From the NCBI GenBank assembly GCA_903863885.1, contig CAIPEB010000011.1, positions 1 through 64,000 of the forward strand: a stretch of DNA of 64,000 nucleotides. Reading direction: 5' to 3'. How positions within the stretch are numbered: the first letter of the stretch is position 1; every line of letters begins with the position of its first letter. Below are positions 1 to 64,000 of the stretch, one piece after another. The notes under the pieces are model-generated. The model worked only from the letters and a program-made list of their open reading frames with translations. It searched no databases and had not been told where the DNA came from. Origin of the DNA: an uncultured Planctomycetaceae bacterium. GTDB lineage: Bacteria > Planctomycetota > Planctomycetia > Pirellulales > Pirellulaceae. Made by a program: the position numbers and the translations under genes.

Positions 1-1
1 C

Positions 2-211
2 CGCCGCACGGTACTGTGCGGCATCGTAGGCAAGCTGCGCGGGTTTGGGCTGCGATTCATGCAATTGCTGTTGTTGGTTGGGGTTGATGTGGTGGTTAAA
101 GCTAGCCAGGACGGCCGGCACTGGCGGCAAATGCAGCAGGCGGCACGGCAACTGCGAGATTCCGCGGCGTCGCAGCACCCGACGGCAACAGAATTCGAGC
201 TTCCGTTCTGA
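2..211 (+). CDS. 3' end of an unknown gene (partial)
   Basis: One frame stays open from the window edge to a TGA at 209-211 and encodes about 69 residues. The peptide has a short hydrophobic stretch (LLLLVGVDVVV) followed by an Arg/Gln-rich tail. No family is recognised. It may be the C-terminus of a cargo gene of the integrated element, or just an open frame in GC-rich DNA. Confidence 0.25.
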   Translation, partial: RRTVLCGIVGKLRGFGLRFMQLLLLVGVDVVVKASQDGRHWRQMQQAARQLRDSAASQHPTATEFELPF

Positions 212-530
212 GCGGCGAGCGGCCCAGATCACGAGCCCGCAGTCCGTTACTGATCGGGTATCTGTGATGAAACAGGCAGGCGTCGGTGCTTCGCGGTCCC
301 CTGCTGCCGCGTCGTCAGAAAAAAACGAGCGAGCCGATATTTTCTCTAGGTCGGGTGGACGGCTTTTCGTAGGTTCAACACTACCACACGCCGCGTCACC
401 GTGACGCACGCTGCCTTATCCTGCCCGACCGAGAGCCACTACAGCAGCGTGAGAGAAGATCCCAGGCGGCCTGCGGATCGACCCTATCTTTCACGGCGAC
501 CCGGCCCCTTGAAAGTTGAGACCCGACCTC
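212..530. other. no gene recognised
   Basis: This is a stretch of about 320 bases inside the integrated element. Open frames in it have unusual composition and no recognisable motif. I see no clear promoter, terminator or repeat. Confidence 0.4.
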
Positions 531-848
531 ATGTATGCAAACAGTCCGCAGAAACGCACGCGTACCGATGTACGCACCGCCAGCTCGAACAACGGAAAGC
601 CGGAAAAGGATGAGCCCACCGCTTTTCGTGGGCTCCGCCCGGACGTCCCAACTGCCGCAGTCGTGACGCCGCTGCTGCTCAGCTATCGGGATGCCGCGAC
701 GACCCTGGGAATCAGCAAGTCGCTGCTGGAAAAACTCAAGCGGAAGAACGAGATTCCCTTCGTTTCCATCGCCGGCCGCGTACTGTTTGATCCCGACGAA
801 CTAAAGCAGTGGGTTGCTGGCAAGAGCAGTGTCGCGACTAACTCCTGA
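531..848 (+). CDS. excisionase-like helix-turn-helix protein
   Basis: The 105-residue product has a C-terminal MerR/excisionase-type winged HTH (HTH_17-like) at about residues 50-98: a YRDAATTLGIS helix-turn-helix, then a basic LKRKNEIP segment and a PDELKQWV helix. The N-terminal 45 residues are low complexity. Proteins of this kind bind DNA next to an integrase and bias recombination toward excision, or act as small regulators. The start is uncertain: ATG 531 is used, but a TTG at 516 is in frame and neither has a good ribosome binding site. A second gene of the same type follows at 1023. Confidence 0.62.
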   Translation: MYANSPQKRTRTDVRTASSNNGKPEKDEPTAFRGLRPDVPTAAVVTPLLLSYRDAATTLGISKSLLEKLKRKNEIPFVSIAGRVLFDPDELKQWVAGKSSVATNS

Positions 849-1022
849 AACACGCGGCCACCGAAAGGACGGCACGCGGCCAGCATGGTTTCGGAGCCAG
901 TGGCCGTCGCGGCTCGGGCGAATTTCCCGAAGTCCGGCGAAGCAGATGGCATGTTGTCTCGGCTTCAGCATTTTCACTAAGCACACACGATGAGCAGTTC
1001 TTTAGTACAAGGAGGTCAGGTC

Positions 1023-1211
1023 ATGATCAACATCCCGCCGCTGTTAGTTGATGAACGAGAAGCGGCCAGGCTTCTCGGTGTTTCGCCGCGTACCATGTGG
1101 CAACTCAACCACGACGGAGTCATTCCGGAAATTCGGGTCGGCAAAGGAGGGAAACGCTACAGCGTTGCGACGCTCAGGGCTTGGGTCGAATCGCAGGAGC
1201 GGCAGAAATGA
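1023..1211 (+). CDS. excisionase / MerR-type HTH protein
   Basis: The 62-residue product is almost entirely one HTH_17 (excisionase family) domain. It has the EREAARLLGVSPRTM helix-turn-helix, then VGKGGKRYSVATLRAWV, the wing and last helix. ATG 1023 is chosen over ATG 990 because an AAGGAGGT ribosome binding site (1009-1016) ends seven bases before it. It lies 275 bases upstream of the integrase gene on the same strand, so a role as its directionality factor is plausible but inferred. It could instead be a small transcription regulator. Confidence 0.8.
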   Translation: MINIPPLLVDEREAARLLGVSPRTMWQLNHDGVIPEIRVGKGGKRYSVATLRAWVESQERQK

Positions 1212-1417
1212 CATCCGTCCCGCGTTCACGCGATAACTTTCCGCTGCCACGGGTGTCGCATACGATTGACGGGGATCCGCGACATCTGGCAGGTCTCCAG
1301 CGAATGACGCCGGGTTCGTGCGGAGGGCGGATGTTACGGGGTCGGCATCGGGAGGATATCGACCACACGGAAGCCGCGTTGTCGCAATCTGTAAAACGTT
1401 CGTGTCGATCAAGGTGA
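1208..1417 (+). CDS. possible small coupled ORF, unknown
   Basis: A 69-codon frame starts at an ATG that overlaps the stop of the preceding excisionase-like gene (ATGA), which would allow translational coupling. The peptide is rich in Arg and Ser and matches no family I recognise. It may be spurious. The remaining bases up to the integrase gene at 1487 show nothing recognisable except the integrase ribosome binding site. Confidence 0.2.
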   Translation: MTSVPRSRDNFPLPRVSHTIDGDPRHLAGLQRMTPGSCGGRMLRGRHREDIDHTEAALSQSVKRSCRSR

Positions 1418-1486
1418 ACGACTGTCATGCGGTGCACTTTGACGCGGATTCAACCATACGCGGGCACGGAAGAGAGGTAATGAACG

Positions 1487-2815
1487 ATGGCGAGTATCTC
1501 TAAGGAACCCAACGGCCGGCGAACCATTCAATTCGTGGCGGCCGACGGCAAGCGGCGGAGCATCCGACTAGGCAAGGTTTCCCAGCGCACTGCCGAAGGC
1601 GTTAAGGTGCACGTCGAGAACCTGGCAACAGCGGCCATGACGGGACACGGCCTGCCTGATGAGACCGCCGTCTGGCTGACCGAACGCGATGCTGTGATGT
1701 TAAAAAAGCTGTCGGCCGTTGGGTTGATTCCAGAACGAGCTACGTCCGCGCTGGACAGCTTTCTGGAACGATATTTCGCCCGGCGCAACGACGTGAAGCC
1801 GACGACGCTGGGTGTCTGGGCGCAGGTTCGCCAGAGTCTAGTGGATTTCTTCGGCGCTGATCGTGATCTGCGAGACATCTCGATCGAACAGGCTGAAGAC
1901 TGGAGAGCCGAGCTGAATAGCCGGGGGCTGGCGTCCACGACTGTCGCGAAGCGTCTTGCCTTTGCCCGCCACTTTTTCGGTGTGGCTAAGCGGTACGGCC
2001 TCATCAGCGAGAACCCGTTTGACGACGTGAAGCAGGCCGGGGTGCTTCCCGAGGAGCGGGTCCGCTTCGTCACGCGTCACGAGATCGAGAAGGTCCTGAA
2101 AGCCTGCCCGGATGCCGAATGGCGACTGATCGTCGCCCTGGCTCGCTATGGCGGGCTTCGCGTGCCATCGGAGGTCCTCACTCTCAAGTTGAACGACGTG
2201 GACTGGGACCAGCGGAAGATCAAGGTCACGTCGCCCAAGACCGAACGGAAGGGCAAGCCGTCGCGGATCATCCCCCTGTATCCCGAACTGGAGCCGTATC
2301 TCCGGGATGTCCGGGATGCCGCCGCGCCGGGAACGGTTTACTTCATCACGAAGCATCGAAAGCCGGCGGGGAAGCGGGAGGACGGACGCGAGTGCAACTA
2401 TCGTCAGCGATTCGAGAAGATCATCCTGCGGGCTGGGGTGAAACCGTGGCCGAAGATCTTTCAGAACCTCCGCAGCAGCCGTGAGACGGAACTTGCGCAG
2501 ACGTACTCGATCAAGGCCGTGACGGACTGGATGGGAAACACGCCGAGCGTGGCGTTGCGGCACTACCTGCAGACGACGGACGACGATTTTCGGAGAGCGT
2601 CACGCGAATGCCGCCAACCCGGTGCAAAATCCGGTGCACGGGAAGTGCAAAACGCGGTGCAGCAACCGCGCGCGGATCTTCGCGATGTTTCGCACGCGCA
2701 GGACGCAAGTTCTGATGCTTGCGACGGTTTGCGAGATTTTGCGCAAGTTGGCTCAGGTAAACGAGTTACAACAACGGAAGTGCATGGGAATCGAACCCAC
2801 CGACCGCACGGTTAG
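1487..2815 (+). CDS. int: tyrosine recombinase / phage-type integrase
   Basis: The 442-residue site-specific recombinase has an N-terminal arm-binding part, a core-binding SAM-like domain (about residues 85-175) and a catalytic domain. Visible catalytic elements are the first Arg in GGLRVPSE (about residue 225), a Lys in the following beta strands, an atypical NLRSSRE box near residue 329 in place of the usual HxLR, and the Tyr nucleophile in LRHYLQ (about residue 360). Start ATG 1487 has an AGAGAGGT site eight bases upstream. The C-terminal 80 residues are an unconserved-looking tail, and the last 13 codons read antisense through the 3' half of selC. The integrase probably inserts its element into that tRNA gene. 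Confidence 0.93.
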   Translation: MASISKEPNGRRTIQFVAADGKRRSIRLGKVSQRTAEGVKVHVENLATAAMTGHGLPDETAVWLTERDAVMLKKLSAVGLIPERATSALDSFLERYFARRNDVKPTTLGVWAQVRQSLVDFFGADRDLRDISIEQAEDWRAELNSRGLASTTVAKRLAFARHFFGVAKRYGLISENPFDDVKQAGVLPEERVRFVTRHEIEKVLKACPDAEWRLIVALARYGGLRVPSEVLTLKLNDVDWDQRKIKVTSPKTERKGKPSRIIPLYPELEPYLRDVRDAAAPGTVYFITKHRKPAGKREDGRECNYRQRFEKIILRAGVKPWPKIFQNLRSSRETELAQTYSIKAVTDWMGNTPSVALRHYLQTTDDDFRRASRECRQPGAKSGAREVQNAVQQPRADLRDVSHAQDASSDACDGLRDFAQVGSGKRVTTTEVHGNRTHRPHG

Positions 2816-2871
2816 CGTACGGTCCGACGATTTTGAAGACCGCGGCCGCCACCAGGCAGGCACGCACTTCC
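2775..2871 (-). tRNA. selC: tRNA-Sec (anticodon UCA)
   Basis: Read on the minus strand, this folds as a bacterial selenocysteine tRNA. It has an 8-bp acceptor stem (GGAAGTGC with GCACTTCC), a D-arm with a four-base TGGT loop, an anticodon loop CTTCAAA with UCA at 2836-2834, a 9-bp variable arm (GACCGTACG with CGTGCGGTC, loop CTAAC), and a 5-bp T stem with loop TTCGATT. The 8+5 acceptor/T helix and the long variable arm are diagnostic of Sec tRNA. The CCA end is not encoded. selA, selB and a UGA-containing selenoprotein gene in the same window support function. Confidence 0.95.
2776..2815. other. probable attachment site (att) in the selC 3' half
   Basis: The overlap of the integrase 3' end with the acceptor and T-arm portion of tRNA-Sec is where a tRNA-targeting tyrosine recombinase would place its crossover. 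After integration the tRNA stays intact because the element carries a copy of the 3' half. The matching copy at the other end of the element would be left of the window. The exact core cannot be fixed from one end. Confidence 0.5.
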
Positions 2872-2883
2872 GAATCGGGCCGG

Positions 2884-3111
2884 TCAGGCCCATTCCATGC
2901 CGGTACGCTCCTTGATGCGGACCTCGTAGTTGCCGAGAAGCCCCCCGATCACGTCCCAGCGGTCCGTTCTCCGCACCTCGATGTCCCCGTGTTCATTGAC
3001 GCGCACAATCGTGTCGTCGAATACGCCAACGGATTCGAGGTCGTGAGGACGCAGTTCATCGGTCGATAGAATCGTCGACAGCGTCTTGCCCGTCATTTCA
3101 ATGAATTTCAT
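2884..3111 (-). CDS. small conserved-looking protein, unknown
   Basis: This 75-residue acidic protein follows selC on the same strand. It begins MKFIEMTGKTLSTIL and contains VNEHGDIEVRR and WDVIGGLLGNYEVRIK stretches that suggest a small beta-rich fold. There are no Cys, no membrane segment and no recognised motif. The upstream Shine-Dalgarno is weak. Codon use resembles its neighbours, so it is more likely real than a shadow, but no function can be assigned. Confidence 0.6.
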   Translation of the reverse strand: MKFIEMTGKTLSTILSTDELRPHDLESVGVFDDTIVRVNEHGDIEVRRTDRWDVIGGLLGNYEVRIKERTGMEWA

Positions 3112-3285
3112 CTGCTGTCACCGGTTGCTGATTTGTTGGACGACTTCCGGCCCGCTGGCGCCGGGCCGAACGAGAACCAGTGTAATAAGTGGCCCGTTCC
3201 GTGGGAACTTGGCACGACGGGCGGACTCGCCGGGCAGCGTGCACCGGCCTGCATAGTCCTGCCGGCGAGATCGGGCGGCAGATGA

Positions 3286-4188
3286 TCACTTGGCGGCGAG
3301 TCGCTGCTGCACGGCGCGGGACAGCTTGAGCAGTGCGGCAACTTCCAGCTCCTCGGCCCGGATCTGATGTTTCAGCCCCTGGTCTTCCAGCAACGTATCC
3401 ACGTCTTGCTTGCTCATTTCGCGGCCGTAGGCACTGACCAGCGAAGCGCGGAGGAACTTCCGCCGGTGGATGAAAACTGACCGGACGAAACCGTGGAAAA
3501 ACGGCAGGTCACCGACCTCGGCCCGCATTTCCGGAACCGGAACGATCTGCACGATCGCCGAATGGACCTTGGGACGCGGCCAGAACACGCTCGGCGGCAT
3601 GATGCGGATGATCGACGTGCGGCACTGGCACTGCAGCCAGATGCTGAGCGCGCTGTAATCCTTCGAACCCGGCGATGCGACCATCCGGTCGGCAAGCTCC
3701 TTCTGGATCGTGACCGTCATCGAGGCAGGGATCGGAGTTACGGAAAGCAGGTTCGAGACGACGGGAGTGGCAATGTTGTACGGCAGGTTGGCGACCAGCT
3801 TGAAACGCGTTGCGCCGTGCCGCTCCATCGCCGCTCGCACTTCGTCCATGATGCGAGCATCGAGGTTGTTCTTGTTTCGCAGGGCGTCGTGCAGCAGCAA
3901 CGTGACGTTCGTTTGTTCGAGCAGTTGTTCGGCGGCCAACTGGTGCAACCGCTGATCGACCTCGACGGTTACGACTCCCGCAGCTCTTCGGGCGAGGAGG
4001 GCCGTCAGCGATCCAAGGCCCGTGCCGATTTCCAGCACCAGGTCCTGGCGGTCGATTTCAGCGGAATCGGCCAGAAGTGCCAGCAGATTCAGGTCGGTGA
4101 GAAAATTCTGGCCGCGACGGTGGTCCGGACGAATGCCGGCCGATTCAAAACGCCGCATCAGGAAACTGGTTGTCTGGCGACTTCCCAT
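3286..4188 (-). CDS. ksgA: 16S rRNA dimethyladenosine transferase KsgA
   Basis: The 300-residue product dimethylates two adjacent adenines near the 3' end of 16S rRNA, using S-adenosylmethionine, during small-subunit maturation. The family signatures are in order: GQNFL near residue 27, the SAM-binding EIGTGLGSLT (about 53-62), an acidic VEVDQ motif, and the catalytic NLPYNI (about 134). Length is slightly above the usual 270 because of a short N-terminal extension. It lies 67 bases downstream of ribE on the same strand, so the two may be cotranscribed. Confidence 0.95.
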   Translation of the reverse strand: MGSRQTTSFLMRRFESAGIRPDHRRGQNFLTDLNLLALLADSAEIDRQDLVLEIGTGLGSLTALLARRAAGVVTVEVDQRLHQLAAEQLLEQTNVTLLLHDALRNKNNLDARIMDEVRAAMERHGATRFKLVANLPYNIATPVVSNLLSVTPIPASMTVTIQKELADRMVASPGSKDYSALSIWLQCQCRTSIIRIMPPSVFWPRPKVHSAIVQIVPVPEMRAEVGDLPFFHGFVRSVFIHRRKFLRASLVSAYGREMSKQDVDTLLEDQGLKHQIRAEELEVAALLKLSRAVQQRLAAK

Positions 4189-4255
4189 GGTACCTCGTTA
4201 CCAATCCGCGCAATCAGCCTTCGCAATTACTCATCCGCACACAAGCATCGGCTGA

Positions 4256-4867
4256 TCATTCGGATGCCGGCGAGTTCTCGGTCCACGTGAGCTGACGCTC
4301 GACGTACTTGGCCAGAATATCGGTTTCCAGGTTGGCGCAATCGCCCTCTCGGAGTTGGCCCAGGGTTGTGACTGTGAGCGTGTGGGGAATCAGTGCGACG
4401 CTGAACTGGTCGTTATCCACTTCCACCAGTGTCAGGCTGACACCGTCCACGGTGATGGAACCCTTGCTGGCCATCTGCCGCATGAGGCGTTGCGACGCCC
4501 GAAACCAGAGGAACGACCAGTCTTTGTCGTCTTTGCGGACGGTCAGTTCGCCCAGGCCGTCGATGTGTCCCGTCACGAGGTGGCCGCCCAGGCTGTCGCC
4601 CAGTTTCAACGACCGCTCGATGTTGACCCGACTGCCAACCACGAGTCGTCCCAGATTCGTGCGGCTGAGCGTTTCGCTGCCCGCCTCGAACGACAATTCG
4701 TCCCCCGCGACGTCGACTGCCGTCAGGCAGCAGCCGTTGATTGCGACGCTGTCTCCGACCTTGAGGCCCTGTGCAAGGTTGCCGAGTGCGACCGTGAATT
4801 TTTTGCCAGGAGGCTGATCAAGAATCCTCGCGATTCGCCCCATACCCTCGACAAGACCCGTGAACAT
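4256..4867 (-). CDS. ribE: riboflavin synthase alpha subunit
   Basis: The 203-residue product catalyses dismutation of two 6,7-dimethyl-8-ribityllumazines to riboflavin. It has the two tandem lumazine-binding repeats. The first begins MFTGLVEGMG and includes GDSVAINGCCLTAV; the second includes GHIDGLG and GSITVDGVSLTL. The start was moved nine codons inside the longer frame to the conserved MFTGLVEG terminus, which has a GGGAGGA site nine bases upstream. It is divergent from eno and upstream of ksgA. Confidence 0.95.
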   Translation of the reverse strand: MFTGLVEGMGRIARILDQPPGKKFTVALGNLAQGLKVGDSVAINGCCLTAVDVAGDELSFEAGSETLSRTNLGRLVVGSRVNIERSLKLGDSLGGHLVTGHIDGLGELTVRKDDKDWSFLWFRASQRLMRQMASKGSITVDGVSLTLVEVDNDQFSVALIPHTLTVTTLGQLREGDCANLETDILAKYVERQLTWTENSPASE

Positions 4868-5056
4868 CTCCGCAATTCCTCCCCTCGCCGACATCGGTAC
4901 CGCTGCACAAACGGGAGTTTAGAGCCGCAGCCCCGCTCCCGCAAGCGACACGAAGACCAGACCCGAGGCAGGGGAGGGGGGGCTCCAGGGGTGGTCAAGT
5001 CGGCCGCGATCGTGCAAAATGTCGGCAAAGCTGAGGAGGATCTTGGCGGATTTTAA

Positions 5057-6364
<1,308 letters not shown>

Positions 6365-6405
6365 TGCCGACCGGGTGAGTATTGATATTCTGGAGGGCCG
6401 GCGGT

Positions 6406-6432
6406 GCGGGGCATTCGGATCGACTGCCCCGC
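6406..6432 (+). terminator. stem-loop downstream of eno
   Basis: GCGGGGCA at 6406-6413 pairs perfectly with TGCCCCGC at 6425-6432 across an 11-base loop, 42 bases after the eno stop. There is no long T-tract, so termination is possible but unproven; it could be an mRNA-stabilising 3' hairpin. Confidence 0.4.
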
Positions 6433-6480
6433 GCTGCGGGCCCGATTTGTTCTGATTACTTCTGCGGGGCATGATCTCCG

Positions 6481-7029
6481 ATGGACTGGCTCTTTGAGAA
6501 GCCGCTGTTCATTCTCATTATGGGAGTGCTTACCGCAGTCGTTCTCGGCGGATTGTGGACTCAGACGGGACGGAAAAGTGCTCTCTACGCTTTTCTGGCC
6601 GCGCTGGGCGCCACGGCGGGCCTGCTGTTGGTGGAACGCTGGGTTCAGACCGATCGCGAACGGATTATTGCGACGCTCCACGAGATCGCCCGAGTCGTCG
6701 AACGCAACGATGTTCAGGCGGCTCTTCGCTACACGCATTCCCGCGCCGAGTGGATTCGACGTCAAGCTGCCGCCGAATTGCCGCGTTACGACTTCCGCGA
6801 AGTGCGGATTAAGCCCAACATCGTGGTCGAAATCTCGCCCAAAGCCGATCCCCCGACAGCCACCGCAAAATTCAATGCGGTAGTTGTAGCGAGCGACAAG
6901 CAGGGGCTGTTCAGCGACAGTCGGGTTCCCCGGTTTGTGACCGTAAAGTTCGAGAAGGAAGGCCGGGACTGGCGCGTGGTGGGCTACGAGCACCAGGAAC
7001 CTTTTGAAGGCTTCCGGCAACGCCAATGA
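6481..7029 (+). CDS. membrane protein, unknown function
   Basis: The 182-residue product has two N-terminal transmembrane helices (about residues 7-25 and 33-52) and then a soluble domain of about 130 residues, predicted alpha then beta. The soluble part (RIIATLHEIARVVERND ... RVVGYEHQEPF) resembles the generic SnoaL/NTF2-like shape of small domains that end in an xWRVVGYE strand, but no catalytic motif is visible. It sits between eno and a convergent lipoprotein gene. Function unknown. Confidence 0.7.
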   Translation: MDWLFEKPLFILIMGVLTAVVLGGLWTQTGRKSALYAFLAALGATAGLLLVERWVQTDRERIIATLHEIARVVERNDVQAALRYTHSRAEWIRRQAAAELPRYDFREVRIKPNIVVEISPKADPPTATAKFNAVVVASDKQGLFSDSRVPRFVTVKFEKEGRDWRVVGYEHQEPFEGFRQRQ

Positions 7030-7184
7030 CGCGTGCGTGCGATCTCGCGGCAGCACCGGGTTAGTCGGATCTCCAGGCTGCGTTGTCGCGTTGGCTTTTG
7101 AGCCTCCGCGAACCGACGATCGACAAGTTGTCGAGGTGGGTGGCCGCCAATCCCCGGAGTCCGGTCGCCGCCGCGTGACGTTCT

Positions 7185-7820
7185 CTACTTGCTCGGTTGC
7201 CGCACAACCATGAGTTCGCCTCGTTGCGGATCGTAAACGTACTGGCGATCGGGCGGCAGTTGCGGCAGTTGAATGTTGTTTTCGGCGACGATGCGCGTCA
7301 TGAACTCGTCGTGGGACTTGGGTTTCCGGCCTTCGGTGGCTTCGAATAGGCTGATTGCATGCGGGATGGCCGCCTCAAATACGACTCGTTCGCGGACATT
7401 GAAGAACGTCTTCGCTGCTTCCACCATGACTCCCGACTCGTTGTCGAGGCTGCGTCCTTTCGCGCCGACTCCAACTCCGGCGGGTACCGCATCCGCGACG
7501 GGATAGGCCGGGTTCTGAGGCATATTCGTCGGCGCGTTCAATGCAGGCGCCTGTTGGGGCGGTTGCGGCAGGACGTTGCCGGGGCGGGCGACGCCTTCGG
7601 GCAGGCCTGAGGTGACGATACCGCCGGGCATGCCCGGGGCAACCACGCCGCCCGGGACGCCCTGGTCCGATGGCGGCAGTATCGCGGGCGGGGCCGTGGC
7701 GGTTGGCGGGGGCGGGTTCTGCTGCGGAGACTTGGGAGTCGCCTCGGGAACGGACGGCATGCAGCCGGCGCAAATTCCCGCGAGCAACATCAGTGCAACG
7801 AAAAATGAAGTCTTACGCAT
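7185..7820 (-). CDS. Pro/Gly-rich lipoprotein, unknown function
   Basis: The 211-residue product starts at ATG 7820, with GGAGGG upstream. Its signal peptide ends in a lipobox (LLAGICAGC, Cys about residue 20), so it is probably an envelope lipoprotein. Residues 25-120 are a Pro/Gly/Ala-rich linker containing imperfect GVVAPGMPGGIV-like repeats. The C-terminal 90 residues form a compact domain (VMVEAAKTFFNVRERVVFEAA ... PDRQYVYDPQRGELMVV) of a kind I associate with planctomycetes. No enzymatic motif is visible. Confidence 0.75.
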   Translation of the reverse strand: MRKTSFFVALMLLAGICAGCMPSVPEATPKSPQQNPPPPTATAPPAILPPSDQGVPGGVVAPGMPGGIVTSGLPEGVARPGNVLPQPPQQAPALNAPTNMPQNPAYPVADAVPAGVGVGAKGRSLDNESGVMVEAAKTFFNVRERVVFEAAIPHAISLFEATEGRKPKSHDEFMTRIVAENNIQLPQLPPDRQYVYDPQRGELMVVRQPSK

Positions 7821-7969
7821 GGCCCCGCCCTCCTGCACATCAATCCCGTGGCTGAAGAAGTCCGTTACTGACTTTTCTGCAAGCAATGTTGTCCGATTTG
7901 ACGTCGTCCGGCCCGTCGGTCGGCCGGCTGATTCCGAATTCTCGTCTGGCCGATGCCCGGTCCACCGGG

Positions 7970-8728
7970 TCAAGTCCGCAGATCCCACTGTTTCATCGCC
8001 GACATCATCTGCTGCTTAGTCATGTCATACTGCAGCGGAGTCAGCGTCACATATCCCTGAGCAAGCGCGGTGAGGTCGGTCTCGCGATCCCGCACGGGGG
8101 TCACAGGATCACTGGCGGCCCAGTAGTAGTTGCGGCCTTTCGGGTCCTTGCGTTTGATGAAGTGTTCACCGAAGCGGACTACGTCCATCGGCACGACTCG
8201 CACCTCAGGCTTGGTGTTCATGGCTGAGGTCGGCATATTCAGGTTGTATAGCTGGGCTTCGCTGCCTTTGAGTTCGAGGATCTGTGCGATGAGTCGAGCC
8301 GCCAGGCCGGCTGCCTTGTCGAATTGCGCGTGCTCGTCGTACTCGAGCGAAACGGCGATGCTGGTGATTCCGAAGAACGCACCTTCTATGGCGGCGGCGA
8401 CCGTTCCGGAATAAAGCACGTTGATTCCTGCGTTCAGGCCGCCGTTGACGCCGCTGACGACCAGATCCGGCCGCTGCGGGCAGATTTCAAACACGCCCAG
8501 TTTCACGCAGTCAGCCGGACTGCCTTCGACAGCCCAGCCTCGACGGACGTTGCCGTCGTAGATTTCCTTGCACACGAGCGGCCGAAGAAAGGTGATTGAG
8601 TGTCCAACGCCGCTCTGTTCCGTTGCAGGAGCCACGACGTAGACCTGGCCCAGTTGGCGCAAGGCCCGCTCCATGGCCATCAGGCCCGGAGCATAAATCC
8701 CATCGTCGTTGGTTAGCAGGATCAGCAC
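7970..8728 (-). CDS. surE: 5'/3'-nucleotidase SurE
   Basis: The 252-residue metal-dependent phosphatase acts on nucleoside monophosphates. The N-terminal LLTNDDGIYAPGL carries the paired Asp metal ligands. It is followed by VVAPATEQSGVGHSIT, the GSPADCVKLG loop, and VVSGVNGGLNAGINVLYSGTV with the Asn ligand, all in family order and at the usual 250-residue length. It is transcribed divergently from guaA across 233 bases. Confidence 0.96.
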   Translation of the reverse strand: MLILLTNDDGIYAPGLMAMERALRQLGQVYVVAPATEQSGVGHSITFLRPLVCKEIYDGNVRRGWAVEGSPADCVKLGVFEICPQRPDLVVSGVNGGLNAGINVLYSGTVAAAIEGAFFGITSIAVSLEYDEHAQFDKAAGLAARLIAQILELKGSEAQLYNLNMPTSAMNTKPEVRVVPMDVVRFGEHFIKRKDPKGRNYYWAASDPVTPVRDRETDLTALAQGYVTLTPLQYDMTKQQMMSAMKQWDLRT

Positions 8729-8892
8729 AATAATCGCAAATGACTACGCCGCGAAGACTTCCGTGCAATCACGGGCCATATCTTAATTGCCTTCGCATTG
8801 ATCTACAATCGGTGGTGCGGCGTTTCCGATACGATACTGACTGGCAAAGGGCGGGAATCGCTGTACCACTGGTCGTTGCGTCACGTGGGCGC

Positions 8893-8898
8893 TATAAT
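8893..8898 (+). promoter_or_regulatory. candidate -10 element for guaA
   Basis: A perfect TATAAT lies 64 bases upstream of the guaA ATG. The -35 position at 17-bp spacing is TGGTCG (poor), so this is a candidate only. The predicted transcript would begin near 8905 and run directly into the hairpin at 8919. Confidence 0.5.
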
Positions 8899-8918
8899 CG
8901 GCTCGCCATCCAGGCGTT

Positions 8919-8942
8919 CCCCGCTCGTGTGCGGGTTTTTTT
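8919..8942 (+). terminator. intrinsic-terminator-like hairpin in the guaA leader
   Basis: CCCGC (8920-8924), a TCGTGT loop, GCGGG (8931-8935) and a run of seven T residues (8936-8942) form a short intrinsic terminator. It lies between the TATAAT and the guaA start at 8962. It may attenuate guaA transcription. The stem is only 5 bp, so efficiency may be low. Confidence 0.55.
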
Positions 8943-8961
8943 GTTGGTGGTGACAGGCACT

Positions 8962-10545
8962 ATGACTGCTGAACAAACGGCCTTCCGTCCCGCGGGTCAT
9001 GTTTCGGACGAACGCATTCTGGTGCTGGATTTCGGTTCGCAGTACGCCCAACTGATTGCTCGGCGCGTTCGCGAACAGAATGTCTACTGCGAGATTGTCC
9101 GGCACAGCATCACGGCGGAGCAGGTCCGTCGTCACAATCCCCGTGGCCTGATTCTTTCCGGCGGGCCCTCCAGCGTCTACGAGGCCGGTTCGCCGAAGTG
9201 CGACCCGAAACTCTTTGAGATGGGCTTGCCCGTGCTCGGGATCTGCTACGGGATGCAGCTGGCCTGCTATTCGCTGGGCGGGCAGGTCGAGCACACGCCG
9301 GCTCGCGAGTACGGGCGTGCCCGCTGTGAGGTCTCGCACGAATCGGAACTATTCGCCGGACTGCCGACGGACATCGACGTGTGGATGAGTCATGGGGATC
9401 AGGTATCCCAGGTCCATGGCGATTTTGTGCCGTTGGCCCGCACCAATACGTGTCCGATTGCGGCTGTGCGGCACTCTCAACTGCCCGTCTACGGACTGCA
9501 GTTCCACCCGGAAGTGACCCACACGCCGCTGGGCGGGAAGATTCTGAACAACTTCCTGAGGCTGGTGTGCGGCTGTACGGGAACTTGGCATCTCGGCGAT
9601 TTCGCGCGGGAGACGGTGGAGGATGTGCGCAAGAGAGTCGGAGAGCGCGGACGCGTGATCTGCGGTCTGTCGGGGGGCGTCGATTCGGCCGTCACGGCCG
9701 CGCTGCTGTATCAGGCGATCGGCCCGCGTTTGTCGTGCATCCTCGTGGATAATGGCCTTCTGCGCAAGGACGAGAAGGAAGCGATTATTTCCGAATTCAC
9801 CAGTCACTTTCGCACGGACCTGCACGTCGTCGAGGCCGAATCGCTTTTCCTGTCCCGCCTCGATGGGATCGTGGATCCCCAGGAGAAACGCCGCCGGATC
9901 GGCCATGCGTTTATCGAGTGTTTCACGCAGGAAGCCAATCGCATCGAAGGGGCCGGCTTTCTTGCTCAGGGCACCCTGTATCCGGACGTGATCGAAAGCG
10001 GCGCCGCTCCGGACGGGCCTGCCGCCACGATCAAGTTGCACCACAACGTCGGCGGATTGCCCGACAAGCTCGGCTTTGAATTGATCGAGCCGCTTCGGGA
10101 TCTTTTTAAAGACGAGGTGCGGAAGTTGGGGGTGGAGTTGGGGCTGCCTGAAGACATTGTCTGGCGGCATCCCTTCCCCGGCCCCGGATTGGCTGTGCGG
10201 TGCCTCGGTCCTGTGAACCGTCACCGGCTGGATGTGCTCCGCGAGGCCGATGCGATTTCGGTGAGCGAGATCAAGGCAGCCGGCCTCTATCGACAGACGG
10301 CCCAGGCCTTCGCAGTGCTGCTGCCGGTATCCAGCGTCGGCGTCATGGGGGATGCCCGCACGTACGAGAACACCATCGTTCTCCGGTGCGTCAATACGGA
10401 TGACTTCATGACGGCGGATTGGACGCGGCTTCCCTATGATCTCCTGGCGCGGATCTCCACGCGGGTCATCAACGAGGTCAAGGGCGTCAATCGCGTCTGC
10501 TATGACATCAGCACGAAGCCGCCCGCGACGATTGAATGGGAATAG
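8962..10545 (+). CDS. guaA: GMP synthase (glutamine-hydrolysing)
   Basis: The 527-residue product converts XMP to GMP with ATP and glutamine. Domains in order are a class I glutamine amidotransferase ([16 protein letters not shown], catalytic Cys in GICYGMQ, His/Glu in [11 protein letters not shown]), an ATP pyrophosphatase with the SGGVDSAV P-loop, and a C-terminal dimerisation domain ending [12 protein letters not shown] 8962 was chosen because the GATase fold begins about 20 residues later; the longer frame from 8740 would add 74 unrelated residues. guaB, the preceding pathway step, is at 20825. Confidence 0.97.
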
Positions 10546-10656
10546 CGCATTCGCCAGTTCGCAGCGTCCACGGCCTCTGCACGGAACAGACGGTGCGATC
10601 GCGGCACGAAGGGCACGCGGTCTTTTCAACTCCGCACGGCAGTGAGTGATTTCTGC

Positions 10657-12330
10657 ATGAATCGCCAATACATCTATACGATCGAGAATCTCACGAAGAA
10701 GCACGGGCAGCGCGAGGTTCTCAAGAACATCTGGCTGGCTTTTTATCCGGGCGCGAAAATCGGCGTGCTGGGTCGCAACGGCGCGGGAAAGAGTTCGCTC
10801 CTGCGCATCATGGCAGGCGTCGACCGTGAATTCGACGGCGAAGCGAGGTTGACCAGCGGCTTTCGCGCGGGGTACCTGTCGCAGGAACCGCAGCTGGACC
10901 CCGACAAAAACGTCTGGGGCAACGTCGAGCAGGCCGTGGCGCCGCGACGCGCTATGCTGGATCGGTATCATGCGATCAGCGCCCAGTTGAGCGAGCCGAT
11001 GGACGACAACGCCATGCAGAAGCTCTGCGACGAGATGGCGAGACTCCAGGATCAGATCGAGGCGACGCATACCTGGGAACTTGACCGCGAAATCGAGATC
11101 GCGTTCGACGTGATGAATCTGCCGGACCGCGATGCCGAGGTGTCGACGCTGTCGGGGGGCGAGCGGCGACGCGTTGCTCTCTGCAAACTGCTGCTGGAGC
11201 GTCCGGACCTGTTGCTGCTCGACGAGCCGACGAACCACTTGGACGCCGAGGCCGTGGCCTGGCTGGAGCGGCACCTGGCGGAATATGCGGGAACCGTGGT
11301 CGCGGTAACGCACGACCGGTACTTTCTGGACAACGTGGCTCAGTGGATTCTCGAACTGGACCGCGGCCGTGGAATTCCCTGGGAGGGGAACTACTCGTCG
11401 TGGCTCGAGCAGAAACGGGACCGATTGGAACGTGAGGAAAAGCAGTCCGTCGCCCGCCGCAAAACGCTCGACCGAGAACTCGACTGGATCCGCATGGCGC
11501 CCCGCGCCAGGCAGGCAAAGAGCAAGGCCCGCATCAAGGCGTACGAACAGATGGCCTCGGAGCGGTTCGAGGAGCGGTTGGACGAGTTCGAGATTCAGAT
11601 TCCGCCCGGCAAACATCTCGGCGACCTGGTAGTCGAGGCGAGCAATCTCACCAAAGGCTTCGGGGACCGGGTGCTGATCGACTCGCTGAATTTCCGACTG
11701 CCCGCGGGAGGGATCGTCGGAGTGATCGGGCCCAACGGCGCCGGCAAGACGACGCTCTTCCGCATGCTGATCGGCCAGGAAACTCCCGATGCCGGATCGC
11801 TCCGGGTCGGTTCCTCCGTGGAGATGGGCTACGTCGATCAGAATCGCGACGCGCTGATTCCCGAGAAGACTGTATACGAAGAGATCTCGGGAGGACACGA
11901 CACGCTGCTGATGGGCGGGCGAAGCGTCAACTCGCGAGCCTATGTATCCCGCTTCAACTTTCGCGGGCCGGACCAGGAGAAGAAAGTCGGCGATCTGTCA
12001 GGCGGGGAACGCAACCGAGTTCATCTGGCCAAACTCCTGCGTCGCGGCTCGAACCTGCTGCTGCTCGACGAACCGACCAACGACCTCGATGTCGACACGC
12101 TGCGTGCGCTGGAGGAAGCCATACTCAACTACGCCGGGTGCGTGGTTGTGATCAGCCACGATCGCTGGTTCCTGGATCGCATTGCCACGCACATTCTCGC
12201 CTTCGAGGGCGAAGGCTATGTGCACTGGTGTGAAGGGAACTTCCAGTCCTACGAGCAGCAGCGTCGCGAGCGGCTCGGAATCGATGACAGCGCGCCGCAG
12301 AGGTTCCGCTACAAGCGACTGTCCCGCTGA
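10657..12330 (+). CDS. ettA: energy-dependent translational throttle protein EttA (ABC-F)
   Basis: The 557-residue soluble ABC-F protein binds the ribosomal E site and gates translation by energy state. It has two ATPase cassettes: Walker [10 protein letters not shown] and GPNGAGKTT, signatures LSGGERRR and LSGGERNR, Walker [13 protein letters not shown] and [13 protein letters not shown] linker between them contains the conserved [11 protein letters not shown]. Length and motifs match EttA rather than Uup or YheS. The start is ATG 10657 ([13 protein letters not shown]); the upstream in-frame ATG adds five residues. Confidence 0.95.
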
Positions 12331-12374
12331 TCCGGCGCGATTGGTCGACTCGAACCCGAGAGACCCGCCTCGGC

Positions 12375-12401
12375 TTGACCCGGCGCAGGGTTTGCGATAA
12401 T
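12375..12401 (+). promoter_or_regulatory. candidate promoter of the selenoprotein gene
   Basis: TTGACC (12375-12380) and GATAAT (12396-12401) are separated by 15 bases, with TG at 12393-12394 forming an extended -10. The spacing is short for sigma70. It lies about 130 bases upstream of the GTG start at 12536. Confidence 0.45.
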
Positions 12402-12535
12402 CAAGAGACAGGAAGGTCGTTCCGCCGGCCATGCACGCAGTTCCCCGCCGAACGAGTCGGCCGGCTTCGCGAGGTTCGGTATGCGAAATGAACCAGCGCG
12501 AGGCGTGAATCCGTGCGAGGTAAAGGAGCAACGCC

Positions 12536-12769
12536 GTGAACGTGTGTATTCGTTACTGCTCTGCCTGAGGGTATGAGCCCAAAGCCGTCAGTTTGGCGGC
12601 CGCTTTGCTGAACCAGTTCAAGCAGAAGATCAAGGGCCTGACTCTGCAGCCTTCCCAGGGTGGGTGTTTCGAGGTCAGCTTCGACACCGAACTGGTCTAC
12701 TCGAAACTCAAGACCGGCCAGTTCCCCGACGAAAAAGCCATCGTCAGCGAACTGAAGTCCCGCTTGTGA
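12536..12769 (+). CDS. SelW-like (SelT/SelW/SelH, Rdx family) selenoprotein, UGA = Sec at 12566-12568
   Basis: Reading through the TGA at 12566 gives a 77-residue protein with a thioredoxin-like Rdx fold. A beta strand VCIRYC leads into the redox motif C-S-A-U (Cys8, Sec11), then GYEPKA. The second half carries the family's other signature: GGCFEVSF, then LVYSKLKTGQFPDE. This matches the SelW pattern, with Sec where many homologues have Cys. The start is GTG 12536 with AAAGGAG seven bases upstream. Family length is usually 75-100, so it looks full length. Rdx proteins are thought to be thiol oxidoreductases; substrates are mostly unknown. A bacterial SECIS-like hairpin follows the UGA, and selC, selB and selA are nearby. 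The gene is on its own, convergent with efpL. Confidence 0.92.
12584..12600 (+). promoter_or_regulatory. bacterial SECIS element
   Basis: GCCGTC (12584-12589) pairs with GGCGGC (12595-12600), including one G-U pair, closing a five-base AGUUU loop whose second base is G followed by U. Flanking AAA (12581-12583) can pair with TTT (12604-12606) across a three-base bulge. Twenty-one bases separate the UGA from the apical loop. This fits the known bacterial SECIS constraints: loop 16-37 bases after the UGA and a G in the first two loop positions. It should recruit SelB. Confidence 0.8.
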
Positions 12770-12805
12770 CGCCAGTCTGCGTGCAAGTCGAGTCCGCTTG
12801 AAGCA

Positions 12806-12853
12806 GGGCCTGTTGGAGACCCGGGCCTGCTTGAGACCGGGGCCTGCTGCAGG
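12806..12853. repeat. three imperfect 17-base tandem repeats
   Basis: GGGCCTG units begin at 12806, 12823 and 12840, giving an exact 17-base period with diverging ends. They fill the gap between the convergent selenoprotein and efpL genes. They may contribute to a terminator, but no T-tract is evident. Confidence 0.6.
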
Positions 12854-12879
12854 AGTTTCTTGTTCAGGCACCGCCGGCT

Positions 12880-13443
12880 TCAGGCGCGGGACAGGAATTC
12901 CCCGGTTCTCGTATCGATCTTCACGCGTTCACCCTGGCTGATGTACTCGGGCACCTGGACGACCAGACCTGTCTGGAGAGTGGCCGGTTTGTTGCGGCCC
13001 GTGGCGGAATTGCCGCGCACGCCCGGTTCGCATTCAGTGACGGTCAGTTCGACAGCGGTCGGCAGTTGAATGCCGACGCACTCGTCGTTGTAGATCATCG
13101 CCAGCATGCCCTCGAGGTCCTCGGTAATGTAGTAGCGGGCGTCTCCCAGGTGCTCGAGGCTGACCGCCCACTCGTTGTAGTCGGTCTGATCCAGGAAGTA
13201 CATCGAGGTGGGGTCCGCGTACATGAACTTGACCGATCTGCGTCCGAAGTCGGCTTGGTCCATGCTCTCTCCGCTGCGGAGCGTGATGTCGGTCTTTTGT
13301 TTCGTCACGAGATTCCGGCCGCGGAACTTGTAGATCGTGGCTGCTCCCCGAGCCGACGGAGACTGCACATTAACGGACTCGATCAGAATGGGAGCGCCCT
13401 GGTAGTTCAGCACGGCTCCCGGCTTGATTTCTTTGGCTTGCAT
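12880..13443 (-). CDS. efpL: elongation factor P-like protein EfpL (YeiP)
   Basis: The 187-residue product has three beta-barrel domains like EF-P, which helps ribosomes through difficult peptide bonds. Two stretches mark it as the YeiP/EfpL branch: NVQSPSARGAATIYK at the domain I tip and NKPATLQTGLVVQVPEY in domain III. At the tip, Arg32 replaces the Lys that is post-translationally modified in canonical EF-P, so no EpmA-type modification is expected. It is convergent with the selenoprotein gene. Whether a canonical efp exists elsewhere cannot be seen. Confidence 0.9.
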   Translation of the reverse strand: MQAKEIKPGAVLNYQGAPILIESVNVQSPSARGAATIYKFRGRNLVTKQKTDITLRSGESMDQADFGRRSVKFMYADPTSMYFLDQTDYNEWAVSLEHLGDARYYITEDLEGMLAMIYNDECVGIQLPTAVELTVTECEPGVRGNSATGRNKPATLQTGLVVQVPEYISQGERVKIDTRTGEFLSRA

Positions 13444-13508
13444 GGGATCTCGTTCCTAGGGCTCGACGTGCCGGTCGCCAGGAAGCACGTTGAGTGAAAC
13501 ATTGCCGA

Positions 13509-13991
13509 TTACATGAACGATCCGGACTGAGGATCAATGGCGACCCCCGAACAGGCGCGGGATAACCGGTCTAAAACGATCAGCAAGGCGGCCGGATCCA
13601 GGAATTCGTCCTCTTCTTCTCCATCGGCCATTCGCTGCTCGAAATGGAAGATATCGAATCGCGCGTCGCATTGCGACAAGTGTTTCAGTTTCTCGCGATC
13701 GTCACCCGTCATGGAACTCCGGGAGACTTCCTGGGTCAGTTCGGCGACCTGTTCCGTGACCTCATCGCCCGAAACGTAGGAAATATCCATGGCTGCGAAA
13801 TCGTCAGGGGACGTGAGCGTCAGCGAATCCAGATGTCCCTTCCGGTCGGCTCGCACGTCCGTCACGTCGAACCGGTTGTCGTCCCCCACGATGGAACGCA
13901 CCGCGTCGTCAGCACTCGGCCGATCCCGTTCGCGAAACAGCACGAAGTAGGTTTCACGCCACTGGTACCTATCGTCTCCAAAGAGCGACAT
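13509..13991 (-). CDS. hypothetical acidic protein in the proC operon
   Basis: The 160-residue soluble protein starts at ATG 13991 with AAAGGTGAT upstream. It begins SLFGDDRYQWRETYFVLF, contains a central acidic beta-rich part, and a QVAELTQEV ... DIFHFEQR segment near residue 120. No catalytic motif or membrane segment is seen. Its start is four bases beyond the stop of the preceding small gene, so the two are probably translationally coupled. Function unknown. Confidence 0.75.
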   Translation of the reverse strand: MSLFGDDRYQWRETYFVLFRERDRPSADDAVRSIVGDDNRFDVTDVRADRKGHLDSLTLTSPDDFAAMDISYVSGDEVTEQVAELTQEVSRSSMTGDDREKLKHLSQCDARFDIFHFEQRMADGEEEDEFLDPAALLIVLDRLSRACSGVAIDPQSGSFM

Positions 13992-13995
13992 GCGA

Positions 13996-14229
13996 TCACC
14001 TTTGTTCCTGATCCGGGTTCTTGCCTGTCTGCCAGAATTCAATTGCTGCGAGAAGTCGGTCTCGTTCCTCGCGATTCGCCCAGACGGACTCCTCGACTTC
14101 CAGTCGGATCTCGTATTGGCCTTCGCGGACACACTCGTCATCGCCGCAGAAATGCGGCAGGTCCGAGATCCAGAGGACGCGATAAAGCGGCACGTGCTTG
14201 TCGTCGATCTTGCAGAATATCGATCCCAC
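13996..14229 (-). CDS. hypothetical 77-residue protein in the proC operon
   Basis: The start is GTG 14229, nine bases after the proC stop, with a GAGGT site five bases upstream; longer frames run back into proC. The product begins GSIFCKIDDKHVPLYRVLWI, has two Cys in DLPHFCGDDECV, and ends in a Glu/Arg-rich helix. The closely spaced Cys could bind a metal or form a disulfide, but no family is recognised. Its tight packing between proC and the next gene argues that it is real. Confidence 0.7.
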   Translation of the reverse strand: MGSIFCKIDDKHVPLYRVLWISDLPHFCGDDECVREGQYEIRLEVEESVWANREERDRLLAAIEFWQTGKNPDQEQR

Positions 14230-14237
14230 GTCTGACC

Positions 14238-15050
14238 TCACCCGTGCACGTTTCCGAGTTCTGCGGACCGGCGCGTGGCTGCCTCCACTGCGTCGATAAC
14301 CGCCGAACGCAGGCCGCATCGTTCGATGACTTGCAGGCCGGCAATGGTCGTTCCGGCCGGGCTGGTGACGCGGTCCCGCAGCACGGCCGTATGTTCGCCG
14401 GTCGACAATACCATCTGGGCGGCGCCAAGCACGGTCTGGGCCGCCAGCGCCGTTGCCACATCTCGCGGCAGGCCGACGCGAACGCCCCCGTCGCTCAACG
14501 CTTCGATGAAAGTATAGACATAGGCGGGACCCGACCCCGACAGCCCCGTTACCGCGTCCAGATGTTTCTCCTCCAGCTTCCAGGCTGAACCGACTGTGCG
14601 AAGCAGGATCTCAACCTGTCTGGAATCCTCCGCCGAGGCGCCGGGCCCAACTGCAAAGGCCGAAGCGCCGAAGCCGATCAGGCACGGAGTGTTCGGCATG
14701 ACTCGGATGACGCGTGTATGCTCGAACGACTCGGCCAGCACGCGAATCGGCACTCCAGCCAGCAACGATACGAGCAGTTTGTCCGGGCTGCCGATCGCTC
14801 CCAGATCCTCGGCCACGTTCCGGAGACTCTGCGGTTTTATTGCCAGCACGATGATGTCGGACTGGTCGACCACCGACCGATTGTCGGCGAGGAGTCGGCT
14901 CGCCGGGACGTCGTTCTGGAACTGCTCGGCTGCCGCAGGCACCGGATCGTGCCCGACAATTTCCGTAACGCCAGCTGACTTCGCGATCCCCTGAGCGAGG
15001 GCTCTCGCCATCTGGCCCGTCCCGATAAAACCGATTCGCTGGTGCGACAT
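14238..15050 (-). CDS. proC: pyrroline-5-carboxylate reductase
   Basis: The 271-residue product reduces pyrroline-5-carboxylate to proline with NAD(P)H. It has the N-terminal Rossmann motif IGFIGTGQMARAL, the IKPQ loop, RVMPNTPCLIGFGA, and the C-terminal dimerisation signature LSGSGPAYVYTFIEAL ... VTSPAGTTIAGL. The start is set at ATG 15050 (SHQRIGFIG), eight codons inside the longer frame. It is the first gene of an apparent operon with two small unknown proteins. Confidence 0.96.
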   Translation of the reverse strand: MSHQRIGFIGTGQMARALAQGIAKSAGVTEIVGHDPVPAAAEQFQNDVPASRLLADNRSVVDQSDIIVLAIKPQSLRNVAEDLGAIGSPDKLLVSLLAGVPIRVLAESFEHTRVIRVMPNTPCLIGFGASAFAVGPGASAEDSRQVEILLRTVGSAWKLEEKHLDAVTGLSGSGPAYVYTFIEALSDGGVRVGLPRDVATALAAQTVLGAAQMVLSTGEHTAVLRDRVTSPAGTTIAGLQVIERCGLRSAVIDAVEAATRRSAELGNVHG

Positions 15051-15336
15051 ATGGCTTGTGACCAAGGGAAACAAACGCGTTGCTTAAAGGTACTTATGCT
15101 ACGGCAAACAGGGGAGCGACACAACGCGGCCGCAGCTGCCGTCAGAGGCGGCGGACAGTGCTGTCAGGTCAGATTCCAGGCGTTGGGGGACCGGGGCGTT
15201 TGAGTTGCCGCCTGCGAAATTGTCCGACAATGAACTGGACCCGCTTTTGGGTTTCTGGGACACTCGCCCACCCTTCGGAGTCGAGCATTCGTATGGAAAG
15301 CGAACGCCGACTTCGCCCTACCTATGGAGGTGGATC

Positions 15337-15813
15337 ATGCAGGTTGTACTGCGGCGCGGGATGCCCGCGGGACTGGCGGTCGTAGTTGCTTTGTTGCTGG
15401 CGGCGCCCTCACTGGCCGCGGACTCGAGTTCGGGTTCGTGGTGGAATCCGCTCAACATCGGTGGAAAGTCGACGAGCAGCAGCTCGAAAAGCCCGGCGTC
15501 GCGCGACAGCGGGACGAAGACTTCACTGACCAGCGGTGCCCGCTCCAAGAAATCGAAAGAGCCGGGTACTTGGGATAAGGTTACCACCGGGACCAAGAAC
15601 TTCTTCAACAGTCTGAATCCGTGGGCTGACGATTCCAAGGATTCGGCAAGTTCGAAAGGATCCGGGGCTTCACGCAAGACCAACGTCTCCGCGACGAAGC
15701 CTCGCGGAAAGAGCAACGAGAAGGGCGTCTTTTCGTCGTGGATGAGTCCCGAACCCGAGGAAGAGAAGATCAATTCGGTGAACGACTTCCTCAAGCTTCC
15801 GAAGCCGCAGTGA
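15337..15813 (+). CDS. secreted Ser/Lys-rich protein, unknown function
   Basis: The 158-residue product starts at ATG 15337, six bases after a GGAGG site. An N-terminal signal peptide ends near SLAADSS. The mature part is low-complexity, rich in Ser, Lys and Gly, with short repeated W-containing segments (SWWNPLNIGG, FFNSLNPWADD, FSSWMSPEPEEE) and an EEKINSVNDFLKLPKP tail. It is probably intrinsically disordered in the cell envelope. No family is recognised. Confidence 0.75.
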   Translation: MQVVLRRGMPAGLAVVVALLLAAPSLAADSSSGSWWNPLNIGGKSTSSSSKSPASRDSGTKTSLTSGARSKKSKEPGTWDKVTTGTKNFFNSLNPWADDSKDSASSKGSGASRKTNVSATKPRGKSNEKGVFSSWMSPEPEEEKINSVNDFLKLPKPQ

Positions 15814-15978
15814 TATAGTTTCCGCACAGTGTGCTCGGTCGCTGCGCCGGTCGGTCTGCCGGCGGCGCATCGACTCGCCGGCACGCTGTATTCAGGCTCG
15901 CAGTGTCGGATTCAGCCGACTGAGTCAGCAGATGCGGCATCATGTGCCGGAACGTCCGGACGAGTAGAATAGTCCGTT

Positions 15979-17928
15979 ATGACAACGGACTTGATACTCG
16001 GAACCGCTGGGCACATCGATCACGGCAAAACCGCGCTCGTCCGCGCTCTCACGGGGGTCGACACGGATCGGCTTCCCGAGGAGAAACGCCGCGGCATCAC
16101 GATCGAGCTTGGTTTTGCCGAACTGCTGGTGGGCGATTTCCGGCTGGGAATCGTCGACGTTCCCGGGCACGAGCGGTTCGTGCGCAACATGCTCGCCGGC
16201 GCGACGGGCATGGATCTGGCCATGCTCGTGGTCGCTGCCGACGACTCGGTGAAACCCCAGACCCGCGAACACTTCGAGATCCTCCGCCTCCTCGACTTGC
16301 GGGCCGGTGTCATTGTGATCACGAAATGTGATCTTGTGGAACCCGGCTGGCTGAGTCTCGTCGAGGACGAAGTCCGCGAACTCGTTTCCGGCTCCTTCCT
16401 CAGTCAATCGCCGCTCGTTCGCACGAGCACGGTGACCGGACAGGGGCTGGATACTCTGAGGGACGAGTTGGCCAAGGCGGCTTCGCGCGCCGCTGCCAGG
16501 CGAATGTCGCTGGCCGGCCGCTCGCCGTTCCGCATGGCAATTGATCGCATGTTCACGATCGCCGGACACGGAACGGTTGTGACCGGCAGTGTGAGCAGCG
16601 GCGGGGCCTCCGTCGGCGACGAGTTGTCCATCGAGCCGGGGGGGAGGCGAGTGCGGGTGCGAGGGCTGCACAATCACGACCGGGCGGTCAACGATGTGCA
16701 CCGGGGGCAGCGGGCCGCGATCAACCTGGCCGGAGTTCATCACGATGATCTGATGCGCGGCCAGGAACTGTGTTCACCGGGCCACCTGGTGCCCAGTCGC
16801 GTTCTGACCGCAAGCCTGGCGATGCTGAACTCGATGAGCCGGCCGTGCCGCGATCGGACCCGCGTCCGGCTGCATGTCGGCACGGCGGAATTGACGGCCA
16901 CTCTGAGACTGCTGGGTCGCGATCGCCTGCAGGCCGGGGAAAACGGTCTGGCTCAGTTCTTCCTCAGCCGGCCAGCAGTCACGGTGTGGGGGCAGCCGTT
17001 TGTCGTGCGGGCGGAGTCGCCGTCGGTGACGATTGGCGGCGGAATCGTCCTCGATCCGAATGCCGAGCGCATCCGTTTGGCTGACGAGGAGACTCTGTCC
17101 TGGGTGGAACGACTGCGTTCAACCGATGAATCCGTCCGCGCCTCGGCGGCTCTGTACTTCGCGGGCCTGCGAGATTGGGTTCCGCTCGACCTGTCTCGCA
17201 CAGCAGGCATTGAAGAACCGGACCGCGTGGCTTCGGTCTTAAGGCAACAAGGCGAACTGCGGGAAATCGTCGTATCTCCGACGCGCACCTTTCGAGTTCA
17301 CCAGCGTGCATTCGAGCGGCTTTGCCAGCGATTGGAGGCTGCGCTGGGGCGATTGCACGAACGCCACCCGCTGCGGACCACGCACGACCGAATTGCCTTG
17401 TTTCAAGGCCTGAGGTACGCAGGAGAGGACGCCGTGCTGGCAGCCGCACTGCAGTTCCTGAAAAGCCAGGGGCGGGTAGTGCTGTCGGACAGAGGGGTCG
17501 CTCTGGTAGGTCACGGGCCGCGACTTTCTCAGAATGAACGGAAGTCGCTCCAGCAACTGATCGAGGTTTTCCGCAACCACGGAATCTCCACGCCGAGCGT
17601 GGAGGAGTGCCAGCGGTTGATTCCTCGAAGTCAGGCGTCGCTGCCTCAACTGCTGGCGCTGGCTGTCGAAAATCAGGATCTGGTGGAAATCGCACAAGGC
17701 TATTACCTGCATGCCGAATCCTTGCGAGCCGTGCGCGAACAATTGACCCGGCAGCTGGCTGGCAGCGAGGGGCTGACGCTGAGCCAGATTCGAGAGATGC
17801 TGAATACGACTCGAAAGTACGCTGTCCCGCTGTGTGAGTATTTCGACCGGATCGGATTCACGGAGCGCCGAGGTGATTTGCGGATCCTGAATGCCCTTTT
17901 CCGTCCTGAAGCCGGCCCTGTATCGTGA
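15979..17928 (+). CDS. selB: selenocysteine-specific elongation factor SelB
   Basis: The 649-residue product delivers Sec-tRNA to UGA codons marked by a SECIS hairpin. The N-terminal EF-Tu-like GTPase has GHIDHGKT (residues 11-18), a GITIELGFA switch I, DVPGHERF and TKCD. Two beta-barrel domains follow, then domain IV with winged helices in the last 250 residues, including a [16 protein letters not shown] wing and [13 protein letters not shown]. Length is normal. No clear Shine-Dalgarno precedes ATG 15979, and a TAGAAT hexamer sits nine bases upstream. It lies 40 bases before selA in one operon. Confidence 0.97.
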
Positions 17929-17968
17929 GACCACTCGGTACCGGCCCGCGCCACGCAAAGGTATTTCC

Positions 17969-19411
17969 ATGAACAACCCCGTACTGCGATCGATACCGTC
18001 CGTCAGTGAACTGCTGGAAAGCCCTCCGCTGCGGCGACTGGTTGACCGTGTCAGCCACAACGTCGTTGTCGGCGGCGTGCGAACGTTTCTGGACAACCTG
18101 CGCCGCGATGTGCAGTCTGCCGCCGCCGAGATGAAGATGCCGGCCGTGGGCGAACTCGCGGAGAAAATTGCGGATTGGATTGTCCACGAGGAGCGGCCCA
18201 CGCTCCGGCCGGTAATCAATGCGACCGGGATCATATTGCACACGGGTCTCGGCCGTGCGCCTCTTGCGGCCGACGCGGTCCAAGCTGTTGCGGAAGTGGC
18301 CTCCGGCTACGCGACTCTGGAAGTTGATCCGACGACCGGAGAGCGGTCGCAGCGCACGCTCGGCGTTGCCAGGCTGCTGACCGAGTTGACGCGGGCCGAA
18401 TCGGCCACCGTCGTGAACAACAATGCGGCCGCGACGCTGCTGACGCTCACGGCGGTTGCCGCAGGACGAGAGGTTATCGTTTCGCGGGGCCAGTTGATCG
18501 AAATTGGCGGAAGCTACCGTTTGCCCGATGTCATGACTGCCAGCGGCGCCAGGCTGCGCGAAGTGGGGACTACCAATAAGACTCGACTCTCCGACTACGA
18601 AGCAGCCATCAATTCCGAAACGGCTGCGATCCTGCGAGTGCACACGAGCAACTTCCGCGTCGTGGGGTTCACCGAAGAAGTGCCCATCGACGAACTCGTT
18701 CGGCTCGGCCGCCGGCGGCAACTGCCGGTGATCGATGATGTGGGGTCGGGGGCTTTGATCAGCCTCGCGGCTTACGGGATTCACGACGAACCGGTGGTTT
18801 CCGAGAGCGTTCGCTGCGGCGCGGACCTTGTCCTGTTCAGCGGCGACAAGCTTCTCGGCGGGCCCCAGTGCGGCGTCATCGTGGGCAGCCAGTCGATGGT
18901 GCAGAAAATCACCTCCCACCCGATGATGAGAGCAATGCGAGTCGACAAGTGCACGCTCGCCGCTCTGGCCGCAACGCTTCGCCTCTATCGGGATCCCCAG
19001 TCACTCGAACGGTGTGTCCCGATCTTCCAACTGCTGGCCACACCCATGGCCAACCTCAAAAACCGCGTGGAGCGACTTGCTCCGCAGATTGCCCTGTGCC
19101 CGGCCATCGCCTCGGCCGATCCGGTCGAAACGACGAGTTTCCTCGGCGGAGGTGCTGTGCCCGCCCAGGAAATCGGCACATGGGGCATCGCACTGGCTCC
19201 GAAAGCAGGGAGCGTTGCGGATCTCTCGAACCGGCTGAGGACCTGCGAACCGGCGATTTTCAGCCGAGTGCAGAAGGACCGGGTATTGCTTGACCTGCGG
19301 ACCGTGTTTCCCGCCCAGGACATTGCGCTGGTTCAAGCGATCGAGACGCTCGGGGACAAGCTGCAGCCTGCCGCCACGCCACCGGCAAAAACCGAGACGA
19401 AAGAGTCCTGA
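17969..19411 (+). CDS. selA: L-seryl-tRNA(Sec) selenium transferase
   Basis: The 480-residue PLP enzyme converts seryl-tRNA-Sec to selenocysteinyl-tRNA-Sec using selenophosphate. It has the N-terminal tRNA-binding helices (IPSVSELLESPPLRRLVD), INATGIILHTGLGRAPL, VNNNAAATLL, the GTTNKTR loop, and the PLP lysine near residue 294 in FSGDKLLGGPQCG. ATG 17969 has an AAAGGT site six bases upstream. The order selB-selA is the reverse of E. coli selAB. The selenophosphate donor gene selD is not in the window. Confidence 0.97.
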   Translation: MNNPVLRSIPSVSELLESPPLRRLVDRVSHNVVVGGVRTFLDNLRRDVQSAAAEMKMPAVGELAEKIADWIVHEERPTLRPVINATGIILHTGLGRAPLAADAVQAVAEVASGYATLEVDPTTGERSQRTLGVARLLTELTRAESATVVNNNAAATLLTLTAVAAGREVIVSRGQLIEIGGSYRLPDVMTASGARLREVGTTNKTRLSDYEAAINSETAAILRVHTSNFRVVGFTEEVPIDELVRLGRRRQLPVIDDVGSGALISLAAYGIHDEPVVSESVRCGADLVLFSGDKLLGGPQCGVIVGSQSMVQKITSHPMMRAMRVDKCTLAALAATLRLYRDPQSLERCVPIFQLLATPMANLKNRVERLAPQIALCPAIASADPVETTSFLGGGAVPAQEIGTWGIALAPKAGSVADLSNRLRTCEPAIFSRVQKDRVLLDLRTVFPAQDIALVQAIETLGDKLQPAATPPAKTETKES

Positions 19412-19554
19412 GAGCGGTCGATGGCAGTGTGGGAAGAAGGCCGGCGTCCGGAGTCCGGAACGAAACAAATCCCGATCCGGCATCCGCCGTCCGGCGGAGC
19501 GGAGGCCGTTCATCGCGAGCCGGCGGATACAATCATCGATCGCCGCCGAGAGGC

Positions 19555-19601
19555 ACCCCTCTGAGGGGTTATTTCTATTCTCGCTCGCTCGATCGAGAAT
19601 A
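19555..19601 (+). terminator. two hairpins after selA
   Basis: ACCCC (19555-19559) pairs with GGGGT (19565-19569) and is followed by TATTTCT. A second perfect 8-bp inverted repeat, TATTCTCG (19576-19583) with CGAGAATA (19594-19601), follows at once. They lie about 145 bases after the selA stop and probably end the selBA transcript. The rest of the 326-base gap to the next gene shows nothing recognisable. Confidence 0.5.
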
Positions 19602-19737
19602 GGCAGCGTACTTGGAGGCTGCTGAAGTGAGACCGTTCCGATACGGCGGATTGCCTCCATGATGGTTGTCTTTGAGTTTGCAGCAAGAGCCGTTTTCCGC
19701 CGTTTTTTCAATGCAGTATTCGCGGGTGGCAGGTCGA

Positions 19738-20580
19738 ATGCTTCGTGCATTGATGTTCATCGCTGTCGGTCTTTCCTCGCTTGCAATCGGGGAATGCGCC
19801 TGCGCAGCCGAGGAATATCATCCTTGGGCGCTCTTCGAAGTCGGCAGTTGGAAGAAGGTGCGGGTCGTTACTGAAACGCTCGGGGTTGACGGAAAGGTCG
19901 AGAGTGTCAGCACCACGGACACCCGCACCACGTTGACGGCCTTCGACGATACCTCGTACTCGCTGAAGGTCGAGGCGACGGTGGAAGTGGCCGGCCGTCG
20001 TTTTCAGACCGAACCCAAAATCGTCAGGCAAGGCTTTTATGGCGAACAGCCCGGACAGGCTTCCGACCTGAAGGTGGTTGGTTCTGGAGAGGTAGTTGTG
20101 TGCGGTCGCCGTTTTCCGACGCAACTTCAGGAGGTCACCGTCAACAACAAGGACGGGAACCGAATCACGCTGCTGCATTTTTCCAAGGACACGGCTCCCT
20201 ACGTACTCAAGCGAGAAACCAGAGCGGTCGGAGATGCATCAGGCGGGCCGTCGGCCGTCGAATGCTCGGTTGAAGTGCTGGCGATCGACATGCCGTACAA
20301 AGTGCTGACCGAAATCAAGCCCGCTGCTTTCGTTCGCACGATCCAGATGCAGAAGAACGCAGTTGCCTTATCCACGATCGAGGTGCAATGCGTGGATGTT
20401 CCCGGGGCAGTCGTGTCGCACAGTTCACAGGAATTCGACGCGACAGGTCGACTCGTTCGTCGCAGCACACTCGACCTAGTCGACTATGATATCGCCCGGC
20501 CCGTTCAAACCTCGGTCATTCCCAAGAAAGATGAGCCGCGCCGGCGGTTTTTCCGCCATTCCCGCAATCGCCGCCAGTAA
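19738..20580 (+). CDS. secreted protein, unknown function
   Basis: The 280-residue product has a signal peptide (LRALMFIAVGLSSLAIGECACA) and a mature beta-rich domain with alternating short strands (WKKVRVVTETL ... TRTTLTAFDDTSYSLKVEATVEV). The architecture resembles other exported beta-sandwich proteins of this window, such as the one at 38692. The start is uncertain: ATG 19738 leaves a compact signal peptide, ATG 19711 and a TTG at 19666 are also in frame, and no strong ribosome binding site discriminates. Confidence 0.65.
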   Translation: MLRALMFIAVGLSSLAIGECACAAEEYHPWALFEVGSWKKVRVVTETLGVDGKVESVSTTDTRTTLTAFDDTSYSLKVEATVEVAGRRFQTEPKIVRQGFYGEQPGQASDLKVVGSGEVVVCGRRFPTQLQEVTVNNKDGNRITLLHFSKDTAPYVLKRETRAVGDASGGPSAVECSVEVLAIDMPYKVLTEIKPAAFVRTIQMQKNAVALSTIEVQCVDVPGAVVSHSSQEFDATGRLVRRSTLDLVDYDIARPVQTSVIPKKDEPRRRFFRHSRNRRQ

Positions 20581-20743
20581 CCTCTGAAGGGGGGCGGTGC
20601 AGCGATTTGCGTGCCTGCATCAGCGAACAAGCGTGCCGGGCACGTTCGCACGCGCGTGGCCACTGCTTCTGCTTTCTTGCACCGTGTGCCGACGGAGATT
20701 CCCGCTGATTGGCGCGTCCGCCGAATGGTACTCAGAGTGGTCG

Positions 20744-20772
20744 TTGTCAACCGGGTCAATTCACCAGATAAT
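20744..20772 (+). promoter_or_regulatory. guaB promoter
   Basis: TTGTCA (20744-20749) and GATAAT (20767-20772) are 17 bases apart, a close match to the sigma70 consensus. Transcription should begin near 20779, about 46 bases before the guaB ATG. Confidence 0.7.
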
Positions 20773-20824
20773 GCGCGCGGACCGTTTGGTAACCCCCTGA
20801 CCCGTTCCCTTACTTGGGTGCTCC

Positions 20825-22309
20825 ATGGAAGACAAAATCGCGTACGCGGCGATTACTTTTGACGACGTTCTGCTCTCCCCCCGTTACAGCGATGTCGTCC
20901 CGGCTGAAGTTGATGTGCGCACGCAATTGACTCAGCGAATCTCCTTGAATATTCCGCTGCTCAGCTCCCCCATGGACACGGTTACCGAGAGCGAACTGGC
21001 CATCGCTCTGGCTAAAGAGGGGGGGCTGGGTATCATCCATAAGAACATGTCGGTTCAGGCACAGCGTGAGGAAGTCTATAAGGTCAAGCGAAGTGCGAAT
21101 GGCATCATCGTTGACCCAGTCACGCTGTCACCAGATGTACCAGTTTCCGAAGCCAAGAAGCTGATGGAGCAGCACAACGTCTCCGGCATCCCGATAACTA
21201 GTCAAAATGGGAGGCTTGCGGGGATTTTGACGCGCCGTGATCTGAAGTTTCTCGAGCAGAGTGATCTTCCCATCTCCAGTGTTATGACGAAGGAGAACCT
21301 TGTAACGGCTACGGGGGAAGTAACGCTTGAGGAAGCTGAGAAGATTTTAACGGCGAAAAAAGTGGAGAAACTTTTGCTGGTTGACGAATCATACATCCTG
21401 ACCGGACTGATCACGATCAAAGACATCGACATGATGAAGCGCTTCCCGAGCGCTTGTAAGGATAGGCAAGGTAGGTTGCGGGTTGGCGCGGCAATCGGAG
21501 TTTTCGACTACGAGCGAGCTAGCAGCCTGATTGAAAGCGGAGTGGATGTGCTGGTGGTTGACAGCGCCCACGGACACTCGGCCAACGTCATTCAGACAGT
21601 TCGAGAAATCAAGAGTAAATGGGATATAGAGGTCATTGCCGGGAATGTGGCGACGGAGGAAGGTTGCCGCGATTTGATTCGAGCCGGCGCGGATGTGGTG
21701 AAAGTGGGGATCGGGCCCGGATCGATTTGCACGACGCGTGTGATTTCGGGAGTGGGCGTACCTCAGATTTCAGCCATTTACAGCGCCGCGAAGGCAGCCC
21801 GGGGCACGGAAGTCAAGATCATCGCCGACGGCGGGATCAGGTACTCGGGTGATTTGACAAAGGCCATCGCGGCCGGCGCGAATGCGGTAATGATCGGAGG
21901 GTTGTTCGCTGGTCTGGCCGAGAGTCCTGGCAAGACCATCCTTTACCAGGGTCGCACTTTCAAAGTGTACCGAGGGATGGGGTCCTTGGGGGCGATGGTC
22001 AAAGGGTCGAGCGAACGATATCGGCAGGGAAGTGTTGACGCCGGTTCGGGCAAGCTGGTGCCGGAAGGTGTCGAGGGGCGAGTGCCGTTCAAGGGCCCGC
22101 TCAGCGATTTCGTGTACCAGTTGGTGGGGGGACTGCGTGCCGGCATGGGTTATTGCGGCACGCGCACGATTGAACAGTTGCGAACGGACACGCGGTTCAT
22201 ACAGGTCTCACCAGCGAGTGTAAGAGAGAGTCATCCTCATGACATCGCGATTACGCAGGAAGCACCGAACTACAGCCCCGAATACACAGCCAAAGGCAAC
22301 ACGAATTGA
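20825..22309 (+). CDS. guaB: inosine-5'-monophosphate dehydrogenase
   Basis: The 494-residue product oxidises IMP to XMP with NAD+, the committed step to GMP. The TIM barrel ([26 protein letters not shown]) is interrupted by two CBS domains (about residues 95-205). The catalytic Cys lies in [11 protein letters not shown], followed by [11 protein letters not shown] and the flap GMGSLGAM. The upstream promoter is good but the Shine-Dalgarno is weak. The first half has visibly lower GC (about 47-50 percent in sampled lines) than neighbouring genes (about 65 percent in guaA). Confidence 0.97.
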
Positions 22310-23786
22310 GAGTGGCTCTCTTTATTTGTACCGTGCCGCGTTGGGCCGGCTATTGGCTGGCACGGGTTGGTTGAGCGTGGCGGTTCTGGTCGGCGCAGCG
22401 TCTTCGGCTGCCGACCTGGCCCCGCCGGCTCCCCTGAATGTTCCGGTTGATGCCCGGGAGATTTCGGCCAGCGAGACGGTTACCGCCCCGGCGGGTCGGG
22501 TCGGGTCCCAGGTGAAGGCGCAGTGGTCTCAGACCAAGACGAGACGGCTGGGCGGTGGCGAAGTCTGGCGAGAAAAAGGCGGCGCCCCGCGTCGGACGTC
22601 TGCAGGTTCCGGGGCTTTCGCGGACGGTTCTTCGGCCGGTCGTGTTTTGAACGCGACGGTCTCCAGCTCAGCCTCGCTCGGATCCCTTGTGCGGACCGCC
22701 TCGGAAAATCGTCCCGTGGATCCGCTGGAGGATCCCTTCGGAGACAAGAGCAAGGATCGAGTAACGCCGGCTTTCACCTCGGCGGTTTCGGATAATCTGG
22801 CATCACCGTCCAATTCGCCTGCTCCGCCGCTGGCGGCGCCTGCGCCGGTTGTTCCTGATGGGGCTGCTCCTCGGTTGGCGCCGCCGATGAGCGAGGCTCC
22901 TGAAGTCGTTCCTCCAAAGGTCACACCGGCTCCGCCGGTTCTTGCTCCGATTCCTCCGGCTTCTCCTGCGACGCCGAGCGTACCGCCGGCGGACGCGTCG
23001 TCGGCTCCTCGCGAGAACGGTTCGTCATCCAGGCCGATGCCCTTTGAGGAACGGCCGAAGAACACCCGGTATAACGGTCGAGACTGCAATGACGAGTTGA
23101 ACGGGTGCCAGGTGGCTCGCGATTTCGTCAAGGCGGCTTCGATTCGCAAGATCTCCCTCGACATCACTCCGGGCCACACGCTGGCCAAACTCGACGGCTC
23201 TTGGGATCAGGCTTACGAGCAGCAGGTCGAGCAGAACATGGAGCGAGTTCCCAGTCGCGAGTTCCGCGACCGCCAGGGCCGAGTCATTGCCGAGGGCCGC
23301 ATGCGGGACTTCCGCCACGGACGGGTCCTGATCGAAGATCCGTCCGGCAAGTCAATGAAGATTCCGTTTGCCGATCTGAGCGAAGAAGACGCGTGTTTCG
23401 TCACATCCTGGTGGAGCATTCCCACCGAATGCGCGCTGGATGACTCGGGCTACGATGGACGGCAGTGGACCGATACGACATTGGCCTGGAAAGCATCGGC
23501 CGTATGCAGCAAGCCGCTCTACTTTGAGGAAGTCCAGTTGGAACGCTACGGGCATTCGGCGGGTCCGTTTGTCCAGCCCGTGCTTTCGACGGCGCATTTC
23601 TTCGGCAGCATTGCCGCTTTGCCGTACAGCATGGGGATTCACCCTCCGACCGAGTGCAGGTACCCGTTGGGCTACTACCGTCCGGGCAGCTGCGCCCCCT
23701 GGCTCGTGCCGCCGATCCCGCTCAGCCTGCGTGGCGGCTTGATGGCTGCCGGCGCCTATGTGGGTGGAGTGTTCATCATTCCCTGA
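22239..23786 (+). CDS. secreted SHD1-domain protein, Pro-rich
   Basis: The 515-residue product has a hydrophobic export signal (about residues 37-58), a Pro/Ala/Ser-rich linker (roughly 180-260), and an SLA1-homology (SHD1)-like beta domain at about residues 345-385: [20 protein letters not shown], then [22 protein letters not shown] Cys-containing C-terminal region rich in Pro, Gly and aromatics follows. SHD1 domains are common in exported planctomycete proteins of unknown role. The ATG at 22239 lies 71 bases inside guaB without a clear ribosome binding site; a TTG or GTG just after the guaB stop may be the real start. Confidence 0.75.
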
Positions 23787-23833
23787 TCGTCACCGATCAG
23801 TGCGTCGTCTAGGTATCTGGGAGCGATTGGAAG

Positions 23834-23864
23834 GAACGGCGAGACGATCTTCGTCTCGCCGTTC
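23834..23864. terminator. 14-bp perfect hairpin between convergent genes
   Basis: Bases 23834-23847 pair perfectly with 23851-23864 across a TCT loop. The hairpin lies between the convergent SHD1 and FmdB-type genes and could stop transcripts from both sides. Neither strand has a long T-tract. Confidence 0.6.
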
Positions 23865-23894
23865 TCGCATTCTTGGGCGGGCCGGGCGAACCGA

Positions 23895-24125
23895 TCAGCC
23901 AAGCGGACACTGGCCGGACCCGCATTGCGGTCCGCCGCATCCGCCCGTCATGGCGGGGCAGGCGGGCAGTTGACGGCTCTGAGCCGTGTGGGCGGCCGCG
24001 ACGCTGAATTGCTTCTGCAGGCGTTTTCCGCCACACTGCGGGCAGGCGGGCTGATCACCGTCGCTGCGCACAAGTGCCTCGAAGTGGTTCTCGCATTTCT
24101 GACAGGTGTATTCGTAGATTGGCAT
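23895..24125 (-). CDS. FmdB-type zinc ribbon protein
   Basis: The 76-residue product starts with the typical MPIYEYTCQKCENHFEAL. The first CxxC and the second (CPQCGG, about residues 26-31) form the FmdB/CxxC zinc ribbon. A Cys/Gly-rich tail (CPAMTGGCGGPQCGSGQCP) adds more possible metal ligands. The start is placed at ATG 24125, dropping 30 unrelated residues of the longer frame. The family is thought to be regulatory, but its role is not established. Confidence 0.88.
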   Translation of the reverse strand: MPIYEYTCQKCENHFEALVRSDGDQPACPQCGGKRLQKQFSVAAAHTAQSRQLPACPAMTGGCGGPQCGSGQCPLG

Positions 24126-24312
24126 GGCTCGGTGATTCCGCAATGCTGAAGGAGTGCCGGTTCCGCAATAGACTGGCCCAGTTGTCCGCTGGACTCCCAC
24201 AGCGATTCTACGCAATGCCCGTTTCGCTGGGAACGTCGGTCCGCGTTCGAGCGAGACCTGCCGGCCGGGCGGCTGAGAGGTTCGCCCTCGCGATATTCAA
24301 GGAGCAGACGCC

Positions 24313-25074
24313 ATGAGTCAACAGCCCAACGAACAACCTCCTGCCGCGAGGTTTCTCACCTGTGCCCAGTCGCGGAATGTGGACGAGCGGGCGATCGGCA
24401 GTTACGGGATGTCGGGACTGGTTCTCATGGAAAATGCCGGACGCGGATGTGCGGACGTGCTGTGCGGCCTCGGAGTCAGCGGGCCGGTTCTGATTTGCTG
24501 CGGACGGGGAAACAACGCCGGCGACGGCTTTGTGATGGCGCGGCACCTCGATCTTCGGGGGCATCGGGTGAAAGTCCTGTTGTGGGGCGAACCGGATTCT
24601 CTGCGGGACGATGCGGCGGCAAATTACCGGATCCTGGCGAAGTCCGATGTGGAGATCGAGATCTGCGGCGGCGAGGTGAACGAAGTTGCCGTTTCCCGTC
24701 AGTTGGCGGAGGCGGACTGGCTGGTGGATGCGCTTCTGGGCACCGGGTCGCGGGGAGTGCCGCGCCCTCCCCTGAACAGCGTGATTGCGGCCATGAATGC
24801 GGTTGCGTGCAGAAAACTGGCAGTCGATCTGCCGAGCGGATTGGATTGCGACACGGGATTCGCCGCCGATGCGACGTTCCGCGCCGATCACACCTGTACA
24901 TTTGTCGCTTCCAAGGTCGGGTTTCTGACCGAGTCCGCCGGGCCTTTTTTGGGGCAGGTGCACGTGCTGGACATCGGCATTCCCCGCAAGCTCTTGCACG
25001 AGATGCTGGATCAGGGTGTGGATGCGTCGGCCCGTCCCGGCGGGAGAGGGCACTCGGCAGGGCCTGACCGATAA
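24313..25074 (+). CDS. nnrE: NAD(P)H-hydrate epimerase
   Basis: The 253-residue YjeF N-terminal domain protein epimerises damaged R-NAD(P)HX for repair by a dehydratase. Motifs are the N-terminal QSRNVDERAI, LMENAGRGCADV, the CGRGNNAGDGFVMARHL loop, WLVDALLGTGSRG, and the catalytic Asp region AVDLPSGLDCDTG. Only the epimerase domain is present; the dehydratase partner (nnrD) must be separate. ATG 24313 has AAGGAG eight bases upstream. It is convergent with the cyclase gene, 12 bases away. Confidence 0.94.
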   Translation: MSQQPNEQPPAARFLTCAQSRNVDERAIGSYGMSGLVLMENAGRGCADVLCGLGVSGPVLICCGRGNNAGDGFVMARHLDLRGHRVKVLLWGEPDSLRDDAAANYRILAKSDVEIEICGGEVNEVAVSRQLAEADWLVDALLGTGSRGVPRPPLNSVIAAMNAVACRKLAVDLPSGLDCDTGFAADATFRADHTCTFVASKVGFLTESAGPFLGQVHVLDIGIPRKLLHEMLDQGVDASARPGGRGHSAGPDR

Positions 25075-25086
25075 CGCCGCGACGGC

Positions 25087-26049
25087 CTAGGATTCGGCCC
25101 GAGGACGCGACGAAGGCTCCGGAGGCGGCGAAGGCGGTTCATAAACAAAGTCCTTCCACTTCATGGCCCGCCCCAGCGGCTCCACGCGGAGAATGACTTC
25201 GCCGCCCTTGAATATGCGGACGGTTCCCGTCGACTGGCTCACGACCACGGCGATCGCATTGGTTGCCTTGCTGATCGCGGCTGCCGCCCAATGCCTTGCG
25301 CCGAGCCCTTTGGAGAGTGTGAGGTGCTCGTACGGCGCGTTGATGATCTGGCAGGCCTTCTCCACGACGCCGTCCGGCGAGACGATGAAAGCGCCGTCCA
25401 ATTGGGCGACTTCCTTGATCGATTCGCGGGCGCGGGAGTCGTGCACGTTCCGCTCCTTGCGGCTGTATCCTTTGACCGCGTCGAATCCGGCCGGGTGCGA
25501 GTGGTTCAGGACTCGTTTCGTGTCCCCGACCACGAGCAGTGTTCCGACCGGTTTCCCCTCGCGGCCTTCACGGCCGATCTCCACGGCCAGATCCACGACG
25601 GACTTCAGCGTGTCCAGCGGTACGCTCGTCTCGATCTGACGCAGGTCCCGTGCGGTCAATCGTCCGAGATGTTCGTCGAGCCGAATGCAGCTGATCGTGT
25701 CAATCAGATCGGCCTCAAAGCCGGCGTAGACGGCGACCACGGTCGCACCGGGTTCGAGGATTTCGTCGGCGATACTCTCGAGCATCGCCTGCTCGAGACG
25801 ATCGAACACGGGCGCATCGTGCATTTCCAGAAGCACCGTCGTCATTCCAGCCTGTTTCGCTGCTTCGATGACTTCTTTCGAGCTTGCTGCGATCAGCACC
25901 TTGTCGTTGCCGGCCCGCGACTTCAGGTCGTTCCAGTCCGTCATCTCGTCGAGCATGATGAGCAAGGCGTCCGACTCCGAAGCCTCGCGCAATCGCACCG
26001 CCAGATCCAGAATCGTCGAGAACTGCGTGATGGATTTCTGCGTCTTCAT
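25087..26049 (-). CDS. probable diadenylate cyclase (DacZ-like)
   Basis: The 320-residue product has an N-terminal alpha/beta domain (about residues 10-130), resembling the pyruvate-kinase-like domain of archaeal-type DacZ, and a C-terminal DAC domain. The DAC motifs are LDGAFIVSPDG (DGA, about residue 225) and GLGARHWAAAAIS (about 265). The usual RHR reads RHW here. A Pro/Ser-rich tail ends the protein. If active it makes c-di-AMP from two ATP in the cytosol. Start ATG 26049 has no good ribosome binding site; the longer frame adds 97 residues that look noncoding. Confidence 0.8.
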   Translation of the reverse strand: MKTQKSITQFSTILDLAVRLREASESDALLIMLDEMTDWNDLKSRAGNDKVLIAASSKEVIEAAKQAGMTTVLLEMHDAPVFDRLEQAMLESIADEILEPGATVVAVYAGFEADLIDTISCIRLDEHLGRLTARDLRQIETSVPLDTLKSVVDLAVEIGREGREGKPVGTLLVVGDTKRVLNHSHPAGFDAVKGYSRKERNVHDSRARESIKEVAQLDGAFIVSPDGVVEKACQIINAPYEHLTLSKGLGARHWAAAAISKATNAIAVVVSQSTGTVRIFKGGEVILRVEPLGRAMKWKDFVYEPPSPPPEPSSRPRAES

Positions 26050-26185
26050 GCTCGGGGGTAGTGCGCAGTAGCGCCGTGGGTGTGTGTCGCGGATGATGCC
26101 TGCCGGCTGTGTTCCCCCCAGAGACTTCCGAGCGGGGATGTCCTGAAAGCTACCGCGGGACGGAATGCAATGTAGCTTCGTCCGC

Positions 26186-26214
26186 ATCGTAAGAAGTTTC
26201 CGGCAGCAGGGCAA
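26186..26214 (-). promoter_or_regulatory. candidate promoter of the diadenylate cyclase gene
   Basis: On the minus strand TTGCCC (26214-26209) and TACGAT (26191-26186) are 17 bases apart, a moderate sigma70 match. It would give a leader of about 130 bases. The rest of the 306-base gap (26050-26355) shows nothing else. Confidence 0.4.
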
Positions 26215-26355
26215 CGTCTTTTCGCGATTGCGGATCGCCCAATCGCAGCTGATCCGCTGTGGCTGCCGTCCGCTTCGCGGGAGTTCATCGCGCTGCGCCG
26301 ACAGGCTCGCTGCCGACGGGGGACGCCGCGGCCGATGCACCGAAGAAGAGTGCCG

Positions 26356-27660
26356 CTATTGACGCGCGGTCAGGAAGGGGCGGTTCCCGGGCTTGCTGCC
26401 GAAAACCCGCTCGTCATAGAGTGCCAGGGAGTGCAGGGCGTGGCCCTTCGGACCGACTCCCCATTCGTGGTCGCGATTTTCCAGGAACTGCCCGCAGAGA
26501 TAATCCACCGTCTTCACCACGTGAGGTTCGGTCAACTCCTCATCGGGAAGCGAAAACGCCAGCCATTCAAACATGTGCCCGGTTGTCTCGAGGGCGCGGT
26601 TCATGTCATCGGATTTCTGGCGAGATCGGAACCAGTCGGTACTGAAACTGCCGTCCGGATACTGCAGCTTGAACGCGTAACGTTGGTAGTCCTCGATAAA
26701 CGTCTTCGCCCGCAGCCATTGCCCGACCACCGGTTCGCCCCGTTGCTCCCGTTTGCGGACCGCGTAGCTGAAGCCCATCAGCCGGTGCGTGCCGCCGCAG
26801 CATGCGCCGACAATCGGCTGCGTCAGCTCCTCGCGAATGATGCGGGGGATGTCCCACCGCTCTCTTTTTCGGGTCGTCCAGGAAGCATCCGAATCGAGGT
26901 AGTGAATCAGGCCGACGAGTTTGAAATTGAGTTCCAGTCCGGATTCGCACGTGCTCTTTTCAAACTCGACCAGATCCGCCACCGTGAAATGGTACCGGTC
27001 AACCACGATCGGGTGGTCGATCGGCACCTTGCACTGGGCCAGCATGAACAGCAGTTGCGCGTCATGTCCCTGCACGCCGGGACCCGACGTGGGTTGCAGC
27101 TTTCCCCGTCGCACCTCCAGAATCTGCAGGTCCTGGCCCTTGCCATTGCGGCAAAGCCAGTTCACGGCGTTGACCCGGTGGCCTTGGACAATAACCTCGG
27201 TGTCGATTCCGAATGCCAGCATGCCGTGCATCAGGCCCCACGGACTGCGGACTGTCGAGTCTTCAGGGCGGGCGAAGTGAAGTCTCAGGCATTCGCGGAT
27301 CCGTTCGCGCCGCTGCAGGAACTCGGCCGTGGTGCGAATGTCATCCGCTTCGATCGGTGAGACAGCGGGGCCTGCGATGCTGCGAGGCGCGGCCTCCTCA
27401 TGCCGACCGGCTTCCGTGTCTGGCGGAGTATTGTCCGCCGGTTCGTCATCAGACTCGTCCGCCGACTCGGCCGGTGAATTATCTTCGCTTGCGTCCTGGT
27501 CGCTCAACGATTCTCGCGCAACGAACCCCGAAAGAGGAAGGCGAAATGCCGTAACCTGACCATTCGCCGGGCCAGCGGTCAGGTCCGTAAGAAGAAACAG
27601 CGAAGACAAGGGCACCAAAGCCCGCAAGATCGCACTCTGGAGGCATCGCTCGTAGTTCAT
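26356..27660 (-). CDS. secreted protein, possible alpha/alpha toroid, unknown function
   Basis: The 434-residue product has an N-terminal signal peptide, a Glu/Asp/Ser-rich linker (about residues 50-100), and a 330-residue helical domain. Segments such as VNAVNWLCRNG, THRLMGFSYAVRKRE, LQYPDGSFSTDWF and KTVDYLCGQFLEN recall the repeated helix pairs of prenyltransferase/terpene-cyclase toroids, but the cyclase acid motif DxDD is absent. It may be a structural relative without cyclase activity. It is divergent from the HEAT-repeat lipoprotein gene. Confidence 0.7.
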   Translation of the reverse strand: MNYERCLQSAILRALVPLSSLFLLTDLTAGPANGQVTAFRLPLSGFVARESLSDQDASEDNSPAESADESDDEPADNTPPDTEAGRHEEAAPRSIAGPAVSPIEADDIRTTAEFLQRRERIRECLRLHFARPEDSTVRSPWGLMHGMLAFGIDTEVIVQGHRVNAVNWLCRNGKGQDLQILEVRRGKLQPTSGPGVQGHDAQLLFMLAQCKVPIDHPIVVDRYHFTVADLVEFEKSTCESGLELNFKLVGLIHYLDSDASWTTRKRERWDIPRIIREELTQPIVGACCGGTHRLMGFSYAVRKREQRGEPVVGQWLRAKTFIEDYQRYAFKLQYPDGSFSTDWFRSRQKSDDMNRALETTGHMFEWLAFSLPDEELTEPHVVKTVDYLCGQFLENRDHEWGVGPKGHALHSLALYDERVFGSKPGNRPFLTARQ

Positions 27661-27846
27661 GAGTCCGTTTTCCCTTTTTCAACCCACCTCTAGGGTGTCT
27701 CCGCTTTGGTTTTGCGATCCTGATTCCTAGGATCGGTTATGGCGATCGTAGATGTTTATCCGGCTGCGCCATGTACGGGTAACGCAAGATTGGCTAAATG
27801 GGGGGGTGGGCTGGTTTGCATCGGTTCCGGAGCATCTGTTTCGCTA

Positions 27847-27875
27847 TGGCCACAGTTGAGTCGGTCTGATATAAA
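27847..27875 (+). promoter_or_regulatory. candidate promoter of the HEAT-repeat lipoprotein gene
   Basis: TGGCCA (27847-27852) and TATAAA (27870-27875) are 17 bases apart. Transcription would begin near 27882, about 50 bases before the start codon. Confidence 0.5.
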
Positions 27876-27932
27876 CCGCCGCCCTGTCTGCATGAATGGC
27901 ATCATCCTTACGGCGCGGGACCGGAGCACGCC

Positions 27933-28655
27933 TTGTCTTTAATGAACTACTTCAACGGGTTCGGACGAGCGGCGATTGCCCTGCTGGCACTCGTATTTTG
28001 CGCACTGCCGGGATGCGTAGACGGTCCGTTTTCCCGAATGGCCGAATGGAATCCCTGGTACACCAAGCAATGGCAGAAAGACGAAGCCAAGGGGCCGACC
28101 TTTCATAAGCGGTTCGCTGAACTTCGTTCGCTGCAGTCGCAGGCATCCAGACTATCCCCGGAAGATCAGGCGGCCTACATCAACCAGCTCGCGGTGCTCA
28201 TCCGGTCAGACAGCAATCCGGTCATTCGCGCGGAGGTTGTGAGGACGCTGGCGTTGTTCCCGAATCAGGCAATTATTCCCCCGCTGCGCCAGGCGCTGAC
28301 CGACGAAGAGCCGAGTGTGCGAATCGCGGCCTGTCGAGCCTGGGGGAAGGTCGGGGGGGCAGAGGGCCTGCAGTCGCTGGCGGAACGCGTCTCCAAGGAT
28401 GAGAACATCGATGTCAAGATCTGCGCAGCCAAAGAACTTGGCCAGTTCAAGGATCAGGCTGCCGTCGTAGCGTTGGGATCCGCGCTGGAGGAAAACGACC
28501 CTGCGTTGCAGTATCAGGCAATGCAGTCTCTCAAGTCGTGCAGCGGCCGCGACTTCGGTGTCAGTGTTGCCAGTTGGCGCGAGTTCGTGGCCGGTCGCAA
28601 TCCGCCTCCGCCCGAATCGCCCTCGATGGCGCAGCGTTTGCGTCAGCTCTTCTAG
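27933..28655 (+). CDS. HEAT-repeat lipoprotein
   Basis: The 240-residue product has a signal peptide with a lipobox (LVFCALPGC, Cys about residue 28) and then three to four HEAT/PBS-lyase-type helical repeats (NPVIRAEVVRTLALFP, EEPSVRIAACRAWGKVGG, NIDVKICAAKELGQF, NDPALQYQAMQSL). Such repeats usually mediate protein binding. A TTG start at 27933 is preferred because a GGAG site lies six bases upstream; the in-frame ATG at 27942 would be 15 bases from it. It is anchored in the envelope, partner unknown. Confidence 0.8.
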   Translation: MSLMNYFNGFGRAAIALLALVFCALPGCVDGPFSRMAEWNPWYTKQWQKDEAKGPTFHKRFAELRSLQSQASRLSPEDQAAYINQLAVLIRSDSNPVIRAEVVRTLALFPNQAIIPPLRQALTDEEPSVRIAACRAWGKVGGAEGLQSLAERVSKDENIDVKICAAKELGQFKDQAAVVALGSALEENDPALQYQAMQSLKSCSGRDFGVSVASWREFVAGRNPPPPESPSMAQRLRQLF

Positions 28656-28694
28656 GTCGCGTTGGTCGGCACGCTTGCCGCAAATCGCGAGTGC

Positions 28695-29930
28695 CTAGCT
28701 CACGGGCGTGACCTCACCCAATCGTTTGGCGAGCACGGCGGTGACTCCCCGTTTCAGGCTCGCAATGAGCACGGTCGCCGACTCACTGCCAGGCCCTCGC
28801 AGTTGCTTTGCCAGAACCTGCGGATCGATGGGAACTCCGCGCACTTTGACCTCAAGCTGGCCGATGCCCTTTGAGCGGAGGGTCTGTTTCAGCCGCCTGC
28901 GATCGAGCGGAAGCACATCGATCACCTCGAAACCGGCTGCCAATGGAGTGGAGATTCGACGGTTCGAAGTGTAATAGGCCACGCGGCGAGCGAGTGCACG
29001 CAGTCCGTGCTCCATCGCGAAATGACCGGCCAAGTGAGATGCAAGCAGTGCTGCATGCGGCTCATAGACAAAAGAGCCGGCAGTTTCGTCGACTTCCGGC
29101 TCTTGGTCAGGCGTGCCTGTGAAACTGAAGGCAACTCCAGCATGGTCGAGCACGGTCGCCGTGTGCCGGCCCGGAGTTCGTGCCAGCGAGCCGAAAAACG
29201 CAATCTGCTGGCGACATTCCCGACGCGTACCCACCCATTCGAGCTCCGCGAGCTGTCTCCATTGTTCAGGCAGGACGGCGGCCGGCGCGAGCTTCATGGC
29301 TGCCGAAGGCTGCTGTTCGAGCAGTTTCTCCAGGGCATCGGTGCCGGGGTCGCTCAGTTCCGGCCGCGAACTTCGTCCGCCGCCCGACCGACGATCGGGA
29401 TCAATGTGCCAGGCGTCGAAACGCGACAGGTTGGTTTGGGTCGCGTCGGCCATGACAAAGCCGGCGGCGGCCACTCCGACGGCTTCGCAATTGGCCCGCG
29501 CGAGGCGAATCGCAAGAGGATTGCGATCGATGGCGACCGTCCATCCTCGTCGAGCCAGCCCCATCAGGTCACCGCCGATACCCGTGCACAGATCGGCGAT
29601 GCGCGCCCCGGCTGGAAATCTCCTGGCCTTGTAATCCGCGATGAGGTCTTCCGTGGATTGTTCCAGGAGCCGCTCGGAAAAGAACATGCGTTGTGCCTGC
29701 GAGAACTTCGGCCTCGCCCGCCGACGAAGTTCCAATTGCTCCAGAACAAGATGGGTGCGGTTGGTTCCGATCTTCTGCCGGAGTGACCGGATCGCCGCGG
29801 GTGGAAGCGGAGAGCGGTCCGCCGCCAACTCCAACTGGCTCTGACCCGCAGGACTCACGAGCCAGGCGCAGTCCTCCAATTCACTTGAGACCACTTGATC
29901 GGTGTACCTGGGCGGCGATGATGATGGCAT
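28695..29930 (-). CDS. class I SAM-dependent methyltransferase, THUMP-like
   Basis: The 411-residue product has a helical N-terminus, a Rossmann methyltransferase core (DLCTGIGGDLMGLA about residue 112, AIDRNPLAIRLARAN, and WHIDPDRRSGG in place of a DPPY-type motif), and a C-terminal THUMP-like domain ending KVRGVPIDPQVLAKQLR. Proteins with this layout are presumed RNA methyltransferases; the substrate is unknown. Its ATG (29930-29928) overlaps the ATG of the divergent gene at 29929, so one of the two starts is probably wrong. Confidence 0.88.
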   Translation of the reverse strand: MPSSSPPRYTDQVVSSELEDCAWLVSPAGQSQLELAADRSPLPPAAIRSLRQKIGTNRTHLVLEQLELRRRARPKFSQAQRMFFSERLLEQSTEDLIADYKARRFPAGARIADLCTGIGGDLMGLARRGWTVAIDRNPLAIRLARANCEAVGVAAAGFVMADATQTNLSRFDAWHIDPDRRSGGGRSSRPELSDPGTDALEKLLEQQPSAAMKLAPAAVLPEQWRQLAELEWVGTRRECRQQIAFFGSLARTPGRHTATVLDHAGVAFSFTGTPDQEPEVDETAGSFVYEPHAALLASHLAGHFAMEHGLRALARRVAYYTSNRRISTPLAAGFEVIDVLPLDRRRLKQTLRSKGIGQLEVKVRGVPIDPQVLAKQLRGPGSESATVLIASLKRGVTAVLAKRLGEVTPVS

Positions 29931-30348
29931 GTCTGACGCGGTCGAACGACTTTCGATTTACTTGCACCTCGCGCACGCAAGCCAGCTCAGGGGCCGGTTG
30001 CACGTGCGCGACCGCTTGCTGATTCTGGCCGGCGTAATAGCGGCCGAGAACAAGCTTACGCGCATCGCGGCCTGCTGTCGACATCGCGTGCTGCAGCACA
30101 ATCCGCAGCACCTGCTGGGACGGTGGCCGACTCTCTCGGAGGCGTTGGCCGACGCTGATTTTGCGCACTTCTTGCGACATCTCTACCGCCGGTATCCAGA
30201 CGAGCGGGCGGAAAGAATGCTCGTGACTCTGGGGATTGAGAGAGGGTGTGAACGGGCGACGTACTTCTCCGATGAAGAATACGCGTCATCGCTGCTGAGG
30301 GTGCCGTTTACGGCGCTCGAACAGTTCGGCCCTGGCGAAAATCCCTGA
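29929..30348 (+). CDS. hypothetical 139-residue protein
   Basis: The soluble, mainly helical protein (SDAVERLSIYLHLAHASQ ... VLQHNPQHLLGRWPTL ... FLRHLYRRYPDERAERML) has no recognised motif. A GTG at 29902 would extend it by nine residues. It is divergent from the THUMP-like methyltransferase gene and shares its start region. Function unknown. Confidence 0.65.
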   Translation: MSDAVERLSIYLHLAHASQLRGRLHVRDRLLILAGVIAAENKLTRIAACCRHRVLQHNPQHLLGRWPTLSEALADADFAHFLRHLYRRYPDERAERMLVTLGIERGCERATYFSDEEYASSLLRVPFTALEQFGPGENP

Positions 30349-30448
30349 CGTAACGAATTCAGCGGAACTGCTCGTGATTGCGATGCTGAGGGCAGACCTG
30401 AGGCATTCGGTGCGAGTTGACTTGAAGGCATTGAACTCGGTCTGAGAT

Positions 30449-30479
30449 CCGGGTCGATTTTCAAAGGAGGTAAACCCGG
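30449..30479 (+). promoter_or_regulatory. hairpin presenting a strong Shine-Dalgarno in its loop
   Basis: CCGGGT (30449-30454) pairs with ACCCGG (30474-30479), and the 19-base loop contains AAAGGAGG (30463-30470). This near-perfect ribosome binding site is 26 bases from the only plausible ATG (30497), too far for normal use. It may be a translational control hairpin, or the true start codon may be unusual. Confidence 0.35.
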
Positions 30480-30496
30480 GTCGTGGAGTCGATGCA

Positions 30497-31243
30497 ATGC
30501 CTGGCAAGCCGACACGCGTGGTGCTGACGTTGCTTGCGTCGGTCGGCATCCCGTATTTGTGGTTCAACGAGGACCTGAGCAAGTGGCTGAAGACGGAAAG
30601 CAAACCTCAGCCGACAGCGAACAGTGCGTTCAGCAGTCACTTTTCAGCGATGACCTCCGCTTCGAATCCGGGCGAAGCCCCGGCATCCGCCGGCGCGGGC
30701 TCGAGCGTGGCCACGACGCCCGAACCAGGAGGTGCGGCGGCCAAGCCGGGAGCGTGCAATTCAACCTACCTCGCTGAAGTTCTGCGATTTGATATCAATC
30801 CGGACTGGGTCGTCGCACGGTGGCCTCGCGTGTCGATCGTGCGCGCTGAACACGACATGCAGGCCTTAAGAGTTCCCTTCGTCAGCGGAACGGGAACGGG
30901 AGATATCGCAGGTTCGCTGACCTATTACTTCGACAAGGTCAACCAGGTTCAGCGCATCAGCCTGCAGGGAAGAACCGGCGATGAACAGGGATTGGTCGAT
31001 CTGGTCACCAAGACATTCGGCCTCAATCCTGAGCCGGCCCTGGGAGCCGGAATGTACGTGGCTCGATGGAATGCCATACCCTCGAGCGTCCTGCGAGTGA
31101 GCTACGCTCCGGTGATTCGCAACGATCGCCCCCACGACCGCCTGCAGATCCTTCTCGAAATCAACAGGCCCGATGCGGCGTTCTCGTTGAGCAACGAAGT
31201 GCAGGCGATGTTGTTGGAAGATCGAGGCACAAATCGCTGGTGA
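30497..31243 (+). CDS. membrane-anchored protein, unknown function
   Basis: The 248-residue product has a short N-terminal membrane anchor or signal (VVLTLLASVGIPYLWF), a Ser/Ala/Pro-rich linker (residues 35-85), and a beta-rich C-terminal domain: LRFDINPDWVVARWPRVS, then GSLTYYFDKVNQVQRISLQG and MYVARWNAIPSSVLRVSY. I associate this domain with planctomycete hypothetical proteins, without a known role. It precedes the acetyltransferase gene by 100 bases on the same strand. Confidence 0.75.
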   Translation: MPGKPTRVVLTLLASVGIPYLWFNEDLSKWLKTESKPQPTANSAFSSHFSAMTSASNPGEAPASAGAGSSVATTPEPGGAAAKPGACNSTYLAEVLRFDINPDWVVARWPRVSIVRAEHDMQALRVPFVSGTGTGDIAGSLTYYFDKVNQVQRISLQGRTGDEQGLVDLVTKTFGLNPEPALGAGMYVARWNAIPSSVLRVSYAPVIRNDRPHDRLQILLEINRPDAAFSLSNEVQAMLLEDRGTNRW

Positions 31244-31343
31244 GCCGCGGGACGCAGAACGGTTTCAGGGAACCGTGTCGGCGCGAGGTGCGGTCTGTAA
31301 CGACTGCTTCAGAGCGCGGACTTGCGGCTGTAAAATTCCGCAC

Positions 31344-32327
31344 ATGAACAGCCAGCCAAACGATGCCTCTCTCCGGTTCCGGCGTGCGCCCGCGCATTGC
31401 CGCGCCGAATCGCTCTGGCTGCTCTGGTCGCGCGAGTCACCGGAGACCAGACGCGACTGGCTGACATCGGTTCTTCTTAGGGGCGCAGAGCGAACCGAGT
31501 CGTTGCGCGGACTGCTGGAGGCCCGTCGGGCAAAACAACTGGTCGGTGCCGCCTGGGCCGAAGTCCTGCCTGGGCATATGGCGAATGTCTGGCCCCCCCG
31601 ACTGATTGACAATGAAGATGCCTGCACGGCCGATGGACTGCTCAAGTGGTTGGATCATTTCCTGCATCGCGAGCAGGTGCACCTTGCCCAGGCATTGCCG
31701 TCTCCCGGCTGTCTCCGCGACGCGGAAGTCCTGGAGCGGAACGGTTTTTCCAAAGCAGCAGACCTTCTCTATCTTGTCTGGTGCCGAGGGACGCCTATTC
31801 CCCGTGTCCACACTGCTTCCAGCGACGACACAGCCTCCGGCAGCCGGTTGGGAGGATTCGTCGTCGAACCGTATTCTCCGGCATCCCGCCGCCGGCTGGC
31901 TCTCATTATCGAACAAACCTACATCGAAACGCTGGACATTCCGGCGATGAATGGCCTGCGCAGTATCGACGACGTGCTCGATGGATATTGCCTGAGCATC
32001 GCCGACGAGAACCGGCATTGGTTCATCCTGACCAACCAAGACGAGGATGTGGGATGTCTGTTGCTTGCGGACCATGCGCTCTATGACCAGGTTGAGCTGG
32101 TCTATATGGGGATCGTCCCGAAATTCCGAGGGAGACGGTGGGGGGAAAGGGTCGCACGATTTGCACAGGACCGTGCATCCGAGACGTTGGGCCGAAATCG
32201 GCTTGTACTCGCGGTCGACGCACAAAACTCACCGGCTATTTCACTGTACTTCCGCCTTGGATTCTCCGAGTGGGATCGTCGCGAAGTGTATCTTCGGAGT
32301 TACGCTGCCGTTCAGAGGTTGCTGTGA
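31344..32327 (+). CDS. GNAT-family acetyltransferase
   Basis: The 327-residue product has a degenerate N-terminal GNAT-like half (GAAWAEVLPG ... FLHREQVHLAQALP) and a C-terminal GNAT domain. The acetyl-CoA motif A reads VYMGIVPKFRGRRWGERVARF (R-G-R-R-W-G in place of RxxGxG/A), followed by LAVDAQNSPAISLYFRLGF, the typical motif B. The substrate cannot be told. The start is ATG 31344; the longer frame adds 23 residues. It ends 350 bases before dnaA. Confidence 0.85.
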   Translation: MNSQPNDASLRFRRAPAHCRAESLWLLWSRESPETRRDWLTSVLLRGAERTESLRGLLEARRAKQLVGAAWAEVLPGHMANVWPPRLIDNEDACTADGLLKWLDHFLHREQVHLAQALPSPGCLRDAEVLERNGFSKAADLLYLVWCRGTPIPRVHTASSDDTASGSRLGGFVVEPYSPASRRRLALIIEQTYIETLDIPAMNGLRSIDDVLDGYCLSIADENRHWFILTNQDEDVGCLLLADHALYDQVELVYMGIVPKFRGRRWGERVARFAQDRASETLGRNRLVLAVDAQNSPAISLYFRLGFSEWDRREVYLRSYAAVQRLL

Positions 32328-32516
32328 GTCAACGACTTCGGTCGTGCGGGAACTTAAAGGACCAAGCCGGCCGGGTTCGGAAAGGAACAAGTTTTCCACG
32401 ACCGGCTGGGACGGGGGTTCGGGACTGCGGAGTCAGCCTCGAAGCGATTTTCTCGGGCAGTTTCAATGGTTAGGATCTGAGTCGCGTGGACACAGCCGAC
32501 TTCTTGTCCGATCTGT

Positions 32517-32544
32517 TTGACAGGGGTGCTAGCAGACGTACAAT
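32517..32544 (+). promoter_or_regulatory. dnaA promoter
   Basis: A consensus TTGACA (32517-32522) and TACAAT (32539-32544) are 16 bases apart, one of the best sigma70 matches in the window. Transcription would begin near 32551, leaving a leader of about 120 bases. One DnaA-box-like TTTTCCACG lies upstream near 32392, but no cluster of boxes was seen in the 346-base gap. Confidence 0.8.
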
Positions 32545-32571
32545 CAGCGGCGGTCTGGCGTTCATGGGGAA

Positions 32572-32599
32572 AGTCGCCCCCGATTGTTGAGGGGCGATT
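32572..32599 (+). promoter_or_regulatory. hairpin in the dnaA leader
   Basis: AGTCGCCCC (32572-32580) pairs with GGGGCGATT (32591-32599), with one G-U pair, across a 10-base loop. No T-tract follows, so it is not an obvious terminator. It lies in the predicted 5' leader, about 75 bases before the start codon. Confidence 0.5.
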
Positions 32600-32673
32600 C
32601 TGGTTTCAGGATGCACTGCGGCCAATCGGGTGGCCCGTGCTGGGGACGCATTCAGGAAGTGACCAGGGACGAG

Positions 32674-34056
32674 ATGGACGTCGTTTCCGCAATACGACAC
32701 GGACTGTCCGAAAGGATCGGTCACGAACGATACGGCCTCTGGTTCCATGAGGGCGTTCGGGTCGTCTGCGCCGACGGCTTGGTCACGATCGCTGCCCCCG
32801 ACCAGTTCCTGCTGGACCGCTTGCGGCGACAATTCAGTCGCGACGTACAGGATGTCGGATCTCAGGTACTTGGAACTCCGGCCTCCGTCGAGTTCGTCGT
32901 CATCCCCCCCTCGGTTCCGGATCCGGACGAAGCATCGATTCCCGAGGCACCTGTTATCAGGCAACCGGAGGTCCGCGTTGCGGGAAATTCTGAAGCGCCC
33001 GCGGCAAAGTCGGTATTCACCTCGCGGTTTGCCAAGCTGAGCGATTTCGTCGTCGGTGACGGCAATCGGGTGGCCTTCACTGCATCGCGATCAATCGTGC
33101 AGCGACCGGGGGCGGTATCTCCGCTGTTTCTCTACGGTCCGACGGGCTGTGGAAAGACCCAGTTGCTCGAGGGGATCTGGTCCGAGTATCGCAGTCGCGC
33201 AGGATTGAACAAGGTGCTGATGCTGGCTGCGGAGCAGTTTACGACGCATTTTCTGGAAGCGCTGCGCGGCAGTGGCCTGCCGAATTTCCGCCGGAAGGTG
33301 CGTGATCTCGACGTCCTGCTGATCGACGACCTGCAGTTCTTTTCAGGCAAACGTGCGACGATCATCGAGCTGCAGAACACGGTTGAATCGCTGCTTCGCC
33401 AGGGGCGTCAGGTGGTTTTGGCAGCGGATCGTTCACCGCAATTGCTGAAGGGTCTCGGACCGGAATTCCTCGGGCGACTCACGGGGGGACTCGTGTGCGG
33501 TGTCGAGCCGCCCGATTTCGGTACGCGGCTGGGGATCGCGCGGCAGATGACGCGAAGCCTGGAGATCGATGTCCCCGACGATGTGCTGGAGTTACTGGCC
33601 GGGAAACTCCAGGAGGACGCCCGTCAGATATCGGGTGCACTCAACCGTCTGCATGCCGCCAGCGAAGCGATGCAGCAGCCGATCACCTTTGAGTTTGCGA
33701 TCAGGTCGCTTGACGACATTTTCCGCGCCACGCAGCGATTCGTGCATCTTGTGGACATCGAGCGTGCGGTGTGCGAGATCTTCGGAGTTGACGGCCGATC
33801 GCTTCGCGAGAGCGGAAAGTCGAAGACGGTCAGCCAGCCGCGGATGCTGGCGATGTGGCTGGCCCGCAAGTACACACGGGCCGCATTCTCCGAGATCGGC
33901 GAATATTTCGGCCGCCGCAGCCACAGCACCGTGATTTCCGCCGAAAAGAAAGTCAACGGCTGGATGGCCAAAGGCGCGACGGTGCAACTCGGCCTGAGTG
34001 AATGCCGGATCGAGGAAGCGATTCGACGGGTTGAGTCGCAGCTGCGTGCCGGTTGA
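32674..34056 (+). CDS. dnaA: chromosomal replication initiator DnaA
   Basis: The 460-residue product is the AAA+ ATPase that opens oriC. It has a domain I start (SERIGHERYGLWF), a short domain II, and a domain III with Walker A GPTGCGKT (about residue 155), Walker B LLIDDLQFF (about 215), sensor LAADRSP and a Box VII-like region GPEFLGRLTGG. Domain IV has the DNA-binding signature EYFGRRSHSTVISA (about 410). ATG 32674 is chosen by similarity of the first helix; GTG 32659 is an alternative. Neither dnaN nor recF is adjacent. Confidence 0.93.
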   Translation: MDVVSAIRHGLSERIGHERYGLWFHEGVRVVCADGLVTIAAPDQFLLDRLRRQFSRDVQDVGSQVLGTPASVEFVVIPPSVPDPDEASIPEAPVIRQPEVRVAGNSEAPAAKSVFTSRFAKLSDFVVGDGNRVAFTASRSIVQRPGAVSPLFLYGPTGCGKTQLLEGIWSEYRSRAGLNKVLMLAAEQFTTHFLEALRGSGLPNFRRKVRDLDVLLIDDLQFFSGKRATIIELQNTVESLLRQGRQVVLAADRSPQLLKGLGPEFLGRLTGGLVCGVEPPDFGTRLGIARQMTRSLEIDVPDDVLELLAGKLQEDARQISGALNRLHAASEAMQQPITFEFAIRSLDDIFRATQRFVHLVDIERAVCEIFGVDGRSLRESGKSKTVSQPRMLAMWLARKYTRAAFSEIGEYFGRRSHSTVISAEKKVNGWMAKGATVQLGLSECRIEEAIRRVESQLRAG

Positions 34057-34210
34057 TTCGCACCCCGATGCCCGGAACGAGTCTCGCGAGCTCGAACCCG
34101 CTCTTGTGTCGGCGCGTCGATTTCCAGGTGCCGGCCGTCAGTCCGCACTGCGGCCGTTCGTCCGCACCGCTTTTGAGTCGCTGTCGGGCGGCGTTGATCT
34201 GGAGGAGCCG

Positions 34211-34251
34211 AAAAAAAGCGGAGCCTCCGGGTTCGTTCTCCGGGGCTCCGC
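34211..34251 (-). terminator. intrinsic terminator after the Gfo/Idh/MocA gene
   Basis: GCGGAGCC (34218-34225) pairs with GGCTCCGC (34244-34251). On the minus strand the stem is followed by seven T residues (34217-34211). It lies 33 bases after the stop of the oxidoreductase gene ending at 34285 and is a textbook intrinsic terminator. Confidence 0.9.
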
Positions 34252-34284
34252 GCTATGACGCTAGGCAGCGGGTGCGGTTGGTCT

Positions 34285-35574
34285 TCAGGCCAGTTTGCCG
34301 GTTCCGGGCATGGCGACTTGCGGGGTCTCGATGTTGCCCCATTCATACGCCTTGGGGCTCAGGTCCTGTTTCGATTCAAGAGCCTGTTCCCAGGTGATGT
34401 TCTGGCCCGTGTAGCACGCTTCGCGGCCCATGATGGCCATCAGCGTGCTGTAGCACATATAGGTGCCGTTGTTGATGTGTTTTCCCGAGCGGATGCCGGC
34501 GAAGAGTGCCTTGTGCTCAAGGTCGTACATGCTCGGCTTCTCGCCCGTGAATCTCCACTTTTCGGCGCCATTGACCTCGTTCTTCAAGATCTTGGCCTGT
34601 CCTTTGGAGCCGAATACATAGTCGTCGACATCGCCGTAGCAGCCGGCCATCTGGCGCGTGTACGAGAACGTGCGGACGCCGTTGGGCCATTCGTAGCAGA
34701 CGGCGAAGTGGTCGTAGATATGGCCGAATTTCGGGTCGGTTCTGACCTGGCGGCCTCCGAGGCCGAAGCAGCTTGCCGGCGTCTTGTCGCCCATGAGCCA
34801 CAAGGCCTTGTCGAGACTGTGGATGTGTTGTTCCACGATGTGGTCGCCCGACAGCCACGTGAAGTAGTACCAGTTGCGCATCTGGTACTCCATTTCACTC
34901 CATTCGGGTTGCCGGCCGCGATGCCACAGCGTGCCGGTCAGGTAGTTTTCCTGGATGCCCGTGATGTCGCCGATCGCCCCGTCCTGGATTCGCTTAATGG
35001 TCTCTTTGACCCCGTAGTCGTAGCGCCAGCAGAGTCCGGAAACGATGCTGAGGTCCTTCTGTCGGGCCATCTCGGTCGTTTCGAGCACGCTCCGCACGCC
35101 CGTGGCGTCCACGGCCACCGGCTTCTCGCAGAACACGTGCTTGCCCGCCTCGATCGCGGCACGCAGGTGGGCCGGACGGAAGTGGGGCGGTTCGCAGAGC
35201 AGCACCACATCGACGCCGCTGTCGATGACTTTCTTGTACGCGTCAAAACCGTGAAACGCGTGATCGTCATCGACGGTGTATTTTCCCTGAAGCTGCCCTT
35301 GAAGCACCTTGCGGGCGTCGGCCAGACGATCCGGAAACACGTCGGCCATGGCGGTCAGCCGCACATTGTCTTCGGCGTTCATCGCGTTGACGGCGGCACC
35401 GTTGCCTCGACCGCCGCAGCCGATGAGTCCGACCTTCAGTATGTCGCTTCCCGCGGCGTGCACGGAACGGGCCATGCCGAGACTGGCGGCGAGTGAACCT
35501 CCGACGAGTGCACCCGTGGAAGTCTGAAGAAACTGTCGCCGACTGGGGCGGGGGGAGGTCTCGTGCTCCGACAT
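34285..35574 (-). CDS. Tat-exported Gfo/Idh/MocA family oxidoreductase
   Basis: The 429-residue product has a twin-arginine signal (SRRQFLQT, residues 11-18, then a hydrophobic stretch ending SVHAAGS). Its Rossmann NAD(P)-binding domain includes GLIGCGGRGNGAA, CEPPHFRPAHLRAAIEAG and the catalytic EKP motif (HVFCEKPVAVD). The C-terminal domain contains GDHIVEQHIHSLDKALWLMG. Such periplasmic oxidoreductases are numerous in planctomycetes and act on sugars or cyclitols; the substrate here is unknown. ATG 35574 has AAGGAG seven bases upstream. It is monocistronic with its own terminator. Confidence 0.93.
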   Translation of the reverse strand: MSEHETSPRPSRRQFLQTSTGALVGGSLAASLGMARSVHAAGSDILKVGLIGCGGRGNGAAVNAMNAEDNVRLTAMADVFPDRLADARKVLQGQLQGKYTVDDDHAFHGFDAYKKVIDSGVDVVLLCEPPHFRPAHLRAAIEAGKHVFCEKPVAVDATGVRSVLETTEMARQKDLSIVSGLCWRYDYGVKETIKRIQDGAIGDITGIQENYLTGTLWHRGRQPEWSEMEYQMRNWYYFTWLSGDHIVEQHIHSLDKALWLMGDKTPASCFGLGGRQVRTDPKFGHIYDHFAVCYEWPNGVRTFSYTRQMAGCYGDVDDYVFGSKGQAKILKNEVNGAEKWRFTGEKPSMYDLEHKALFAGIRSGKHINNGTYMCYSTLMAIMGREACYTGQNITWEQALESKQDLSPKAYEWGNIETPQVAMPGTGKLA

Positions 35575-35770
35575 GAAAATGCTCCTTGAGGTCAGACGGT
35601 TCCGCTAATACCCTTGGTGAACGTCGGGAAAAACGCGGCCATGTTGCGCCGCTCCTGCAGCAGGCCAGGCAGGAAAACATCAGGCGGGAAATCCGGCCCG
35701 CAACTCTCGGCCGATCGCGACATGATAGCCGTGTCGAGACCGTCCCTGCAAGCAAATCATGCCTGCGATT

Positions 35771-36910
35771 TCATCGAACAGTACCCATGTATCGCATGAA
35801 CTCCGTATCGAGTTTCTGCAGATCTTCTCCGAATGCGCGGCGAAACTCGTCAAGGCGTTCCTGCGGCTCGTCGTTGCGGAGGGGCAGTTTGGCCGAGAGG
35901 ACCTTGAGGTACTTGACGTAGTCCTCCTGGCGTTTGTGAAGCAGGAAGTAGTTGAAGGCCCAGGCTTCCGAATAGGCGTGCGGCGCCGCCCCCGTATTGC
36001 GGAAACGGTCATCCTTGGCGACGAGCGACTCCAGCGAATCCGCGGGGCGGCGCGCCGAGTACTGCTGGAAGTCCGCCAGCCTCACGCGATTCACGTTGTC
36101 GACGGATCGCCAGCCCCGGCGGCTCTGCAGATCGGGCGCCTCGAAGTAGACCGCGATGCCCTCGCTCACCCAGAGCGGAATGTCGGCATATCGCGTTTGC
36201 AGTCCGCCGTTGAACGCGAGCTGATGGGTGGCTTCGTGAATGATCGTGGCCACCGTGCGTTCCGCCTGCGGAAGCGACAGGAGACGGTTGATGTGCTCCG
36301 CGGATGTTCCCCGTCCTGTTTTCGGCAAGGACTCGAGTCCCGTCAGGTCGTACATCGTGATGCGGTTGGTGCGCAGACTGTAATACCCCACAATACTGGG
36401 TGTCGCTTCCTTCAGTTCGTCCTGCGCATAACGGGCAAAGTTCTGTTTCGTGTCGAACACGACGGCCAGCATCGGGCCGGGCGGTTCATCGAGCGCCAGG
36501 CCCCGCTGTTTCCAGAACGTCGAGAATGCCAGGAAAAGCCGCTCGAACAGTGAACCGCACCAGCGCGCGTAATCCTGGGACGTGTTGTAGGCAATCACGT
36601 AATGCGAGGTGTTGTGGATGCGAAAGCCGGGCAATTCGGCGTTGAGCTGGGTTGCGATCTCAGCGGCGTCCCATCGCTTGAAGGGCTTGTCGTCGCTGTG
36701 ACGCTCGATGATCTCCCCGGGTTGAATCGCCCAGAGAGCACCGGCGCGATCTTCAAGCAGCACGCCGCCGTCCTGGCTTTCCACTACGATCTTGCCCACA
36801 GCCTGCCGGGATTGGCCGTCGCGCCGAAATGATATCTGGTCGACTGCAAAACCGGCCTGGGTCGGTAGCGTAAATGCGGCAGCGATTGCCGCCAGCAGTA
36901 TGCGTTTCAT
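35771..36910 (-). CDS. secreted DUF1570-type zinc peptidase-like protein
   Basis: The 379-residue product has a signal peptide (ILLAAIAAAFTLPTQAGFA) and a gluzincin-like domain. The zinc motif HEATH lies in TIIHEATHQLAFN (about residue 222), and a downstream Glu lies in WVSEGIAVYFE. AWAFNYFLLHKRQEDYVKYLK near the C-terminus also fits DUF1570. The fold suggests a metallopeptidase in the envelope, but activity is unproven. The start is ATG 36910; the longer frame adds 21 residues before the signal peptide. Confidence 0.88.
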   Translation of the reverse strand: MKRILLAAIAAAFTLPTQAGFAVDQISFRRDGQSRQAVGKIVVESQDGGVLLEDRAGALWAIQPGEIIERHSDDKPFKRWDAAEIATQLNAELPGFRIHNTSHYVIAYNTSQDYARWCGSLFERLFLAFSTFWKQRGLALDEPPGPMLAVVFDTKQNFARYAQDELKEATPSIVGYYSLRTNRITMYDLTGLESLPKTGRGTSAEHINRLLSLPQAERTVATIIHEATHQLAFNGGLQTRYADIPLWVSEGIAVYFEAPDLQSRRGWRSVDNVNRVRLADFQQYSARRPADSLESLVAKDDRFRNTGAAPHAYSEAWAFNYFLLHKRQEDYVKYLKVLSAKLPLRNDEPQERLDEFRRAFGEDLQKLDTEFMRYMGTVR

Positions 36911-36969
36911 GAGCACAGTATACCCTGAAATGGCAGTGCGAGCGTCGAAGTCCCGAAAACACCAACGGT

Positions 36970-38622
36970 TCAACCGGCCTCCTGTCGGCAGGGATTTCGT
37001 TCCGCGCCGAACCCGCCGTTGTCAGCCGACCACAAGCGAAGGACCAGCATGCTTGCCGCGAACGTGACGGCGACCACAACCAGGCAGATTGCCGCGGCCA
37101 CGTCGTCCACTCCCGCGTGCATCAGACCGAATACCCGCCCGGGAATCGTCCCGAGGCCGGGTGGCGCTGTCAGGCTGGTGGCCGCCAGATCTCCGATGCA
37201 CAGCGTGAACGCCGCGAGCCAGGTTGCGGCCGCAACCTGCCATCGCATGGGCAGTTCAACGCACCACAGACTCTGCCAGGACGAGGCGCCGTCAAGCCGC
37301 GCGGCTTCCAGGATCTGCGCAGGGATCGTTCGCAACGCGTACCAACTCATCCAGACCGTTACCGGCAGGGCTTTCAGCGTCTGTGCGAGCACCGGAGCCA
37401 GGATCGTGTCTTCATAGAGCCAGGCCACCGTCGCGTTGTTCCAGCGATTGAACAGCCAGAGGACAGCCAACCCCACGGCGGGTCCGGGGATTGCGAAACC
37501 CGCAGCGATGACCGCCGAGGCAGCCAGTCGTCCCGCGCGAAATCGCCGGGCCAGTCGTCCGAGCATCAGTCCTGCGGCCGACGCCGCAGTTGCCGCCGGC
37601 AATCCGATGGCCAGGCTCCAGAAATACTCGTACCGAAACTCGGCTGCCGAGCGGAGCAGCAGTTGCACGGCCTTGGCGGCAGACCAGGATCGAATCCACT
37701 CGTCTCCGCTTCGCTGGACCGTCAGACCCAATTGCACCAGGAGGCTGGCCAACGGTGCTCCCGCCATCGTCACGCAGAGGAGCCCCACCCAGACCGCGGC
37801 CGGCCACCGCCAAACGCCCAGGCCGTATCTCGGGGGATGGGCACACGAAATCTCACGGGAGGGCATGCCCAGATGGACTGAGAGCGTGACCGCCCCGAAG
37901 ATCAGCGCAAACCACGCCGCACTCCCGGCGGAAAACGCCGAGACCGTCTGCCCGCAGCCTGTTGGTACGTTGGCCGCCGTTGGGCCGTAGGTGTAGATTT
38001 CCTCGGCGTATGTCCGGATCTGGTAAAGGTCGGTCACTGCGATTTCACCGGAAGTGAATACGAAGACGGCGAGCCCGGCGATGACGAAGGACGGCAGCGC
38101 ACGAACGCACGTGACGTGCAGCGCGACGCGAATCAACCGTCCGTCCAGCAGGGCTGTTTCTTCGAGTTCGGTTTCTACAAATTGCAGCCCGCATCCCGCA
38201 ATCATGATGACCCACGGCACGGCGGCCATCGCGTGGACCCAGATCGCCGCCGGCCAGCCGGTCAGCGCGAGTTGTTCCGCATTGAAGTTCCAGAAAGAGG
38301 GAGAACTCCAGGAAGCCAGCCAGCCTTGTCGTCCAAGGGCCGCGTCCCAGCCGGCGGCCTGCAGATACAGCGGCATGAACAGCATCGCAATGGCCACGGA
38401 CCAGCACAGTCCTGACCCGGGCGAGGTCGTCCTGACGAGAATCCAGGCCGATAGAATTCCAATCGGCAGGGCGATGGCCGAGACGCCTGCTGACAGCAGG
38501 AAAGTGTTGCGCAACAGTGACTCGCCCCGCGGGTCCAGAACGCATGCTGCGCACAGGCCGATCGCGAAACAAACCAGGATTGTCGCGGCCAGAACAGCCG
38601 GTTTCCGGCGGAACTGCAGCAT
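36970..38622 (-). CDS. ABC transporter permease, iron/thiamine-type, two fused halves
   Basis: The 550-residue membrane protein has about 12 hydrophobic segments in two homologous halves, like FbpB/ThiP permeases. The C-terminal half has a good EAA loop (EAARLDGASSWQSLWCVELP). The N-terminal one is degenerate (EETALLDGRLIRVALHVTCV). No ATPase or binding-protein gene is adjacent, so its partners are elsewhere or it is an orphan. The substrate cannot be inferred beyond the family's Fe3+, thiamine or related solutes. Confidence 0.85.
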   Translation of the reverse strand: MLQFRRKPAVLAATILVCFAIGLCAACVLDPRGESLLRNTFLLSAGVSAIALPIGILSAWILVRTTSPGSGLCWSVAIAMLFMPLYLQAAGWDAALGRQGWLASWSSPSFWNFNAEQLALTGWPAAIWVHAMAAVPWVIMIAGCGLQFVETELEETALLDGRLIRVALHVTCVRALPSFVIAGLAVFVFTSGEIAVTDLYQIRTYAEEIYTYGPTAANVPTGCGQTVSAFSAGSAAWFALIFGAVTLSVHLGMPSREISCAHPPRYGLGVWRWPAAVWVGLLCVTMAGAPLASLLVQLGLTVQRSGDEWIRSWSAAKAVQLLLRSAAEFRYEYFWSLAIGLPAATAASAAGLMLGRLARRFRAGRLAASAVIAAGFAIPGPAVGLAVLWLFNRWNNATVAWLYEDTILAPVLAQTLKALPVTVWMSWYALRTIPAQILEAARLDGASSWQSLWCVELPMRWQVAAATWLAAFTLCIGDLAATSLTAPPGLGTIPGRVFGLMHAGVDDVAAAICLVVVAVTFAASMLVLRLWSADNGGFGAERNPCRQEAG

Positions 38623-38691
38623 GTGCGTACTCTCGCGCGGCCGGAGACGTGCGGAATCCCGCTTCGCGTGTCGCCGATAGCCAAACGGAAG

Positions 38692-39627
38692 TTATCGGCG
38701 GGGCACCGCCGGCTGCGAACTTGCCGTGGCGGTATCGTCGGAGACCAGTTCTTCCGTGAATCTCGCCAGGTATTTCATTTCGCTGTCCGGGCCTCGAAAG
38801 CCGACGACCACTTCATCCCAGTCCATCTGCTTGGCAACGATCCGGCCGGCATCCACATCGAACTTGATCGTGCCGTTAGTCAACTGCTGGACCAGCTGCG
38901 CCTGGATACGCGGATCGTCGACCGGCGTGAGAACTTCAGTCTTCACCTGAATGGTGGCCAATCCGGTCTGCACTTTTTCCAGCGTGTATCGCTTGCGGAT
39001 CTTGATGTGATCGACTCGGCCATCGGGCTGACGCACCTGCAACTCGGATGGCTCGTACCACGAGCTGCCCGCATGCACCGGTTTGGGCGGCAGCAGCATG
39101 ATGATGTCGCCCAGGCCCAGATTGAATTTCGAGGATTCGCCCCCTTTTTCCAGGATCTGGCCGCTGTCGGTGATCGTGGCGCTCGTCAGCGGCTTGCCCA
39201 CGGTCTTGGCGACCTGCTGGTATTCCGGCGGCGCCTCAGCGCCACTCTGACTGTTGTAGGCGACCTCCGGACGGTCGGAGACCTGCTGCCACATGTCCAC
39301 ATTCTCGACCGAGTGGGTAAACGTGAACTTGCCCTGCGGGTCAACTTCCTTGACCTGCCACAGTTTGGTCGAAACACTGCGCGATTTCGAGGACTGTGTA
39401 TTGCCGCTGATCTTGGTTTCCGTGGTGCCCAGGTGCGTGACTTTCCAGCGGATCGTCTCATCCGTAGCGAACTTGTACCTCAGCAGGTACTCTTCGGACG
39501 GCTTGGCAGGCTGGGTCGGAGCATCCGTTTCGGGTGTGGCGGGGGCCGCCGTCTCCGCTCCGCGAGCCGACGAGATAAGGACCGGCAACGAAAACAACAC
39601 AGACAATACCAGCAGATTCCGCTTCAT
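38692..39627 (-). CDS. secreted protein, DUF6263-like
   Basis: The 311-residue product has a signal peptide (LLVLSVLFSLPVLISSARGA), a Thr/Ala/Pro linker, and a long beta-rich domain. Segments such as LLRYKFATDETIRWKVTH, LPPKPVHAGSSWYEPSEL and IKIRKRYTLEKVQTG look like the exported beta-sandwich family DUF6263. ATG 39627 has AAGGAT seven bases upstream. There is no catalytic motif; function unknown. Confidence 0.75.
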   Translation of the reverse strand: MKRNLLVLSVLFSLPVLISSARGAETAAPATPETDAPTQPAKPSEEYLLRYKFATDETIRWKVTHLGTTETKISGNTQSSKSRSVSTKLWQVKEVDPQGKFTFTHSVENVDMWQQVSDRPEVAYNSQSGAEAPPEYQQVAKTVGKPLTSATITDSGQILEKGGESSKFNLGLGDIIMLLPPKPVHAGSSWYEPSELQVRQPDGRVDHIKIRKRYTLEKVQTGLATIQVKTEVLTPVDDPRIQAQLVQQLTNGTIKFDVDAGRIVAKQMDWDEVVVGFRGPDSEMKYLARFTEELVSDDTATASSQPAVPRR

Positions 39628-39689
39628 GTTTGCATCCTTGCCATGGAGACTGGATTTCGACACGGGGTCCAGCTAATGCCAAGCGGGAG

Positions 39690-40607
39690 TCACGGATAGC
39701 TGCTCCCTGCGTAATCGTCTCGTCTTCCGATTCCTCCGCCCCAGCCGAGTTTTTCGCGCAAAGTGCGAAAGTAGTTGTGCCCTTTGACCTCCACTAACTT
39801 GAAAGTCGCCTCAGCCCGTTCGACACAGACCCGATCGCCCGCAACCAACCGGCAGACCGTTCGTCCGTCGACAACCGCCGAAGTGTTCTCTTGCGGTTCG
39901 CGGACAATCAACTCGAACCGCCTATCGGCCGTATCAACCACCGGTCGCACCGTCAACGTGTGCGGGCTGATCGGCGATACGACAAATGCCTGCATGCTCT
40001 TGCGCAGGATCGGGCCGCCTGCTGAAAGGCTATGGGCTGTCGATCCCACCGGGGTGCTGATGATCAGGCCGTCGCAACTATAAGTAGTTGCCAATTCTGA
40101 GTCAACGTAAAGATCAATGGTCAGAATCGAGAAGGGAGGACCGCCCAGAACGGCCGTTTCGTTGAGTCCGAGTTCATCGAACAGGACCCGTTCGCCTCGA
40201 TGTACCTGACAGCGGAACATCAGGTGGTCCACAATGGTTACTTCGCCCCGACAGATTTCAGGCAGGCAGGCCACCAGATCATCAGGGGGCAGGGCAGCCA
40301 GAAACCCCAGTTTGCCGAGGTTAACGCCGAGTACCGGGACCTGATGGCTTCCCATGTGGCGGGCCGCCCTCAGTATTGTGCCGTCGCCGCCCAGCACGAT
40401 GGCCATATCGCAATCAGCCGCTCTCAATGATTGCTGCAACTCGATATCTACGAGCGAGATTTCCGCATACTGTGCGATGATCGGCAGCAATCGGGCCGCC
40501 GCTTCGCGCACATGGGGCCGTTCGCCGCTGGCCAGCAGCATTACACGGGGAAATCGACCTTGATCGACCCAACTCGGCCGACCTGGGGGGGATGGTAATG
40601 AACTCAT
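39690..40607 (-). CDS. nadK: NAD kinase
   Basis: The 305-residue product phosphorylates NAD+ to NADP+. It has the GGDGTILRAAR motif (about residue 73), VNLGKLGFLA, the LNETAVLGG loop, and the SCDGLIISTPVGSTAHSLSAGGP nucleotide site, where Val replaces the usual Thr of TPTGSTA. The C-terminus is a normal beta domain. It lies 62 bases upstream of the DUF6263-like gene on the same strand. Confidence 0.95.
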   Translation of the reverse strand: MSSLPSPPGRPSWVDQGRFPRVMLLASGERPHVREAAARLLPIIAQYAEISLVDIELQQSLRAADCDMAIVLGGDGTILRAARHMGSHQVPVLGVNLGKLGFLAALPPDDLVACLPEICRGEVTIVDHLMFRCQVHRGERVLFDELGLNETAVLGGPPFSILTIDLYVDSELATTYSCDGLIISTPVGSTAHSLSAGGPILRKSMQAFVVSPISPHTLTVRPVVDTADRRFELIVREPQENTSAVVDGRTVCRLVAGDRVCVERAEATFKLVEVKGHNYFRTLREKLGWGGGIGRRDDYAGSSYP

Positions 40608-40684
40608 GGCGACGCCCCATGGCTTCTGATTCCGTTGGCCTTGCGAGTCTCAAGTGCACGGGAATCCGAGCGGCCCGGTAAAAC

Positions 40685-40711
40685 GTGTGATCCGGAAATC
40701 TGTGTGATCCG
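40685..40711. repeat. direct repeat GTGTGATCCG x2 upstream of nadK
   Basis: The ten-base GTGTGATCCG occurs at 40685-40694 and 40702-40711, with starts 17 bases apart, in the 196-base gap upstream of nadK. It may be a paired operator or chance. No clear promoter was located beside it. Confidence 0.35.
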
Positions 40712-40803
40712 AAACTCCGCGATGCCGAGCGAACGACGGTTCGCCGAATCCCGGATTGCCGATTCTACTGCGCCACTCGATGCTGCTGCGAGCGCATTCC
40801 GCT

Positions 40804-42729
40804 TCAGGTCCTGGAACCTTCGACTTGCTGTTCTCGCGAGTCTCGGCCGCTGCAGGTTGCCGCCAGCTGCCTGCAGGCTTGAGCGATGCCGTCGGCGGAG
40901 AGGCCGAGATCCGTCAGCAATTCGCTTCGATCACCGTGTTCCACGAAGCGGTCGGGGAGGCCGACCCGGTGGATTCGCCGCAGATCCAAGCGGGCTTCGC
41001 AGGCGGCTTCAAGCACTGCGCTGCCGAAGCCGCCGGGCAAGGAACCTTCCTCGACGGTCAGGATGAACGCACACTCGCGGCATGCTCTCTCGAGCATTTC
41101 GACGTCGAGCGGCTTGATGAACCTTGCATTTACCACGCCGACATCCAATCCTTCGAGTTGCAGTTGCTCGGCGGCGCGCAGCGCGGCGGATACCAGTGTG
41201 CCGCACGCGAGGATCACGCCGTCGCGGCCCCATCGAAGCACCTCGCTGCGGCCGATCTCGACGGGAGACCGCGGCCCGCTCAGCGTCTGGGCTGTGCATT
41301 TCGGATAGCGAATGGCGCAGGGTCCGTTGTGCTCGAGTGCGAAGTCCAGCATGGCGTCGAGATCGTACGAATCGCCGGGCGCCATGACGACGATATTGGG
41401 GAAGATCCGCATGTACGCCAGATCGTAGACGCCGTGGTGTGTCGGACCGTCGGGTCCCGTCAGGCCGGCGCGGTCCATCATGAACACGACGGGCAGATTT
41501 TGCAGTGATGCTTCCTGGAAGACCTGATCGAAACTCCGCTGCAGAAAGGTGCTGTAGATATCGACGATCGGCCGAAGCCCGGCTTTTGCCATGCCTGCCG
41601 CGAAAGCCACGGCGTGCGATTCGCAGATGCCCGTATCGAAGAACCGGTCGGGAAACTGTTCCCGCACGGCTTCCAGCTTGTTCCCCTGGCACATCGCTGC
41701 GGTCAGCACGGCGACTCGCGGGTTGCGGGCCATTTGGGACCGGATCGCTTCGCTGGCACAATCGGTGTAAGCCCTCTCCTGCGAAACCCCCTTGGGAATC
41801 GCCTTGCCGTTGTCCGTTTCAAAGGCGGGCGGAGTGTGAAAGAACACCGGGTCTTCGGCGGCCGGCTGGAATCCATGGCCTTTTTCGGTGACCACGTGCA
41901 GCAGAATCGGGCCCTTGAGCGTTTTGACCATCTGCAGGTACTTGCGCAGAACGGCGATGTTGTGGCCGTCGACGGGGCCGAGATACCGGAATCCCAGTTC
42001 CTCGAAGAGCATGCCGCCGTGCAGACCCGCCTTGAAGGCTTCTTTCATCTGGGCCAGGAACCGTTCGGCGGGGTCGCCGAACAAAGGCACCATGTTCAGA
42101 GCCCTGACGACTTCCAGCTTGAGTCCCGTGTAGAACGGGTTCGTGCGCAGACGGTCGAGATATTGAGCCAAACCTCCCACGCGGGGACAGATCGACATCT
42201 TGTTGTCGTTGAGCACGACCAGCAGGTTCTTCTCCAGCCCCCCGGCGTTATTCATGGCCTCAAACGCGATGCCCGATGGCAGGGCGCCGTCGCCGATCAC
42301 CGCCACGGCGTGGCGGTCGGTGTTGCCCATGAGATCGTCGCCGCAGCGAAGGCCGAGCACCGTGGAGATGCTCGATCCGGCGTGCCCGGTCATGAACAGG
42401 TCATATTCGCTTTCTGCGGGATTCGGGTACCCCATCAGCCCGCCGCGAGTGCGGATTGCGCCGAATTGCCGGTAACGGCCGGTTACCAGCTTGTGCGGAT
42501 AGATCTGGTGCCCGGTATCCCAGATCAAACGGTCCGTTCGGAAATCGAATACGCTGTGCAGCGCGAGGCACAGTTCGACGACACCGAGGTTCGATGCGAA
42601 GTGCGCCGAGCGGGCACTCAGCAGATGGCACAACACGTCCCGGATTTCGTCAGCCAGTTGCTTAAGTTGCGCAACGCTCATTTGCCGCAGCTGCTGCGGC
42701 GACTCGATTCGCGAAAGCAATTCGTGCAT
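40804..42729 (-). CDS. dxs: 1-deoxy-D-xylulose-5-phosphate synthase
   Basis: The 641-residue TPP enzyme condenses pyruvate and glyceraldehyde-3-phosphate in the first step of the MEP isoprenoid pathway. It has the conserved HFASNLGVVELCLALH, GHQIYPHKL, GHAGSSIS, the TPP/Mg motif GDGALPSGIAFEAMNNAG, LDGHN-like PVDGHN, ESHAVAFAAGMA and DRAGLTGPDGPTHHG. Length is normal. It lies three bases after the prenyl synthase stop, forming the xseA-xseB-ispA-dxs block seen in many bacteria. Confidence 0.97.
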   Translation of the reverse strand: MHELLSRIESPQQLRQMSVAQLKQLADEIRDVLCHLLSARSAHFASNLGVVELCLALHSVFDFRTDRLIWDTGHQIYPHKLVTGRYRQFGAIRTRGGLMGYPNPAESEYDLFMTGHAGSSISTVLGLRCGDDLMGNTDRHAVAVIGDGALPSGIAFEAMNNAGGLEKNLLVVLNDNKMSICPRVGGLAQYLDRLRTNPFYTGLKLEVVRALNMVPLFGDPAERFLAQMKEAFKAGLHGGMLFEELGFRYLGPVDGHNIAVLRKYLQMVKTLKGPILLHVVTEKGHGFQPAAEDPVFFHTPPAFETDNGKAIPKGVSQERAYTDCASEAIRSQMARNPRVAVLTAAMCQGNKLEAVREQFPDRFFDTGICESHAVAFAAGMAKAGLRPIVDIYSTFLQRSFDQVFQEASLQNLPVVFMMDRAGLTGPDGPTHHGVYDLAYMRIFPNIVVMAPGDSYDLDAMLDFALEHNGPCAIRYPKCTAQTLSGPRSPVEIGRSEVLRWGRDGVILACGTLVSAALRAAEQLQLEGLDVGVVNARFIKPLDVEMLERACRECAFILTVEEGSLPGGFGSAVLEAACEARLDLRRIHRVGLPDRFVEHGDRSELLTDLGLSADGIAQACRQLAATCSGRDSREQQVEGSRT

Positions 42730-42732
42730 GGC

Positions 42733-43629
42733 TTAACGGTCTCTTTCCACAACGAAGTGCGCCAGCGCTGCGAGTCGGTTCCCGCGGGCGGCGAACGAAT
42801 CGATGGCCTCGCACGCCTCGCTGACCAGCTGCCGGGCGCGTTCTTTGCTCTCGGCGATGCCCAGCAGCGAAGGAAACGTCAGTTTACCGTGATCGCGATC
42901 CTTGCCGGTGCGTTTTCCCACGTCCGACTCGTTTCCGTGTATGTCCAGCAGATCGTCCACGATCTGGAATGCCAGGCCCAGCTTCTGCCCGTAGACATCC
43001 AGGCATTCGATATCTGCCGTTGCGGCCTGAGCCGCCAGGGCGCCCAGCTTCAACGAAACGCCGATCAGGGCCCCGGTCTTGCGGCGGTGGATCTGCTCCA
43101 ACAAACGCAGGTCGCCGGCCGCGAATTGCGAGGCCAGATCATCCGATTGTCCGCCCACCAGACCGCTGGCGCCGGCGGCGCATCCCAATTCCGCGCAGCA
43201 GCGGGCAGCCACCGATGCCGGCTGGATTCCCGAGGCCAATACCTCGAATGCCCTGGCCAGCAGCGCATCGCCGGCGAGTATGGCGAGCGCCTCTCCGAAC
43301 ACGATATGACAGGTCGGCAGTCCGCGGCGCAGTGCGTCGTCGTCCATGGCCGGCAGGTCGTCGTGGATCAGCGAATACGTGTGCACCATCTCGACCGCTG
43401 CCGCCGCAGGCATCGCCGCCTCTCTGGTACAACCGCAGGCCTCCGCCGCCATTAACACGAGCAGTGCACGCAGTCGCTTGCCCGGTGCCAGGAGGCTGTG
43501 CCGCATCGCTTCGCGCAGCCGAGACGGGCAGTCCGCATCGTATTCGGTGTATCGGGTCAGCGCGGACTCGATTTCGGAGCGGACCTGATTCGCATATTCG
43601 ACGAAGATCGCAGCGGGCGTCTGCACCAT
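42733..43629 (-). CDS. ispA: geranylgeranyl/farnesyl diphosphate synthase
   Basis: The 298-residue trans-polyprenyl synthase has the first Asp-rich motif DDLPAMDDD (about residue 90), the second FQIVDDLLDIHGNE (about 225), and a GKRLRALLVLMAAEAC N-terminal substrate site. It makes C15 or C20 diphosphates from the products of the MEP pathway. Placement immediately before dxs fits this role; product chain length cannot be read with confidence. Confidence 0.94.
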   Translation of the reverse strand: MVQTPAAIFVEYANQVRSEIESALTRYTEYDADCPSRLREAMRHSLLAPGKRLRALLVLMAAEACGCTREAAMPAAAAVEMVHTYSLIHDDLPAMDDDALRRGLPTCHIVFGEALAILAGDALLARAFEVLASGIQPASVAARCCAELGCAAGASGLVGGQSDDLASQFAAGDLRLLEQIHRRKTGALIGVSLKLGALAAQAATADIECLDVYGQKLGLAFQIVDDLLDIHGNESDVGKRTGKDRDHGKLTFPSLLGIAESKERARQLVSEACEAIDSFAARGNRLAALAHFVVERDR

Positions 43630-43713
43630 GAAGATCTCGGCCGAGGCGTCAAGGATGAACTTATCTTCGCGGACACGCCGAGAAGTCGGGTGGTTCCGAG
43701 CAAAGGCAGAATT

Positions 43714-44100
43714 CTAGAACAGCCCCCGCGGATTGTCCACCTCGCCGGTGGTCTCCTTGCGTGACGGCTTGTCGCTCGGGCCGGAGGCGGACGAACGCCG
43801 TCGCGCCCTCCGTTCCTGCTTCTGTTCCAGCGTCAGCGACGCGTCTTCGAGCGGCTCAGTGACCGGATTTCCGTCCGCATCGACGCCCGTGAGGACCATG
43901 ATCCTGCGTTCCGCCTGCGCCAGCGCCTCGTGGCACTGCTTCAGACACCCCACGGCCGCCTCGTATTGGGCGAGCGAATCTCCCAATCCCAGCTGGCCGT
44001 CCTCCAGCGTCCGCACGATGTTCTCCAGACGGGCAAACGCCGTCTCGAAACAGACGCTTTCTGTTTCGGCGGATGGCTGTCGCGGTTCCGGCTTAGTCAC
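43714..44100 (-). CDS. xseB: exodeoxyribonuclease VII small subunit
   Basis: The 128-residue product has the XseB domain at residues 17-75 (CFETAFARLENIVRTLEDGQLGLGDSLAQYEAAVGCLKQC is its core). It adds a basic and Ser-rich C-terminal tail of about 50 residues, longer than the usual 80-residue protein. It forms exonuclease VII with XseA. Its start overlaps the xseA stop by eight bases, indicating coupling. Confidence 0.93.
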   Translation of the reverse strand: MTKPEPRQPSAETESVCFETAFARLENIVRTLEDGQLGLGDSLAQYEAAVGCLKQCHEALAQAERRIMVLTGVDADGNPVTEPLEDASLTLEQKQERRARRRSSASGPSDKPSRKETTGEVDNPRGLF

Positions 44101-45433
44101 GGCGATGCTCCTTGGGTGATTTCCGCATTTCTGTTTCGTTTGCCGGCAGGTCGTGGTCCGCCGTCGAGACCTGTTCCACTCGACTGGTCGTCCGGCCTGA
44201 GCTGTATCGCGTGATGATCAGTGCTCCGACCTGCAGGCTGCCGGCACTGCGTACGGGGACACCGTCCGCGGCGTGTTCCGTGATGCTGTAGCCGCGAGAC
44301 AGCACGGCCAGAGGGCTGACGCTTTCCGTTCGGGCGGCCAGCCAGTTCAATCGCTCCCTCGCATGCCGAACATGACGGCTCAGAGCCTGGCGGGACCGTG
44401 CATCCAGTTCATCGAGCAGCCTGGCCAGATCGTGCAGCCTGTCGAAGGGGCGCCTCATCACGCGCCGCTGCTCGATCGATTCCAATCGGGAACGCGCTGC
44501 TGCCGCCCGGGACCGCAGCGAAGCGGCCATGCGCTGCCGCAACTGCCGGAGACGCGATTCGATTTCGTCCGCGGACGGGACAACACGCTCCGCCGCCTCG
44601 CTCGGCGTCAGCGCGCGGACATCGGCGACCAGGTCCGACAACGTGACATCGATCTCGTGGCCAACCGCCGAAACGACGGGGATTTCCGATTGGAAGATTG
44701 CACGCACCACCGGCTCTTCGTTGAAGCACCACAGATCCTCGACGCTTCCGCCGCCGCGTCCGACAACCAATACATCGGGTCTGGGATGCAGCCGGTTCGC
44801 GGTGCGGATGCCGTCGGCGATCTCGTCTGCCGCGCCTTCACCCTGCACTCGAACGGGAATCACGAGCACGTCCACGCTCTTCCAACGGCGGCGCAGCACT
44901 TCCAGAAAATCGCGGATCGCGGCACCCGTCGGGCTGGTGACCAGAGCAATGCGTTTCGGGAATCGCGGCAGGGGTTTCTTGTGGCAGGCGTCGAACAGCC
45001 CCTCGGCTGCCAGTCGCTGCTGCAGTTGCCGCAGCGCCAATTGCAGGGCACCGACGCCCTGCGGCTCGATCTGCCGCACCACAAGTTGATAGCTGCCTCG
45101 CGGCGGGTACACGTCCAGGTTGCCGCAGCAGACCACTTCCATGCCGTCCTCGAGCTGAAAGCGGAGGCGACTGGCCGCGCTGCGCCACATGACGCCGCGG
45201 ATCTGGGCGTTGGCGTCTTTCAGCGTGAAGTAGACGTGTCCCGACTGCGGACGCGAGATGTCCGACAATTCGCCGTTGACCCAAACCGCGGGAAAGGTCG
45301 ACTCCAGCGTCTCCTTGATAAGACCGGTCAGTTGCGAGACGCTGAATACGGGCGGATCGGCCGCAGGATCATTACCGCCTGACGGAAGATCGCCGCCCGA
45401 AAGATCAAAGGGTCGTGTCGGAAATTCGTTCAT
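44093..45433 (-). CDS. xseA: exodeoxyribonuclease VII large subunit
   Basis: The 446-residue product has an N-terminal OB fold (FSVSQLTGLIKETLESTF, VWVNGELSDISRPQSGHVYFTLKD), the catalytic core (ALVTSPTGAAIRDFLEVLRRR, VVGRGGGSVEDLWCFNEE, SAVGHEIDVTLSDLVADVRALTPSEAAE), a coiled coil, and the C-terminal LSRGYSI motif. The start is ATG 45433 (NEFPTRPFD); the longer frame adds 19 residues. The enzyme degrades single-stranded DNA. Confidence 0.96.
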   Translation of the reverse strand: MNEFPTRPFDLSGGDLPSGGNDPAADPPVFSVSQLTGLIKETLESTFPAVWVNGELSDISRPQSGHVYFTLKDANAQIRGVMWRSAASRLRFQLEDGMEVVCCGNLDVYPPRGSYQLVVRQIEPQGVGALQLALRQLQQRLAAEGLFDACHKKPLPRFPKRIALVTSPTGAAIRDFLEVLRRRWKSVDVLVIPVRVQGEGAADEIADGIRTANRLHPRPDVLVVGRGGGSVEDLWCFNEEPVVRAIFQSEIPVVSAVGHEIDVTLSDLVADVRALTPSEAAERVVPSADEIESRLRQLRQRMAASLRSRAAAARSRLESIEQRRVMRRPFDRLHDLARLLDELDARSRQALSRHVRHARERLNWLAARTESVSPLAVLSRGYSITEHAADGVPVRSAGSLQVGALIITRYSSGRTTSRVEQVSTADHDLPANETEMRKSPKEHRRD

Positions 45434-45571
45434 GCGTGCCACGTTTTTCAGGTAGCTCTGAAGGGAGAGCGGTGCTGCAAGGGACGACAATACCGCGCGA
45501 ACGATTCCGAGAAACTAACGCTTTGCGAAGTATCGCGAAAGGGCAGGGGAGAATGCAGGCAGGGCGGGCCG

Positions 45572-46333
45572 TCAAGCTGCGCGGCCGATCTTACGAGTCC
45601 TGAATACCCCTTCCCGGCGCAGCGGCCGCTGCCGTGCCATCCGGGCATTTGAATTGGCCCACTGCTCGGCTGTCGCAGTGACGCATTCCAGCGCAAGCCG
45701 CAGGTTCTCGCCGACTCGCGCGAGCCCGTCGCGGTCCAGGTCGGGCGCCACGTGGAATCGCGGCCCGAATACGGCGCGGGCTCGACTGTACGGCTTCGGG
45801 ACGGCGAACTGATCCCACGCGCGTCGCACGCGCCAGGGGGACGAGTAGCCGAGCCCGACGGGCACCAGCGGGATCCCCAGCCGCGATGCGAGATAGACGG
45901 CCCCCGTTTCCAGGTGTCGCCGCGGGCCGCGCGGCCCGTCCGGCGTGATTGCCAGGTTCATGCCGCCGCTCTTGATCACGGTTCGCAGCGCTTTCATCCC
46001 GCCCCGCGTGCTCGATCCGCGGACGGTCTGGAAGCCCATGTAACGAGCCGCCTGCGCGATCCACTCGGCGTCCCGGTGCAGCCCCACGAGGAACGCCACG
46101 TCACAGTGTCCGCGCAGATAAAACATGAACGGCAGGTACTCGTGCCAGAACAGGTACAGGTTCGGACCGTGAAAATTCGGCAGCACCGGGTCCGTGGTAT
46201 CGTCATAATCCGCCGCGTGGTAATCCAGCGTGCCCATCCAGGCATGCGTTATGGCGGCGACCGCCAGTCCCCGAAGTCGATCCGCAGTCTTGAACCGTTG
46301 CACTTGCGAGCTTCCTTGCCTCGTCGGTTTCAC
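45572..46333 (-). CDS. lysophospholipid acyltransferase-like protein (DUF374)
   Basis: The 253-residue product carries the DUF374 signatures: LYLFWHEYLPFMFY (His in place of the HxxxxD acyltransferase His), LVGLHRDAEWIAQAARYMGF, VRGSSTRGGMKALR and ITPDGPRGPRRH. It is probably an inner-membrane acyltransferase of envelope lipids. The start is GTG 46333, with GAGG just upstream; no ATG allows a full domain. Confidence 0.88.
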   Translation of the reverse strand: MKPTRQGSSQVQRFKTADRLRGLAVAAITHAWMGTLDYHAADYDDTTDPVLPNFHGPNLYLFWHEYLPFMFYLRGHCDVAFLVGLHRDAEWIAQAARYMGFQTVRGSSTRGGMKALRTVIKSGGMNLAITPDGPRGPRRHLETGAVYLASRLGIPLVPVGLGYSSPWRVRRAWDQFAVPKPYSRARAVFGPRFHVAPDLDRDGLARVGENLRLALECVTATAEQWANSNARMARQRPLRREGVFRTRKIGRAA

Positions 46334-46388
46334 TTGCCTCGTCAGTTTTTTGTCAGAGAACAGATGGCTGTGCCTGCGCTTTGCGACG

Positions 46389-47225
46389 TCATCCGGGCCA
46401 TTCGCCGGAGAAAACTTCCGTCGCCGGCCCGGTCATATAGACGTGGTTGTCGGAAGCATTCCATTCCAGTTCGAGGTCGCCCCCCAACAGGTGATTTACG
46501 ATCCGCCGCTGCGTGCGTCCGGAAAGTGCGCCCGCGACGCACACCGCGCTGGCTCCCGTGCCGCACGCCCAGGTTTCGCCCGCACCTCGCTCCCATGTGC
46601 GCTGGCGTACTTCCGCGGGCGAGAGAATCTCGACGAACTCGACGTTGACCCGAGCCGGAAACCGCGGGTCCGTCTCGATCCGGGGACCCAGGCCGCACAC
46701 CAGCTCGTCCGTTGCTTTCTCGACAAAGACCACGCAGTGGGGATTGCCCATCGACACACAGGTCACCGGCAGCGTGCGGTCGGCAATTGCCAGCGGGACA
46801 TCCACGACGGGATCCCCCGGCAAGGTGGTCGGAATTCGAGGGGCGGCGAGGATCGGTTCGCCCATGTCGACGCGGACGCGGTTTGCCTTGCCGCCCGACG
46901 TTTCGAGCGACACGGACAATATGCCGGCTTTTGTCTCGATGCGCAGCTGCTCGCGGCTGCAGATGCCGTGATCGAAGACGTACTTGGCGACACAGCGGAT
47001 GCCGTTGCCGCACATCTCGGACTCCGAGCCGTCGGAATTGAACATCTGCATCCGGGCGTCGGCCACGGACGACGGAAGAATCAGGATCAGTCCGTCGCTG
47101 CCGACTCCGAAATGCCGGTGCGAAATGCGCCGGGCCAGTTCGGGAAGGGAAGGGGGGACAGGCTGATGGAATCCATCGAGATAAACGTAGTCGTTGCCCG
47201 CCCCGTGCATTTTGGTGAAGCGCAT
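46389..47225 (-). CDS. dapF: diaminopimelate epimerase
   Basis: The 278-residue product interconverts LL- and meso-diaminopimelate for lysine and peptidoglycan. The two catalytic Cys lie in EMCGNGIRC (about residue 76) and WACGTGAS (about 222). It starts [18 protein letters not shown], so ATG 47225 is preferred over the frame start six codons earlier. Its presence suggests a DAP-based peptidoglycan or lysine route. Confidence 0.96.
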
Positions 47226-47356
47226 ACGCCACGAATTCTTCAAAATCGGTTGATGGGGATCGGCCGCACGAAGACCGACGGCGGACTGCCGCGACCGTCG
47301 TGAAACAGGACGGTGATTGTAGCGAAGGCAGCGTCGGCGTCCAACGTCAGCGGCGC

Positions 47357-47677
47357 TCAGCCGCTGAGGTCCAGGTTCGCGCCGCTTTCGCCCGACGCAT
47401 CGCGTGAAGATGCGGTTGTTTCATCGCCGGCTGACGGTCGGCCGGCTTCCGCCGAAAGACGGGGACTGAGTTCCCAAAGCCGGCGTCCATCCGCGTCCCG
47501 TTCGCCGGCCTCATGGTCCTGCTCGGTCTCTCCCACGCCGGCGGCCGCTTCGGCCTGCCGCGCAGCGCTGATGCGGCGCGCCTGGATCGCTGCGTTCTGC
47601 TGGTTCGCTTCCAGATCGGAACCTCTCGATTGCTGCAGCGGCAGGCCCGCCACGCTCCCAATTATTCCCATGCTCAT
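47357..47677 (-). CDS. small hypothetical protein, polar
   Basis: The 106-residue soluble protein begins [20 protein letters not shown]. It is Gln/Ala/Glu-rich ([42 protein letters not shown]) and looks helical then disordered. The [11 protein letters not shown] stretch seems familiar from planctomycete hypotheticals, but I cannot name a family. It precedes dapF on the same strand. Confidence 0.6.
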
Positions 47678-47715
47678 GGAAGTTCTCCGAGACTCTCACG
47701 GCTGGGGCGTTTCTG

Positions 47716-50700
47716 TTAACGGGTCGTGAACGGAACCGGTAGGCCGGCCGTCTGCGGGCCTTCACGTCCGGAACTGGGGAACAGCTGCTGAAACCGCTCA
47801 CTCAGCTCCGGCACAAATTCGCGACGCAATTCGGGGTTGTCCAGCGTTCCAACCACCTCAATCACCATCAGGCGGCGTCCCGCCTCTTTCAAGATCGGCC
47901 GCAGCAGTGCGGCATAATAATCGTCCCGTCCCACGGTCGTGCCAAAGGTGAGGTGGATCTGCCGGTCGAGGCTCATCTCGCCCCGTCCATCGAGACTGAT
48001 TGCGTCACCGTCAAAATCGATGCGATCAAAATAGATGCGATCGGCTTCGATGCGGAAATCGACGTCGCTGGACGTGAACGCCGTCAGGTCGGGGGATTTG
48101 ATGGTCAGCAGTTTCAGCATCGCGACCATGACGGGCAGTTCGTAAAGATCGGCTTCACGCAGCAGGACGCGGCCCACTCCCCGCAGCGTGTGCACGCCCG
48201 CGCTGCTGCCGTTGAGACGGACGTTGGCAAACGTCCTTCCCGAGACGTGGCGTTTGCGGTCCGTCGCCTCCTCGCTGATGGCCGCCAGATCGCCCTCCGC
48301 CAGGCCGATCTGCAGATCGAACAGCGACGGTTCACCCAGTTGAACTTCGCCGCTGCCGGAGAGTGTCCCGCCCCAGGCATTGGCTGTCACGGGCCTCGGC
48401 GTGCCGCGCCGCCGCGGTTCCGGAATACGTTCACCGAACCTCAGCAGCGAATCTTCCATCTGGACCGGGCCGCTGATCCGCGTCAGCTGAACGCCTTTGC
48501 ACATCAGCGAATCCAGATTCAATTCAGCGGTGCCGACTGCGGCGTTGCCGTTGAATTCGCCTTCACTGAGCAATCCGCCCCGGACGTGTTCAAATCGCGC
48601 GCCGCAGTCGATGCCGCCGTCTTCGAGGTCGATGTTCAACTTCCAGGCCGCCGCGGGCGGGGCCGGATTTCTGCTATTGCCCGACACGGCCATCGAGCCG
48701 CTCAGCGAAATCAGTCCGGATACGTTCAGTCGGCTGAGAGCGTGCCCGAGTCGCGGAGGCAATGCCATGACGAACTCCCGCGAGGCGTCGAATCGGTCGA
48801 TGTTCAGCGGCGACATCTGCAGTTGCCACAGGCCTTCGGGCGATGTGTCGATCCGCCCGCTGAATTCGAGTTCGGTGTCGCCGTGAACCGCGCGAATTTC
48901 CTTCAATTCGACAACGCCGTTGTTGAAGTGGACGCTGCCCGCCACGTCGTCCCACGGATAGGGAAACCACGTCGGCTTGACGCTGATGCTGCGGCCTTCG
49001 ACGTTCTGGTCCGGCGGACGCTTTACGGCCAGCACATCGACGGCAAGGTCCTCGGCCCGCGATGCGTAGCGAACCGCAACTTTCAAGTCATCGATACTGC
49101 CGCGCGGGCAGAGGTTGTTCCAGATCTGCTGGGCCTGCGGCTTCAACGCATTTTTCAATTCGTCTTCCAGCGGCACGTCCATCGCATGGAAGTCCAGCGC
49201 CAGTTCCGTGCCGCCCGCGGCCACGGGTTCCCATCGCCCGCTGCACGTCACCCATCCGCTGTCGTTGTATCCCTCGAGATCGCGGAAGGTCCAGCGATCG
49301 TCGGTCATGCTGAGCGTGCCGCGGATGCGGTAAAGCGGATAACGGAATTTTTCGTAATTGATGGAGCAGTCGGTCAGACCGATCTCCAGACGCTTGTGGA
49401 AACCTGCAGGATCGTTCGCCGTTCGCTCGTATCGCCCCCAGACGCTCACGAAACCGTGCGGCTCAAGGGAACGAACGACCGACTGGGCAGGTCCCTGCAG
49501 CGAGGCCATAAGCTGCTCATCCAGGGGGACCGGGTCTCTTACGAGGAATTCAAGCCAGCCTGCGCCGCCCTGGCTTGCTGCGGAAAAAGCACCCTGGAGA
49601 CGCAGCGGCCTGCCGTTGACGGATGCCCACAAGTCCTGCAGTTCCAGGCTGCCATTATGATACCGCACGCGCCCGCGGATCTTGTCGACCGGATAGGGGA
49701 AACGAGCGTACGTCATCGAAACGTCGACGCAATCGATCGTGACATCCTGCGCCCACTGCCGGCCGTCGAAGGAGATATCCGCCGTTGCGTTCACCACACC
49801 CCGCGGCGAAAGCTGCTGCCATCCGTCGCGCCAGTTCGCCGGAAGGCTGCCGGCCAAAGCGTTGCTGAGCATCAGCCGCTGCGCCACGGCCCTGAATTGC
49901 AGCGGTCCGCCGGACCGCATTCCGTTCCACTGGCCCGACACTTCGATGCGAGTCTCGCCCGCCTGAGCATGAGCCCGCTCGACATGCAGTTCGTCGTTGC
50001 TGGTCGAAAATGAAACCTCGACGTCCGTCAGCGGTTGCGGAAGACGCGCATCCTCGATGCGACCCCGGCTCGTGCCGGAACAGGCAAAACGCGTCTGAGC
50101 TGCGCCGGCTTCCGCACTCTGGCAGCGAAAGCTCAGTTGCGTCTGCCCGCGGTACGACGCGAGCGGGCCGAGCCGCGACGCCATGTCCTCGGGAAGATAG
50201 GCCAGCGATTCCGCGGATGTCTCAAGACCCTGGACAGTGCCCTGCGCGGTCCAGCAATGACTGTTCAGGTCGAATTGGCCCTCAAGCTCCGCGGAACTGA
50301 ACAGATTGCCCCGCAGTTGGCCCTGAAACCGGCGCGCCCCGGCGGCCGATTCGGGCAACTGGCCGCCGCTTTCGTCAAGGACCGGCACGATGGTCATATT
50401 GATGTTGTCGAGACGCAGGCTGGATGCCGCCTCGCGCCGCGACTGCACCTCGACGGTCGCATTCTCGATCGTCACGTCCGGACTGCCCGACCCGAAACGC
50501 GGCAGTGGCACCAGGTTCAGAGTATTCCACCGGCCGTCCCGCTCGCGACGGGCCTTGATGTGCGGACGCCGGACAATGACCTGCCGGCAGTCGGCTTGCC
50601 CGCCCACGAGATCGCCCAGCTCTGTGCTGCAGCGGACCAGCATCTCGTCGACGTAAGCAAGGCTGTCCGTCGAGACGCCTTGGCCCGCGGCGTCCGGTTC

Positions 50701-50973
50701 GCTGATCCGAATCCCGCGGATTTCGATGCCCACTCCCGGTATCCTCCGAGCCGACTCGACCGTCACGTGCAGATTCGTGTAGTGGCTGCGGAACTTGTTT
50801 TCCACATAACGGCGGATTTCGTCGTCGAGCCGCGACTGGACGCAGAAAAAGCCCATGCCCGCCAGGATGCCACTCACCAGCACGATGAACGCAAACCAGC
50901 GCAGGAAGTCCCACAGCCCGGCGAATGCGCCGCGGCGTGCAGGACCGGCCTGGATGGCGTTGGCTTCAGGCAT
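47716..50973 (-). CDS. AsmA-like inner-membrane-anchored protein
   Basis: The 1085-residue product has one N-terminal transmembrane segment (about residues 22-45) and then a very long periplasmic region of repeating beta strands with AsmA/DUF3971-type features. These are early VGIEIRGIRISEP and VIVRRPHIKARRERDGRWN stretches, many ISLSGSMAVSG-like turns, and a C-terminal AsmA-like repeat (RIYFDRIDFDGDAISLDGRGEMSLDRQIHLTFGT spans residues 1000-1035). Large AsmA proteins are thought to bridge the envelope for lipid transport. The start is ATG 50973, overlapping the GT39 gene by eight bases. Confidence 0.85.
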   Translation of the reverse strand: MPEANAIQAGPARRGAFAGLWDFLRWFAFIVLVSGILAGMGFFCVQSRLDDEIRRYVENKFRSHYTNLHVTVESARRIPGVGIEIRGIRISEPDAAGQGVSTDSLAYVDEMLVRCSTELGDLVGGQADCRQVIVRRPHIKARRERDGRWNTLNLVPLPRFGSGSPDVTIENATVEVQSRREAASSLRLDNINMTIVPVLDESGGQLPESAAGARRFQGQLRGNLFSSAELEGQFDLNSHCWTAQGTVQGLETSAESLAYLPEDMASRLGPLASYRGQTQLSFRCQSAEAGAAQTRFACSGTSRGRIEDARLPQPLTDVEVSFSTSNDELHVERAHAQAGETRIEVSGQWNGMRSGGPLQFRAVAQRLMLSNALAGSLPANWRDGWQQLSPRGVVNATADISFDGRQWAQDVTIDCVDVSMTYARFPYPVDKIRGRVRYHNGSLELQDLWASVNGRPLRLQGAFSAASQGGAGWLEFLVRDPVPLDEQLMASLQGPAQSVVRSLEPHGFVSVWGRYERTANDPAGFHKRLEIGLTDCSINYEKFRYPLYRIRGTLSMTDDRWTFRDLEGYNDSGWVTCSGRWEPVAAGGTELALDFHAMDVPLEDELKNALKPQAQQIWNNLCPRGSIDDLKVAVRYASRAEDLAVDVLAVKRPPDQNVEGRSISVKPTWFPYPWDDVAGSVHFNNGVVELKEIRAVHGDTELEFSGRIDTSPEGLWQLQMSPLNIDRFDASREFVMALPPRLGHALSRLNVSGLISLSGSMAVSGNSRNPAPPAAAWKLNIDLEDGGIDCGARFEHVRGGLLSEGEFNGNAAVGTAELNLDSLMCKGVQLTRISGPVQMEDSLLRFGERIPEPRRRGTPRPVTANAWGGTLSGSGEVQLGEPSLFDLQIGLAEGDLAAISEEATDRKRHVSGRTFANVRLNGSSAGVHTLRGVGRVLLREADLYELPVMVAMLKLLTIKSPDLTAFTSSDVDFRIEADRIYFDRIDFDGDAISLDGRGEMSLDRQIHLTFGTTVGRDDYYAALLRPILKEAGRRLMVIEVVGTLDNPELRREFVPELSERFQQLFPSSGREGPQTAGLPVPFTTR

Positions 50974-52297
50974 CGCGATTGTGTCCAGGCGTGGTGACGG
51001 CTCTCGTTCCGCTCGCCAGAACACTTCCGGCAAGAACGATCCAAACGAGCATCGCGGGTTCCCGATACCGAATTGAACTCACAAATACGACGTGCAATGC
51101 TGTGAAATACGCGGCGGGCAAGGCGAGCATCCGGAAAGGCCATCCCTGCCGCCAGCGGACCGCAAGGCCCCACAATCCCAGCAGAAGCAGAGGCGTGTAT
51201 CCAAGAAGAATGAGGAGCCGGAAAAGCACGCTCTGCATTTCCGCCGCATTGGGCCAGGGACTCCACATGCGCAGGAACTTGACGCCCGCAAGCCGCAGCG
51301 CTTGACCCGGGTTCTGCCTTGCCCAGGCGACGGCCGCTTCGCGGAGTCGCCGATCCAATCGCTGCTCAAAAGTCCCCTCGCACCTTGCCGACGGTTGCCG
51401 GTCCGCTTCTGTCTGTTCTTCTACAAACCGCGTGACGAATCCCATGTCGCTTGCCCCGCTTGCCGCAGGGTTCAATCCATCGTACAGGCTCGCGCCCACC
51501 TGCAGCGTCGTCACGACGAAACGCCCGGTGATGGTGTAGTTTCGGATCCACCACGGCGCCAGCGTCGCGGCCATCGTGAGCAATACGACCGCTCCGATGC
51601 GCAGACGATGCAGCCGCGAGTCCCTGTTGAAGACCGAGGTAGCCATCGCCAACGGAGCAAACAACAGCCAACTCGGCCGCGCCAGTGCCGCCAGGCCGCC
51701 AGCCACGCCCGCCGCCGACGAAAGACACAGCGATGTTCTTCCATGCGTGCGGTCCGCCATAATCCACGCGGCCAGTTGCAGCACCATCAGCGGGCAAAAC
51801 AGAGCTTCACTCAACACGAAGATGCTGAGGCTGATCGCGCCGGGATAAACCGCCGCCAAAGTTCCCGCAATCGCCGCCGTGGCCGGATCGAATAGCTCGC
51901 GAGCCAGCCACATGATCAAGGCGACAGTCAACGTGCCGAAGACAGCGCCGAGAAACCGGGCGTACAGCACGGGCGGATCGTCGTTTTGCAGTGCCGTGAA
52001 CAAGCTCGCCAAAGCGATCGGGTACCCCGGCGTGCGGAATACCCGCATCCCGGTTCCGTATTCGTACGACTCGCCTCGTGCTATCGATTGACCTAGCCGC
52101 CAATAACTTTCGCTGTCGCCAAAGGCGAATCGCTTCTCCGCGCCGAGTCTCGCCTGCCACCAATAGGCCGCGGCAAGGCGAACGGTCAGCGCAGTCACGA
52201 GAATCAATAACGTGATGCTCGTACGGCTGACCACTTGCGCCGAGGGAGAATTGCGCAGGCCCGATATGGGACCGTTACTGTCGGACGGTAAGTTCAC
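50966..52297 (-). CDS. GT39-type (ArnT/PMT-like) membrane glycosyltransferase
   Basis: The 443-residue protein has about 9-10 transmembrane segments. The first periplasmic loop carries the acidic motif FAFGDSESYWRLGQSIARGESY and FRTPGYPIALA, characteristic of dolichyl-phosphate-mannose mannosyltransferase relatives that use polyprenyl-phosphate sugars. Its substrate is unknown. Overlap with the AsmA-like gene suggests one operon acting at the envelope. Confidence 0.87.
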   Translation of the reverse strand: MNLPSDSNGPISGLRNSPSAQVVSRTSITLLILVTALTVRLAAAYWWQARLGAEKRFAFGDSESYWRLGQSIARGESYEYGTGMRVFRTPGYPIALASLFTALQNDDPPVLYARFLGAVFGTLTVALIMWLARELFDPATAAIAGTLAAVYPGAISLSIFVLSEALFCPLMVLQLAAWIMADRTHGRTSLCLSSAAGVAGGLAALARPSWLLFAPLAMATSVFNRDSRLHRLRIGAVVLLTMAATLAPWWIRNYTITGRFVVTTLQVGASLYDGLNPAASGASDMGFVTRFVEEQTEADRQPSARCEGTFEQRLDRRLREAAVAWARQNPGQALRLAGVKFLRMWSPWPNAAEMQSVLFRLLILLGYTPLLLLGLWGLAVRWRQGWPFRMLALPAAYFTALHVVFVSSIRYREPAMLVWIVLAGSVLASGTRAVTTPGHNRDA

Positions 52298-52341
52298 CCG
52301 CGAAAATCCGTTGCGATGCCAGATTGCTTCGTCAAATCACC

Positions 52342-52364
52342 GGCGGGATGTCCACCATCCCGCC
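52342..52364 (-). terminator. 9-bp hairpin downstream of tilS
   Basis: GGCGGGATG (52342-52350) pairs perfectly with CATCCCGCC (52356-52364) across a five-base loop, between tilS and the GT39 gene. The minus-strand sequence after it (GGTGATTTG) is only weakly T-rich, so termination is probable but not certain. Confidence 0.5.
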
Positions 52365-52545
52365 ATCAAAAAGTGTGGCATGGTATTCATTTCCGGCGAT
52401 CAGGGTCAAGACAAACTGCGAACCTCGCGCGGTTGACGCAGTTGGCGAAGGAAGCTCGCCTGCTAGCTGCTCGAATAGCCCGATTCGGTGATCAGAACGC
52501 GGCAGCGCGGCTTGCCTGCCCGAGCATTGCTGGCATTGCTGGCTT

Positions 52546-53583
52546 TCAAACCTGCGGAGTCGTCTGCAGCAGCAGTAGGTTTCCGCGCCGCTCGACTTGG
52601 ATTCCCCCGGGAAATGTGATCGACGTCCTTGGTGGAGGAGGGAATTGCGTCATTTCGGACAGTTGCTGCCACTGCGGTAAGCCCATGTCGCGGAGTGGCC
52701 AGCCCTGGGTGGTCCAGAGATTGATCAGCAAGTTCCGTATCAACAGAGGCCTGGAGCGTCCCAATCGCTCGCAGTCAATCTGGATGCGGTTCGGTGCAAC
52801 CTGGACCACGCAGGCCAGTGCCAGTTCCTCGACGAGTTGGTCAAGGACTGCCTGCGTTTCGCTGGCCAGGCCCGAGAGGCGAAGCAGAGCCTGATCCACT
52901 CGCGGGTTGTATCGCTTGATCAAATGGGGAATCAACTCGTGGCGCAAGCGGTTGCGGGTGAAACGGCGACTGCGATTTGATGAATCTTCCCGGAAATCCT
53001 GTTCCAGTTCGGCGAGAAACTCCCGGAGTTCGGATCGCTTGAAGGACAGCATCGGGCGGATGAGACTCATAAACGGAGTTAGTGCACGCACTCGGGGAAT
53101 TCCTGCCAGGCCGTGCAGGCCTGTACCGCGAAGGATGCGATGCAGCACGGTTTCGACCTGATCGTCCGCCGTATGAGCGGTGGCAATGTATCTCGCTCCG
53201 AGAGATTCTGCGATTTTGGACAGGCGTTCATATCTGGCTTGACGTGCGGTAGCCTCGAATCCGCGTCCTTTTGGCTGGCTGCATGTTCCGGAAGCCAGTC
53301 GTGCGACATTGCAGGGAATGGATAGTCGCTCGCAGGCGCTTCGCACGAATGCTTCGTCCGCATCGGATTCTTCGCCGCGGAGACGGTGGTTAATGTGGGC
53401 CACCACCAAGTGGGTTGATGGATTGGGGTGGATGGCGACGATGGCTCGCAGCATTGCCATGCTGTCCGCCCCGCCGGACACAGCCGCTACGATCGTCACG
53501 TCCTGCCAATGAGGCGGGGGCCAGTTTTGGCGGAAACGCAAGAGGAATCGCGCACCTGCGTTGTCTTGGGGGAATTCGTCCAT
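52546..53583 (-). CDS. tilS: tRNA(Ile)-lysidine synthetase
   Basis: The 345-residue product makes lysidine at C34 of tRNA-Ile(CAU) using ATP. The N-terminal PP-loop reads AAVSGGADSMAM (about residue 33). Conserved HINHRLRGEESDADEAFV, ARYIATAHTADDQVETVLHRILRGTGLHGL and the catalytic R-rich RRFTRNRLRHELIPHL follow. The C-terminal region is shorter than in E. coli TilS, as in many bacteria. Confidence 0.95.
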   Translation of the reverse strand: MDEFPQDNAGARFLLRFRQNWPPPHWQDVTIVAAVSGGADSMAMLRAIVAIHPNPSTHLVVAHINHRLRGEESDADEAFVRSACERLSIPCNVARLASGTCSQPKGRGFEATARQARYERLSKIAESLGARYIATAHTADDQVETVLHRILRGTGLHGLAGIPRVRALTPFMSLIRPMLSFKRSELREFLAELEQDFREDSSNRSRRFTRNRLRHELIPHLIKRYNPRVDQALLRLSGLASETQAVLDQLVEELALACVVQVAPNRIQIDCERLGRSRPLLIRNLLINLWTTQGWPLRDMGLPQWQQLSEMTQFPPPPRTSITFPGGIQVERRGNLLLLQTTPQV

Positions 53584-54285
53584 GTTATTGGGGCATCGCT
53601 AGTTGCAGCCGGAGATCGCCGTGTGTTAACATACTGTGAAAGCGTCGTGAAGGCCAAGCGTTGGCGACGGCGCGACGTAGTTTTCAGACCAAATTGATCC
53701 GTCTTGCAGCGTGCCTGAGGTAGGTGCGGGCTGTGAGAGAGCGTTCAGATTGCGTCAACAACGAATCCCTGAAGGGAACTGGTCCCCCCCTAGTGCAGGT
53801 CCTTCGATGAGTTGGCTACTCGTGATTTTGCAGTTCCTGGTTCGACCATGGTTGCGCGATTCGGATCGCCTGCAACCGGTGTTCGCGCGGAGCGACGGTC
53901 GGACGACGAGCGGCCGGATTGACACGAATTCATCGCGGGGCGTGGTGGCACGTGGAAAGCAGCTTGTGATCGCCATGCTGGAAGGCAGTTCATGGTGTGA
54001 GTGCGGAATCTGCGAGTTTTTCCAGGTGAATGGCGGCAAGTTTCGACGTCCGAGTGCTTGTCTTGGCGTGCGCGCCGACAAGTCGCGGGCGGGGATAAGG
54101 CGGTAGCGTTGAGTGGGCGACTCGCCACGCAGGAGTTGCCCGGTCGATCGCTTCGTGTGTTGCGGCGATAATCGCACGCTTCTTTGCAGCATCGCATGGC
54201 AGAGGCTCAGTGGTATCTGACTGAGCTGTGCCAATCGGTACCGGACAGGCCGTGCGGGACGCACGACTCAAAAGGGACATTTCCG
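53584..54285. other. 702-base gap, no confident gene
   Basis: This region lies between divergent tilS and rny. Open frames on both strands are Arg/Cys/Ser-rich with no recognisable motif. A GATAAT at 54167-54172 could be a -10 for rny but its -35 is poor. I looked for tmRNA, RNase P, SRP and 6S signatures without success. A structured small RNA cannot be excluded. Confidence 0.4.
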
Positions 54286-55851
54286 GTGCCTTTCGACGCC
54301 AATACACTGCTCATCGTCATTTTCACGGCCGCCATCGCAGCGGGTGCGGCCGTCTTCTTTGTCCGTTCCATCGATCGCCGCAAGAAACGCGACGCGGAAT
54401 CGCAGGCCAAGGCCATCCTGGAGCAGGCCCAGCGCGACGCGGCCACGCGCATCCGGGAGGCCGACCTCGAAATCAAGGAACGCACCATTCGCGAGCGGGC
54501 CGAAGCGGAGCGGGAAATCTCGCGGATTCGCGACGAGCTGCGAGACCGGGAGCGGGCGCTGGAAAAGCGCCAGGAGTTTCTCGAACAGCAGGGCGAAGAT
54601 GTGCGCAAGCAGGAGCGGATTGTTGAGAGCACTCAACGCCGTTTGAGCGAGCGGATCGAAGACGCCAATCGCCGCAACGACGAATTGACGAAACTGCTCG
54701 ATCTGCAGCGTCAGACGCTGCATGAACTCAGCGGTTTGCCCCGCGACGAAGCGGTGAAGCGGCTGCTCGACGAGTTGCAGGAGGAACTGTCGCAGGAATG
54801 CGGCACGATGATCATGCGCCACGAACGGCGACTGCAGGAGGTCTGCGAGCAGAAGTCGCGGGACATTCTGCTGACGTCCCTGCAACGCTACGCCGCGGTG
54901 CACACCGCGGAAACCACGACAAGCACGGTGGATATCCCGAACGACGAAATGAAGGGGCGCATCATCGGGCGGGAAGGCCGCAACATCCGCGCGTTCGAAA
55001 AAGCGACGGGCGTGGATGTCATCATCGACGACACTCCCGGCGTGGTGATCGTCAGCGGTTTCGATCCGGTGCGGCGGGAGATCGCCCGGCAGTCGTTGAA
55101 CAAGCTGATTGCCGACGGCCGAATTCATCCTTCACGCATCGAGGAACTCGTCGAGGAGACCTCGAAGGAGATGGAGGCCTTTATTCAACGCAAGGGCGAG
55201 GAAGCGGCACAAGAGGTCAATGTGCAGGGGATCCACCGCCGCGTTCTGAACATGCTCGGACGGCTCCATTTCCGTACGAGCTACAGTCAGAATGTTCTGC
55301 GCCACAGCGTCGAAGTCGCGTTCCTGTCCGGCATGCTGGCCGAGATGGTCGGCTTGAACGGCGAGGTCGGGCGGCGCTGTGGTCTGCTGCACGACATTGG
55401 CAAGGCCGCCGACCACGAACTCGAGGGCGGACATCCCAAGATCGGGGCCGACCTGCTGAAACGCCATGGCGAGATCGCCGAGGTCGTGCATGCGGCGCTG
55501 GGGCATCACGACGAAATCGTCACCGAGTACCCGTACACCATGCTCGTGGCCACCGCGGATGCGTGCAGCGCTTCACGCCCCGGCGCACGCCGCGAATCTC
55601 TGGAACGGTACATCAAGAGGATGGAGGAACTGGAGTCCATCGCCGGTTCGTTCCCCGGAGTCGAGCAGGCGTACGCCATCCAGGCCGGTCGTGAATTGCG
55701 GGTCATGGTCAATGCCAAAGAGGCCGACGACTGCCGCGCGGCTCGCATCTGCCGCGATATCGCCAAGGCCTTCCAGGAGCAACTCACTTACCCGGGCGAA
55801 ATCAAAGTGACGGTGGTCCGCGAGTCCCGGTTCTCCGAAACTGCTCGCTGA
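54286..55851 (+). CDS. rny: ribonuclease Y
   Basis: The 521-residue membrane-anchored endoribonuclease initiates mRNA turnover. It has one N-terminal transmembrane helix (about residues 6-27), a long charged coiled coil (30-190), a KH domain ([17 protein letters not shown], about 222-238) and an HD domain with metal ligands HSVEV and LLHDIGKA (about 368). The start is GTG 54286 with AAAGGGA upstream; the longer frame lacks a good site. It is followed by ymdB 27 bases later. Confidence 0.95.
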
Positions 55852-55878
55852 AAACGGTACGGCTCAGGAACCACTGCA

Positions 55879-56712
55879 GTGCGGATCCTCTTGATCGGTG
55901 ATATCGTGGGTAAGCCGGGGTGCCGCATCGTATGCGAATCACTCCCCCATCTGCGCAAACGCGAGCGTCTGGACTGTGTCATTGCCAATGCCGAGAATGT
56001 CGCCGATGGTTCCGGGATCACGCCACCCATTTTTGAACGACTGGTTCGGGCCGGCGTGGATTGCCTGACTCTGGGCGATCACATCTATCGGCGCTCGGAG
56101 ATCATTCCGGTTCTGATGACGCAGGAAAACGTCGTGAAGCCGGCTAACTTCCCCGAATCGGCGCCGGGGCGGGAGTGGGCCGTGGTCCAGACGCAGTCCG
56201 GCGCGCGAGTCGGCGTGTTTTCCGTGCTCGGTCGAGTCTATATGCGGCCGGTGGACTGCCCATTTGCTGCGTCAGATCGAGTCCTTCAGCGCATGGATGC
56301 CGAAGTCAAGGTAAGAATCGTGGAAGTGCACGCCGAGGCGACCAGCGACAAGCAACTGCTGGGACGCTATCTCGACGGACGAGTTAGCGCCGTGCTCGGG
56401 ACACACACGCATGTCGCCACAGCGGATGAACAGTTGCTTCCCAACGGCACGGCCTTTCAGTGCGATGTGGGAATGACCGGTCCGTTTGACAGCATCCTGG
56501 GGAGGAAGATCGAACGAGTCCTCGAAACCACGATCAGCTTTCGTCCGACGCCGTTTCACGTCGCTACGGATGATGTTCGGTTATGCGGAACCATCGTGGA
56601 CGTCGATCCCGACAGCGGAAAGGCAACCTCGATTCAGCGGCTTTGCGTTACGGATGAGCAGGTGAAGCAGTGGACCGAGGCGACGCTTCGCGAGCGGAAA
56701 CCTCTCTTGTGA
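55879..56712 (+). CDS. ymdB: YmdB-family metallophosphoesterase
   Basis: The 277-residue product (TIGR00282 family) starts at GTG 55879. Its metal-site motifs are LLIGDIVGKPG, ANAENVADGSG, LTLGDHIY, VEVHAEATSDK and VLGTHTHVATAD. In Bacillus it is a 2',3'-cAMP phosphodiesterase encoded next to rny, and the same gene pair is conserved here. It probably shares the rny transcript. Confidence 0.93.
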   Translation: MRILLIGDIVGKPGCRIVCESLPHLRKRERLDCVIANAENVADGSGITPPIFERLVRAGVDCLTLGDHIYRRSEIIPVLMTQENVVKPANFPESAPGREWAVVQTQSGARVGVFSVLGRVYMRPVDCPFAASDRVLQRMDAEVKVRIVEVHAEATSDKQLLGRYLDGRVSAVLGTHTHVATADEQLLPNGTAFQCDVGMTGPFDSILGRKIERVLETTISFRPTPFHVATDDVRLCGTIVDVDPDSGKATSIQRLCVTDEQVKQWTEATLRERKPLL

Positions 56713-56789
56713 GGCCGCCCGAGAACCTGTATCCTCCCCGCCCGTCCCTGCACGATCGGGGCCGACAACGCTCTTCTCGCGCCGTGAAG

Positions 56790-57209
56790 ATGCCGTGGTT
56801 TAAGCGGTCAGTTCTCATCGGGTTCGGTCTTGGCTTGCTTGCGCTGCTGGCAACAGCACGTTCGCTGGAGCCGGATCCGCACGGGTTCGGAACGCACGAA
56901 CAGTTGGGGCTTCCGCCATGCACCCTGAAAGCACTGGTGGGTATTCGGTGTCCCTCCTGCGGAATGACGACTTCCTGGGCGTGGGTAATGCGTGGGCGGA
57001 TCGATCGGGCCCTGCGGGCGAACGTAGGCGGGGTCTTACTGGCTTTCCTCGCGGCAATGGCAGCGCCCTGGGCCCTGTTGTCGGGAGTCGCCGGTCGCTG
57101 GCGGGGCGTTAGTCCGAATGATTGGGTGCTTTTGGGGATCTGCGTCGCAACGATGGTCGTGACATTGGTCGATTGGGTCAGCCGCCTGGTCATCGAACTG
57201 GGGAAATAG
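56790..57209 (+). CDS. DUF2752 membrane protein
   Basis: The 139-residue membrane protein has three hydrophobic segments. The DUF2752 core reads GIRCPSCGMTTSWAWVMRG (about residues 54-72), with the CxxCGMTR-like Cys pair, then a transmembrane stretch. An in-frame GTG at 56784 is an alternative start. The stop is one base before the next gene, indicating coupling. Function unknown. Confidence 0.85.
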   Translation: MPWFKRSVLIGFGLGLLALLATARSLEPDPHGFGTHEQLGLPPCTLKALVGIRCPSCGMTTSWAWVMRGRIDRALRANVGGVLLAFLAAMAAPWALLSGVAGRWRGVSPNDWVLLGICVATMVVTLVDWVSRLVIELGK

Positions 57210-57210
57210 C

Positions 57211-57873
57211 ATGAACGCGTCGTCGCTCGTTCGGACTTATCGCGGGTTGACCTTGTTTGCCTTGTGCCTGCTTGTGCCGATGTCGGGCTGCGTGGGACTG
57301 ATGGCTCAGATGCTGTACTGGTCAGGAGCCGGGAAGCTGAAAGCCGCGTTCGGCGGGCTGGAAAAAAAGCGGGTGGCGGTAATCTGCGTGTCGGATTCTT
57401 CGTCGTTCGGGCTGGGCACCGACTCGCTGCAGCTGGCTCGCATGGTCGCCGGCACCCTCAAGGAAAACGTGAAGGAAATCAAGGTCGTTCGGCCCGACGA
57501 AATCGCGGACTGGATCGACCGCCACGACTGGAATGAGGTGGATTTTGCCGAAGTCGGGCGAGGGGTTTCCGCGGATTTTGTCGTCGCCGTCGAACTCACG
57601 TCGTTCAGTCTTTACGAAGGTCAGACGCTGTATCGCGGGCGAGCTAACGTGAAGGTGCGCGTGCTGGATATCAAGGCCGGCGGCCATGAAGTCTTCAGCC
57701 GAAAGCTGAACGAAATAACGTATCCGACGAGCGGCGGGTACTCGACGACGGATTCGAGCGAGGCCAAGTTCCGAGCCGCCTTTCTGAAGAACCTGGCCGA
57801 CCAGGTCTCGCTTCTATTCTACGACCACGACCCGTGGGACGAGTACAGCTCGGATCCCGCGTCGATCGACTGA
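57211..57873 (+). CDS. lipoprotein, unknown function
   Basis: The 220-residue product has a signal peptide and lipobox (CLLVPMSGC, Cys about residue 27). A beta/alpha mature domain (VAVICVSDSSS ... IKVVRPDEIADWIDRHDWNEVDFAEVGRG ... FVVAVELTSFSLYEG) resembles the CsgG/LpoB-like shape of outer-membrane-associated lipoproteins, but I cannot confirm that. It is coupled to the DUF2752 gene by a one-base gap. Confidence 0.78.
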   Translation: MNASSLVRTYRGLTLFALCLLVPMSGCVGLMAQMLYWSGAGKLKAAFGGLEKKRVAVICVSDSSSFGLGTDSLQLARMVAGTLKENVKEIKVVRPDEIADWIDRHDWNEVDFAEVGRGVSADFVVAVELTSFSLYEGQTLYRGRANVKVRVLDIKAGGHEVFSRKLNEITYPTSGGYSTTDSSEAKFRAAFLKNLADQVSLLFYDHDPWDEYSSDPASID

Positions 57874-58051
57874 TCGTCTCTCGCCGGGAACGCATGTCGT
57901 TCGCGTCGCCGGCCGCAGCGTCCCTTCGTTGACGCGTTATCCGCTGCCACTTAGGATGTGGATGGGCACCCACTGGGGCGTGTGCGCGTTACGCGCTGGT
58001 CCGATCTCGTAATGTGTGCTCGACTCGCTCGTCTCTTCTGGGAGATCATCC

Positions 58052-59050
58052 ATGTTTGCTCGCGTGTTGCGATCGGTCCCGTTGGCAGCGGGATTTGCGG
58101 CATCCCTGGCGGTGATCGGGGCGCTGCAGTGCTCCGCGGCTGAAAACGCGCTGCACATTCCCGAGCCGCAGAACATGACTCTCGAAACGGCCGACGGCGT
58201 TGCGCTCGCCTGCTCATATTACAAGGGGGGATTCGTCCAGAACCTCAAGACAAAAGAGGTTACGGCGATAAGCGGCAAGGAGGTCGTGCCCGTCATCATG
58301 CTGCACGGGTGGAATGGCAAACGGACGGAATACGACTACACCGCACGAGTGCTGCAGCAGTTCGGGCATGCGGTGGTCGTACCGGACTTGCGCGGCCACG
58401 GCGAGAGTCTGACGCAGAAAGTCGGCGGACGTCCCGTCACATACAACCGGGATCGAATGGGCCGCGCGGGCGTCGAATCGATGATCTACGACATCGAGGC
58501 CGTCAGGAAGTTCCTGCTGGAGAAAAACGACGCGCAGGAATTGAACCTCGAGATGCTCTGTGTCGTCGGGGCGGACTTCGGCGCGGCTCTGGCCATCAAC
58601 TGGGCTTCCGTCGACTGGAGCCGCCAGCAGCTGCCGGCTTTCAAGCAGGGAAACGACGTCAAGGCGATCGTCCTGCTTTCACCTGTGCAGTCGTTCAAGG
58701 GCGTTACGGTGACTCAGGCATTGCAGCACCCGGTTGTCAGCAGGTCGCTCGGAGTGTTGATCGTCCACGGCCAAGAGGACTCGAAAAACGCGAAGGATGC
58801 CAAGGCAATCTACGATCGGCTGGCCAAGTATCGGGCCGAACCGGGGGCTAACGCAAAGGACCGGAACGCCCGCCGCGATCTGCTGCTGCTTGAGCCTCCG
58901 ACCAGTCTGAGCGGGACCCAACTCCTCACGCCGCGCGGACTGACCGTCAACCAGGACCTGGTCGGCTACATTCACGGGCGGCTGACAACCAAAAAGGGAG
59001 ACTATCCCTGGACGGCCAGAAAGCACCCGCTCACGGCGCCGGATCGTTGA
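58052..59050 (+). CDS. exported alpha/beta-hydrolase-like protein, Asp at the nucleophile position
   Basis: The 332-residue product has a signal peptide (LAAGFAASLAVIGALQCSAA) and an alpha/beta-hydrolase core: MLHGWNGKRTEYD (oxyanion region), VPDLRGHGES, and a nucleophile elbow CVVGADFGAAL where Asp replaces the usual Ser of GxSxG. A probable acid loop VHGQED and a late His (YIHGR) follow. It could be a dehalogenase- or epoxide-hydrolase-like enzyme with an Asp nucleophile, or a catalytically altered member. Confidence 0.82.
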   Translation: MFARVLRSVPLAAGFAASLAVIGALQCSAAENALHIPEPQNMTLETADGVALACSYYKGGFVQNLKTKEVTAISGKEVVPVIMLHGWNGKRTEYDYTARVLQQFGHAVVVPDLRGHGESLTQKVGGRPVTYNRDRMGRAGVESMIYDIEAVRKFLLEKNDAQELNLEMLCVVGADFGAALAINWASVDWSRQQLPAFKQGNDVKAIVLLSPVQSFKGVTVTQALQHPVVSRSLGVLIVHGQEDSKNAKDAKAIYDRLAKYRAEPGANAKDRNARRDLLLLEPPTSLSGTQLLTPRGLTVNQDLVGYIHGRLTTKKGDYPWTARKHPLTAPDR

Positions 59051-59133
59051 ATCGCGAGACGATTCCGGACGCGGGTTGCCGAAGAGTGAATTGACGCGTG
59101 GTCGGCCTTGCCGGTCCGCGGCCCGGTCCGCCG

Positions 59134-60009
59134 CTAATTCCGCTCGCGTCGCAACTGGGCGATTTCATCGGCGGTCAGGGGAACGAGCGCTGCGGCCGGG
59201 GCAACCGGGGCGGTCGCCGGTCCCTCGGGGCTCGCTGCTTTTTCGGAAGCGATTGACGCGTTTGGCGAGACCCTGATGGACAGCTCGGCTCCGATCGGAA
59301 GCAATTCGGGCGATGTGAGCCGTTCGCGATTTGCCTGGTAAATCTCATCCGCTCGCTGCGCCGCGCCGAGGTATCGTTCCGCCAATGCCTCGAGACTGTC
59401 GCCGTCCACCACACGGTGACGAACGATGGAAGGGGTTTCGTCGACTTGGGGAAGACGCACGATCGCCGCCGGCGTTTTGTCGCCGGCTTCGCGATTCGGC
59501 TGCGCAACGTCCGGCCGCCTTGCAACCGGCGGCGAGTCGCCGTCACGATCGGAGTCTTCAGGGCCGCGAACCGGCTCTTTGTTGACGACGTGAGGGGCGG
59601 CCGTCGTCATCTCTCGCGTCACGGCCGAGGCTCTTTCCACCGAGCTTTGCTCCGGGTCCTTCAGCGGCGCTGCGAAGGACTCGGGCATTACGCACGCGTA
59701 TTTCGCCGGGAGTGAGGGAAGCGAAGTGGAGTCGAGCGAAGGCACTGAACGCAAGCTGCCGGAACGTGACGCCTGTGCCGATGGCGGCGAGATTGCGTTG
59801 TTCGAGAATGCCGGCTCAATTCTCGATGACTCCGGTGCCGACGAAACTTGTAACGTGATATCGCCCGATTCATGCGAGACGAACTGCCGTGCCGGCTCCG
59901 CGGAAGCGGGCGGCATGGCCGGCGGGGCCTTCTTGAAGAATGGAGCTGCTGCGCAAGTGCCCAGCGCGAAAACGCCGAAGGCAAGCCAGCGGCACGATTG
60001 ATCGGTCAT
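59134..60009 (-). CDS. LysM-domain protein
   Basis: The 291-residue product has an N-terminal membrane anchor or signal (WLAFGVFALGTCAAAPFF), a long Ser/Pro/Ala-rich disordered middle, and one LysM-type peptidoglycan-binding domain at about residues 200-250 (VVDGDSLEALAERYLG, then IYQANRERLTSPELLPIGAELSI). The C-terminus is Pro/Ala-rich. The start is uncertain: ATG 60009, GTG 60030 and TTG 60036 are in frame, and none has a ribosome binding site. Confidence 0.82.
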   Translation of the reverse strand: MTDQSCRWLAFGVFALGTCAAAPFFKKAPPAMPPASAEPARQFVSHESGDITLQVSSAPESSRIEPAFSNNAISPPSAQASRSGSLRSVPSLDSTSLPSLPAKYACVMPESFAAPLKDPEQSSVERASAVTREMTTAAPHVVNKEPVRGPEDSDRDGDSPPVARRPDVAQPNREAGDKTPAAIVRLPQVDETPSIVRHRVVDGDSLEALAERYLGAAQRADEIYQANRERLTSPELLPIGAELSIRVSPNASIASEKAASPEGPATAPVAPAAALVPLTADEIAQLRRERN

Positions 60010-60215
60010 GTTGGGCTTTGTCTCGGTCACGCTCAAACGATGACGCGAAGCAACGCACGTTGCCCCGCGCTTTTCATCCTACCGCGTTGCCGATGCGCGC
60101 GTAGAAGTCGAATCGCTTCGACCTCGCACTTTTCCCGAGAATCCGTCCGGACGCACTCATCAGGACGGATTGAGCGCAGCGGCAGACTTTTCCGTTTGGC
60201 GAAACGGTGCGCAAC

Positions 60216-60254
60216 AAAAACGGACGGCAGCCGCTTTTCTTCGACCGCCGTCCG
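60216..60254 (-). terminator. terminator after secDF
   Basis: CGGACGGC (60221-60228) pairs with GCCGTCCG (60247-60254). On the minus strand the stem is followed by five T residues (60220-60216). It lies 43 bases after the secDF stop. The plus strand has ATTTTCC after the stem, so weak bidirectional use is possible. A further 8-bp inverted repeat lies at 60141-60170. Confidence 0.75.
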
Positions 60255-60296
60255 ATTTTCCTTCAACCCGCAAGCGTTTGCCGCCCCGGTCGTGCG

Positions 60297-63200
60297 TTAC
60301 CGCGTGGATTTGCTGCTGCCGCCTTCGCGAACGCCCGTGATCCAGAGTACGACCGGTGTCGCCACATAAAGCGAGCTGAATGTTCCGATGATAACGCCGA
60401 CCAGCAGCGTGAAGCAGAACGCATGAATTCCTTCGCCGCCCCACCCGTAGAGCACGACGAGTACGATCATCGTCGTGGAACCGGTCAGCAGCGTGCGGCT
60501 GAGTGTCTGGTTCAGGCTCAGGTTCACCATGTCATAGGTCAGCCTCGGACTCTTGCCGCGGACTTCGCGGATCCGGTCAAAAACCACGATCGTGTCGTTC
60601 ACCGAATAACCGATGATCGTCAAGATCGCGGCCACAACCGTCAGATTGATCTTGAACTCTTCGATCCCCAGGAAACCGAGGAAAGGAGCGAGCCACGCGG
60701 TGGCCGCCAGGGCACCGATGGTGATCATCACGTCGTGAATCAGCGCGATCACCGCACCAAGACCGTAGGTGATATGCTGGAACCGGATCCAGATGTAAAT
60801 GATGATGGCGATCCAGCTGACGACCAGCGCCACCAGGGCCTTGTTCTGCATCTTGCCTGCGACCTGGCTTCCGATCTTGCTGGACGACGGCCACACGGGA
60901 TTATCAGAGAACTGCTTGGCGAGTTGGTCCAGCAGCTTGTTGGTCTGCGTCTCATCCGTGGCAATTCTCAGCGTCCAATTCTTGAAGGCGTTGCTGCCGC
61001 CCTGATATTCCGGATTGAGCAGATCGAAGTACGAGAGGGGCACATCGGCCGCCCTGGCTGCGTCGTTGATCTCACCCCGCAGCGTGTCGAAATTGATGTC
61101 GTAGGCGAAGGTCAGCGGCACTTCGATTTCCGTTCGCGCCGCGTTGGCAGGTGCCTTCGGCTGTTCGACCGCGGGAGCCTTGGCGTCGCCGCCCGCAGCT
61201 TTCTCGCCGGCCGCCGGCGCCGCTGCTGGGGGAGTGGCGGGCTTTTCTGCCGGAGCTGCAGGCTCTTTCGGCGCTGCGTCGTCTGCATAGGCGAGCAGGT
61301 TATCCATGTCACCGGCCCAAGCGACGAGGTTATCGGCCCGCTTGCGGTCGATCGAACTCTGCGGCTTGGTCTCCGGTGCGGGGGCCGCCTCGGGTTTGGC
61401 CGGGGCCGGGCTCTCTGCTGCCGGCTTTTCCGCGGGAACTGCTGCCGGTGCCGCAGGCGGAACTGCCGAGTCCTTCGCGGCGGGGGCCGCCGCAGGCTTC
61501 GATTCTTCGGGCTGCTTCGGAGTTGAAGCCGGAGCGGCCGCAGTAACATGCCGCAAGGGACCTCGCTTCAGCGAATAAGTTGCCAGGGATACCTTGCCGC
61601 CCGACTTTCGGCATGCGTCCTCGACGGCCTTTTGCAGGTCCTCCACCTGTTCGATCGATGAGTCGACTTTGAAGATGGTGCTGGCCGATCCGGCGCCGAC
61701 CTTGCTCATGCCGGTCAGCGTGTACTGAGCGTTGATTTCCCGGAACTTCGTGTCCAGGACCCCTCGCACAACCTCGGTTTCGGTCGGTTGCTGCAGGAGC
61801 ATGTGGACGGACGTGCCGCCGTTGAAGTCGATGTCGAAAATCTCGCGCCCCCGCAGAGCCACACAGATCATGCCCACGATAATCAGCGCCACCGAAACAC
61901 CCAGGCAGATGTACTGCTTGCCGACAAAGTCGTAGTTGGGGTTGGCGAAAAGCTGTCTCATGTTCAACTTGGTCATGAAACGGGTTCGTTCGGAAATGTC
62001 GAAAACAACGCGTGCACAGAAAATTGCGGTGAACATGCTGACAAGGATGCCGAGGATCAGGGTCACGGCGAAGCCGCGAATCTGGTCCGTTCCGATGGCG
62101 TAGAGCACCACGGCCGTGATGATCGTCGTCAAGTTCGAGTCGATAATCGTGACGGTGGCTCGAGCGAACCCGTTTCGGATCGCCATGCGGAGCGTGGAGC
62201 CCTTGGCCATCTCCTCACGCATGCGCTCGTAAATGAGCACGTTGGCGTCGATCGACATACCCACCGTCAACACAAGTCCGGCGATACCCGGAAGGGTCAA
62301 GGCCGCCTTGATCAGAATCATCGCCGCGAGGATGTACAGCAGGTTGGCCGTCATGGCTACCGAAGCGATGAACCCCGAATATCGGTAATACCAGCACACC
62401 ACCGCAAAGACCAGGAGCAACGAGACGGTCATTGCGATCTGGCTGCTCTCTACGGTCTCTTTGCCCAGCAGCGGGTTGATGGAGTTCTCGGCGATCGGGA
62501 CTTTGTTCAGCACGACGGGCAGACTGCCCGCCTGGAGGATATTGACCAGGAAATCCACTTCTTCCTGCGTAAACCGTCCTGTGATCCGGCCCTGGCCCGT
62601 GATGCGTTCCTGGATATTCGGAGCCGACAGCAGTTCGTTGTCGAGGACGATGCCGAGTTGCCGTTTGAATTGACCGTCCGGCGCATTGTCGCCGGTCAGA
62701 TCCGAGAACAAACCGACGCCGATGCCTTTCAGATTGAAATGGATGCAGGGGTTGAGCACCTCGTCGTAGCCGCGAGCGACCGTTCCCAGGTGCGATCCAT
62801 TGACGTCGTAGCCGTCATCGGTGGCCATCAGCACGTCAATTTCGTGGATTCCCTCTTTCTTGACGAATTCAGCCAGCTCGATCCGCCGCTCGTCTTCTTC
62901 GCGCCCCGTGACGGCGGTGGCCGGAACGGTCAGGATATCGCCGGTGCTCGAATTGCGGAGCGTGAACTGCGTAACGTCCAGCTTGAATGGATGCACGCCC
63001 CGCAGTACCTTCTGTTCGCGCGCCACCCTGGCCCAGACGCCGACGCTCTTGCCTTTATCGTCCCGAATGATCCGGCCTCGCTTGGCAACCGGGTCTTTGG
63101 ACATCGTCACGGCCAGATCGATGATGTCGTCGTGGTCACGCGTATTGGCCACGATGCGGAACTGCAGCACGCCGGCCGTGCTGATCGTTTTCTTGATCTG

Positions 63201-63698
63201 ATCGACTTCGCGCTGATCCACTTCAGGCACGATGATTTCCACTTGCCGCTCACCGTAGGGGCGGATCACGATTTCCTTCGTTCCGGTCGGGTTGATACGT
63301 CGCGACAGGGCTTCGATCAGTGCGCCCATGCTGAAAGACGTATCGCCGGCCCCCGCAGCCTGCTGTTGCGGTTTCCCCTTTTCATCGGAGACGACAGTGA
63401 CGCCCTCCTCGACCTCGTAGATCAGGATCACACCACCCTGCAGGTCGACACCCAGCTTGATGTCAAAGGCGTGGGATTTCGGGTTCCAGGTCCGTCCGAC
63501 CATTTCGAACGACAGCAGCAGGGTCATGAGAATCAGGCCGATTCTCCAACCGTAGTCCGCCATCCGGATCCGCCCGGCGATCATTCGTCCAATGACGAAC
63601 GGGGCCACAATGCCCAGCAGGATCACGGTGAAGAAATACAGAACGCTGAACGACTGTGAATTCGAGGACACGACCTGACGAAGAAGCTGAAAAAACAT
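60297..63698 (-). CDS. secDF: protein export membrane protein, SecD-SecF fusion
   Basis: The 1133-residue product drives late steps of Sec export with the proton gradient. An unusual N-terminus has two hydrophobic segments. The SecD part includes GVDLQGGVILIYEV (about 83-96) and the transmembrane core GIAGLVLTVGMSIDANVLIYERMRE, followed by a typical FATVTI-like ATVTIIDSN. The SecF part begins near residue 590 (DIDFNGGTSVHMLL) and ends in its own six-helix block (IIGYSVNDTIVVFDRIRE). About residues 720-855 form a Pro/Ala/Lys-rich insert within the SecF periplasmic domain. It is downstream of a probable yajC. Confidence 0.94.
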   Translation of the reverse strand: MFFQLLRQVVSSNSQSFSVLYFFTVILLGIVAPFVIGRMIAGRIRMADYGWRIGLILMTLLLSFEMVGRTWNPKSHAFDIKLGVDLQGGVILIYEVEEGVTVVSDEKGKPQQQAAGAGDTSFSMGALIEALSRRINPTGTKEIVIRPYGERQVEIIVPEVDQREVDQIKKTISTAGVLQFRIVANTRDHDDIIDLAVTMSKDPVAKRGRIIRDDKGKSVGVWARVAREQKVLRGVHPFKLDVTQFTLRNSSTGDILTVPATAVTGREEDERRIELAEFVKKEGIHEIDVLMATDDGYDVNGSHLGTVARGYDEVLNPCIHFNLKGIGVGLFSDLTGDNAPDGQFKRQLGIVLDNELLSAPNIQERITGQGRITGRFTQEEVDFLVNILQAGSLPVVLNKVPIAENSINPLLGKETVESSQIAMTVSLLLVFAVVCWYYRYSGFIASVAMTANLLYILAAMILIKAALTLPGIAGLVLTVGMSIDANVLIYERMREEMAKGSTLRMAIRNGFARATVTIIDSNLTTIITAVVLYAIGTDQIRGFAVTLILGILVSMFTAIFCARVVFDISERTRFMTKLNMRQLFANPNYDFVGKQYICLGVSVALIIVGMICVALRGREIFDIDFNGGTSVHMLLQQPTETEVVRGVLDTKFREINAQYTLTGMSKVGAGSASTIFKVDSSIEQVEDLQKAVEDACRKSGGKVSLATYSLKRGPLRHVTAAAPASTPKQPEESKPAAAPAAKDSAVPPAAPAAVPAEKPAAESPAPAKPEAAPAPETKPQSSIDRKRADNLVAWAGDMDNLLAYADDAAPKEPAAPAEKPATPPAAAPAAGEKAAGGDAKAPAVEQPKAPANAARTEIEVPLTFAYDINFDTLRGEINDAARAADVPLSYFDLLNPEYQGGSNAFKNWTLRIATDETQTNKLLDQLAKQFSDNPVWPSSSKIGSQVAGKMQNKALVALVVSWIAIIIYIWIRFQHITYGLGAVIALIHDVMITIGALAATAWLAPFLGFLGIEEFKINLTVVAAILTIIGYSVNDTIVVFDRIREVRGKSPRLTYDMVNLSLNQTLSRTLLTGSTTMIVLVVLYGWGGEGIHAFCFTLLVGVIIGTFSSLYVATPVVLWITGVREGGSSKSTR

Positions 63699-63938
63699 GG
63701 AACAGAATTCCTAACGCTCGTTAATGTGGGCCTATCGCAGCGCAGCCACGGGAACTTTGCGATCGCGGCACTTCGCGTCGACGCACAGCGTTTCTCAACG
63801 TCCAGCGTTCAGCAACGTACCGTGCGTCCCAACGTGCATCGCAATCGCACTTCACGATGACCAGACCAAATTCAATAGACGGGCTCGGCCGTGTATTTCG
63901 CCCGAGTGCGGGGCGAGTTGACCAATCTCCTTACGCTT

Positions 63939-64000
63939 TCAAGACGATTCCTTCTTTTCCTCGCCCTCGGCGGCGGAGATCACTCGCGAGATCGCCGAGC
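63939..64000 (-). CDS. yajC: 3' end of a probable yajC (partial)
   Basis: The last 19 codons visible on the minus strand read SAISRVISAAEGEEKKESS and stop. This is the kind of charged tail found on YajC, and the position directly upstream of secDF is the usual yajC location. Only the end is in the window, so the call is tentative. The 240 bases between it and secDF show no other feature. Confidence 0.5.
   Translation of the reverse strand, partial: SAISRVISAAEGEEKKESS

Follow-up and report, generated by a model that had tools for sequence, protein, structure and literature searches.

The segment 12536-12769 of the 64,000-nucleotide stretch of DNA analysed here (hereafter, the window) encodes, with a probability that we put at about 0.97, a bacterial SelW-like selenoprotein in which selenocysteine is inserted at an in-frame UGA (position 12566) by means of a local hairpin. 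The computational results behind this assignment are homology to the Rdx family, conservation of the UGA codon, a hairpin with a covarying stem, the presence of the decoding genes and a SelW fold; from these, we infer that selenocysteine is actually inserted at residue 11 and that the product has a redox role. The features of the locus are as follows:

12536..12769, plus strand: selW-like gene of 77 codons with an in-frame UGA, Rdx family, CxxU motif (from PF10262, TIGR02174 and homologues)
12523..12529, plus strand: Shine-Dalgarno-like AAAGGAG, about 7 nt ahead of the GTG (from the sequence)
12566..12568, plus strand: recoded UGA, predicted selenocysteine, residue 11 in the motif C8-S-A-U11 (from homologous loci)
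12584..12600, plus strand: predicted bacterial SECIS core hairpin, GCCGUCA-GUU-UGGCGGC, with the loop at 12591-12593 (from folding, covariation and codon constraint)

Under this scheme, ribosomes would initiate at GTG 12536, and the hairpin at 12584-12600 would recruit SelB-GTP-Sec-tRNA-Sec to UGA 12566, where selenocysteine would be inserted instead of termination; translation would then stop at a second UGA, yielding a 77-residue product that is expected to fold into a small thioredoxin-like domain, with Cys8-x-x-Sec11 located after strand 1.

Reading frame and family membership

The frame consists of the GTG at 12536, nine codons, the TGA at 12566-12568, 66 further codons and the terminal TGA at 12767-12769, and the read-through product is VNVCIRYCSAUGYEPKAVSLAAALLNQFKQKIKGLTLQPSQGGCFEVSFDTELVYSKLKTGQFPDEKAIVSELKSRL. 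All the elements described in the first-pass annotation were recovered, namely, the GTG with a good Shine-Dalgarno sequence (AAAGGAG, 7-nt spacer), the TGA in the context C-S-A-U-G-Y, the frame that continues past it to a clean end at 77 residues, and the segments GGCFEVSF and SKLKTGQFPDE, both downstream of the UGA. The comparison with Pfam Rdx (PF10262) that had been suggested there produced a match of 79.3 bits (cut-off 22.6; E = 2.5e-22) over residues 3-74, including the UGA. Because this match extends across the UGA and the NCBIfam model TIGR02174 also scores above its cut-off (68.5 versus 34.2 bits), the frame is well beyond chance expectation. Sequence matches in the PDB comprise solved bacterial SelW-family proteins, human C17orf37 and mouse SelW. 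The selW-like gene, with its one in-frame TGA, is the single Rdx match in the whole 11-Mb genome.

Downstream of the UGA, comparison of homologues yielded dN of about 0.23-0.43 versus dS of about 0.8-1.0 or saturated; therefore, this part of the gene is translated and subject to purifying selection. Rdx similarity flanks the UGA, and the frames of the relatives continue without downstream decay, the opposite of the two outcomes that had been named beforehand as speaking against selenocysteine. As also anticipated, gene callers that read UGA exclusively as a stop cannot detect this gene; the stretch is covered by a minus-strand ORF (12401-12871, 156 aa) for which no family match was found, so that the annotation is corrected here in favor of the UGA-containing selW-like gene.

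Decoding genes and genomic neighbourhood

Three genes of the selenocysteine-decoding machinery are located in the window (these, like the SECIS hairpin, were not mentioned in the first-pass annotation), and one more is on another contig of the same genome:

2775..2871, minus strand: tRNA-Sec (selC), anticodon UCA (ARAGORN; Rfam RF01852, 69.9 bits, gathering score 47)
15979..17928, plus strand: selB, Sec-specific elongation factor (TIGR00475, 346 bits, cut-off 242; SelB-wing_3)
17891..19411, plus strand: selA, L-seryl-tRNA(Sec) selenium transferase (TIGR00474, 548 bits, cut-off 267.9; PF03841)
L032:1478-2532 (contig C664): selD, with an in-frame TGA (...YASCAGUAGKLPVG)

Thus, selA, selB, selC and selD, the genes by which the capacity for bacterial selenoprotein synthesis is judged, are all present in the genome; the start of the selA ORF overlaps the end of selB. 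From its sequence, SelD itself is predicted to be a selenoprotein (CAGUAGK). After the selD TGA, a possible CCCC-GUU-GGGG hairpin, with a GUU loop as in selW, can be discerned by eye, but RNAfold favors another structure.

In a set of 199 genomes from the same family, SelB scoring over the cut-off was detected in 66 of the 74 genomes with a TGA-type SelW versus 26 of the 125 without one (odds ratio 31, p 4e-22; such p-values overstate independence because the counted homologues are related to one another). Among the eight SelW-TGA genomes without SelB over the cut-off, four (G038, G152, G180 and G023) contain SelB or SelB-like fragments; the G002 contig stops about 2.8 kb past selW, where relatives from the same genus carry selB; and G062, G088 and G094 are 72-84% complete. 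These cases probably reflect assembly gaps rather than counter-examples.

In the window, selB-selA follow the selW-like gene on the same strand at a distance of 3.2 kb, with minus-strand genes (12880-15074) located in between. Judging from coordinates, SelW and selB are no more than 7 kb apart on one contig in about 14 relatives, the SelW gene usually being upstream and on the same strand, as in the window. SelB-dependent decoding competes with termination, and this competition, along with the early position of the UGA (10 codons from the start) and the proximity to selB-selA here and to selB in several relatives, would be compatible with regulatory recoding, whereby translation would mainly yield a 10-residue peptide and Sec insertion at the UGA would serve chiefly as a selenium sensor, the full-length protein being made only when selenium is ample. 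We consider this scenario very unlikely, given that purifying selection acts on the entire protein, C-terminal part included, and that the Rdx fold is retained; moreover, a simple cis effect on selB is unlikely because of the intervening minus-strand genes. Production of the full-length selenoprotein is by far the preferred reading.

Other neighbours of the selW-like gene are guaA and ettA upstream and, downstream on the other strand, the genes for EF-P and pyrroline-5-carboxylate reductase; the genes around the locus point to no substrate for the SelW-like product. No relative turned up in phage records. The GMP synthase ORF (8740-10545) starts about 90 codons ahead of the conserved domain (the profile match begins at residue 93), and the true start of this gene probably lies downstream of the ORF start. 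The 3' end of tRNA-Sec (2775-2871, minus strand) is overlapped by a tyrosine-recombinase-like ORF (1487-2815, plus strand, PF00589), an arrangement resembling that of an element integrated at tRNA-Sec. A search of the genome for another copy of this 3' end, as an att site, found none; window position 1 is also the start of the contig.

Conservation of the UGA codon and the downstream hairpin

The codon aligned to residue 11 is TGA in 84 of the 86 homologous loci, TGC (Cys) in one and GGT (Gly) in one; the loci were drawn from two overlapping collections, with some records included twice, and the distinct TGA-containing downstream segments number 70. The preponderance of TGA is not built into the sample because the patterns used to search for homologues left out the UGA codon. 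By record title, the loci come mainly from Planctomycetota, and also from Verrucomicrobiota, Poribacteria, Gemmatimonadota and Gammaproteobacteria; judged by these relatives, the genome that contains the window would be planctomycete as well. The in-frame UGA aligns with Cys or Sec in homologues, the pattern sought in bacterial selenoproteins; a search for Cys-containing orthologues, proposed earlier as a check, identified the single TGC locus, and solved Rdx homologues also contain Cys.

The predicted SECIS has a 3-nt GUU loop located 22 nt from the UGA and a 7-bp stem, with a free energy of -9.3 kcal/mol when folded alone. The published model of the bacterial SECIS specifies a loop of 3-9 nt, a stem of 4-16 bp, a G as the first or second loop nucleotide, a spacing of 16-37 nt and a minimum free energy at or below -7.5 (PMC13188914), and the hairpin falls within all these limits. 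In an alignment of 44 distinct sequences, pairing in the stem amounts to 89%, and the covariation score is 0.242, compared to 0.137 for shuffled alignments, 0 of 500 of which reached the observed score; the covariation is lost when the partners are slid, and RNAalifold recovered the inner five pairs unaided. The pair 21-33, which links the third base of codon 17 to that of codon 21, both mostly synonymous sites, is formed in 67 of 70 sequences (shuffled mean, 52) and occurs as CG, UA, GU, UG, AU and GC among the relatives. Codon usage is constrained as well: AGT encodes Ser19, a contributor to the loop, in 65 of 67 sequences (7.5% elsewhere in the gene), and every sequence has TTG or CTG for Leu20. 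The case for the SECIS rests on covariation and codon constraint because the excess of folding energy over synonymous shuffles, a weak discriminator, is modest (z of about -1.0 in the window and -0.55 on average). Of the seven stem pairs, the lowest two are frequently unpaired among relatives, and an Rfam search of 12300-13500 yielded no SECIS match at the selW-like gene, only a sub-threshold snoRNA match elsewhere.

The TGC at this codon in one homologue and the status of UGA as a usual stop in the window could suggest a pseudogene, that is, a former Cys-coding SelW inactivated by a nonsense mutation of TGC or TGT to TGA. Even less probable than regulatory recoding, this possibility was rejected: the identical TGA is conserved across several phyla, and the frame, length and purifying selection downstream are maintained, as is the covariation in the hairpin. 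The frame would equally be open across a UGA if the whole genome read UGA as another amino acid (Trp or Gly) or suppressed it generally; this is the least probable alternative, rejected because TGA terminates 10 of the 15 family-matched genes in the window, next to a true tRNA-Sec, selA and selB. Since UGA also ends neighbouring genes, recoding is local. Selenocysteine, the assignment made in the first-pass annotation, is the reading supported by the Rdx similarity before and after the UGA, the hairpin, tRNA-Sec, selB and selA in the window, SelD in the genome and the normal use of UGA as a stop by neighbouring genes.

Three loci deviate from the common pattern. The Cys (TGC) SelW (L029, genome G160) has the same selB-linked position, and its genome retains SelB; this locus apparently represents a recent Sec-to-Cys change. 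The locus with Gly (GGT) at the Sec position (L071:50-283, Gemmataceae) comes from a genome that still has a full SelB, and its hairpin stem appears degraded by eye. Stem mismatches are visible by eye in both these homologues, as expected if the RNA constraint was lifted, albeit in two cases only. In a gammaproteobacterial MAG (L087:6001-6216), two in-frame TGAs result in UxxU replacing CxxU, where family relatives have one TGA; this could be either a true SelW of the UxxU type or the result of a sequencing error.

Known relatives, predicted fold and likely activity

The bacterial SELENOW-like (SelW-like) CxxU family, PF10262, is well known (PMC1088965, PMC1794560, PMC2398784, PMC13188914), and its placement in PF10262 is upheld in current reviews (PMC9312934, PMC13188914). 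The gene in the window shares with this family its length, CxxU, Rdx fold, the UGA followed by a SECIS hairpin, and the G in the apical loop; it differs in lineage alone (a Planctomycetota-type genome), the mechanism being no different. For Campylobacter jejuni SelW (CJnc60), a protein of about 80 aa with a Sec-UGA that, similarly, had been missed by annotation, UGA read-through has been demonstrated by Ribo-seq and mass spectrometry/proteomics (PMC11955535). The Campylobacter-type model NF041051 (SelTWH_Campy) is the top-scoring NCBIfam model for the product from the window, but the score of 75.1 bits is below the cut-off of 88, and therefore the gene is not a SelTWH_Campy equivalog. Planctomycetes are already known to possess Sec machinery and selenoprotein genes, with SelW not named among them in the available portion of PMC4807772. 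Because the family reviews, C. jejuni SelW and the planctomycete Sec machinery precede it, the gene is a further case of a family recognized in bacteria since about 2005, so that the find is correct but ordinary rather than surprising.

Its value lies in the clarity of the case, with the codon, the RNA hairpin, the protein fold and all the decoding genes visible together; the strong retention of Sec makes planctomycete SelW a useful gene with which to study SelB-SECIS recognition in bacteria other than E. coli, as well as the role of bacterial SelW. A broader proposition, which we regard as a long shot, is that in Planctomycetota and allied phyla, where SelW has retained Sec with almost no replacement by Cys and is often linked to selB-selA, SelW may be a core user of the Sec system or a gauge of selenium status, its SECIS having a GUU loop typical of the lineage and recognized by the SelB of that lineage.

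The AlphaFold2 model, built from 24 aligned sequences, shows a thioredoxin-like SelW fold (pLDDT 92.9) with the predicted order strand-helix-strand-strand-strand-helix (strand 2-8, helix 14-28). The C8-S-A-U11 motif is the CxxU site following strand 1 of this fold, located at the end of the strand and in the turn before helix 1. In VIA comparisons, the model matched crystal structures of bacterial SelW-family proteins with Z of 15-15.7 at about 1 Å (2ojl, Z 15.7), and thioredoxins with Z of 7-9. The Cys-type bacterial Rdx proteins 2obk, 2fa8, 2ojl, 2p0g and 3dex share the fold (Z 15-15.7, rmsd about 1) and differ by Cys at the Sec position (CxxC), as seen in the alignments for 3dex and 2fa8. 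Mammalian selenoprotein W (mouse, 2npb) shares CxxU and the thioredoxin-like fold (VIA Z 10.5, rmsd 1.8), whereas its eukaryotic SECIS is in the 3' UTR and the one in the window is inside the coding region, just past the UGA. Judging from the family, including the interaction of SelW with glutathione (PMC1088965), thiol/selenol redox chemistry is the likely activity of the product of the selW-like gene, which most likely would act as a thiol-dependent redox protein, through a Cys8-Sec11 selenenylsulfide.

Follow-up and report, generated by a model that had tools for sequence, protein, structure and literature searches.

Bacterial SECIS elements (bSECIS) are described by a compact set of rules, namely an apical loop of 3–9 nt, a stem of 4–16 bp, a distance of 16–37 nt from the UGA and an energy of −7.5 kcal/mol or lower, together with a loop rule that asks for a G within the first two positions, followed by G or U (PMC13188914). 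The fdhF SECIS of E. coli depends on a bulged U17 and on G23, with U24 also belonging to its fixed letters (PMC8659212). Knowledge of SelW-like selenoproteins with bacterial SECIS elements goes back to the Sargasso Sea survey (PMC1088965), and the GOS survey covers them as well (PMC2398784); the SelW-like family is reported to be among the most abundant selenoprotein families of marine bacteria (PMC1088965, PMC2398784). For planctomycetes, the main text of a 2016 study describes full Sec-insertion gene sets in P1, P2, G. obscuriglobus and I. pallida (PMC4807772); it names fdhA and fmdB for strains P1 and P2, and the term “SelW” does not occur in that main text. A literature search of incomplete coverage likewise found no report of SelW in Planctomycetes.

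Here, we analyzed a window, by which we mean the whole stretch of 64,000 nt from an uncultured Planctomycetaceae bacterium, in which a small selW-like gene on the forward strand (12536–12769) contains an in-frame UGA (12566–12568). We are nearly certain that the hairpin behind this UGA (12584–12600) acts as the gene's bacterial SECIS, so that the SelW-like product is a selenoprotein with Sec at residue 11. The gene starts with GTG, shortly downstream of a putative ribosome-binding-site-like AGGAG (12524–12528, forward strand), and encodes 77 residues; read with Sec, its product begins MNVCIRYCSAUGYEPKAVSLAAALLNQF, with the CxxU motif CSAU at residues 8–11. At the aligned position, 122 further distinct homologues also have UGA, and some have Cys. 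In profile searches, the product matched the Rdx family (PF10262, E 2.5e-22, 79.3 bits versus a cut-off of 22.6) and the SelT/SelW/SelH family (TIGR02174, 68.5 bits versus a cut-off of 34.2), while NCBIfam NF041051 (SelTWH_Campy) stayed below its curated cut-off (75.1 bits versus 88). That this small SelW-type CxxU protein is a selenoprotein is well supported, and established knowledge of such proteins suggests a thiol-redox role. Standard annotation would miss the gene or end it at the UGA.

The hairpin, delimited by folding and by comparison with homologues, consists of a 5′ arm GCCGUC (12584–12589), an apical loop AGUUU (12590–12594) and a 3′ arm GGCGGC (12595–12600), all on the forward strand. 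A gap of 15 bases (12569–12583) separates the UGA from the 6-bp stem, which contains one U-G pair, and the AGUUU loop starts 21 nt after the UGA. The A and U at the ends of this loop may pair: RNAfold closes A12590–U12594 as a seventh pair, which lengthens the stem to 7 bp and reduces the loop to a GUU triloop beginning 22 nt after the UGA. The hairpin has an energy of −9.3 kcal/mol alone and −10.3 kcal/mol with short flanks. A sequence-only reading of this DNA had already proposed a SECIS here, and both the sequence and RNAfold bear out its 6-bp stem with one G-U pair 15 bases after the UGA, its AGUUU apical loop at 21 bases, its location inside an open reading frame (12536–12769) and its agreement with the rules for the loop G (here at loop position 2) and for the 16–37 nt spacing (here 21 or 22 nt). 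The additional AAA/UUU pairing that it had suggested did not hold, as this pairing appears in no minimum-energy fold and the UUU is missing from homologues such as L036. That earlier reading was thus right on almost every point, and its interpretation of the hairpin as a bacterial SECIS in selenoprotein coding sequence is supported.

Taken on its own, the fold of this single sequence is weakly unusual. Shuffle z-scores of the hairpin region ranged from 0 to −2.0, varying with the segment folded (both longer and shorter segments were used), and a rule-fitting hairpin of at least the same stability was found in 143 of 2000 (7%) synonymous recodings of the selW-like gene and after 59 of the 1766 (3%) TGA triplets in the window. 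At gathering thresholds, an Rfam search of the window returned tRNA-Sec alone, with no SECIS family attaining its threshold at the hairpin. The sequence-only reading had named a fold no better than shuffled sequence as a ground for abandoning the element; the z-scores set it apart from shuffled sequence weakly, and this is a poor test, since the element is real by comparison. Because the single-sequence fold could not decide between chance and function, we relied on homologues, and the proof is comparative instead.

Homologues were gathered from a scan of genome contigs and from 392 genomes of the phylum. Besides loci from Planctomycetota, these sources supplied some whose records are titled Verrucomicrobia, Acidobacteria, Gemmatimonadetes and Gammaproteobacteria. 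Because the contig scan picks out sequences by short exact peptides (e.g., YEPKAVSL), residues within those peptides are over-uniform, and the structure tests described below hold the residues fixed. After removal of duplicates, the sample comprised 123 homologues with the active-site UGA and 12 with Cys, Gly or Ala at that site. There are no gaps in frame across the hairpin region, and positions are directly comparable; we number them from the U of the UGA as position 1. Among the sampled genomes of the same family, only one besides that of the window carries the selW-like gene (L112), and seven are without it.

It could be argued that the hairpin serves no function in itself and simply results from encoding a conserved peptide, YEPKAVSLAA, where the genome is GC-rich; indeed, the residues alone give 4.25 of the 6 pairs on average in synonymous recodings, and 7% of the recodings of the gene fold as stably. 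However, 85.4% of the 123 Sec homologues combine pairs 21–33, 22–32, 23–31 and 24–30 with the loop G26, versus 8.3% (maximum 15.4%) in 1000 synonymous recodings using the codon usage of the remaining parts of the homologue genes, and versus 49.2% (maximum 60.2%) when codons for the same residue are shuffled within columns. The loop G26 (G12591 in the window) is invariant (123/123 versus 44% expected), and the next letter is U27 (U12592) in 115 of 123 sequences. Pair 21–33, which joins two third-codon positions, is formed in 116 of the 123 homologues, compared with 70.6 expected if the positions were independent, and it covaries, occurring as C-G (79), G-C (22), U-A (7), G-U (5), U-G (2) and A-U (1). 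The two outermost pairs are weaker, being kept in 81 and 97 of the 123 sequences. In the nearest relative with Sec, L112 from the same family, the hairpin reads GCGGUC AGUUU GACCGC where the window has GCCGUC AGUUU GGCGGC, so that a C-G pair has become G-C and a U-G pair has become U-A, with both pairs kept.

Codon choice in the loop also speaks against a by-product of coding: the loop serine codon is AGU in 88 and AGC in 7 homologues, while elsewhere in the same genes AGU is disfavoured (22 AGU, 83 AGC), a sign that the RNA letter U27 is itself under selection. The hairpin is, furthermore, far rarer in the non-Sec homologues (3 of 12), those with Cys and Gly being mostly without it. In a set of 44 diverse homologues that excludes the window, both-sided changes occur at four pairs, and the covariation score of 0.381 compares with 0.176 in shuffles, none of 500 reaching as high; the homologues are kin, and such shuffle counts are not to be read as probabilities, yet slid registers, which share the same kinship, all fail (≤0.135). 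Given no prior structure, RNAalifold predicts the five top pairs. The idea of a coding by-product is refuted because synonymous positions covary, and we consider it extremely improbable; in the comparative tests, conservation of a predicted SECIS above the coding constraint far exceeds chance. The sequence-only reading had asked whether the stem and the loop G persist in orthologues when codons change, and the 123 Sec homologues and the covariation among the 44 give a clearly positive answer.

The same reading had called for a check with a covariance model, and this proved favourable: a model built without the window sequence places the window element first both in the window (41.4 bits, E 6e-12) and in the 11-Mb genome (E 1.1e-9). 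Further matches of the model in the genome score 28.4 bits or less; the four inspected (L152–L155) have no UGA at the right spacing. The second match of the model in the window (49892–49927, reverse strand, 23.2 bits) is a GC-rich hairpin that is probably there by chance.

Most members of the family have their loop 21–22 nt after the UGA, but several homologues depart from the pattern seen in the window. In six of them (L008, L021, L022, L028, L124 and L135), AGUUU at 21 nt gives way to a different hairpin, whose CGUGA loop is found at 17 nt; these six have AGC, not AGU, as the serine codon of the loop, and their G-U is located 4 nt upstream, with the peptide nearly unchanged. We put at about even the chance that the SECIS has shifted its position in the mRNA within the selW-like family, with SelB tolerating two registers and needing no bulged U17. 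In nine other homologues, a Thr in place of Val coincides with a single A-C mismatch at 22–32. Two SelW-like genes (L050:3001-3231 and L101:3001-3216) carry a UGA at both motif positions (UxxU), where recent reviews give CxxU alone for the family. In these genes, 30 nt separate the loop from the first UGA, and one SECIS could therefore serve both UGAs. L050 differs from L046 by six bases, all of which fall near the 5′ end, with silent changes among them, and this makes a single sequencing error unlikely as the source of the UxxU motif. At a Gemmataceae locus (L083:50-280), Gly stands in place of Sec, the AGUUU loop is kept and the outer three pairs are lost, which looks like a recent loss of Sec. 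More distant copies with Gly for Sec (L105–L110) occur in genomes that also have a copy with UGA.

The window and its source genome also encode the machinery for Sec insertion. The tRNA-Sec gene selC, with anticodon UCA, lies on the reverse strand at 2775–2871 (Rfam RF01852, 69.9 bits; ARAGORN). On the forward strand follow selB (15979–17928), encoding the Sec-specific elongation factor (TIGR00475, 346.4 bits, above the cut-off) with a C-terminal winged-helix domain (PF09107), and selA (17891–19411), encoding selenocysteine synthase (TIGR00474, 548 bits, above the cut-off; PF03841, E 3.3e-135). As listed, the selA reading frame overlaps selB by 38 bp, and the selA profile match begins at residue 32. 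Within 8740–19411 of the window, the genes are arranged in the order guaA, ABC-F, selW, efp, a hypothetical gene, proC and selB, and the order from guaA to selB is kept whole or in part in related planctomycete loci (e.g., L043, L054, L060, L063 and L075). The fourth gene, selD, is found on another contig of the same genome (L033:1500-2532, contig C664) and has an in-frame UGA in an SCAGU context, followed after 11 nt by a CCCC-GUU-GGGG hairpin. The product of selD is thus itself a predicted selenoprotein, and its candidate hairpin, spaced at 15 nt, falls marginally short of the 16–37 nt of the bSECIS rule. Two unrelated genes, selW-like and selD, may share the GUU triloop.

With a gene of known family, a conserved UGA, a conserved and covarying hairpin and selA, selB, selC and selD all present, events would follow the established bacterial Sec-insertion pathway, from which we infer SelB binding and actual Sec incorporation. 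The hairpin would form in the mRNA, 15 nt beyond the UGA that starts at 12566, and SelB, together with GTP and Sec-tRNA-Sec, would bind it via the C-terminal winged helix, contacting the G-U of the loop. Sec-tRNA-Sec would then be delivered when the ribosome reaches the UGA, so that residue 11 of the CxxU redox protein becomes Sec.

A stem shortly 3′ of a stop codon can in general stimulate readthrough, and the stem studied here is indeed placed shortly downstream of its UGA; one might thus suppose that the UGA is suppressed as Trp or Cys and that the hairpin merely slows the ribosome. We give this next to no credence, given that the tRNA-Sec with its UCA anticodon is a dedicated one, that the encoded SelB has a SECIS-binding winged helix, and that the loop G-U is conserved beyond the needs of a pausing stem. 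The UGA could also be read as a genuine stop, or as a mutation that disables the gene, with a separate small reading frame starting at TTG 12593. This notion does reproduce what standard ORF calling yields (a 58-residue ORF, 12593–12769), but it is vanishingly unlikely in view of a single domain profile that spans residues 3–74 across the UGA, of 123 distinct sequences whose active site carries a UGA rather than a random stop, and of the presence of all four sel genes. A pseudogene was rejected along with it, on the grounds of the profile across the UGA and the conservation of the UGA.

Returning to the bacterial SECIS that we favour, we compared it with the described elements. Set against the bSECIS consensus, the window element (loop GUU or AGUUU, stem of 6–7 bp, spacing of 21–22 nt, −9.3 kcal/mol) shows no difference in any of the listed constraints. 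Like the E. coli fdhF SECIS, it is a hairpin in coding sequence with a short apical loop containing G-U. The fdhF loop reads GGUCU, and these same letters recur among the homologues, of which 26 of 123 have GGU as the loop codon, mostly as GGUCU. Unlike in fdhF, where the G-U is at 23–24, the G-U of the window family is at 26–27, 3 nt further from the UGA. The window stem, whose fold is continuous in RNAfold, shows no evident counterpart of the bulged U17, and position 20, the equivalent of U17 six positions below the loop G, is C in 123 of 123 sequences. In planctomycetes and relatives, the alignment of 123 sequences thus indicates that selection holds the loop G and U and the loop-proximal pairs, and that it holds neither the bulged U17 nor the outer pairs; the letters under selection should be useful for SECIS prediction outside proteobacteria.

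The SECIS in the selW-like gene is a textbook element, a new member of a known family with a known mechanism. Its protein resembles the SelW-like proteins of the Sargasso Sea and GOS surveys in being a small member of the Rdx family with a CxxU motif and a SECIS directly behind the UGA, but whereas those cases are environmental fragments, the gene described here comes from a planctomycete and shares a conserved block with selB.
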